Source of the DNA: Acidimicrobiales bacterium
Lineage (GTDB): Bacteria; Actinomycetota; Acidimicrobiia; Acidimicrobiales; Acidimicrobilacustridaceae
Assembly: GCA_025455885.1 (NCBI GenBank)
Contig: JALOLR010000022.1
Span: 1-33,581 of the forward strand
Length of the DNA stretch: 33,581 bases
Direction of reading: 5' to 3'
Positions 1 to 33,581 of this stretch are shown here, piece after piece. The position numbers were made by a program, and so were the translations under genes. Below the pieces are notes generated by a model. That model saw nothing but the letters and a program-made list of their open reading frames with translations, had not been told where the DNA came from and searched no databases. Positions within the stretch are counted from its first letter, which is position 1; every line of letters begins with the position of its first letter.

Positions 1-243
1 AAGCGCGGCGGCAAGGTCTGGATCAACATCTTCCCGGACAAGCCCGTCACCCAGAAGCCGGCCGAGACCCGCATGGGCTCGGGCAAGGGCAACCCCGAGC
101 ACTGGGTTGCGGTCGTCAAGCCCGGCCGGGTGCTCTTCGAGCTGTCCTACAACGACCCCGTCGTGGCCCGTGCGGCCATCGACCGGGCCATCCAGAAGCT
201 GCCGATCAAGGCGAAGTTCGTGGTTCGTGAGGAGGCGCTCTGA
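1..243 (+). CDS. rplP: 50S ribosomal protein L16, C-terminal part
   Basis: The first 80 codons of the window are open in frame 1 and end at TGA 241-243. The peptide starts [20 protein letters not shown] and continues with [22 protein letters not shown], the very conserved C-terminal half of L16. L16 sits at the central protuberance of the 50S subunit and helps position tRNA in the A and P sites. The 5' part of the gene lies outside the window. The stop overlaps the rpmC start by one base, as in a standard S10 operon. Confidence 0.95.
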
Positions 244-476
244 TGGCCAGGACCAAGGAGTCCCTGCGCGACGTCGGTGACGCCGAGCTGTTCGTGAAGC
301 TCGACGAAGCCAAGGAGGAGCTGTTCAACCTCCGGTTCCAGAACGTCACCGGCGAGCTCGAGAACTCCTCGCGCCTCGGTGTCGTCCGCAAGCAGATCGC
401 CCGCATCAACACCGAGCTGCGCGAGCGCGAGATCGCCGCCGCCGAGGCGCTGGCGGCCAACGAGGAGACCGACTGA
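243..476 (+). CDS. rpmC: 50S ribosomal protein L29
   Basis: This is a 77-residue protein with the L29 pattern: an [19 protein letters not shown] helix followed by the basic [21 protein letters not shown] helix. L29 lies by the peptide exit tunnel next to L23 and helps form the docking site for trigger factor and SRP. The ATG at 243 shares its A with the rplP stop, so translation is probably coupled. The alanine- and glutamate-rich tail of about ten residues is a common actinobacterial extension. Confidence 0.95.
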
Positions 477-760
477 TGGCTGATGAGACCGCGGCCAGCA
501 CCGAGAGCCGACCGAACCCGCGCAAGGTGCGCGAGGGCGTCGTCGTCTCGGTCGCCATGGACAAGACGGCCGTCGTGGCCGTCACCGACCGGGTCCGCCA
601 CCCCCGGTACAACAAGACGGTGCAGCGCACCTCGAAGATGTACGTCCACGACGAGACCAACGACCTGGCCGAGGGTGACCGCGTCCGCATCGCCGAGACC
701 CGGCCGCTGTCGAAGCTGAAGCGCTGGCGCCTCGTCGACGTGTTGGAGCGGGCCCGATGA
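476..760 (+). CDS. rpsQ: 30S ribosomal protein S17
   Basis: This 94-residue OB-fold protein carries the S17 signatures [22 protein letters not shown] and [21 protein letters not shown]17 is a primary 16S rRNA binder in the body of the small subunit. There is a short acidic N-terminal extension (about residues 1-15) before the conserved RKVREG. The ATG at 476 overlaps the rpmC stop by one base. The TGA at 758-760 lies in an ATGA overlap with rplN, as expected for coupled S10/spc genes. Confidence 0.95.
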
Positions 761-1125
761 TCCAGCAGGAGACCCGACTCCGCGTCGCCGACAACAGCGG
801 CGCGAAAGAGGTGCTGTGCATCAAGGTGCTCGGCGGTTCGCGCCGTCGCTACGCCTCGATCGGCGACGTCGTCGTTGCCACCGTGAAGGACGCCATCCCG
901 GGTGCCGCCGTCAAGAAGGGCGACGTCGTCAAGTGCGTCGTCGTCCGGGTGAAGAAGGAGAAGCGCCGTCCCGACGGCTCCTACATCCGCTTCGACGAGA
1001 ACGCCGCCGTGCTCATCAACGACACGATGCAGCCCCGTGGCACCCGCATCTTCGGCCCCGTCGGGCGGGAGCTGCGCGACAAGAAGTTCATGCGCATCGT
1101 CTCGCTGGCCCCGGAGGTGTTGTGA
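757..1125 (+). CDS. rplN: 50S ribosomal protein L14
   Basis: The 122-residue product begins [20 protein letters not shown] and ends [18 protein letters not shown], both diagnostic of L14. L14 sits at the subunit interface and forms bridge B8. It also contacts silencing factor RsfS in other bacteria. Length equals the family norm of 122. The start ATG overlaps the rpsQ stop by four bases (ATGA). In many bacteria rplN opens the spc operon, but I see no promoter room here. Confidence 0.96.
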
Positions 1126-1436
1126 TGAAGATCCGCAAAGGCGACCGCGTCCAGGTGCTCACCGGCAAGGACCGCGGCAAGACCGGCACCGTCACCCGGT
1201 CCATCCCGTCGGCCGGCCGGGTGATCGTCGACGGCGTCAACATCGCCAAGAAGCACCAGAAGCCGCTCAGCCAGACGAACCCGGGCGGGATCATCGACAA
1301 GGAGATGCCCGTCCCCGTGGCCAACGTCGCCATCATCTGCCCGAGCTGCTCGAAGCCCACCCGGGTCGGGTACCGCTTCGAGCCCGACGGCACCAAGGTC
1401 CGCATCTGCCGCAAGTGCGAGGGGGACATCTCGTGA
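1125..1436 (+). CDS. rplX: 50S ribosomal protein L24 with zinc-ribbon C-terminus
   Basis: The 103-residue protein starts [21 protein letters not shown], the KOW motif of L24, an early assembly protein of the 50S subunit. The C-terminal part carries two CxxC pairs (C72/C75 and C95/C98) around the KPTRVGYRF strand, so this is the metal-binding C+ form. The ATG shares one base with the rplN stop. The longer open frame starting at about 816 is only a shadow of rplN. Confidence 0.95.
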
Positions 1437-2005
1437 GCACCGACACCGTGACGGTCCCCCGTCTGAAGCAGCGCTACAACGACGAGATCCGCGCCGCCCT
1501 CAAGGACGAGCTGGGCCTCGAGAACATCATGCAGGTCCCCCGCTTCGAGAAGATCGTCATCAACTCGGGAGTGGGCAAGGCCCTCCAGCAGAGCTCGCTC
1601 ATCGAGGGCGCCGTCCGCGACCTCGAGCAGATCACCGGACAGAAGGTGGTCGTCACGAAGGCCAAGAAGTCGATCGCCGGCTTCAAGCTGCGTGAGGGCA
1701 ACGCCGTCGGCGTGAAGGTCACCCTTCGTGGCGATCGCATGTGGGAGTTCTTCGATCGCCTGATCAGCCTGGCGATCCCCCGCATCCGCGACTTCCGGGG
1801 GTTGCCCGCCAACTCCTTCGACGGTCACGGGAACTACACGTTCGGCGTGCCCGAGCAGTTGATGTTCCCGGAGATCGACTACGACAAGATCGACGTCCCC
1901 CGCGGCTTCGACATCACGATCGTGACCACCGCCCGTACCAACGCCGAGGGCAAGGCCCTGCTCAGCGCCTTCGGCTTCCCGTTCAAGCGTGAGGGGCAGC
2001 AGTAA
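1433..2005 (+). CDS. rplE: 50S ribosomal protein L5
   Basis: From GTG 1433, which overlaps the rplX stop as GTGA, the product is 190 residues. It contains the L5 hallmarks [36 protein letters not shown] and [21 protein letters not shown]5 binds 5S rRNA and contacts P-site tRNA in the central protuberance. A larger in-frame ORF reaches upstream to 1037 but has no L5-like sequence there, so the GTG is preferred. The length is slightly above the E. coli protein because of a short N-terminal extension. Confidence 0.95.
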
Positions 2006-2190
2006 TGGCCAAGAAGGCGCTCGTCAACAAGCAGCGGCGCACCCCGAAGTTCAAGGTGCGCGGCTACACCCGCTGCCAGCGGTGCGGCCGGCCCCACGCC
2101 GTCTACCGCAAGTTCCTGCTGTGCCGCGTGTGCCTACGCGAGCTCGGCCACGCCGGGGAGATCCCCGGTCTCAAGAAGGCCAGCTGGTGA
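2005..2190 (+). CDS. rpsZ: 30S ribosomal protein S14, type Z (zinc form)
   Basis: This is a 61-residue short S14 with four zinc-ligand cysteines (C24, C27, C40, C43) and the ending [11 protein letters not shown] typical of the zinc-binding type Z protein. It belongs in the head of the 30S subunit. The ATG overlaps the rplE stop (TAATG). Actinobacteria often keep a second, zinc-free S14 elsewhere for zinc starvation, but none is in this window. Confidence 0.96.
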
Positions 2191-2203
2191 GGGAGGCGAT
2201 TCG

Positions 2204-2608
2204 ATGACCATGACCGATCCCATCGCAGACATGCTGACCCGCATCCGCAACGCCAACACGGCGATGCACGACGAGGTCCGCATGCCCTCCTCCAAGGTGA
2301 AGGAGGCCCTGGCCGCCGTCCTGTTGAAGGAGGGCTACATCGAGGGCTTCACCGTCGGCGACGACCCGGGTCGTCCCGGACGCGTCCTCACCGTGACCAT
2401 GAAGTACTCGCCCGAGCGCAAGCGCGTGATCTCCGGGGTCAAGCGTGTGTCGAAGCCGGGTCTGCGCGTCTACATCAAGGCCGACAAGATCCCTCGGGTT
2501 CTCGGCGGCCTGGGTGTGGCGGTCCTGTCCACCAGCCAGGGGCTCATGACCGACCGTGAGGCGCGCAAGCGCCGCATGGGCGGCGAAGTCCTCTGCTTCG
2601 TCTGGTAG
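2204..2608 (+). CDS. rpsH: 30S ribosomal protein S8
   Basis: This 134-residue protein has the S8 motifs [14 protein letters not shown] and, near the end, [23 protein letters not shown]8 organises the central domain of 16S rRNA, and in E. coli it also represses the spc operon by binding its mRNA. Two in-frame ATGs are available (2204 and 2210). The GGAGG at 2192-2196 lies seven bases before the first, so 2204 is chosen. Confidence 0.95.
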
Positions 2609-2618
2609 GAGGCGAGCC

Positions 2619-3158
2619 ATGTCCCGCATCGGACGAGCTCCGATCCCCGTCCCCGCCGGTGTCGACGTCGACATCGCGGGTGAGCACCTCACCGTGAAGG
2701 GCCCCAAGGGCACGCTCGAGCGTGACCTGCCGGCCCCGATCACCATCCGCCAGGACGACGGCCAGCTCGTCGTCGAGCGCCCCGACGACGAACGGCGCAG
2801 CCGGGCCCTCCACGGCCTGGCCCGCTCCCTCGTCAACAACATGGTGGTCGGCGTCTCCGAGGGTTTCCGCAAGGACCTCGAGATCGTCGGCGTCGGCTAC
2901 CGGGCCACCGCCAAGGGCAACGACAAGCTCGAGCTCGCCCTCGGCTTCAGCCACCCCGTGACCGTCGAGGCGCCCGAGGGGATCACCTTCGACGTGCCGA
3001 GCCCCACCAGCATCGGTGTCCTCGGCGTCGACAAGGAGGCCGTCGGCCAGGTCGCCGCCAACATTCGAGCCATCCGCAAGCCCGAGCCCTACAAGGGCAA
3101 GGGCGTCCGGTACCGCGACGAGTACGTGGTCCGCAAGGCGGGCAAGGCCGGGAAGTAG
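2619..3158 (+). CDS. rplF: 50S ribosomal protein L6
   Basis: The 179-residue product begins [15 protein letters not shown] and carries the C-terminal L6 signature [22 protein letters not shown]. It has the usual duplicated fold and sits near the sarcin-ricin loop and the GTPase-associated centre. ATG 2619 follows a TAGGAGG that combines the rpsH stop and a Shine-Dalgarno site. The open frame continues upstream to 2556 inside rpsH, but that part is not L6-like. Confidence 0.95.
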
Positions 3159-3165
3159 GGATCTC

Positions 3166-3531
3166 ATGAGCGACAACGCCAAGCAGAAGCGCGACGCACG
3201 CCTCCGCCGTCACCGCCGGGTGCGCAAGAACGTGCGCGGTACCCCCGATCGGCCCCGCCTCGCCGTGTTCCGGTCGAACAGCCACATCAGCGCCCAGGTC
3301 ATCGACGATGTCAACGGCCGCACGTTGGCGGCTGCTTCGACCGTCGAGTCGACCGTCGCCACCGCCGGCACCGCCAACGTCCCCGCCGCCACCGAGGTGG
3401 GTCGGCTCGTGGCCGAGCGGGCCAAGGCCGCCGGCGTCGAGAAGGTCGTGTTCGACCGGGGCGGTTTCCTCTACCACGGTCGGGTGGCCGCCGTCGCCGA
3501 CGCCGCCCGAGACGCAGGACTGGAGTTCTGA
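3166..3531 (+). CDS. rplR: 50S ribosomal protein L18
   Basis: This is a 121-residue protein with a basic N-terminus ([21 protein letters not shown]) and the L18 core [19 protein letters not shown] and [29 protein letters not shown]18 brings 5S rRNA to the 50S subunit together with L5. ATG 3166 is seven bases after the rplF stop. The frame extends further upstream to 3016, but conserved sequence starts only after 3166. Its stop overlaps rpsE by one base. Confidence 0.95.
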
Positions 3532-4097
3532 TGGCCCCGAACGACTTCGACGCCCTCCCGCTCAGGGAATCGCGCGTCATCAACATCAACCGTGTGGCCA
3601 AGGTCGTGAAGGGCGGTCGGCGGTTCTCGTTCACGGCGCTGGTCGTCATCGGCGACGGCGCCGGTCACGTCGGTCTGGGCTACGGCAAGGCCAAGGAGGT
3701 GCCCCTCGCCATCCAGAAGGGCACCGAGGAGGCCCGCAAGAACCTCTTCGCCGTGCCCCTCGCCGGGAGCACCGTCACCCACCCGGTGCTCGGGCGCATG
3801 GGCGCCGGCCGGGTCCTCATCAAGCCGGCGGCCCCCGGTACCGGTGTCATCGCCGGCGGTGCGGCTCGGGCCATCCTCGAGGAGGCCGGCATCCACGACG
3901 TGCTCTGCAAGAGCCTCGGGTCGTCGAACCACATCAACGTGGCCCGCGCCACCATCGCCGGGCTCCAGGGCCTGAAGCGCCCCGACGACGTGGCCCGCCT
4001 GCGTGGCCTGTCGCCCGAGGAGTTCGTGCCCAAGGGGCTCCTCGAGGCCTACAAGGAGTCCGAGCGCGGACCGCACGTCCCCGACGAGGTGGCGTGA
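3531..4097 (+). CDS. rpsE: 30S ribosomal protein S5
   Basis: The 188-residue product contains the S5 double-stranded RNA-binding region ([21 protein letters not shown] then [20 protein letters not shown]). It also has the C-terminal domain with [19 protein letters not shown] and [15 protein letters not shown]5 contributes to decoding accuracy and the mRNA entry helicase site. ATG 3531 uses the last base of the rplR stop. The tail after [11 protein letters not shown] is about 20 residues of polar extension. Confidence 0.95.
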
Positions 4098-4291
4098 TGA
4101 CCACGCTGAAGGTCACCCAGGTCAAGTCGGCCATCGGCACCAAGCCCAAGCACCGCGGCACGCTGCGGGCCCTCGGGCTCCGCGGCATCGGCAAGACCAA
4201 CACCCTTCCCGACCGTCCCGAGATCCGCGGCATGATCGCCCGTGTCCCGCACCTCGTCTCGGTCGAAGAGCTCAAGGACGGCGCGTCGTGA
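4097..4291 (+). CDS. rpmD: 50S ribosomal protein L30
   Basis: This is a 64-residue L30 with LKVTQVKSAIGTKPKHRGTLRALGLRGIGKT and a C-terminal RGMIARVPHLVSVEEL. It is a small 50S protein near helices 38 and 39 that some bacterial lineages lack. The ATG overlaps the rpsE stop (TGATG). The stop in turn lies inside a GTGA overlap with rplO. Length is normal for actinobacteria. Confidence 0.94.
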   Translation: MTTLKVTQVKSAIGTKPKHRGTLRALGLRGIGKTNTLPDRPEIRGMIARVPHLVSVEELKDGAS

Positions 4292-4776
4292 AGATCCATG
4301 ACCTCAAGCCCCCCGCGGGCGCCAACCGACGCCGCAAGCGCGTCGGTCGGGGCATCGGCGGCAAGGGCGGCAAGACCGCCGGGCGCGGCACCAAGGGCCA
4401 GGGCGCCCGCGGCACCATCCCGGCCGGCTTCGAGGGCGGGCAAATGCCGCTGCACATGCGCATGCCCAAGCTCCGGGGCTTCAACAACCCGTTCCGCGTC
4501 GAGTACCAGGCGCTGAACCTCGACGTGCTCGACGCCTCGGGCCTCGACGTCGCCGATCCCGAGACCCTGCTGGGCAAGAGCCTCGTCGGGAAGGGCTCGC
4601 TGGTGAAGGTCCTGGGACGGGGCGAGATCACCCGTCCGGTGACCGTGAAGGCCCACGCGTTCTCGGCGTCGGCGCGGGCGGCGATCGTCGCTGCGGGCGG
4701 TACTGTCGAGGTCCTGCCCCTGCCGTGGGGCGACAGGCGGCCGCCCGTCCGGGGCAACCACCTGACCAACCGCTGA
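4288..4776 (+). CDS. rplO: 50S ribosomal protein L15
   Basis: Starting at GTG 4288 the product is 162 residues. It opens with MKIHDLKPPAGANRRRKRVGRG and the glycine-rich GGKGGKTAGRGTKGQGAR loop, followed by GFEGGQMPLHMRMPKLRGF, all characteristic of L15. L15 is a late-assembly 50S protein that threads a long basic arm through 23S rRNA. The GTG overlaps the rpmD stop. The tail (WGDRRPPVRGNHLTNR) is somewhat longer than in E. coli. Confidence 0.95.
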   Translation: MKIHDLKPPAGANRRRKRVGRGIGGKGGKTAGRGTKGQGARGTIPAGFEGGQMPLHMRMPKLRGFNNPFRVEYQALNLDVLDASGLDVADPETLLGKSLVGKGSLVKVLGRGEITRPVTVKAHAFSASARAAIVAAGGTVEVLPLPWGDRRPPVRGNHLTNR

Positions 4777-4810
4777 TCGGCACGCCTCGCGGCGAGCAGG
4801 AGCGAACCCG

Positions 4811-6121
4811 GTGCTCAGCAACCTGAAGAACATCTTCAAGGTCCAGGACCTCCGCAACAAGATCCTGTTCGCCCTGGCGATGATCGTGCTCTATCGCCTC
4901 GGCGCCCACATCCCGGTCCCCGGCATCGACACCGGCGCGCTGGCCTCGCTGCAACAGGAGGCCGAGCGCGGCGGGCTCCTGTCGTTCCTGAGCCTCTTCT
5001 CCGGGGGTGCGCTCACCCAGTTCGCCGTGTTCGCGCTCGGGATCATGCCGTACATCACCGCGTCGATCATCATGCAGATCCTGGGCGTCGTGATCCCCCG
5101 CCTCGAGGAGTGGCAGAACCAGGGCGCGGTCGGGCAGCGCAAGATCACCCAGTGGACCCGCTACGTCACCATCGGCATCGCCACGCTGCAGGCCACCGGC
5201 CTCGCCTACCTGTTCAACAACGGCGGGGGCGGGCTCACCACCTCCACCGTGACGCTCATCCCCGACTTCACCGTCGCCCGGGTGCTGCTCATCGTCCTGA
5301 CGCTCGTCACCGGCACCGCGCTGTTGATGTGGATGGGCGAGCTCATGACTCAGCGCGGCATCGGCAACGGCATGTCGCTGCTCATCTTCGCCTCCGTGGT
5401 GAGCACCATCCCCGGTCAGCTGGCCCGGGTCCGCGCCGCCGGGGGCATCAGTGCCCTGGTCCTGTTCCTCCTCGGCTACGGGCTGATCCTCGTCGCCATC
5501 GTCTACGTCGAGCAGGGCCAGCGCCGCATCCCGGTGCAGTTCGCCAAGCGCGTCGTCGGGCGTCGCATGTACGGGGGCCAGAGCACCTACATCCCGTTGA
5601 AGGTCAACCAGTCGGGCGTGATCCCGATCATCTTCGCCAGCTCGGTGCTGTACCTGCCCCAGCTGCTCACCTTCGTGCTCCCGAGCGACGGTTGGGGGGC
5701 CTCGGTGCAGACCTTCGTGAGCGACAACATCGTCCGGCCCAACGCCCCGCTGCACCTGCTGGTGTTCGGGTTGTTGATCATCGGCTTCGCCTACTTCTAC
5801 ACCGCCATCACCTTCGACCCGGTCAAGCAGGCCGACACCCTCCGGAAGCAGGGTGGCTTCATCCCCGGCATCCGTCCCGGCCCGCAGACCGAGCGCTACC
5901 TGGCCAAGGTGCTGTCGCGGATCACGCTGCCCGGAGCGCTCTTCATCGCTGCGGTGGCCCTCATCCCGTCGTTCATCCTGACGACCTTCCTTCCCGGCCA
6001 GGACAACAACATCAGCTTCTCGGGCATCACGATCCTCATCTCGGTGGGCGTCGCCCTCGAGACGATGAAGCAGATCGACAGCCAGCTGATGATGCGCAAC
6101 TACGAAGGGTTCCTGAAGTAG
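4811..6121 (+). CDS. secY: Protein translocase subunit SecY
   Basis: This 436-residue membrane protein forms the SecYEG channel for protein export and membrane insertion. It starts VLSNLKNIFKVQDLRNKILF. The conserved plug/TM2 region SGGALTQFAVFALGIMPYI and the tail MKQIDSQLMMRNYEGFLK are clear. About ten hydrophobic segments can be read, as expected. The start is GTG 4811, with AGGAG at 4798-4802. The spc-operon position after rplO is universal in bacteria. The TAG stop shares its G with the adk start. Confidence 0.97.
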   Translation: MLSNLKNIFKVQDLRNKILFALAMIVLYRLGAHIPVPGIDTGALASLQQEAERGGLLSFLSLFSGGALTQFAVFALGIMPYITASIIMQILGVVIPRLEEWQNQGAVGQRKITQWTRYVTIGIATLQATGLAYLFNNGGGGLTTSTVTLIPDFTVARVLLIVLTLVTGTALLMWMGELMTQRGIGNGMSLLIFASVVSTIPGQLARVRAAGGISALVLFLLGYGLILVAIVYVEQGQRRIPVQFAKRVVGRRMYGGQSTYIPLKVNQSGVIPIIFASSVLYLPQLLTFVLPSDGWGASVQTFVSDNIVRPNAPLHLLVFGLLIIGFAYFYTAITFDPVKQADTLRKQGGFIPGIRPGPQTERYLAKVLSRITLPGALFIAAVALIPSFILTTFLPGQDNNISFSGITILISVGVALETMKQIDSQLMMRNYEGFLK

Positions 6122-6762
6122 TGGTGCGCCTCGTCATCTTCGGTCGTCAAGGGGCCGGCAAGGGCACGCAGTCCGTCGTGCTGTCGCAGCACTACGGCGC
6201 CCCGCACATCTCCACCGGCGACATGCTCCGCGAGGCCGTCGGCAACGCGACCCCCATCGGGCTCGAGGCCAAGTCCTACATGGATGCCGGGCGCCTGGTG
6301 CCCGACGAGGTGATGCTCGGCGTCGTCGAGGAGCGGCTCGCCGCGCCCGACGTCGTCGCCGGCGGGTTCCTCCTGGACGGCTTCCCCCGCACCATCGTGC
6401 AGGCCGAGGCGCTGTTCGGGCTCACGCCCATCGACGTGGCCGTCGATCTCGTGGTCCCGGTCGACGTGGTGGTCGAGCGGATCTCGTCACGGCGGGTGTG
6501 CTCCTCGTGCGGCCGGATCTACGCCGTCGGCGACGATTCGGCCGAGTCCGGGACCTGTGAGGTGTGCGGTGGCGACGTGGTCCAGCGGGCCGACGACACC
6601 TCCGAGGCGGTGGCCAAGCGCCTCACCGCCTACGACACCGAGACCCGACCCACCATCGAGTGGTTCGACGGCAAGGGCGTGCTCGTGACCGTCGACGGTC
6701 TCGGCCGGCGCGACGAGGTCTCGGAGCGGCTCATCACCGCCATCGACGCCGCGCTGGTCTGA
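6121..6762 (+). CDS. adk: Adenylate kinase (zinc-type LID)
   Basis: The enzyme catalyses ATP + AMP to 2 ADP. Residues 8-16 (GRQGAGKGT) form the P-loop, and STGDMLR and LDGFPRT are the AMP-binding motifs. The long LID carries four cysteines (C127, C130, C146, C149), the zinc-stabilised form. The frame has two adjacent GTG codons, 6121 and 6124. The first overlaps the secY TAG and gives 213 residues; the second would remove a single residue. There is no room for a separate promoter, so it is cotranscribed with secY and map. Confidence 0.95.
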   Translation: MVRLVIFGRQGAGKGTQSVVLSQHYGAPHISTGDMLREAVGNATPIGLEAKSYMDAGRLVPDEVMLGVVEERLAAPDVVAGGFLLDGFPRTIVQAEALFGLTPIDVAVDLVVPVDVVVERISSRRVCSSCGRIYAVGDDSAESGTCEVCGGDVVQRADDTSEAVAKRLTAYDTETRPTIEWFDGKGVLVTVDGLGRRDEVSERLITAIDAALV

Positions 6763-6766
6763 GCCC

Positions 6767-7507
6767 GTGCGCCGCGACGCCGCCGCTCTCGGGCACATGC
6801 GCGCCGCCGGGCGGGTGGTGGCCGAGATGCACGAGGAGATCCGCGCCGCGGTCCGGCCCGGGGTCACCACCGCCGAGCTCGACCTTGTCGGCCGGGCCGT
6901 GCTCGAACGCCGGGGGGCGACGTCGAACTTCCTCGGCTACCACGGCTACCCGGCGGTGATCTGCGCCTCCCCGAACGACGTCGTCGTCCACGGCATCCCC
7001 GGCCCGACGGTCCTCGAGGAGGGCGACATCCTCTCCATCGACTGCGGGGCGATCGTCGAGGGATGGCACGGCGACGCCGCCTTCACCATGGCCGTCGGTG
7101 AGGTGAGCCCCGAGGCGGCCCGACTCGTCGAGGTGACCCGCCTCGCCATGGAGGCCGGGATCGCGGAGATGCACGACCACGCCCGGCTCGGTGACGTCGG
7201 CGACGCCGTGCAGCGCACCGTCGAGGGCGCCGGCTTCTCGGTGGTGCGTGAGTACGTCGGCCACGGCATCGGCCGGGCCATGCACGAGAAGCCCGAGGTC
7301 CCCAACGTGGGGGTACCGGGCAAGGGGGCCCGGCTGAAGGCGGGGATGACCCTGGCCCTCGAGCCGATGGTCAACGCCGGCGAGGGCACCACCTTCCTCA
7401 CCGAGGACGGCTGGACCGTCGTCACCGCCGACGGGTCGCTGTCGGCGCACTGGGAGCACACGGTGCTCGTCACCGAGGACGGCCCGGAGATCCTGACCCG
7501 CCCGTGA
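6767..7507 (+). CDS. map: Methionine aminopeptidase, type I
   Basis: This 246-residue enzyme removes initiator methionine from nascent proteins. The five metal ligands of the pita-bread fold are present: D92 (SIDCGA), D103 (HGDAAF), H166 (YVGHGIGRAMHE), E199 (ALEPM) and E230 (HWEHTV). The start is GTG 6767, four bases after the adk stop. The ORF lacks the N-terminal SH3-ligand or zinc-finger extension of some actinobacterial MetAPs. A hairpin follows in the map-infA gap, so this may be the last gene of the secY transcript. Confidence 0.95.
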   Translation: MRRDAAALGHMRAAGRVVAEMHEEIRAAVRPGVTTAELDLVGRAVLERRGATSNFLGYHGYPAVICASPNDVVVHGIPGPTVLEEGDILSIDCGAIVEGWHGDAAFTMAVGEVSPEAARLVEVTRLAMEAGIAEMHDHARLGDVGDAVQRTVEGAGFSVVREYVGHGIGRAMHEKPEVPNVGVPGKGARLKAGMTLALEPMVNAGEGTTFLTEDGWTVVTADGSLSAHWEHTVLVTEDGPEILTRP

Positions 7508-7554
7508 CGCGGGGCTCCGCGCGTCGGGGTGGCGGGGTGGGGTACGGTCGCATC

Positions 7555-7575
7555 GGCGCCCGAGCCCGGGGCGCC
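7555..7575 (+). terminator. Hairpin after map (possible terminator or attenuator)
   Basis: GGCGCCC (7555-7561) can pair perfectly with GGGCGCC (7569-7575) around a seven-base loop. No T-tract follows. Its place between map and the infA promoter suggests partial termination of the spc transcript; this is inferred from position and pairing only. Confidence 0.4.
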
Positions 7576-7592
7576 CGTCGTGTCGTGCCCGT

Positions 7593-7622
7593 TTGGATTC
7601 CCGGCGGGTCCCCCGATAGGAT
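7593..7622 (+). promoter_or_regulatory. Candidate sigma70-type promoter for infA operon
   Basis: TTGGAT (7593-7598) and TAGGAT (7617-7622) are separated by 18 bases and stand out in very GC-rich sequence. The predicted transcript would start near 7629 and give infA a leader of about 65 bases. An additional -10-like TACGGT at 7543-7548 lacks a visible -35. Confidence 0.5.
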
Positions 7623-7693
7623 CGTCAGTCGGCCATCCGCGCCCCTCGCCGCTGCGCGCCGGGGTGTGGTCGATGCGACCAGGAGGATCACCG

Positions 7694-7918
7694 CTGCCGA
7701 AGCCCAAGGAAGACGCGATCGTGCTCGAGGGCACGGTCATCGAGCCGCTCCCGAACGCCATGTTCCGGGTCGAGCTCGAGAACGGCCACAACGTGCTGGC
7801 CCACATCTCGGGGAAGATGCGCATGCACTACATCCGCATCCTGCCCGGGGATCGCGTCCAGGTCGAGCTCACGCCGTACGACCTCACCCGCGGCCGCATC
7901 ACCTATCGGTACAAGTAG
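7694..7918 (+). CDS. infA: Translation initiation factor IF-1, probable CTG start
   Basis: The protein is 74 residues when started at CTG 7694: (M)[12 protein letters not shown], then [14 protein letters not shown] and [19 protein letters not shown], ending [11 protein letters not shown]-1 blocks the ribosomal A site during initiation. A perfect AGGAGG (7681-7686) lies seven bases before the CTG, and this start gives the normal family length. The nearest standard start in frame is ATG 7673, which would add MRPGGSP and place the AGGAGG inside the gene; it has only a weak GGGGTG upstream. Gene identity is certain, the start codon is not. Confidence 0.93.
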
Positions 7919-7937
7919 CACCACAGACCAAGTGAGC

Positions 7938-7981
7938 GTCCGGCCCCCCTGGCCGGACCCGCCGGGGGGAACACGCCCCGG
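7938..7981 (+). terminator. Two consecutive hairpins between infA and rpmJ
   Basis: GTCCGGCC (7938-7945) pairs with GGCCGGAC (7951-7958), a perfect eight-base stem with a five-base loop. Just after it CCGGGG (7962-7967) pairs with CCCCGG (7976-7981). No T-run follows, so this may be an attenuator, a processing site or an mRNA stabiliser rather than a full terminator. Confidence 0.45.
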
Positions 7982-8006
7982 TGACCCTGATCGAAGGATC
8001 CAGGCG

Positions 8007-8120
8007 ATGAAAGTCCGACCGAGCGTCAAGAAGATCTGCGAGAAGTGCAAGGTGATCCGCCGCCACGGGCGGGTGCAGGTCATCTGCACGAACCCCCGAC
8101 ACAAGCAGCGGCAGGGCTGA
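8007..8120 (+). CDS. rpmJ: 50S ribosomal protein L36 (zinc form)
   Basis: This 37-residue protein, [20 protein letters not shown] and onward, is a complete L36. Zinc ligands C11, C14, C27 and H32 are all present, so it is the C+ form. L36 is the smallest protein of the 50S subunit. ATG 8007 has AAGGA at 7994-7998. The frame is open upstream to 7932, but those codons cover the hairpins and do not resemble L36. It lies between infA and rpsM as in most actinobacteria. Confidence 0.95.
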
Positions 8121-8121
8121 C

Positions 8122-8502
8122 GTGGCCCGTATCGCCGGCGTCGACGTCCCCCGCGAGAAGCGGCTCGAGATCAGCCTCACCTACATCTTCGGCATCGGGC
8201 GCACCCGCGCCCAGCAGATCTGCGATGCCAACGGCATCGACCGGTCCACCCGCGTCCGCGACCTCACCGACGAAGAGGTCAACCGGATCCGCGCCTGGAT
8301 CGACCAGAACCTGAAGGTCGAGGGCGACCTGCGTCGTGACGTCGACCAGGACATCCGCCGCAAGATGGAGATCGGCTCCTACCAGGGCCTGCGCCACCGA
8401 CGCGGCCTCCCGGTCCGCGGCCAGCGCACCCACACCAACGCCCGCACCCGCAAGGGCCCGAAGAAGACCGTGGCCGGCAAGAAGAAGGTGGCACGCAAGT
8501 AA
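8122..8502 (+). CDS. rpsM: 30S ribosomal protein S13
   Basis: The 126-residue product has the S13 pattern: [25 protein letters not shown], then a helix-two-turn-helix, [28 protein letters not shown] and a lysine-rich tail. S13 in the 30S head contacts P-site tRNA and forms bridges to the 50S subunit. The start is GTG 8122, one base after the rpmJ stop. The stop overlaps rpsK as TAATG. Confidence 0.95.
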
Positions 8503-8900
8503 TGGCCAAACCAGCGCCCGGGGGCCGCCGTCCCCGCAAGAAGGAACGAAAGAACGTCACCTACGGGGTGGCCCACATCAAGAGCTCGTTCAACAACACG
8601 ATCGTCAGCATCACCGATCAGGAGGGCAACGTCCTCGCCTGGGCCTCGGCCGGCAACGTCGGCTTCAAGGGGTCGCGCAAGAGCACTCCGTTCGCTGCCC
8701 AGACCGCCGCCGAGCAGTGCGCCCGACGCGCCATGGAGCACGGCGTGCGCAAGGTCGACGTGCTCGTCAAGGGCCCCGGATCGGGTCGGGAGACGGCGAT
8801 CCGCTCCATCCAGAACGCCGGGATCGAGGTCACCGGCATCAAGGACGTCACGCCGGTGCCGCACAACGGTTGCCGCCCGCCCAAGCGTCGGAGGGTCTGA
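8502..8900 (+). CDS. rpsK: 30S ribosomal protein S11
   Basis: This 132-residue protein has [21 protein letters not shown] and [21 protein letters not shown], ending in the invariant [14 protein letters not shown]11 lies on the 30S platform near the mRNA exit. The N-terminal 15 residues are basic and proline-rich ([16 protein letters not shown]). The ATG shares one base with the rpsM stop. Confidence 0.96.
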
Positions 8901-8901
8901 C

Positions 8902-9519
8902 ATGGCTCGCTACACCGGCCCCAAGGCCCGCGTCTCGCGTCGCCTGGGCACGAACATCTTCGGGACGAAGGGCGAGACCGTCGCCCTCGACAAGCGGCCC
9001 TACCCCCCGGGCGAGCACGGCCGCACCCGCCGCCGTGGGAACCCCTCGGAGTACCTGCTCCAGATGCAGGAGAAGCAGAAGGCCCGCTTCACCTACGGCC
9101 TGTCCGAGCGCCAGTTCCGCAACCTCTACGAAGAGGCCAGCCGTCGTGAGGGCGTCACCGGCGAGAACATGCTCCGCTTCCTCGAGCTGCGCCTCGACAA
9201 CGTCGTCTACCGCGCCGGGTGGGCGGCCACCCGTCCCCAGGCCCGCCAGTTCGTGGGCCACGGGCACGTGAACGTCAACGGCAAGCGCGTCGACATCCCG
9301 AGCTACCGGGTGCGCCAGGGCGACGTCGTCACCCTGCGCGACAAGGCCCGTGAGATGGTCGCCGTCCAGTGGAACCGTGACGTGCTCGACCGCACCCCGC
9401 CGGCCTGGCTCGAGGCCGGGGAAGGCGGTCTCACCGCCACCGTGGCGCAACTGCCCCAGCGGGCGCAGATCGACGTGCCGGTGCGCGAACAGCTCATCGT
9501 CGAGCTCTATTCGAAGTAG
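8902..9519 (+). CDS. rpsD: 30S ribosomal protein S4 (zinc-free form)
   Basis: This 205-residue S4 starts ARYTGPKARVSRRLGTNIFG. It contains the S4 RNA-binding domain RLDNVVYRAGWAATRPQARQFVGHGHVNVNG and ends VREQLIVELYSK. It nucleates 30S assembly, and in E. coli it represses the alpha operon. No cysteines are present, so this is the C- form, unlike S14, L24 and L36 in the same cluster. ATG 8902 follows the rpsK stop by one base. Confidence 0.95.
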   Translation: MARYTGPKARVSRRLGTNIFGTKGETVALDKRPYPPGEHGRTRRRGNPSEYLLQMQEKQKARFTYGLSERQFRNLYEEASRREGVTGENMLRFLELRLDNVVYRAGWAATRPQARQFVGHGHVNVNGKRVDIPSYRVRQGDVVTLRDKAREMVAVQWNRDVLDRTPPAWLEAGEGGLTATVAQLPQRAQIDVPVREQLIVELYSK

Positions 9520-9552
9520 GCGCCCCCGGGCCGGGACCTCCCGGTCGGCGCC
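9519..9552 (+). promoter_or_regulatory. Stem-loop between rpsD and rpoA
   Basis: GGCGCC at 9519-9524 can pair with GGCGCC at 9547-9552. Inside it, CCGGG (9531-9535) pairs with CCCGG (9540-9544) around an ACCT loop. It starts on the last base of the rpsD stop and ends 33 bases before rpoA. A role in uncoupling rpoA from the ribosomal genes is possible but not shown. Confidence 0.35.
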
Positions 9553-9585
9553 ACCCTCACCCCGAACGAACCGAGGTAGACACAC

Positions 9586-10524
9586 ATGCTGGTCATGCAG
9601 CGACCGAAGGTCGAAGCGCTCGGCGACGCCGACGACGACCGTCAGCTCTTCGCCGTGGGTCCGCTCGAGCCGGGTTTCGGCCACACGCTCGGCAACTCGC
9701 TCCGGCGCACCCTGCTCTCGTCGATCCCCGGCGCAGCGGTCACGCAGGTCCGTTTCGACGAGGCCCTCCACGAGTTCGACACCATCAAGGGTGCGACCGA
9801 GGACGTCACCGACATCATCTTGAACCTGAAGGACCTCGTCCTGCGGGTGCACAGCGACGACCCGGTCACCCTGCGCCTCGACGCGCGTGGGCCCGGTGTG
9901 GTGACCGCCGCCGACATCGCCGTCACCGCCGACGTGGAGATCCTCAACCCGACGCTCACGATCGCCACCCTCAACGGCAACGGGCGCCTGGCGATCGACA
10001 TCACCGTCGAGCAGGGCCGGGGTTACGTGTCCGCCGACCGGAACAAGACCTCGAGCACGATCGGCGTGATCCCGGTCGACTCGATCTTCTCGCCGGTGCG
10101 GCGGGTCACGTTCTCCGTCGAGCCGACCCGGGTCGAGCACTCCACCGAGTTCGACCGCCTGATCCTCGACGTCGAGACCGATGGTTCCATCACCGCCCGC
10201 GAGGCGCTCGCCTCGGCCGGCGCCACGCTCCAGTCCCTGGTGCAGCTCGTGGCCGAGATGAGCGAGGAGCCTCAGGGCCTCGAGCTGGGCGAGGTGAGCG
10301 TCACCGCCACCGGGTCGCCCGACCTCGACCTGCCCATCGAGGACCTCGACCTCTCCGAGCGGCCACGGAACTGCCTCAAGCGGGCCCAGGTCAACAGCGT
10401 CGGCGAGCTCCTCGAGAAGACCGAGGACGACCTGCTCGCCATCACCAACTTCGGCCAGAAGTCGCTCGACGAGGTCATCGTCAAGCTCGACGAGCGGGGC
10501 CTCTCGCTCAAGCACCGGGACTGA
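9586..10524 (+). CDS. rpoA: RNA polymerase alpha subunit
   Basis: The 312-residue protein has the alpha N-terminal domain (EPGFGHTLGNSLRRTLLSSIPGAAVTQVRF, then EDVTDIILNLKDL and VEQGRGYVSADRN) that dimerises to start polymerase assembly. The C-terminal domain (about 245-312) has SERPRNCLKRAQVNSVGELLEKTEDDLLAITNFGQKSLDEV and binds UP elements and activators. ATG 9586 has GAGG nine bases before it; a second ATG at 9595 has less support. It lies in the alpha operon between rpsD and rplQ. Confidence 0.97.
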   Translation: MLVMQRPKVEALGDADDDRQLFAVGPLEPGFGHTLGNSLRRTLLSSIPGAAVTQVRFDEALHEFDTIKGATEDVTDIILNLKDLVLRVHSDDPVTLRLDARGPGVVTAADIAVTADVEILNPTLTIATLNGNGRLAIDITVEQGRGYVSADRNKTSSTIGVIPVDSIFSPVRRVTFSVEPTRVEHSTEFDRLILDVETDGSITAREALASAGATLQSLVQLVAEMSEEPQGLELGEVSVTATGSPDLDLPIEDLDLSERPRNCLKRAQVNSVGELLEKTEDDLLAITNFGQKSLDEVIVKLDERGLSLKHRD

Positions 10525-10530
10525 TCCACC

Positions 10531-10884
10531 ATGCCTGCAACCCCACGCAAAGCCCGCCGCTTCGGCGGCAGCGCCTCGCACCAGCGGCTCATGATGGCCA
10601 ACCTGGCCGCGTCGCTGTTCGCCGCCGAGGCCATCGTGACCACCGAGGCCAAGGCCAAGGCCCTCCGGCCGGTCGCCGAGAAGCTCATCACCAAGGGCAA
10701 GAAGGGCGGCCTGCACCGTCACCGCCAGGTCGTCGCCTACCTCGGCGACAAGGAGATGGCGTCGAAGCTGTTCGACGACATCGGCCCCCGCTACGTCGAG
10801 CGTCCGGGCGGGTACACCCGGATCCTCAAGCTGGGCCCGCGCCAGGGCGACAACGCCCCGATGGCGCGCATCGAGCTGGTCTGA
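10531..10884 (+). CDS. rplQ: 50S ribosomal protein L17
   Basis: This 117-residue protein has the L17 core ([52 protein letters not shown]) and ends [15 protein letters not shown]17 sits near the exit tunnel next to L22 and L32. ATG 10531 lies six bases after the rpoA stop. The length is close to the short E. coli form, without the long acidic tail seen in some actinobacteria. Confidence 0.95.
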
Positions 10885-10900
10885 ACCCCGCTCGTTCGCC

Positions 10901-11740
10901 ATGAGCACGTCGGCCGACCTCGAGGGGTCGGCCGAGGCGCGTCCGGGCCCCGACGCCACGGACGCCGAGGCCACGGGCGCCGAACGCCCGCGGGCCCGCA
11001 TCCGCTTCGTGGTGGCCTACGACGGGTCGGGGTTCCACGGGATGGCGGCCAACGAGGGCGTCCCCACCGTCACCGGCACGCTGGTCGATGCGCTGGAGCG
11101 GGTCCTGCGCCACCCCGTGGAGCTCTCCGTGGCCGGTCGTACCGACAAGGGCGTCCACGCCCACGGCCAGGTGGTCAGCTTCGACGCCGACCTGGACGGG
11201 ATCGACGTCGACGGCCTGGCTCGGGCCGTCACCCGTCAGTGCGGGCCTGCCGTCGTGGTGCGGGAGGCGGCGGTCGTCGCCCCCGACTTCGACGCCCGGT
11301 TCTCGGCGCGGTCCCGCACCTACCGCTACACCGTCCTCAACCGCCCGATCCCCGATCCGTTCCTCGCCGGGACGACCTGGTGGGTCGCCGCGCCCCTCGA
11401 CGTGAACGTGCTGCGTCTCGGGTGCGACCCGCTCATCGGCAGCCACGACTTCTCGTCGTTCTGCCGCCGCCCGAAGGGCGCCGGCGAGGAGGTCTCGCTC
11501 GTGCGTCGGGTGCTCGACGCCCGCTGGACCCAGCTCGACGACGACATCGTGCGATTCGAGATCACCGCCGGCGCCTTCTGCCACCAGATGGTGCGCAGCA
11601 TCGTGGGCACGCTCGTCGAGATGGGGCGGGGCCGGCGCCGAGCGGGGGAGATGTCGGGCATCCTGCGGGCCCGGGACCGGGCGGCGGTGACCACCATCGC
11701 CCCGCCGCACGGGCTGTGCCTCTGGTCGGTCGACTACTGA
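10901..11740 (+). CDS. truA: tRNA pseudouridine(38-40) synthase TruA
   Basis: This enzyme of 279 residues converts uridines 38-40 of tRNA anticodon arms to pseudouridine. The catalytic aspartate is D82 in [21 protein letters not shown]-type ([12 protein letters not shown]), [18 protein letters not shown] and [21 protein letters not shown] motifs are also visible. About 30 acidic, low-complexity residues precede the conserved fold. ATG 10901 is kept because it is the first start after the rplQ stop, but a shorter protein cannot be excluded. rplQ-truA is a standard arrangement. Confidence 0.94.
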
Positions 11741-11745
11741 GCGAG

Positions 11746-11775
11746 TTGCCCCGCCCGGCCGGGCACCGGTACGCT
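11746..11775 (+). promoter_or_regulatory. Candidate promoter for rplM-rpsI
   Basis: TTGCCC (11746-11751) and TACGCT (11770-11775) are 18 bases apart in the 119-bp gap after truA. Transcription from about 11782 would leave a leader of nearly 80 bases before rplM. I see no strong stem in that leader. Confidence 0.55.
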
Positions 11776-11859
11776 TGCCTGCTGCTCTGGTGCGCGCCGC
11801 CCTCTGTGCGTGTCGCCCCGAGCCCGATCGTCGAAGCGAACAGAAGCCGAGGCTTGCGC

Positions 11860-12309
11860 GTGCGCACCTACTCCCCGAAGGCCAGCGAGATCCAGCGCGA
11901 CTGGCACGTCATCGATGCCGAGGGCATGGTCCTCGGCCGCCTGTCGACCGAAGTCGCCCGCCTGCTGCGCGGCAAGCACAAGCCGACCTACACCCCGCAC
12001 CTCGACACCGGCGACCACGTCATCGTGGTGAACGCCGCCAAGGTCGTGCTCACCTCCGACAAGGGGGCCAAGGAGATGGTGCACCGCCACTCCGGGTACC
12101 CCGGTGGCCTGCGCTCCCAGACCTACGGGACGCTCCTCGCCGACAAGCCCGAGGAGGCGGTTCGCCGTGCCGTCCGGGGGATGCTGCCGAAGAACCGCCT
12201 CGGCCGTCAGCAGATCCGCAAGCTGAAGGTGTACGCCGGGCCGGTGCACCCCCACGCCGCCCAGTCCCCCCAGACCCTCGAGCTGGCGCACGCCAGAGCT
12301 CGTTCCTGA
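11860..12309 (+). CDS. rplM: 50S ribosomal protein L13
   Basis: Starting at GTG 11860 the product is 149 residues: [41 protein letters not shown], then [14 protein letters not shown] and [29 protein letters not shown]. All of these are typical of L13, an early 50S assembly protein. GAGG at 11849-11852 lies seven bases before the GTG, and residue 2 then matches the family N-terminus. A TTG two codons upstream is an alternative. In E. coli L13 represses its own mRNA; nothing visible here confirms that. Confidence 0.94.
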
Positions 12310-12332
12310 CCCGCGCCGCAAGGACTCCTCTG

Positions 12333-12725
12333 ATGCCGAACCCCCTCGTCCAGTCGACCGGCCGCCGCAAGCGGGCCGTGGCCCGCGTGAACCTGCGCAC
12401 GGGCACGGGCGTCATCACGGTCAACAAGCGCCCCGTCGCCGAGTACTTCCCCTCCGAGACCCACCGGATGATCCTCACCGAGCCGCTGCGGATCACCGAG
12501 ACGGCCGAGACCTACGACGTCGACTGCCGCATCGACGGAGGGGGCATCTCCGGTCAGGCCGGCGCCCTGCGCCACGCCATCGCCCGGGCGCTCGTCGAGG
12601 TCGACCCCGAGATGCGCCCCGAGCTGAAGAAGGCCGGGTTCCTCACTCGCGACGATCGCAAGAAGGAATCCAAGAAGTACGGCCTCAAGAAGGCCCGCAA
12701 GGCTCCGCAGTACTCGAAGCGCTGA
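12333..12725 (+). CDS. rpsI: 30S ribosomal protein S9
   Basis: This 130-residue protein has [49 protein letters not shown] and the invariant end [25 protein letters not shown], whose tail reaches P-site tRNA. ATG 12333 is preceded by AAGGA (12319-12323). It follows rplM by 23 bases, the universal rplM-rpsI pair. The long open frame upstream is a shadow of rplM. Confidence 0.95.
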
Positions 12726-12750
12726 ACCGTCCCCCGGGGCGTCGGGAGCG

Positions 12751-14094
12751 ATGAGCCTCCGCTTCGGCACCGACGGCGTCCGCGGCCCCGCCGACGAGCT
12801 CGACGACCGATCGGTGGCCGCCCTCGGCGCGGCTGCCGCCGAGGTGCTCGGCGGGTCCGACGGGTTCGTGATCGGGCGCGACACGCGGCGATCCGGCCCC
12901 CGCCTGGCCGCGGCGCTGGCGAGCGGCCTGGCGTCCGGGGGTGCCCGCCCGCAGGTCCTGGGTGTGGCGCCCACCCCCGCCGTGGCGTGGGTGTCGGCCG
13001 AACGGGGCATCCCCGGCGCCGTCATCTCGGCCAGCCACAACCCGTGGAGCGACAACGGCATCAAGTTCTTCGCCGCCGGCGGCCGCAAGCTCCCGGTGGC
13101 CACCGAACGTCGCCTCGAGGAGGCGCTCGACCGCCACCTCGCCGCGCCCCCCATGGCGCCCGTCGCCGGCGCCGGCGGGGCGCTGACCGGGTCGGGACCG
13201 GTCGACGAGGACGCGCTCGGTCGGTGGGTCGACGCCGTCGTGGCGTCGATCGGGGAGCGGCGCCTCGACGGTCTGCACGTCGTCGTCGACTGCGCCAACG
13301 GCGCGGCGTCGCACCTCGCACCGGAGGCCCTGCGCCGCCTCGGGGCCGAGGTCACGGTGCTGCACGCCGATCCCGACGGCACCAACATCAACGACGGGTG
13401 CGGCTCGACCCACCCCGCGTCGCTCCAGGCGGCGGTGGTGGCCGCGGGCGCCCATGCGGGGATCGCCTTCGACGGTGACGCCGACCGGCTGCTGGCCGTC
13501 GACGAGCTGGGCGGCCTCGTGGACGGCGACCAGCTCATCGCCCTGTGCGCGGTGGACCGGCGCGAGCGGGGCCTGCTGGCCGACGACCATGTCGTGGTGA
13601 CGGTGATGACCAACCTCGGGTTCCGCCTCGCCATGGCCGAGGCCGGCATCACCGTGGTCGACACGCCGGTCGGCGATCGCCACGTCCTCGAGGCGCTCGC
13701 CGAGGGCGGCTGGTCGCTCGGCGGTGAGCAGTCCGGTCACATCGTGTTCGCCGACCTGGCCACGACCGGCGACGGCCTGCTCTCCGCGGTCCAGGTGCTC
13801 GACCTCGTGCACCGCGCCCCGGCGCCGTTCTCGGCGCTCGCCCGGGCGGCGATGACCAGGCTCCCCCAGGTCCTGGTCAACGTCACGGTCGCCGAACGGC
13901 GCCCCGACCTGGTGGCGGACCTCTCCGAGGCGATCGCCGAGGAGGAGCGCCGGCTGGGACCGACGGGCCGGGTGCTCATCCGACCCAGCGGCACCGAGCC
14001 GCTCGTGCGGGTCATGGTGGAGGCCGCCACGGAGGCCGATGCGCGGGCCGTCGCCGACCGCCTGGCCGAGGCCGTACGGGCGGCAGGCGCCTGA
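12751..14094 (+). CDS. glmM: Phosphoglucosamine mutase
   Basis: This enzyme interconverts glucosamine-6-phosphate and glucosamine-1-phosphate on the way to UDP-GlcNAc and peptidoglycan. It has 447 residues. RFGTDGVRG opens the protein, and the phosphoserine is S95 in ISASHNPWSDNGIKFF. The metal loop is DGDADR at 241-246, GGEQSGHI binds sugar, and RPSGTEPLVRVMVEA binds phosphate. The length is standard. It follows rpsI by 25 bases with GGGAG before ATG 12751. The glmS-like gene next door would supply its substrate. Confidence 0.95.
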   Translation: MSLRFGTDGVRGPADELDDRSVAALGAAAAEVLGGSDGFVIGRDTRRSGPRLAAALASGLASGGARPQVLGVAPTPAVAWVSAERGIPGAVISASHNPWSDNGIKFFAAGGRKLPVATERRLEEALDRHLAAPPMAPVAGAGGALTGSGPVDEDALGRWVDAVVASIGERRLDGLHVVVDCANGAASHLAPEALRRLGAEVTVLHADPDGTNINDGCGSTHPASLQAAVVAAGAHAGIAFDGDADRLLAVDELGGLVDGDQLIALCAVDRRERGLLADDHVVVTVMTNLGFRLAMAEAGITVVDTPVGDRHVLEALAEGGWSLGGEQSGHIVFADLATTGDGLLSAVQVLDLVHRAPAPFSALARAAMTRLPQVLVNVTVAERRPDLVADLSEAIAEEERRLGPTGRVLIRPSGTEPLVRVMVEAATEADARAVADRLAEAVRAAGA

Positions 14095-14137
14095 GCGGTG
14101 TCCCGCCGATGACCTGAACGGTGCCCCGCCGGTGAGG
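14092..14137 (+). repeat. 23-bp imperfect tandem duplication after glmM
   Basis: The segments 14092-14114 and 14115-14137 are adjacent copies matching at 18 of 23 positions. Each starts with TGA and contains a CCCGCC core. The first copy begins inside the last bases of glmM so that its TGA is the glmM stop codon. Confidence 0.7.
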
Positions 14138-14149
14138 TGGGACGGGTCG

Positions 14150-14155
14150 TAGACT
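14150..14155 (+). promoter_or_regulatory. Candidate -10 box for the glmS-like gene
   Basis: TAGACT fits the TANNNT pattern repeated at other gene fronts in this window. No convincing -35 is seen. A start near 14162 would give a leader of about 70 bases before the ATG at 14232. Confidence 0.4.
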
Positions 14156-14231
14156 CGGCCGGTCCGAGTCGCCGTCCGGTCGACGGATGACCGATCCGCC
14201 CACCGGACCCAACCGAGGAGGCCGTCGGCTC

Positions 14232-17200
14232 ATGTGCGGGATCATCGCCGTCGTTCGGCGGCCCTCCGAGCGTGCCGTCCCGTCGGCGGGGGAGATCGAG
14301 GACCTGCTCGCCGAGACCGCGGCGTTGCTCACCGAGGTGCTCGACGGGCCCGTCGATGCCGGCCTCCTGCCGACGGTCGCCGCCGCGGCCGCCCGGGCGG
14401 CGGCGGCGGACCGGCTGCTCGCCAGCCTCCCCGGGCTGCGGGCGATGATCGCCTCGGCGAGGCTGCGCACGGCGGTCGAGAGCCTCTCCCACGACCTCGA
14501 CGGGAAGGTCCGCGCCTTCGAGCGTCAGCTGGACGAGGGGTCGGTGGCCGGCAGGGACCTCGAGTCTCTCAACGCCGCGCTCATCGAGTTGAAGGACGCC
14601 GTCTGGGGGTTGCGCCGCGATCGTCTCCGGGCTGCCGTCGAGGTCGAGGCCCTGGCCGGCCCGGGCGCGGGACCGGCGGCCCTCGCCGTCCACCTCTCCG
14701 TCCACCAGGCCCTCTCGGCGATCGACCGGCTCGAGGTCCGCGGCCGGGACTCGGCGGGCCTCCACCTGCTGGTGCGCGACCATGGGCTCGACCTCCACGC
14801 CCCGGCCATCCGGGCGGCGTTGGCGGAGCGGGCCGCCGACCCGCTGTTCTCCTCGATGGCCGTGCGGACCCCCGAGGGCCACCTGAGCTTCGTGTACAAG
14901 GCGGCGGCCGAGATCGGCGAGCTGGGCGACAACACCCGGCACCTGCGGGCCGCGATCACCGCGGACGCCCTGTTGCACCAGGCGCTCGGCAACGACGCCG
15001 CGCAGGCGGTGGTGCTCGGCCACACCCGGTGGGCGAGCGTCGGGATCGTCTCCGAGCCCAATGCCCATCCGCTCAACTCCGATCAGCTCGACGGCGCCCG
15101 GGGCGCCTACGTCACCGCCGTGCTGAACGGCGACGTCGACAACTTCGCCGACCTGAAGGTCACCGACGGCCTGTCCATCGCGCCCGAGATCACGACCGAC
15201 GCCAAGGTCATCCCCACCCTCACCAGCCGGTCGTTGTCCGAGGGAGGCGGCACGGGTGAGGCGTTCCGGCGGACGGTCAACCGCCTCGAGGGGTCGGTGG
15301 CCATCGCCGCCAACGTCGCCGACGAGCCCGCCGACCTCCTGCTGGCGCTACGGGGGAGCGGCCAGGCCCTCTACATCGGCCTCGCCGAGGACGCCTACGT
15401 CGTGGCCAGCGAGCCCTACGGCGTCGTCGAGGAGACCGACACCTACCTGCGCCTCGACGGCGAGGTGCCCGTCGACCCGGACAACCCCGCCAGCGTGGGC
15501 CAGGTCGTGGTGCTGCGCGGCGATGCGGCCGGCCTCGTCGAGGGGATCGAGCGCCAGGCCTACGACGCCACCCCGCTCCCCGTGGCCGCGGCCGACCTGG
15601 CCGTCGCCGAGATCACCACGCGCGACATCGACCGGGGCGATGCCCCGCACTACCTCCTGAAGGAGATCGGCGAAGCGCCGGCGTCGTTCCGCAAGACCCT
15701 GCGGGGCAAGCTCGTCGACGGCCCCGACGGGCCGACCGTGACGCTCGGCCCCGACGTGGTGCCGCCGGCGGTCCGCGACGGCCTGCGCGACGGTTCGCTC
15801 ACCCGTCTGCTCGTCATCGGTCAGGGCACGGCCGCCGTGGCCGGACGGTCGCTCGTGGAGGCGATGGCCGCGCTGGCGCCGGGGACGGCGGTGCGGACCG
15901 AGGCCGTCCTGGCCACCGAGCTGTCGGGCTTCGACCTGCGTGACGACATGAGCGACACGCTCGTCGTCGCGGTCAGCCAGAGCGGGACGACCACCGACAC
16001 CAACCGCACCGTCGACCTCGTTCGGGCGCGTGGAGCGAGGGTCATCGCGGTCGTCAACCGGCGCGGGAGCGACCTCACCGACCGCGCCGACGGGGTGCTC
16101 TACACCTCCGACGGTCGTGACGTGGAGATGAGCGTGGCCTCGACGAAGGCCTTCTACGCCCAGATCGCCGCCTGCCACCTCCTCGCCGTCGACCTCGCCG
16201 CGGTGCTCGCCGGGTCGGACCCGGCAACGGCGGCGGCCCGGGCCGAGGTGCTCGACGGACTGCGGGCCCTGCCCGAGGCGATGGAGCAGGTGATGGCGCT
16301 GCGCCCCGAGATCGCCCGGGCCGCCCACGACCTCGCCCCGTCCCGGCGCTACTGGGCGGTGGTCGGCAACGGCGTGAACCGCATCGCCGCGGAGGAGGTG
16401 CGGATCAAGCTCAGCGAGCTCTGCTACAAGGCCATCGCCTGCGACGGCACGGAGGACAAGAAGCACATCGACCTCTCCTCCGAACCGCTCATCCTCGTGT
16501 GCGCGGCCGGGCTGCAGGGCTCCAACGTCGACGACGTGGCCAAGGAGGTCGCCATCTACCGGGCGCACAAGGCGGCGCCGGTCGTCGTCGCCACCGAGGG
16601 GGAGGCGAGGTTCTCCGCCGCCCTCCACGTCATCGCTGTGCCGGTGGTGCACCCGCGCCTGGCGTTCGTCCTCTCGGCGATGGTCGGCCACCTCTTCGGC
16701 TACGAGGCCGCCCTGGCCGTCGATGCCCAGGCCCGCCCGCTGCGCGAGGCGCGCGCCGCCATCGACGAGGCCGCCGCGGCGGGCCGCTCGGGTGAGGCCG
16801 CGCTGCGCGAGCTGCGCGAGCCGTTCGCGGCGGCTGCGGCCCGCTTCTTCGACGGGCTGCGCGCCGGGAGCTACGACGGGCACCTCGAGGCGTCCACCGC
16901 CGTCCGGCTGGCGTCGACGTGGCGCTTCGCCCTCGAGATGGTGCCGCTCGAGGCCTACCAGGTGGAGCACGGCAAGGTCGGCACGCCCGGCGTGGTGCTC
17001 GAGGACCTCGCCATCGCCCTGAGCCGGGCCATCGACGAGCTGACCCGCCCCATCGACGCCATCAAGCACCAGGCCAAGACGGTGACGGTGGGCATCTCGC
17101 GCAGCGACGAGACGCTGCTGCAGGTCCCGCTGGTGCGCGAGGTCCTGGCCGCGGGGGCCGCTCGTGACCGGCTCACCTACTCGACGCTACGCACCCTGAG

Positions 17201-17687
17201 CGCCCTCGGCCCGATGGTGGCCGAGGTGCGGGGGTACACCCGCTATGCGATCGAGGGCCGGGTGGAGGTGGGCGACGTGGCCGACGAGGCCACCGTCGTG
17301 GTGGTCGATCGGGGCGGCATCGGCCGAGACCTGCGCAGCCGCACGGAGCACGACCCGCGTCTGCGGGGCACGAAGCGCTGGGTGGCCGTCGAGCGGACGG
17401 TGCTGGTGGCCCGGGGCCGCAGCGACGGCCGCACCGTGATCATCGTGCCCGAGGTGAAGGACGGTCAGCCCACCGGTCTGGCCCTCCTCCACGTCGACCT
17501 GCGTGACGACCTCTCGCTCCCGGCCCTGCGGGCGGTGCTGCTCGGCTACCGCAACCGGTACGCAGCGATCAAGAACGCGGTCACCGAGACCGAGCCCGTC
17601 TTCCGCGACGACCTGCTCACCACGGTCGACGTCGTCGACCTCATGACCGAGCCGGTCAACGACCTGGCGGATCGCTGGCGCTCGTGA
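14232..17687 (+). CDS. Oversized GlmS-like glutamine-fructose-6-phosphate aminotransferase
   Basis: The product is 1151 residues, against about 610 for ordinary GlmS, which makes glucosamine-6-phosphate from fructose-6-phosphate and glutamine. ATG 14232 (GAGGAGG at 14215-14221) is chosen because it puts the catalytic cysteine at residue 2 (MCGIIAVV); the upstream ATG 14187 would bury it. Glutaminase motifs then resume at RLEVRGRDSAG (166-176), HTRWAS (264-269) and LNGDVDN (298-304), leaving an about 140-residue helical insertion. SIS domain 1 has SQSGTTTDT (582-590) and SVASTKAF (634-641). SIS domain 2 has SELCYKA (728-734) and TEDKKH (740-745). AKTVTV with K949 matches the catalytic C-tail where normal GlmS ends, yet 202 residues follow. 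Key residues are kept, so activity is likely; the added parts have no known function to me. Confidence 0.85.
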   Translation: MCGIIAVVRRPSERAVPSAGEIEDLLAETAALLTEVLDGPVDAGLLPTVAAAAARAAAADRLLASLPGLRAMIASARLRTAVESLSHDLDGKVRAFERQLDEGSVAGRDLESLNAALIELKDAVWGLRRDRLRAAVEVEALAGPGAGPAALAVHLSVHQALSAIDRLEVRGRDSAGLHLLVRDHGLDLHAPAIRAALAERAADPLFSSMAVRTPEGHLSFVYKAAAEIGELGDNTRHLRAAITADALLHQALGNDAAQAVVLGHTRWASVGIVSEPNAHPLNSDQLDGARGAYVTAVLNGDVDNFADLKVTDGLSIAPEITTDAKVIPTLTSRSLSEGGGTGEAFRRTVNRLEGSVAIAANVADEPADLLLALRGSGQALYIGLAEDAYVVASEPYGVVEETDTYLRLDGEVPVDPDNPASVGQVVVLRGDAAGLVEGIERQAYDATPLPVAAADLAVAEITTRDIDRGDAPHYLLKEIGEAPASFRKTLRGKLVDGPDGPTVTLGPDVVPPAVRDGLRDGSLTRLLVIGQGTAAVAGRSLVEAMAALAPGTAVRTEAVLATELSGFDLRDDMSDTLVVAVSQSGTTTDTNRTVDLVRARGARVIAVVNRRGSDLTDRADGVLYTSDGRDVEMSVASTKAFYAQIAACHLLAVDLAAVLAGSDPATAAARAEVLDGLRALPEAMEQVMALRPEIARAAHDLAPSRRYWAVVGNGVNRIAAEEVRIKLSELCYKAIACDGTEDKKHIDLSSEPLILVCAAGLQGSNVDDVAKEVAIYRAHKAAPVVVATEGEARFSAALHVIAVPVVHPRLAFVLSAMVGHLFGYEAALAVDAQARPLREARAAIDEAAAAGRSGEAALRELREPFAAAAARFFDGLRAGSYDGHLEASTAVRLASTWRFALEMVPLEAYQVEHGKVGTPGVVLEDLAIALSRAIDELTRPIDAIKHQAKTVTVGISRSDETLLQVPLVREVLAAGAARDRLTYSTLRTLSALGPMVAEVRGYTRYAIEGRVEVGDVADEATVVVVDRGGIGRDLRSRTEHDPRLRGTKRWVAVERTVLVARGRSDGRTVIIVPEVKDGQPTGLALLHVDLRDDLSLPALRAVLLGYRNRYAAIKNAVTETEPVFRDDLLTTVDVVDLMTEPVNDLADRWRS

Positions 17688-19516
17688 TCGTCGGCCTCGG
17701 CGTCGACGTCGTCGACCTCGAGCGCTTCGGGGCCGTGCTGGCGCGCCGCCCCGGGGTGGCCGAGCGCCTCTTCACCGACGCCGAACGGGCCTACGCCGAA
17801 CAGGGCCGGGACCCGGTCGAGCGGCTCGCCGTCCGCTTCGCCGCCAAGGAGGCGGCCCTCAAGGCGCTCGGGGTGGGCATCGGTCCGGCCGGGTGGCACG
17901 ACGTGGAGGTGGTCCGTGGCGACGCCGGTCGACCGTCGCTGGTCCTGCGGGGCGGGGCCGCCGAGCGGGCCGAGGCGCTGGGGGTGACCGCGGTCGAGGT
18001 GACGCTCACCCACGGCGATCTCGTCGCCGCGGCGGTTGTCGTCGCTGAGCGGGCACCCGACCCCGGCCGTGGCGTCCCCGGTCCGGGGGCCGCGGCGGGG
18101 CGACCCCCCGCGCCGGTCGACCTCGGCGTGGGCCTGCCCACCGCGGGTGGACTGGTCCCGATCGTCACCCCCGCGGAGATGGGGGCCGTCGACGCCGCGG
18201 CCCCCGAGCCCGTCGACGTGCTCATCGGTCGGGCGGGGGGGGCGGTGGCGAGGGCGGCGATCTCGATGATGGGCGGCGGCTACGGACGCCGCGTGGTGAT
18301 CCTCGAGGGGAAGGGCAACAACGGCAACGACGGCCGCGAGGCCGCTCGTCGGTTGCGCCGTCTGGGGGTCCGGGTCGTCGAGCTCGACGTCGCCGAGGCG
18401 CCGGCGCAGCTCCCGCCCGCCGACCTCGTCGTCGACGCCGCCTTCGGCACGGGGTTCCGAGGCGAGTTCGCAGCCCCCACCGTCGACCCCGACACCCCCG
18501 TCCTCGCCGTCGACATCCCCTCCGGCGTCGACGGGCTCACGGGGGAGCCGAGCGAGCGGGTGCTCGCCGCCACGGCCACGGTGACCTTCGCGGCGTTGAA
18601 GCCCGGCCTCGTCGTCGCTCCCGGGGTCGACCTCGCCGGGCAGGTGGTCGTCGCCGACATCGGGCTCGACGTCAGCGGCGCCACCGCCCACCTGGTCGGG
18701 GGGGCGGCCGTGGCCGGCTGGCTGGCCGACACGGTCCCCGCGGCGCACAAGTGGCGCAGCGCCGTGTGGATCGTCGCCGGCAGTCCCGGCATGAGCGGCG
18801 CCGCCGCCCTGTGCGCAGCGGCCGCCGCCCGCAGCGGCGCCGGCTACGTACGGCTCAGCACCCCGGGCGGCCTGCCGCGGGGAGCCCCGGTGGAGGCGGT
18901 GCTCACCGATCTGCCCGGGGAGGGGTGGGCCTCGGCGGTCGTCGGCGACCTCGACCGCTTCCGGGCTCTGGTGGTCGGCAACGGCCTCGGTACGGCGGCG
19001 GGCACGATCGACGAGGTGCGCCGGCTGGTGGCCGCGGCCGCCGAGCGGGGGCTGCCGACCGTCGTCGACGCCGACGGGATCACCGCGCTCGGCCGTGACG
19101 CGGCGGGTGTCGTCGGGCCGACCACCGTCCTGACCCCCCACGACGGCGAGTTCGCCCGGTTGGCCGGGGCGCCACCGGGCCCGGACCGGGTCGAGGCCGC
19201 CCGGCGTCTCGCCTCCGACGTCGGCGCGGTCGTGCTGCTCAAGGGTCGGGCGACGGTGGTGGCTGCCCCGGACGGCGAGGTGCTGGTGAGCACCACGGGC
19301 GACCGCCGACTCGCCACCGCCGGTACCGGTGACGTGCTCGCCGGGGTCATCGGCGCCTTGTTGGCCCAGGGCCTCCCACCGCTGCGCGCCGCGGCGGCCG
19401 GAGCGTTCCTGCACGGCAGGGCGGGCGCCCTAGGCTGGCCGAGGGGCCTGGTGGCCGGGGACCTCCCGGGTGCCGTGCCCGCCGCCCTCGCCGAGGTCAC
19501 GGCGCTGGGGACCTGA
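17684..19516 (+). CDS. Fusion: holo-ACP synthase + NAD(P)HX epimerase + NAD(P)HX dehydratase
   Basis: The product is 610 residues with three domains. Residues 1 to about 120 are AcpS, which puts phosphopantetheine on acyl carrier protein: GVDVVDLERF with D8 and RFAAKEAALKALG with E56 are the metal and CoA residues. Residues of about 160-345 are the YjeF_N epimerase (NnrE) with GKGNNGNDG (209-217) and DIPSGVDG (277-284). Residues of about 350-605 are the ADP/ATP-dependent dehydratase (NnrD) with TPHDGEF and GTGDVLAG (547-554). NnrE and NnrD repair hydrated NAD(P)H. A glycine/proline/alanine-rich linker joins AcpS to NnrE. GTG 17684 overlaps the stop of the previous gene (GTGA). No stop or frameshift separates the parts. 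Confidence 0.9.
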   Translation: MIVGLGVDVVDLERFGAVLARRPGVAERLFTDAERAYAEQGRDPVERLAVRFAAKEAALKALGVGIGPAGWHDVEVVRGDAGRPSLVLRGGAAERAEALGVTAVEVTLTHGDLVAAAVVVAERAPDPGRGVPGPGAAAGRPPAPVDLGVGLPTAGGLVPIVTPAEMGAVDAAAPEPVDVLIGRAGGAVARAAISMMGGGYGRRVVILEGKGNNGNDGREAARRLRRLGVRVVELDVAEAPAQLPPADLVVDAAFGTGFRGEFAAPTVDPDTPVLAVDIPSGVDGLTGEPSERVLAATATVTFAALKPGLVVAPGVDLAGQVVVADIGLDVSGATAHLVGGAAVAGWLADTVPAAHKWRSAVWIVAGSPGMSGAAALCAAAAARSGAGYVRLSTPGGLPRGAPVEAVLTDLPGEGWASAVVGDLDRFRALVVGNGLGTAAGTIDEVRRLVAAAAERGLPTVVDADGITALGRDAAGVVGPTTVLTPHDGEFARLAGAPPGPDRVEAARRLASDVGAVVLLKGRATVVAAPDGEVLVSTTGDRRLATAGTGDVLAGVIGALLAQGLPPLRAAAAGAFLHGRAGALGWPRGLVAGDLPGAVPAALAEVTALGT

Positions 19517-19541
19517 TCCGGCTCACCGTCGAAGAGGACCG

Positions 19542-20069
19542 ATGCTTCGAGACAAGCCCGTACGTGACGTGATGGTCACCGACGTCCTGAGCTTCACCGC
19601 GGACGAGAACGTGCGCGACGCCATGCGGGACCTCGTCCGCCAGGACATCGACGGCGGTCCCGTGCTCGACGACGAGGGCAGGGTGATCGGGATGCTCTCG
19701 ACGGCCGACCTCATCGTCGAGGAGGCCCGGATCCACCTGCCCACGGTCATCACCCTGCTGGGCGGGGTGTTCGAGCTGCCGAAGTCGAAGAAGCGCTACG
19801 AGGCCGACCTGGAGAAGGCGCTCGGTGCGACGGTCGGTGAGGTGATGACCGCCGAGGTCGGCGCCACCGTCGGCCCCGACGACACCTTCGAGACGGCCGC
19901 GACGCTCATGCACGAGCACGGCCTCGATCGGTTGGCCGTCGTCGACGCCGACGGCGTGCTGGTCGGCATCATCGCCCGCGGCGACATCGTCAGGGCCATC
20001 GTCCTCGACGCCGACGTCGAGGGGTCCGACGCCGACGTCGAGGGGTCCGACGCCGACGACGCGGGCTGA
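19542..20069 (+). CDS. CBS-domain-pair protein
   Basis: This 175-residue protein has two CBS motifs, one at about residues 8-60 (VRDVMVTDVLSFTADENVRDAMRDLVRQDIDGGPVLDDEGRVIGMLSTADL) and one at about 95-155 (VGEVMTAEVGATVGPDDTF through RLAVVDADGVLVGIIARGDIVRAI). Such pairs bind adenine nucleotides and act as sensors; no catalytic domain is attached and the target is unknown. The end is a repeated acidic tail (DADVEGS twice). ATG 19542 has GAAGAGG just before it; the frame stays open upstream into the previous gene. It sits between nnr and alr, a place where I expect no fixed partner. Confidence 0.85.
   Translation: MLRDKPVRDVMVTDVLSFTADENVRDAMRDLVRQDIDGGPVLDDEGRVIGMLSTADLIVEEARIHLPTVITLLGGVFELPKSKKRYEADLEKALGATVGEVMTAEVGATVGPDDTFETAATLMHEHGLDRLAVVDADGVLVGIIARGDIVRAIVLDADVEGSDADVEGSDADDAG
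20007..20057 (+). repeat. 21-bp tandem repeat in the CBS gene tail
   Basis: Two exact 21-bp copies (20007-20027 and 20028-20048) and nine bases of a third encode DADVEGS-DADVEGS-DAD. Being a multiple of three, copy-number change would keep the frame and vary the length of the acidic tail. Confidence 0.9.
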
Positions 20070-20070
20070 C

Positions 20071-21177
20071 GTGCGGGCCACCCGGGCCGACGTCGACCTC
20101 GCCGCGGTCGTCCACAACGTCCAGGCGCTCCGCGCCGCAGTGGCACCGGCCCGGCTCTGCGCGGTGGTGAAGGCCGACGGCTACGGCCACGGGTCCATCG
20201 CCGTGAGCCGCGCCGCCCTGCAGGCCGGCGCCGACTGGCTGGCGGTCGCCCTCGTGGAGGAGGCCGTGGTGCTGCGCCGGTCGGAGATCGACGCACCGGT
20301 GCTGTTGCTCTCCCAGCCGCGGCTCGAGGACGTCGCCGCCGCGGTGCGCTTCGACCTGCGGATCGCGGTCTACACCGAGGACGCGGTCGAGGCCGTGGCC
20401 GAGGCCGCCAAGCGTGAACGTCGCGTCGCCCGGGTGCACCTGAAGGTCGACACCGGCATGAACCGGGTCGGCGTCCGTCCCGAGGCGGCGCTCGGCCTCG
20501 CCGAGCGGCTCTCGCGGCACGGCAGCATCGAGCTGGAGGGGATGTTCACCCACCTCGCGGTCGCCGACGAGCCGGACAACCCCTTCACCGCCGAGCAGCT
20601 CGACCGGTTCGACGCCGTCGTCGAGGCCCTCGATGCGGCCGGCCTGCGTCCGCCGATGCTCCACGCCGCCAACACCGCGGGCGGGCTGGCGCACGCCCGC
20701 AGCCGCTACGACATGGTGCGCGCCGGCATCGGGGTGTACGGCCTGCCTCCGGCCCCCGCGGTGGCCGACCGGCTCCCGCTGCGACCGGCGATGACGCTGC
20801 GCTCGAAGGTGTCGCTCGTCAAGCGGGTGCCGGCCGGTGAGGGCATCTCCTACGGTCAGCGCCACATCGTCGAACGGGAGGCGACCATCGCCACGGTGCC
20901 CGTCGGCTACGCCGACGGGGTGACCCGTCGCCTGGCCGCCGCCGGTGGCGAGGTGCTGGTCGGGGGCCGGCGCCGGCCGATCGTCGGCACCGTGACGATG
21001 GACCAGCTGATGGTCGACTGCGGCGACGACCCGGTGGCCGTCGGGGACGAGGTGGTGCTCATCGGGGAGCAGGACGGCGAGCGGATCCGGGCCGAGGAGT
21101 GGGCCGAGCGCCTCGACACGATCGCCTACGAGGTCGTCTGCGGCATCGGTCCTCGCGTCCCCCGCCGCTACCGGTGA
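20071..21177 (+). CDS. alr: Alanine racemase
   Basis: This PLP enzyme makes D-alanine for peptidoglycan. The 368-residue protein has the PLP lysine K34 in AVVKADGYGHG and the second catalytic base Y261 in GISYGQRH. It also has the fold-III barrel motifs KVDTGMNRVGV and PVGYADGVTR, and TVTMDQLMVDC near the C-terminus. The start is GTG 20071, one base after the CBS-gene stop. The length is normal. In mycobacteria alr is also upstream of tsaE-tsaB-rimI-tsaD-groESL. Confidence 0.95.
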   Translation: MRATRADVDLAAVVHNVQALRAAVAPARLCAVVKADGYGHGSIAVSRAALQAGADWLAVALVEEAVVLRRSEIDAPVLLLSQPRLEDVAAAVRFDLRIAVYTEDAVEAVAEAAKRERRVARVHLKVDTGMNRVGVRPEAALGLAERLSRHGSIELEGMFTHLAVADEPDNPFTAEQLDRFDAVVEALDAAGLRPPMLHAANTAGGLAHARSRYDMVRAGIGVYGLPPAPAVADRLPLRPAMTLRSKVSLVKRVPAGEGISYGQRHIVEREATIATVPVGYADGVTRRLAAAGGEVLVGGRRRPIVGTVTMDQLMVDCGDDPVAVGDEVVLIGEQDGERIRAEEWAERLDTIAYEVVCGIGPRVPRRYR

Positions 21178-21190
21178 TGCGGGTGCCCCC

Positions 21191-22156
21191 GTGCTGACCG
21201 ACGTGGCGGGGGTGCGGGTCGGGCACTGGACCGACCCGGTGGCCCGGACCGGGTGCACCGTGGTGGTGTTCCCGGAGCGCACCGTCGCCTCCGGTGAGGT
21301 CCGCGGCGGCGCCCCGGCCACCCGGGAGTTCGCGCTGCTCGACCCGCAGCGGTTGGTCCACCACGTCGACGCCGTGGTGCTGAGCGGCGGCTCGGCGTTC
21401 GGGCTGGCCGCCGCCGACGGTGTGGTCCGCGGCCTGGCCGAGCTCGGCCGGGGGTTCCCGACCGGGGGCGGGCCGGTGCCGATCGTGGTGGGCATGTCCC
21501 TGTTCGACCTGCTCCAGGGCGACGCCACGGTGCGCCCGGGGCCGGCGCAGGGTGTGTCCGCGCTCGCCGAGGCGCTCGCCGCTCCTCCGGTTGCCCGCGA
21601 CCACCAGGGTGACGACGGTCGTCCCGCGCCGGTCGCCCCCGAGCTCGTCGTCACGGCCCTCGGTGGCGTCGGGGCCGGCACCGGGGCCACGGTGGGGAAG
21701 TGGCGCGGTCCCGACCGCGTCCGGCCCGGGGGGCTGGGTGCGGCCACGATCCGCCACCACGGGATCGTCGTGTCGGCCCTCGTGGCCGTCAACGCCTTCG
21801 GTGACATCGACCCGGGGGGCCGGGGTGCCGCCCTCGAGGACCTGCCCGTCGACCCCCGCACCGGGGCCATCGGACTCTTCGGGGCCGGCGAGGCACGGGC
21901 CTCGTTCGGCGCCGAGGGGACCAACACGACGATCGGCGTCGTGGCCACGAACGCCGCGCTCGACAAGGCCGGCTGCCTGCTCGTGGCCCAGGGTGCCCAC
22001 GACGCGTTCGCCCGCGCCCTGTTCCCGCCGCACACCCGTGTCGACGGGGACGCCGTCGTCGCGGCCGCCACCGGCGCCGTCGAGGCCGACGCCGACCTGG
22101 TCCGGTTGCTCGGCTTGCGGGCCGTCGAGGCCGCCATCCGCAGCCTGTCCGCCTGA
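21191..22156 (+). CDS. P1 (DmpA/S58) family self-processing peptidase
   Basis: This 321-residue protein resembles the DmpA/NylC-type N-terminal nucleophile hydrolases, which cut themselves to expose an active residue and act as aminopeptidases or amidases. Visible motifs are VAGVRVGHWTD at the start, VVLSGGSAFGLAAADGV, GGVGAGTGATVGKWRG, VSALVAVNAFGD and GTNTTIGVVATNA. The expected cleavage is between N245 and T246, making T246 the nucleophile. GTG 21191 is 13 bases after the alr stop. The substrate is unknown. There is no signal peptide, so it is cytoplasmic. Confidence 0.85.
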   Translation: MLTDVAGVRVGHWTDPVARTGCTVVVFPERTVASGEVRGGAPATREFALLDPQRLVHHVDAVVLSGGSAFGLAAADGVVRGLAELGRGFPTGGGPVPIVVGMSLFDLLQGDATVRPGPAQGVSALAEALAAPPVARDHQGDDGRPAPVAPELVVTALGGVGAGTGATVGKWRGPDRVRPGGLGAATIRHHGIVVSALVAVNAFGDIDPGGRGAALEDLPVDPRTGAIGLFGAGEARASFGAEGTNTTIGVVATNAALDKAGCLLVAQGAHDAFARALFPPHTRVDGDAVVAAATGAVEADADLVRLLGLRAVEAAIRSLSA

Positions 22157-22174
22157 GCGGCGGCCGGGGCTCGG

Positions 22175-22180
22175 TAGCAT
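22175..22180 (+). promoter_or_regulatory. Candidate -10 box before the tsaE upstream ORF
   Basis: TAGCAT ends six bases before GTG 22187, which places the expected transcription start on that GTG. A weak -35-like CTGAGC (22153-22158) lies 16 bases upstream. Confidence 0.5.
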
Positions 22181-22186
22181 CGCCGG

Positions 22187-22222
22187 GTGCCCGTCCCGTT
22201 CGCGGCCCCCGCCGTCCGATGA
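22187..22222 (+). CDS. Possible leaderless 11-codon upstream ORF of tsaE
   Basis: From GTG 22187 eleven codons (MPVPFAAPAVR) run to TGA 22220-22222, which overlaps the tsaE ATG as ATGA. The -10 box position predicts that the mRNA begins at this GTG. tsaE has no Shine-Dalgarno site of its own, so ribosomes finishing the small ORF could restart on tsaE. It is too short to judge by coding statistics, and no homologue is known to me. Confidence 0.4.
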   Translation: MPVPFAAPAVR

Positions 22223-22734
22223 TCTACGCCCGAACGACGTCCGTCGAGGCCACCCGGGCGCTGGCCGCGGCGCTCGCCGAGCTGGCCCGCCCCGGCGACC
22301 TCGTGTTGTTGGCGGGCGACCTCGGGGCCGGGAAGACGGCGTTCACGCAGGGCTTCGGGGCGGCGTTGGGGGTCGAGGAGCGGATCACGAGCCCCACCTT
22401 CACGCTCGTCAACAACTACGCGGGGCGCCTCGAGCTGAACCACCTCGACGTCTACCGCCTCGACGCCCTCGCCGAGGTCCTGGACCTCGGCGTCCCCGAG
22501 ATGCTCGACGAGGGCGGTGTGACGGTCATCGAGTGGGGTGACGCCGTCGCCCCGGTGCTCCCCGCCGACTACCTCCAGATCAGCTTCTCGTTCTGCGACG
22601 ACGCCGACGACGACCGGGTGATCGAGCTCGTGCCGGTGGGCGCTCGCTGGCAGGCCCGCACCCGAGCCCTGGCGGCGGCCGTCTCGCCGTGGATCCACGA
22701 GGCCGACGTCCCCCGGGGGGACGAGTCGTGCTGA
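22219..22734 (+). CDS. tsaE: tRNA t6A biosynthesis ATPase TsaE
   Basis: This 171-residue P-loop protein has GDLGAGKT (33-40), followed by SPTFTLVNNYAGRLELNHLDVYRLD and VTVIEWGD, the TsaE fingerprint. TsaE cycles the TsaB-TsaD complex that puts threonylcarbamoyl on A37 of ANN-decoding tRNAs. The C-terminal 20 residues are not conserved in my memory of the family. ATG 22219 is the only good start before the P-loop; it lacks an SD and overlaps a small upstream ORF. Its stop overlaps tsaB by seven bases. Confidence 0.94.
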   Translation: MIYARTTSVEATRALAAALAELARPGDLVLLAGDLGAGKTAFTQGFGAALGVEERITSPTFTLVNNYAGRLELNHLDVYRLDALAEVLDLGVPEMLDEGGVTVIEWGDAVAPVLPADYLQISFSFCDDADDDRVIELVPVGARWQARTRALAAAVSPWIHEADVPRGDESC

Positions 22735-23420
22735 TCGCCGGGATCGACACCGCCACCGTGCAGGTGAGCGTGGCCATCGGCGGGCACGAGGGGGTCCTGG
22801 CCTCCACGCAGTCGTGCCGGGCGCGCCAGCACGCCGAGATCCTCACCCCGGCGATCGAGTTCACGTGCCGCCAGGCCCGCATCGAGCTGTCGGAGATCAG
22901 CGTGGTCGCCGTGGACCTCGGGCCCGGCCTCTTCACGGGGCTGCGGGTCGGCGTCGCCGCCGCCAAGGCGATGGCCCACGCCCTCAACGTGCCCATGATC
23001 GGGGTGCCCAGCCTCGACCTGCTCGCCTTCCCCGTCCGGTTCACCTCCCGTCTCATCGTGGCGGCGATCGACGCCCGCCGCGGCGAGCTCTTCTACGCCT
23101 TCTACCGTCAGGTGCCCGGTGGCATCCAGCGCCTCACCGACCATCGCGTCGGGTCGCCCGAGGACCTCGCCTCGGAGCTGTTGGCCGCCAGCGAGGAGTG
23201 CCTTCTCGTCGGCGACGGCGCGGTGCGCTACCGGGAGGTCTTCGAGGGGCTGAAGAAGACCGAGATCGTCGAGGAGGGCCTCGCCTACCCGTCGGCGTCG
23301 TCACTGGTGATGCTGGCCCATGCGCGGGCGCTGCGCGAGGACTGGGTGAAGCCGTGGGACCTCCAACCCCTGTACCTGCGCCGACCCGACGCCGAGATCA
23401 ACTGGGTCACCCGGCCGTGA
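22728..23420 (+). CDS. tsaB: tRNA t6A biosynthesis protein TsaB
   Basis: The product is 230 residues from GTG 22728: VLIAGIDTATVQVSVAIGG, then VAVDLGPGLFTGLRVGVAAAKAMAHAL and IDARRGELFYAFY. These are TsaB marks; TsaB is an ASKHA-fold scaffold that dimerises with TsaD. An upstream in-frame ATG at 22689 lies inside tsaE and would add a non-conserved segment, so the GTG overlapping the tsaE stop is preferred. The TGA overlaps rimI (GTGA). Confidence 0.93.
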   Translation: MLIAGIDTATVQVSVAIGGHEGVLASTQSCRARQHAEILTPAIEFTCRQARIELSEISVVAVDLGPGLFTGLRVGVAAAKAMAHALNVPMIGVPSLDLLAFPVRFTSRLIVAAIDARRGELFYAFYRQVPGGIQRLTDHRVGSPEDLASELLAASEECLLVGDGAVRYREVFEGLKKTEIVEEGLAYPSASSLVMLAHARALREDWVKPWDLQPLYLRRPDAEINWVTRP

Positions 23421-24037
23421 CCGTCACCGGCCCGTCGGGGAACCGCGCCGCCGCCGACGTCCCGGACCGCGCGCCGGACGCGTCCGCCGGCGCGGTGGTG
23501 GTCGAATCGATGCGCCGTCGCCACCTGCGCGCCGTGCTGCGCATCGAGGGGCGCACCTCCACGACGCCGTGGTCGCTCGGTCTCTTCGTCGCCGAGCTGG
23601 GTCGCGGTGACGAGCGCGTCTACCTCGTCGCCCGGCAGGGCGGACGAGTGGTCGGGTACGCCGGCGCGCTCCTCGTGGCCGGCGAGGCCCACGTCACCAC
23701 GATCGCCGTCGACCCCGACCACCGCGGCCGAGCGATCGCCACCCGTCTCCTCTCGGCCCTGGTCCGGCGGTGCGTCGACCTCGGCGTCGGGGCGGTCACC
23801 CTCGAGGTGCGGGCGTCCAACGAGGCGGCCCTCGCTCTCTACCGCCGTTTCGGCTTCGTCCCGGCGGGGGTGCGCAAGGGCTACTACTCCAAGCCGGTCG
23901 AGGACGCCCTGGTGCTGTGGGCCCACGACGTCGCGGAGGCCGCGTATGCCGAACGCCTCGCCGACATCGACCGACGCCTCGACCCCGCCCCGCACGACGA
24001 GGGCGCGCCGACGACCCCGGAAGGACCCCGCCCGTGA
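23417..24037 (+). CDS. rimI: Ribosomal-protein-alanine N-acetyltransferase RimI-like
   Basis: The product is 206 residues: an unconserved N-terminus of about 35, then a GNAT domain (about 35-170). The GNAT domain has the acetyl-CoA loop in VDPDHRGRAIATRLL, EVRASNEAALALYRRFGFVPAGVRKGYY and a C-terminal VLWAHD. RimI acetylates the N-terminus of S18 in E. coli, and the mycobacterial enzyme has broader targets. Its place between tsaB and tsaD supports the call over a generic GNAT. The last 35 residues are a charged tail. GTG 23417 overlaps the tsaB stop. Confidence 0.9.
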   Translation: MTVTGPSGNRAAADVPDRAPDASAGAVVVESMRRRHLRAVLRIEGRTSTTPWSLGLFVAELGRGDERVYLVARQGGRVVGYAGALLVAGEAHVTTIAVDPDHRGRAIATRLLSALVRRCVDLGVGAVTLEVRASNEAALALYRRFGFVPAGVRKGYYSKPVEDALVLWAHDVAEAAYAERLADIDRRLDPAPHDEGAPTTPEGPRP

Positions 24038-25044
24038 CCGGCCAACGCATCCTCGGCATCGAGACCAGCTGCGACGAGACGGCCGCGGCCGTCGTGGTCG
24101 ACGGGCACACGGTGCTGTCGTCGGTCGTGTCGAGCCAGGTCGACCTCCACGCCCGCTTCGGCGGGGTCGTGCCCGAGATCGCCAGCCGGGCCCACGTCGA
24201 GCTGCTCACCCCGGTGGTGGCCCGCGCCCTGGTCGAGGCCGGGATCGACGACGACCACGTCGACGCTGTCGCGGCCACGGTCGGGCCGGGCCTGGTCGGC
24301 GCGCTCCTGGTGGGGGTCAGCGCCGCGAAGACGCTCGCCCTGGTCTGGGACGTGCCCTTCGTGGCGGTGAACCACCTCGAGGCCCACCTGTACGCGGCGT
24401 TGCTCGAGGACCCGGCGCTCGAGTTCCCCGTCGTCGTCCTGCTCGTCTCGGGCGGGCACACCCTGTTGGTCCACATGGAGGGCCACGGCCGCTACCAGGT
24501 CCTGGGCTCCACGATCGACGACGCCGCCGGGGAGGCGTTCGACAAGGTCGCCCGCTACCTCGGCCTCGGGTACCCCGGCGGTCCGGCCATCGACGAGATC
24601 GCCATGGACGGCGACCCCGAGGCCGTCGCCTTCCCCCGGGCCATCCTCGACGAGGGCTACGACTTCTCCTTCTCCGGGCTCAAGACGGCCGTGGTCAACC
24701 ACGTGCGTCGCCACCCCGACGTGGCCACGGCCGACGTGGCGGCGTCGTTCCAGGAGGCCGTGGTCGACGTGTTGGTGACCAAGGCCCGCCGAGCGGTCCG
24801 GGACCTCGGCGCCCGGGGGCTCGTCCTCGCAGGAGGCGTGGCCGCCAACTCCCAGCTCCGCGAGCGGGTCATCGACGTCTGCATGGCCGATGGTCTGCAC
24901 CCGTACCTGCCGGGTCGGTCGATGTGCACCGACAACGCCGCGATGGTGGCCGCCGCGGGGTGGTACCGGCTCCGTTCCGACGGGCCGAGCCCGCTGTCGA
25001 CCGGCGCGATGCCCAACCTGCGACTGGCCTCGACGACGTCCTGA
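24034..25044 (+). CDS. tsaD: tRNA N6-adenosine threonylcarbamoyltransferase TsaD
   Basis: This 336-residue catalytic subunit of t6A synthesis starts [16 protein letters not shown]. The metal ligands H114 and H118 are in [10 protein letters not shown], and [34 protein letters not shown] and the C-terminal [11 protein letters not shown] follow. Length matches the family. GTG 24034 overlaps the rimI stop (GTGA) and directly precedes the conserved N-terminus. It is the last gene of the tsa cluster; a promoter and CIRCE elements for groES lie downstream. Confidence 0.96.
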
Positions 25045-25083
25045 GCGGGACTCCCGCCGCCCGGGTCCGCCTGTCCGCCCGGG

Positions 25084-25112
25084 TTGCTCCCCGCCCGAGC
25101 GCGCCCTATCGT
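25084..25112 (+). promoter_or_regulatory. Promoter of groES-groEL
   Basis: TTGCTC (25084-25089) and TATCGT (25107-25112) are separated by 17 bases. The predicted start at about 25119 lies inside the first CIRCE element, a good geometry for HrcA repression. Confidence 0.7.
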
Positions 25113-25138
25113 TAGCAGTCGATCGGGGCGAGTGCTAA
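25112..25138 (+). promoter_or_regulatory. CIRCE operator 1 (HrcA site)
   Basis: TTAGCAGTC (25112-25120), nine bases, then GAGTGCTAA (25130-25138). This differs from the CIRCE consensus TTAGCACTC-N9-GAGTGCTAA at one position. It overlaps the start of transcription, so HrcA should repress groESL until heat shock or misfolding. Confidence 0.93.
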
Positions 25139-25162
25139 GCACTTCCCTGCCGCGAGTGCCAG
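25136..25162 (+). promoter_or_regulatory. CIRCE-like operator 2, degenerate and overlapping
   Basis: TAAGCACTT (25136-25144), nine bases, GAGTGCCAG (25154-25162). Each half matches seven of nine consensus bases and the spacer is exactly nine. It shares its first three bases with the end of operator 1. Confidence 0.6.
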
Positions 25163-25187
25163 ACCCCGCCAACGGAGGCGCCTTCCA

Positions 25188-27141
<1,954 letters not shown>

Positions 27142-27178
27142 GCCGGGCTCCGGTCCGGGTCACGTCGACCTGACGCCC

Positions 27179-27208
27179 GGTGGGCCGGTCCTTCGGGGCC
27201 GGCCCACC
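27179..27208 (+). terminator. UUCG-capped hairpin between convergent groEL and channel gene
   Basis: GGTGGGCCGGTCC (27179-27191) pairs with GGGCCGGCCCACC (27196-27208) along 13 pairs with one G-U. It closes on TTCG, a highly stable tetraloop. No T-tract is seen on either strand. Its place between two convergent genes suggests a terminator for both directions. Confidence 0.8.
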
Positions 27209-27240
27209 GTCGCGTCCGGACCCCCGCACGCCCGTCGCGC

Positions 27241-27984
27241 TCAGTCGGCGTTGCGGCTGCGGAACTCGTGGAGGCCCCCCGGCGCCTCGGCGGCGCGACG
27301 TTCGGAGCCGTAGAGGCTCACCACCCGCGCCACGGTGGTGACGAGGTACACCTGGCCGAGGATGGCCTGCGCGACGGCCGCGGCCCGCCCGGCCGGCGCC
27401 AGCGGGGCGAGGTCGCCGTAGCCCACGGTGGTGAGGGTGACGAAGCTGAAGTACTCGAACTCGCCCACCGTCGGCGTGGGGCTCCCGGCGAAGAACGGCT
27501 GGGGGCTGACCGAGGCCAGGGCGAGGTAGATCATGGTGAACCACAGGCCGATCACCAGGTAGGCGCTGACGGCCGCGGTCAGCGTGTTGAGGTTCACGCG
27601 GCGGTGCCCGAGTGCGGCACGGACCATCGACGGGAAGACCAGCGCGAAGAGCACGGCGAAGCCGGCGCTGGAGATCGTGATCACGTGGCGATCGTCCACC
27701 TCCGTGACGAGGCCGACGACGAGCGCCGTGATGGAGGACACCGCCACCACGCCGATCACGACGGCCGCGAACCGCATCGTCGCCGGCGACACCCCCGAGC
27801 GGCGGAGCGCCACGACGACCAGGGCGACCGTGAAGGGGAAGGCGAGGATGCCGCCGCCGCGCACCAGCCCGGTGAACGGGACGACGATCATGGTGGCGAC
27901 GCACAGCACCAGCACCGGGAGGAAGCTGCCGGGATCGAGCACCGCATCGCGCCACGGTGCGGGCAGTGAGCGCTCGTCGGCCAC
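27241..27984 (-). CDS. Potassium-channel-like membrane protein
   Basis: The 247-residue product has about six hydrophobic stretches (near 21-40, 45-62, 71-92, 100-121, 134-157, 202-226). Between the last two lies a re-entrant pore loop with the selectivity filter TVGYGD at 186-191. This is the Ion_trans_2/Kv-type pore. No arginine-rich voltage sensor and no RCK domain are apparent, so gating is unknown. The start is a GTG (27984 on the minus strand) seven bases after a TACCCT -10 box, which suggests a leaderless mRNA. It is the only minus-strand gene I support here. Confidence 0.88.
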   Translation of the reverse strand: MADERSLPAPWRDAVLDPGSFLPVLVLCVATMIVVPFTGLVRGGGILAFPFTVALVVVALRRSGVSPATMRFAAVVIGVVAVSSITALVVGLVTEVDDRHVITISSAGFAVLFALVFPSMVRAALGHRRVNLNTLTAAVSAYLVIGLWFTMIYLALASVSPQPFFAGSPTPTVGEFEYFSFVTLTTVGYGDLAPLAPAGRAAAVAQAILGQVYLVTTVARVVSLYGSERRAAEAPGGLHEFRSRNAD

Positions 27985-27991
27985 GCACCGG

Positions 27992-27997
27992 AGGGTA
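27992..27997 (-). promoter_or_regulatory. Candidate -10 box of the channel gene
   Basis: Read on the minus strand the bases are TACCCT. Seven bases separate it from the GTG start, so the expected transcription start coincides with the start codon. No clear -35 is seen. Confidence 0.5.
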
Positions 27998-28007
27998 GAG
28001 GCCCTCG

Positions 28008-28021
28008 CCGGTCGCGACCGG
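28008..28021. promoter_or_regulatory. 14-bp perfect palindrome in the divergent promoter region
   Basis: CCGGTCGCGACCGG is an exact inverted repeat centred between 28014 and 28015. It lies just upstream of the channel-gene -10 box and about 50 bases before the -10 of the rightward gene. A dimeric repressor site is possible; its family cannot be named. Confidence 0.4.
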
Positions 28022-28073
28022 GACCGTCGGGCTGGTGGTCGTGTCGGCGGGGCCGGTCACAGGGGCGGCTGGG

Positions 28074-28079
28074 TATCCT
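28074..28079 (+). promoter_or_regulatory. Candidate -10 box of the 52-aa gene
   Basis: TATCCT ends six bases before ATG 28086, so transcription should start on or beside the A of the start codon. There is no SD. This supports a leaderless message and the choice of that ATG. Confidence 0.5.
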
Positions 28080-28085
28080 GCCGGG

Positions 28086-28244
28086 ATGGACTCCCCTGCA
28101 CCTGATCCCGAGAAGCTGTTGGCGGCCTGGATGGAGTGGGAGCGCGGCGACCAGACGCCGGGCCGGGTGATGGCCAACCTGAAGACGGCCGGGATGCCCG
28201 AGCTGTTGCGCCAGCTCGTGGACGCCCACGCCACGTCCTCGTAG
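28086..28244 (+). CDS. Unknown 52-aa protein
   Basis: The product starts MDSPAPDPEKLLAAWMEWER and has a helical, charged pattern with LLAAWMEWERG and LLRQLVDAHA, no cysteines and no membrane segment. I recognise no domain. Support for a real gene comes from the well-placed TATCCT box six bases before the ATG and from an amphipathic sequence unlike random GC-rich translation. The frame opens upstream to 28035 but the promoter argues for 28086. It is divergent from the channel gene and 52 bases before the Nudix gene. Confidence 0.6.
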   Translation: MDSPAPDPEKLLAAWMEWERGDQTPGRVMANLKTAGMPELLRQLVDAHATSS

Positions 28245-28296
28245 GGCGTTGCCCGACCGAGGGGGCCGCCAGCGCATCCCCCGACCGCACTCGACG

Positions 28297-28986
28297 ATGC
28301 CGGGTCGGGAGGCCCCGTGGGCGGCGGTGCCGGCGCGTCGACGGCACCTGTCGCTGGCCGAGGTCGAGGCGGCGCTCCAGTCGGCCCCGCCCGCACAGCC
28401 GTCCGATCGCGAGGGGACCGGTGCGACCGCGTCGGCGGTGCTCGTCCCGCTCTACGAGGCCGACGGCGAGGTCGTGGTGGTGCTCACCCGACGCGCCCAG
28501 CACATGCGCAGCCACCGGGGGGAGGTGGCCTTCCCGGGCGGCCGTCAGGAGCCCGGCGAGGACCTCTGGGCCACGGCGCTGCGCGAGGCCGAGGAGGAGG
28601 TGGCCCTCGATCCGGCCTCGGTCACCCGGGTCGGCGAGCTCGACCACCTCCGCACGGTGACGAGCCACTCGTTCATCGTGCCGTTCGTCGGCGTGCTGGA
28701 CGGCGTCCCCGACCTGGTGGCGTCGCCGGCCGAGGTGGAGCACGTCCTGCACGTCCCGCTGGCCGAGCTGCTCGCCGACGACGTGTTCCGCGAGGAGCGC
28801 TGGGGGGTGGCGCCCATGGACCGGCCCATCTTCTTCTTCGACGTCGTCGGCGACACCATCTGGGGGGCGACGGCGGCGATGCTGCGCAACCTGTTGTGCC
28901 TCCTCACCGGCACCTACGACCCCGCCGACCGGCCCCTGCCGTGGGGAGCCCGCCCCGGCGAGGCCGCTCGGCACGATCACGCCTGA
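28297..28986 (+). CDS. Nudix hydrolase, NudL/CoA-pyrophosphatase type
   Basis: From ATG 28297 the product is 229 residues. VVVLTRRAQHMRSHRGEVAFPGG matches the NudL (UPF0035) signature that precedes the Nudix box in CoA and acyl-CoA pyrophosphatases. The box itself runs GRQEPGEDLWATALREAEEEVAL (82-104), with alanine instead of the usual last glycine. The metal-binding REAEEE is intact. A TTG at 28249 would add 16 residues but has no better SD, so the ATG is a choice of convenience. CoA diphosphatase activity is inferred from the family. Confidence 0.85.
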   Translation: MPGREAPWAAVPARRRHLSLAEVEAALQSAPPAQPSDREGTGATASAVLVPLYEADGEVVVVLTRRAQHMRSHRGEVAFPGGRQEPGEDLWATALREAEEEVALDPASVTRVGELDHLRTVTSHSFIVPFVGVLDGVPDLVASPAEVEHVLHVPLAELLADDVFREERWGVAPMDRPIFFFDVVGDTIWGATAAMLRNLLCLLTGTYDPADRPLPWGARPGEAARHDHA

Positions 28987-29006
28987 GCCGAGCCGGGTCG
29001 AGGGGC

Positions 29007-29012
29007 TACCGT
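29007..29012 (+). promoter_or_regulatory. Candidate -10 box of the 130-aa gene
   Basis: TACCGT lies seven bases before ATG 29020. CTGAGC (28983-28988) is a possible -35 at 18 bases. The message would be leaderless. Confidence 0.5.
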
Positions 29013-29019
29013 TCGCCCC

Positions 29020-29412
29020 ATGCCCCAGTTGATCTTCGAAGGCAACACCCACAGCGAGCTGGTCGCGCAGGTCCGGGCCTGGTTGGCGTCGATGGACGAG
29101 AACCCCGACGGCACCCTCTCGATGTCCGACGCCATCACCCAGGGGGCGGGGCTCACGAAGGACGCGCTGCGCATCATCGCCACCGCCGCGCCCGCGCCGG
29201 TGGCGCAGAACGACGTGGTGAAGGCCCTCACCGACATGGGCTACAAGGTCACCGACGCCACCTCGAAGGCCATGGTGGACGGACTGCAGAGCGTCGAGGC
29301 CCTGACCGGGGGCAGCATCGTCGAGCAGGTCTCGGACCGGGGCCGCTCGACGCTCTGGTCGATGAACCAGAAGGTCGCCAAGCAGGTGCTGCGCACGCTC
29401 GCCGGGAACTGA
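29020..29412 (+). CDS. Unknown 130-aa protein
   Basis: The product (MPQLIFEGNTHSELVAQVRAWLASM at its start) is soluble, with a first part carrying a NTHSELVAQVRAWL helix. A second half (LTKDALRIIATAAPAPVAQNDVVKALTDMGYKVTDATSKAMVDGLQSVEALTGG) has a spacing reminiscent of a winged-helix fold, but I cannot assign a family. It has no cysteine and no signal peptide. ATG 29020 is fixed by a TACCGT box seven bases upstream. It stands alone between the Nudix gene and the guaB3 promoter. Confidence 0.75.
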   Translation: MPQLIFEGNTHSELVAQVRAWLASMDENPDGTLSMSDAITQGAGLTKDALRIIATAAPAPVAQNDVVKALTDMGYKVTDATSKAMVDGLQSVEALTGGSIVEQVSDRGRSTLWSMNQKVAKQVLRTLAGN

Positions 29413-29456
29413 TCCGGGTCGCCCGACTCGGGCCGGGAGCGGTCGTCGGGAGCGGA

Positions 29457-29462
29457 TAGGCT
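29457..29462 (+). promoter_or_regulatory. Candidate -10 box of guaB3
   Basis: TAGGCT fits the TANNNT pattern. The expected start near 29469 leaves a leader of about 70 bases before ATG 29538, unlike the leaderless neighbours. No clear -35 is seen. Confidence 0.45.
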
Positions 29463-29479
29463 CGGGGCTTCAGCGGAGA

Positions 29480-29530
29480 GGGGCCCAGCGGGCCTTCCTT
29501 CGCCGTTTTCTCCCCAACCCAGCGAAGGGA
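29480..29530 (+). promoter_or_regulatory. Structured guaB3 leader covering the ribosome binding site
   Basis: Stem 1 pairs GGGGCCC (29480-29486, with G-U ends) with GGGCCTT (29490-29496) around AGC. Stem 2 pairs TTCCTTCGC (29495-29503) with GCGAAGGGA (29522-29530), one G-U, around an 18-base loop containing TTTT. Stem 2 hides the likely SD (GAAGGGA) of guaB3, and the two stems share bases 29495-29496, so they compete at their edge. Confidence 0.45.
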
Positions 29531-29537
29531 CACGCGA

Positions 29538-30701
29538 ATGGCCGAGGTCGAGATCGGGATGGGCAAGTCGGGGCGCCGGGCCTACGGGTTCGACGACATC
29601 GCCATCGTGCCCAGCCGCCGCACCCGCGACCCCGAGGACGTCGACATCTCCTGGGAGATCGACGCCTTCCGCTTCGAGTTGCCCCTCATGGCGTCGGCCA
29701 TGGACGGCGTGGTCAGCCCGGCCACCGCCATCGAGATCGGTCGCCTCGGCGGGGTGGGGGTGTTGAACCTCGAGGGCCTGTGGACCCGCTACGAGGACCC
29801 GGAGTCGTTGTTCGAGGAGATCAGCGAGCTGCCCACCGACAAGGCAACCGCCCGCATGCAACAGCTCTACCTCGAGCCGGTGAAGCCCGAGCTCATCGGC
29901 CGGCGCATCCGCGAGATCAAGGACGCCGGTGTCGTGAGCTGCGCGTCGGTCACGCCGCAGCGCACCGCCGCCTTCGCGCAGGAGTTCATCGACGCCGAGC
30001 TCGATCTGCTCGTCATCCAGGGCACCGTGGTGTCCGCCGAGCACGTGTCGAAGACGGTCGAGCCGCTCAACCTCAAGCGGTTCGTCCGCGAGCTCGACAT
30101 CCCGGTCATCGTGGGCGGGTGCGCGAGCTACCAGGCGGCCCTGCACCTCATGCGCACCGGCGCCGCCGGGGTGCTCGTGGGCGTCGGCCCCGGCCACGCC
30201 TGCACCACCCGCGGCGTCCTCGGCCTGGGTGTGCCCCAGGCCACGGCCATCGCCGACGCCCGGGCGGCGCGCATGCGCCACCTCGACGAGACCGGGGTCT
30301 ACTGCCAAGTCATCGCCGACGGCGGCATGGGCACCGGCGGCGACATCGCCAAGGCGATCGTGTGCGGTGCCGACGCGGTGATGATCGGCTCGCCGCTGGC
30401 CGCGGCCTCCGAGGCCCCCGGCCGCGGGTACCACTGGGGCATGGCCACCTTCCACCCCACCCTGCCCCGCGGCGCCCGGGTCCAGACCTCCATCCGCGGT
30501 TCGCTCGAGGAGATCCTGGTGGGCCCGGCCCACGAGAACGACGGACGCATGAACCTGTTCGGCGCCCTGCGCACCTCGATGGCCACGTGCGGCTACGAGA
30601 CGGTCAAGGAGTTCCAGAAGGCCGAGGTCATGGTGGCGCCGGCGCTGCAGACCGAGGGCAAGAACCTGCAGAAGTCCCAGGGCGTCGGGATGGGGCATTG
30701 A
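29538..30701 (+). CDS. guaB3: GuaB3 family IMP dehydrogenase-like protein
   Basis: The 387-residue protein has the IMPDH/GMPR barrel: [19 protein letters not shown], then [31 protein letters not shown], and the catalytic loop [15 protein letters not shown] with C222. [31 protein letters not shown] binds phosphate. It lacks the CBS pair of GuaB. GuaB3 proteins of cyanobacteria act as IMP dehydrogenases without CBS domains, and those of actinobacteria are less studied. Location directly upstream of guaA supports a role in IMP-to-GMP flow. ATG 29538 has GAAGGGA eight bases before it. Confidence 0.93.
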
Positions 30702-30768
30702 CGCTGCGATCCGCGCGTCGGATCCCCACCCACCCCCGACGAACCCCTCCCGCTCCCGTGAACCCCGC

Positions 30769-32322
<1,554 letters not shown>

Positions 32323-32422
32323 CCGGTCCGCGGCGGTCGGCGCTCGGATCCCTCCCCGCGCCGCCCGTGACCCGTCCCCACGAGCTTCGCCCGTCCGGCG
32401 GCGGGTCCAGACCTGGGATCCG

Positions 32423-32428
32423 TAGCCT
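32423..32428 (+). promoter_or_regulatory. Candidate -10 box of the VOC-fold gene
   Basis: TAGCCT ends six bases before ATG 32435; no SD is present. This points to a leaderless message and decides between ATG 32435 and the in-frame GTG at 32429. The 112-bp gap after guaA holds nothing else I can name. Confidence 0.5.
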
Positions 32429-32434
32429 GTGGCG

Positions 32435-32839
32435 ATGCAGCGGAGCTTCTTCTCGGTCCTGAGCGACGACCTGCCAGGTACGCGCGACTGGTACGTCGCG
32501 CTCTTCGACTACCGGGTCGACTTCGACAGCGACTGGTTCGTGCAGTTGCAGGCCCCCGACGTCCCGAGGCTGGAGCTCGGGATCATCGCCCGCGGTCACC
32601 GGATCGTCCCGGACGCGCTGCGGTCGTCCCCGACGGGAGGGCTCCTGACCGTCGTCGTCGACGACGTCGACGCGCTCCACCAGCGGGCGCAGCAACGCGG
32701 GGTGGAGGTGCTCGAACCGCCCACGGACCTGTTCTACGGGCAGCGCCGGATGCTGCTCGTCGACCCGAACGGGATGATCGTCGACGTGTCGAGCGAGTGC
32801 CCGCCCGATCCGGACTGGCTGTCGACACTGGGAGGCTGA
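32435..32839 (+). CDS. VOC (glyoxalase/bleomycin-resistance fold) protein
   Basis: This 134-residue protein starts MQRSFFSVLSDDLPGTRDWYVALFDYRVDFDSDWFVQLQ. It ends YGQRRMLLVDPNGMIVDVSS, with a beta-alpha-beta-beta-beta repeat typical of the vicinal-oxygen-chelate fold. VDDVDALHQRAQQRGVEVLEPPTD is the second module. The family spans glyoxalases, dioxygenases and antibiotic-binding proteins, and no substrate can be named. A GTG two codons earlier (32429) is possible but lies too close to the -10 box. Confidence 0.85.
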   Translation: MQRSFFSVLSDDLPGTRDWYVALFDYRVDFDSDWFVQLQAPDVPRLELGIIARGHRIVPDALRSSPTGGLLTVVVDDVDALHQRAQQRGVEVLEPPTDLFYGQRRMLLVDPNGMIVDVSSECPPDPDWLSTLGG

Positions 32840-32853
32840 CCGGGCTGTCCGCC

Positions 32854-32859
32854 TAGTTT
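32854..32859 (+). promoter_or_regulatory. Candidate -10 box of the SRPBCC gene
   Basis: TAGTTT ends six bases before ATG 32866, and no SD is seen. It lies only about 15 bases after the VOC-gene stop, so the gene can be transcribed on its own. Confidence 0.5.
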
Positions 32860-32865
32860 GGCCGG

Positions 32866-33399
32866 ATGCCAGATGAACGCGATGCCCCTGACGCCGAAGG
32901 CCCGAACCAGCCGGACGACGCGACGAACAGCCCCGACGTGAGCGACGTCGCCGACGTCGTGACGGTGGAGCGCACGATCCCGGCGGAGGCGTCGGCGATC
33001 TTCGCCCTCCTCGCCGATCCCGTCCGTCATCACGACATCGACGGTTCGGGCACGGTGGTGAAGGCCAAGGCCGGGTCCGAGCGGCTGGCGCTCGGCAGCC
33101 GGTTCGGGATGTCGATGAAGATGGGCATCCCCTACTCGATGGTCTCCGAGGTCGTGGAGTTCGAGGAGAACCGCCGGATCGCCTGGCAGACCCGAGGGCC
33201 CGGGTGGCTGGGCAGCAAGGTGGCGGGGCGGATCTGGCGCTACGAGCTCGAACCCGTCGAGGGCGGCACGCTCGTGCGCGAGAGCTGGGACATCCGCCAG
33301 GAGTCGCCGGTCTCCAAGCCGCTCGTCCGCCGTGGCGCCGACCGCACCCGGGCCAACATGGCGGCCACGCTCGCCCGGATCGAGCTGCTGGTCACCTGA
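32866..33399 (+). CDS. SRPBCC (START/polyketide-cyclase-like) family protein
   Basis: The 177-residue product has an acidic, probably disordered start (about residues 1-30). An SRPBCC fold follows: VVTVERTIPAEASAIFALLADPVRHHDIDGSG, then SRFGMSMKMGIPYSMVSEVVEFEENRRIAWQTRGPG, WRYELEPVEGGTLVRESWDIR and a C-terminal long helix TRANMAATLARIELLV. Members bind hydrophobic ligands in a deep pocket, often with no known activity in actinobacteria. There is no signal peptide. ATG 32866 fits the upstream -10 box. Confidence 0.82.
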   Translation: MPDERDAPDAEGPNQPDDATNSPDVSDVADVVTVERTIPAEASAIFALLADPVRHHDIDGSGTVVKAKAGSERLALGSRFGMSMKMGIPYSMVSEVVEFEENRRIAWQTRGPGWLGSKVAGRIWRYELEPVEGGTLVRESWDIRQESPVSKPLVRRGADRTRANMAATLARIELLVT

Positions 33400-33406
33400 G
33401 TCGGCG

Positions 33407-33581
33407 GTGACCGGGGCCCCCGCGAGCCGCGGTCTGTGGGCGAGCGCGGTCGAAGCCGCGGACGCGGACGCGGACGGCGCCACGCCCGGTGCCGGGCTGG
33501 TGGCGTTCGGGTGGGGGCCGGGCGCGCCCAGCGAGCGCGGCCGTGTGGGCGGGCGCGGGTCGGGAGATGTCGGGCGCCGCG
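33407..33581 (+). CDS. Possible start of a gene running off the window
   Basis: From GTG 33407, eight bases after the SRPBCC stop, a frame is open to the window end (58 codons, VTGAPASRGLWASAVEAADAD and on). In sequence this GC-rich, an open frame of that length is weak evidence, and I recognise no motif. A minus-strand gene ending elsewhere is equally possible. Confidence 0.25.
   Translation, partial: MTGAPASRGLWASAVEAADADADGATPGAGLVAFGWGPGAPSERGRVGGRGSGDVGRR
33458..33475 (+). repeat. Hexanucleotide GCGGAC, three copies
   Basis: Three exact tandem copies of GCGGAC lie in the 182-bp region after the SRPBCC gene. In the possible plus-strand frame they read as alternating Ala-Asp. Confidence 0.8.

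Follow-up and report, generated by a model that had tools for sequence, protein, structure and literature searches.

GlmS is the control point of entry into UDP-GlcNAc and peptidoglycan synthesis. The window, which is the whole 33,581-nt stretch of the Acidimicrobiales bacterium contig that was analysed, encodes a GlmS homologue of 1151 aa whose chain continues far beyond the catalytic tail. Is this protein the GlmS of its genome, and what may its additional parts do?

The gene and its neighbourhood

The oversized homologue is real. It is encoded by a single frame without internal stop between glmM and acpS (Table 1), and the TIGR01455 score of the gene upstream confirmed that the frame directly follows glmM, as the original prediction had stated. 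An alternative ATG lies 15 codons upstream of the chosen start, at 14187. The start at 14232 was preferred because an Ntn glutaminase needs Cys2 at its N-terminus, AGGAGG lies 10 nt upstream of 14232, and a [MV]CGI start is common to the relatives. The best 80 of 560 relatives were taken from the named-genome scan, and 77 of these 80 loci had a frame of more than 1050 aa with a [MV]CGI start; among these, L109 is truncated at its 3′-end, and the three left out (L053, L056, L073) could not be read whole. No Rfam family reached its gathering score within the window. The plasmid collection gave no match, the viral contigs no relative and the viral structures nothing at E ≤ 0.001.

Table 1. Positions of the long-form GlmS gene, its parts and the two adjoining genes in the window.
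Feature	Position	Strand	Remarks
glmM, phosphoglucosamine mutase	12751..14094	+	TIGR01455, 485.6 bits (cut-off 447.55); immediate upstream gene
Long-form GlmS	14232..17687	+	complete CDS with stop, 1151 aa
First strand with catalytic Cys2, residues 1–9	14232..14258	+	MCGI invariant, Cys2 in 60/60; strand 3–9 in the model
Helical region from the first strand to RLEVRG, residues 10–165	14259..14726	+	helices in the model; about 140 more residues than in E. coli
Remaining glutaminase (Ntn GATase) domain, residues 166 to about 461	14727..15614	+	GATase_6 258–394; 1xff alignment
Isomerase domain, two SIS halves, residues 467 to about 831	15630..16724	+	holds E722, K726, E729, H745; Pfam, structure and conservation
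Second helical insertion, about residues 833–938, last isomerase helix to tail	16728..17045	+	helices in the model; without counterpart in E. coli GlmS
Catalytic tail RPIDAIKHQAKTVTV with K949, residues 939–953	17046..17090	+	A948, K949, T950, V953 in 60/60; aligned to the E. coli C-tail
C-terminal extension, predicted GAF/PAS-like domain and C-terminal helices, residues 954–1151	17091..17684	+	folded alone; structural matches
acpS fused to NAD(P)H-hydrate dehydratase	17684..19516	+	GTG start overlaps the glmS stop

Domain architecture and predicted structure

The protein has three additions relative to GlmS: roughly 140 helical residues follow Cys2, some 100 precede the tail, and about 200 extend the chain beyond it. 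This architecture agrees with what had been read from the sequence. There are 163 residues between Cys2 and R166, helical in the model, and the insertion before the tail spans roughly residues 833–938. The count of 202 residues after K949 was correct; in 76 whole named relatives 192–212 residues follow, and the tail lysine is not among the last few residues.

The AlphaFold2 full-length model had a pLDDT of 88.8. E. coli GlmS (1jxa) aligned to it over 592 of 608 residues (Z 41.9, rmsd 4.7), with model residues 2–954 on residues 1–608. The E. coli glutaminase domain (1xff) aligned over 234 of 239 residues at 1.9 Å (model 2–462). Pfam recognized GATase_6 (258–394) and one SIS domain (525–653), and structural alignment with human GFAT-1 (isomerase domain, 2zj3) confirmed both predicted SIS halves, covering 359 of 365 residues at 2.3 Å (model 467–956).

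The N-terminal part (10–165) and the extension were searched separately with profiles, each built from 38 named proteins and the window protein, with the cut L109 left out. In these searches, proposed with the original prediction, neither part gave anything credible in Pfam or among PDB sequences. For the N-terminal part, the scan of 39 members returned 25 Pfam families in one member each (best HsbA, 0.0064), and the best PDB sequence was a designed coiled coil (0.011).

Catalytic residues and assignment to GlmS

The long form resembles standard GlmS/GFAT (1jxa, human GFAT-1) in its order of glutaminase and two SIS domains, its catalytic residues, its predicted fold (Z ~42) and its usual glmM-glmS-acpS context, and its tail motif AKTVTV matches AKSVTVE. 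We aligned 60 sequences, comprising 59 of the 77 named proteins and the window protein. C2, R170, R266, W267, N299, G300 and D323 were invariant in all of them. The E. coli glutaminase residues Arg26, Arg73, Trp74, Asn98, Gly99 and Asp123 thus have their equivalents in 60/60 sequences, as has the nucleophilic Cys. Also invariant in 60/60 were S582, Q583, S584, T587, V635, S637, E722, K726, E729, H745, A948 and K949. Among these, E722, K726, E729 and H745 correspond to E. coli Glu481, Lys485, Glu488 and His504 by profile alignment, and K949 corresponds to Lys603 by motif and structural register. Three positions are invariantly substituted compared with E. coli (Cys300 to Gln, Ser303 to Ala, Glu351 to Thr), and the position of His77 is Val or Ile in the long forms.

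Block 941–960 around the tail was the best conserved of seven blocks compared, with 15 of 20 positions invariant in 38 long forms; these include L021, whose truncation at residue 1020 reduces the extension's strict count. Because the tail block is the best conserved of the seven, the architecture is not a product of chance.

The long form differs from standard GlmS in its helical inserts after Cys2 and before the tail, in the domain after the tail and in its size. Whole long forms have 1114–1199 aa, whereas PMC9272926 gives a range of 589–716 for known enzymes. The window protein scored 219.6 bits against the NCBIfam glmS equivalog TIGR01135, below the cut-off of 418.05, and is therefore called a long-form GlmS variant and not a TIGR01135 member. 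In the class draw described below, this cut-off was passed by none of the 110 long-form genomes and by 129 others. Since it keeps the catalytic residues and replaces GlmS at its site, the long form is, as judged from sequence, a GlmS-type enzyme that very probably makes GlcN-6-P.

Geometry of the catalytic tail

It had been argued that a continuing chain must change the geometry of the isomerase site. The model does not support this. The last aligned pair places residue 954 on E. coli residue 608, so that K949 falls on Lys603. The tail superposes on the E. coli tail in the model, with its seat in the active site predicted at low confidence (pLDDT below 50 at 948–957). In the model, the tail departs from that of the standard enzyme in forming an internal loop where the latter has a free end.

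The E. coli tail is held by Arg331 and Glu608, according to PMC8041777. This lock is impossible in the window protein, which has Asp568 and Gly954 at these positions and a continuing chain. Because the 331 position is variable in the long forms (Arg in 6/60) and the 608 position is Gly954 in 60/60, the aligned residues make another hold on the tail likely.

Distribution and replacement of standard GlmS

In the own genome, rated 100% complete, the long form was the only GlmS-like gene found. The absence of another glmS, noted for the window, therefore extends to the complete genome, and a second glmS of standard length was looked for there and not found. A second match (C17:76007) was PurF by inspection, and one weak NagB match was below the cut-off.

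The class draw of 246 genomes contained 110 with the long form, 129 with the standard form, none with both and seven with neither (G020, G106, G163, G179, G183, G189, G195), of which G183 and G195 hold fragments of the standard gene; genomes within one family are not independent in these counts. The first class scan scored two candidates per genome, and the exclusion rests on it jointly with a second scan. Up to 11 candidates were scored in each of the nearest 61 genomes, and 52 had the long form, six the standard type, three no match and none both. Two other classes (22 genomes) gave 6 long, 16 standard-type and no genome with both. One genome, G311, carries both forms. Many environmental actinobacteria thus have an enzyme that is almost twice as large as usual.

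Five of the six standard loci retrieved were flanked by GlmM and AcpS/Nnr, and 98 of 100 long loci (L023–L042, L051–L130) carried one or both of these on the retrieved stretch. The long gene lies away from glmM/acpS in G311, G376 and G429 (L154, L157, L158). As a rule, the long and the standard gene are found at the same locus, glmM-glmS-acpS. The mutual exclusion in the class and the shared locus show that the long form takes the place of standard GlmS in its genomes. A GlmM tree of 63 rows, made for dating the swap, had little resolution: 24 of its 58 inner branches stayed open, and the six standard-GlmS rows required five changes.

Throughout the sampled order, and independently of the type of GlmS, GlmU apparently lacks the acetyltransferase half. 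The window's order was searched in 32 long-form and 20 standard genomes, and the GlmU profile match ended early in all genomes with a match (27/27 long-form, 17/17 standard). GlmU was full length in 7/8 long-form and 20/20 standard genomes of other orders. The GlmU of the own genome ends before the acetyltransferase active-site region, so this activity must come from elsewhere.

The C-terminal extension

Folded alone, the extension gave a pLDDT of 93 and a pTM of 0.89. Its structural matches were all modest, the best being residues 174–358 of 7jsr, L-GDH180 of Mycobacterium smegmatis (Z 8.7, 160 residues aligned, 4.5 Å), a stretch that we infer to be the PAS-type region of that enzyme. Among the 50 matches listed, this was the only one above Z 8, and by the tool's own note lower values may be merely a common arrangement; further matches were to GAF, PAS and Cache domains (Z 5.7–7.1). 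Foldseek gave 7jsr a probability of 0.99 at E 6.6e-3 and no match at E ≤ 0.001. L-GDH180 is a different enzyme, its accessory segment is N-terminal, and sensing by its PAS domain itself is only proposed. The GAF-cAMP domain of Lcd1 (5w10), the GAF domain of PtsP (3ci6) and free methionine sulfoxide reductase (3mmh) share with the model of the extension an antiparallel sheet with flanking helices (Z 6.7–7.1 over 80–103 residues). Compared with GAF/PAS/Cache sensors, the scores are modest, and the C-terminal helices of the extension (beyond 138 of 198) are uncovered by most of these rows listed.

At E ≤ 1, Pfam listed 11 families for 39 extension members, with neither GAF nor PAS nor an acetyltransferase among them. 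Each family was found in at most five members (MMR_HSR1, best 0.078), and the best single value was 0.0046 in one member. The extension profile found 18 PDB sequences at E ≤ 10, the best being EngA (0.41), followed among others by PRPP synthase (1.2); none was credible. L-GDH was not among them, and the only GAF protein was miRFP670nano (E 0.9), a cyanobacteriochrome derivative. A comparison with the L-GDH frames of two relatives found nothing; those loci are cut, and some of the three frames are spurious.

The extension is well conserved, with a mean column identity of 67% against 46% for the N-terminal part. Its invariant polar residues in the 60 sequences are R957, R978, R1004, Y1005, D1026, R1037, K1048, D1065, R1067, R1109 and E1119. 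In the phylum draw, 39 of 41 extension matches were inside long-form frames, including cut and split ones. The other two, in G179 and G511 (E ~1e-4), were judged by inspection to be methylmalonyl-CoA mutase and discarded as chance matches; this draw showed no extension outside a long GlmS. The regulatory role first suggested for the extra domain fits the predicted GAF/PAS-like fold, and the model suggests a sensor-like domain that may act as a built-in control switch.

Alternative explanations

The three additions may instead be structural, supporting a different oligomer as the accessory domains of large glutamate dehydrogenases do, with a GAF/PAS-like domain that binds no ligand. Two of the three additions are helical, and the Z scores cannot separate a sensor from an interface domain; the invariant polar residues of the extension, however, would suit a binding or catalytic pocket. 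We regard this explanation as rather unlikely. A second catalytic domain, for example the GlcN acetyltransferase apparently missing from the short GlmU of the order, is another reading of the extension. The truncated GlmU of the own genome and the invariant charged residues would fit such a domain, but GlmU is short independently of the GlmS type, and the 50 matches listed in either fold search contained no acetyltransferase. The GlmU length test across GlmS types led us to reject this reading, which is highly improbable.

The score far under the equivalog cut-off and the altered residues near the active sites would be expected of a specialised GlmS-like enzyme for another amino sugar. Such an enzyme would hardly be the sole candidate in its genome, occupy the standard glmS position between glmM and acpS and exclude the standard gene across the class draw, and we consider this improbable. 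A glmS joined to an unrelated gene by frame fusion or misassembly has a negligible probability, being refuted by conservation: the architecture is common to the 76 of 80 named records read whole, the long form occurs in 110 of 246 class genomes, and the extension matches in the phylum draw were confined to long GlmS apart from the two mutases.

Proposed mechanism and significance

We favour, as the probable explanation, that the long form is the working GlmS of its genome and that a sensor-like domain, to which its catalytic tail is linked, gates this tail allosterically. Cys2 would hydrolyse glutamine, the ammonia would move to the isomerase site, and E729, H745 and K949 would form GlcN-6-P; the E. 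coli equivalent of H745 comes from the partner subunit. The tail would be an internal loop between the helical insertion (about 833–938) and the GAF/PAS-like domain (954–1151). A small molecule or partner may bind this domain, and the binding would alter how the tail covers the sugar site and ammonia channel, making the enzyme allosteric. A bolder version is tentative: a metabolite sensor would be wired to the C-tail, its ligand would draw the K949 loop into the isomerase site or away from it, and carbon entry to the cell-wall amino sugars would be switched on or off accordingly. Such an enzyme could have evolved by displacing standard GlmS altogether in some of the actinobacteria. Such tail gating would be unlike eukaryotic feedback, in which UDP-GlcNAc binds the isomerase domain and acts via the interdomain linker, as described in PMC8041777.

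The open literature searched contained no description of a long GlmS and no characterised subfamily with such an architecture, a point on which the original prediction depended. In the model bacteria of the abstracts found, GlmS is controlled by RNA or by protein partners (GlmY/GlmZ with RapZ, the glmS ribozyme, GlmR). An attached sensor-like domain, widespread in an actinobacterial class, may be another answer to the control of GlmS. If the enzyme is active, the GlmS catalytic tail would tolerate the position of an internal loop, which bears on the mechanism of GlmS and on inhibitor design.

Gene and Neighbourhood

The original prediction placed a 1151-aa GlmS homologue directly after glmM, and both translation of the frame and the gene order of the window confirmed it. 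The start codon of this long-form glmS is likely at 14232, because Cys2 then becomes the N-terminal nucleophile, AGGAGG sits 10 nt upstream, and a long frame starting with [MV]CGI was found in 77 of the 80 named loci. The next gene fuses AcpS (residues 1–123) to a YjeF/NnrD-like NAD(P)H-hydrate dehydratase, in which the best epimerase (YjeF_N) stretch spans only profile positions 94–169 of 169. A CBS-domain-pair protein is encoded between this fusion and alr. A 407-aa protein carries a RimI-type acetyltransferase at 237–367; most of its first 236 residues had no family match at E 1e-5, and its N-terminal part may be TsaB, judging by its position between tsaE and tsaD.

Coordinates of the features described (L, locus; G, genome; C, contig; GlmU is in the window's genome)
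Feature	Location	Strand	Remark
Long-form glmS	14232-17687	+	Translation; 1151 aa
acpS-NAD(P)H-hydrate dehydratase fusion	17684-19516		Start overlapped by glmS stop
CBS-domain-pair protein	19470-20066		
407-aa protein, RimI-type	22814-24034		
GlmU	L170:1486-2592; C10:74792-75850		368 aa
Long-form glmS, L039	G047:C1:1179749-1183184		Two overlapping frames
Long-form glmS match, L165	G272:C27:189768-193721		Five pieces

Catalytic Residues and Conservation

The window protein scored 219.6 bits against NCBIfam TIGR01135 (cut-off 418.05), which makes it GlmS-like but sub-threshold. By profile alignment, 38 long forms were compared with E. coli GlmS and six standard GlmS proteins from the same order. 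Relative to E. coli GlmS, the first strand of the long form is followed by about 140 extra residues, and the catalytic tail (residues 939–953) is preceded by about 100 and followed by 198, so the two insertions and the extension that had been predicted are all present.

In all 60 long forms compared, the residues aligned with E. coli Arg26, Arg73, Trp74, Asn98, Gly99, Asp123, Ser347, Gln348, Ser349, Thr352, Val399, Ser401, Glu481, Lys485, Glu488 and His504 were identical, and Cys2 and A948, K949, T950 and V953 of the tail were also kept (60/60). Most of the aligned E. coli positions have catalytic or binding roles. Elsewhere the long form departs from E. coli: Thr76 is replaced by Ser, His77 by Val/Ile, Cys300 by Gln, Ser303 by Ala and Glu351 by Thr. 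Cys1, Glu488, His504 and Lys603 (K949 here) are catalytic in GlmS, according to PMC9272926. We infer that the long form is catalytic.

Conservation was compared over seven blocks in the 38 long forms. Residues 941–960 around the tail formed the best-conserved block (15/20 invariant). Conservation at the 85% level was lowest in the N-terminal part (11–160; 16%) and reached 35% in the extension (961–1151). Strictly invariant residues numbered 6/150 and 5/191, respectively, the low count in the extension being partly due to one of the 38 members being cut. The mean column identity was 46% in the N-terminal part and 67% in the extension (39 sequences for the latter).

Predicted Structure of the Protein and Its Tail

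The AlphaFold2 model of the window protein, built with 59 relatives, had a pLDDT of 88.8 and a pTM of 0.79; segments 268–272 and 948–957 fell under pLDDT 50. Its top structural matches were human GFAT-1 and E. coli GlmS (Z about 42). The E. coli structure 1jxa aligned over 592 residues (model 2–954 to chain 1–608), and 234 of the 239 residues of the E. coli glutaminase domain aligned at 1.9 A. The final aligned pair placed model residue 954 on 608, the last residue of E. coli GlmS, with K949 as far before it as Lys603, which suggests that the tail is in register with the catalytic tail. The low confidence of the tail loop would fit a mobile tail.

PMC8041777 describes the E. coli C-tail as held by Arg331-Glu608. 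In the long forms, the residue at position 331 varies (Asp in the window's protein, Arg in 6/60) and position 608 is glycine in 60/60, followed by the extension. In the model, accessory structure thus pins the long-form tail on either side, with one helix ending at 945 and another beginning at 954.

Replacement of Standard GlmS

The genome of the window (3.29 Mb, 33 contigs) is rated 100% complete. The original prediction saw no other glmS in the window, and this holds for the whole genome, where no second GlmS was found. The other GlmS-type match was rejected as PurF by inspection.

Among 246 evenly sampled genomes of the class, each at least 90% complete and with two candidates scored per genome in the long-form scan, 110 had the long form, 129 had a GlmS over the family cut-off, 7 had neither and none had both. 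The GlmS type was uniform within each of the 50 families having a call (25 long, 25 standard). The close relatives of the window (Candidatus Microthrix, Aquihabitans, Ilumatobacteraceae) make Acidimicrobiia the probable class, with the window near Candidatus Microthrix. When up to 11 candidates were scored in each of the 61 nearest genomes, 52 were long, 6 were standard-type, 3 lacked a match and none had both. The extension was detected in 41 of 396 genomes of the phylum draw (32 in the class, 7 outside it and two by chance). In two other classes having the extension, 6 of 22 genomes were long, 16 were standard-type and none had both; single families were mixed there.

The sole exception to this exclusion was genome G311 (6.5 Mb, 5% contamination; loci L154 and L155), where the standard glmS occupies the glmM-glmS-acpS-alr site and the long form lies on a separate contig, where the retrieved stretch contains neither glmM nor acpS. 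This may reflect either a real second copy or a mixed assembly. Of six standard loci retrieved, five have glmS flanked by GlmM and AcpS/Nnr. Among the 100 long loci, many of them truncated at a contig end, 98 have one or both of these genes within the retrieved stretch. In G376 and G429, both outside the class, the long glmS does not adjoin glmM or acpS. The simplest reading is that one form was replaced by the other, largely at one chromosomal site, which argues that the two forms do the same job.

Two long-form copies were irregular. In L039 the reading frame breaks close to residue 750, within the second SIS half; either the assembly carries an indel there or the gene is broken. L165 covers about 3.95 kb, has one reported in-frame TAG, and may be a damaged or still larger copy.

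Possible Roles of the Extension

Modelled alone from 39 sequences, the extension had a pLDDT of 93.0 and a pTM of 0.89. Foldseek returned no match at E ≤ 0.001; the best was the M. smegmatis 180-kDa glutamate dehydrogenase (E 6.6e-3, probability 0.99), and other best matches included PDE6 and the PtsP GAF domain. A second aligner also ranked glutamate dehydrogenase first (Z 8.7, 160 aligned, 4.5 A), over chain 174–358, which is probably its PAS region. The next matches (Z 5.7–7.1) were the Lcd1 GAF with cAMP, the PtsP GAF, free methionine sulfoxide reductase and Cache/PAS receptor domains. A GAF/PAS-like fold is therefore a lead and not a proof, since the scores are modest. We propose, as the simplest explanation, that the extension would sense a metabolite or partner and thereby set the tail. 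The same modest scores count against a sensor, and a purely structural extension is possible.

The extension might instead supply acetyltransferase activity, an idea raised by the short GlmU of the window's genome. This protein matches TIGR01173 only over 2–344 of 452; the segment that comes next in ten full-length proteins aligned with it, which holds the acetyltransferase active site, is missing. When 80 genomes whose GlmS type was known (40 long, 40 standard) were tested at E ≤ 1e-40, the outcome spoke against the link. In the window's order, GlmU was matched in 44 of 52 genomes (27/32 long, 17/20 standard), and all 44 matches stop at profile position 330–362 of 452; these were judged by profile match, the alignment covering the window genome's protein alone, and some frames exceed their match, two reading through a stop. 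In other orders of the class, GlmU reaches 436–452 in 27 of 28 genomes (7/8 long, 20/20 standard), the lone short one (G068) being at a contig end. Since GlmU was short with both GlmS types, its shortness seems to characterise the order whichever GlmS is present. The literature matches listed gave no lead on who acetylates GlcN-1-P in this order.

A search of the open literature on GlmS (Acidimicrobiia, Microthrix, C-terminal extension, PAS domain, C-tail lysine), with subscription papers largely outside its scope, found no account of the architecture. The extension is a probable but unproven regulatory domain, and the long form is very likely a functional variant of known GlmS. Overall, the long-form architecture is real, widespread and conserved, and it is surprising in an enzyme whose core chemistry is already well known.
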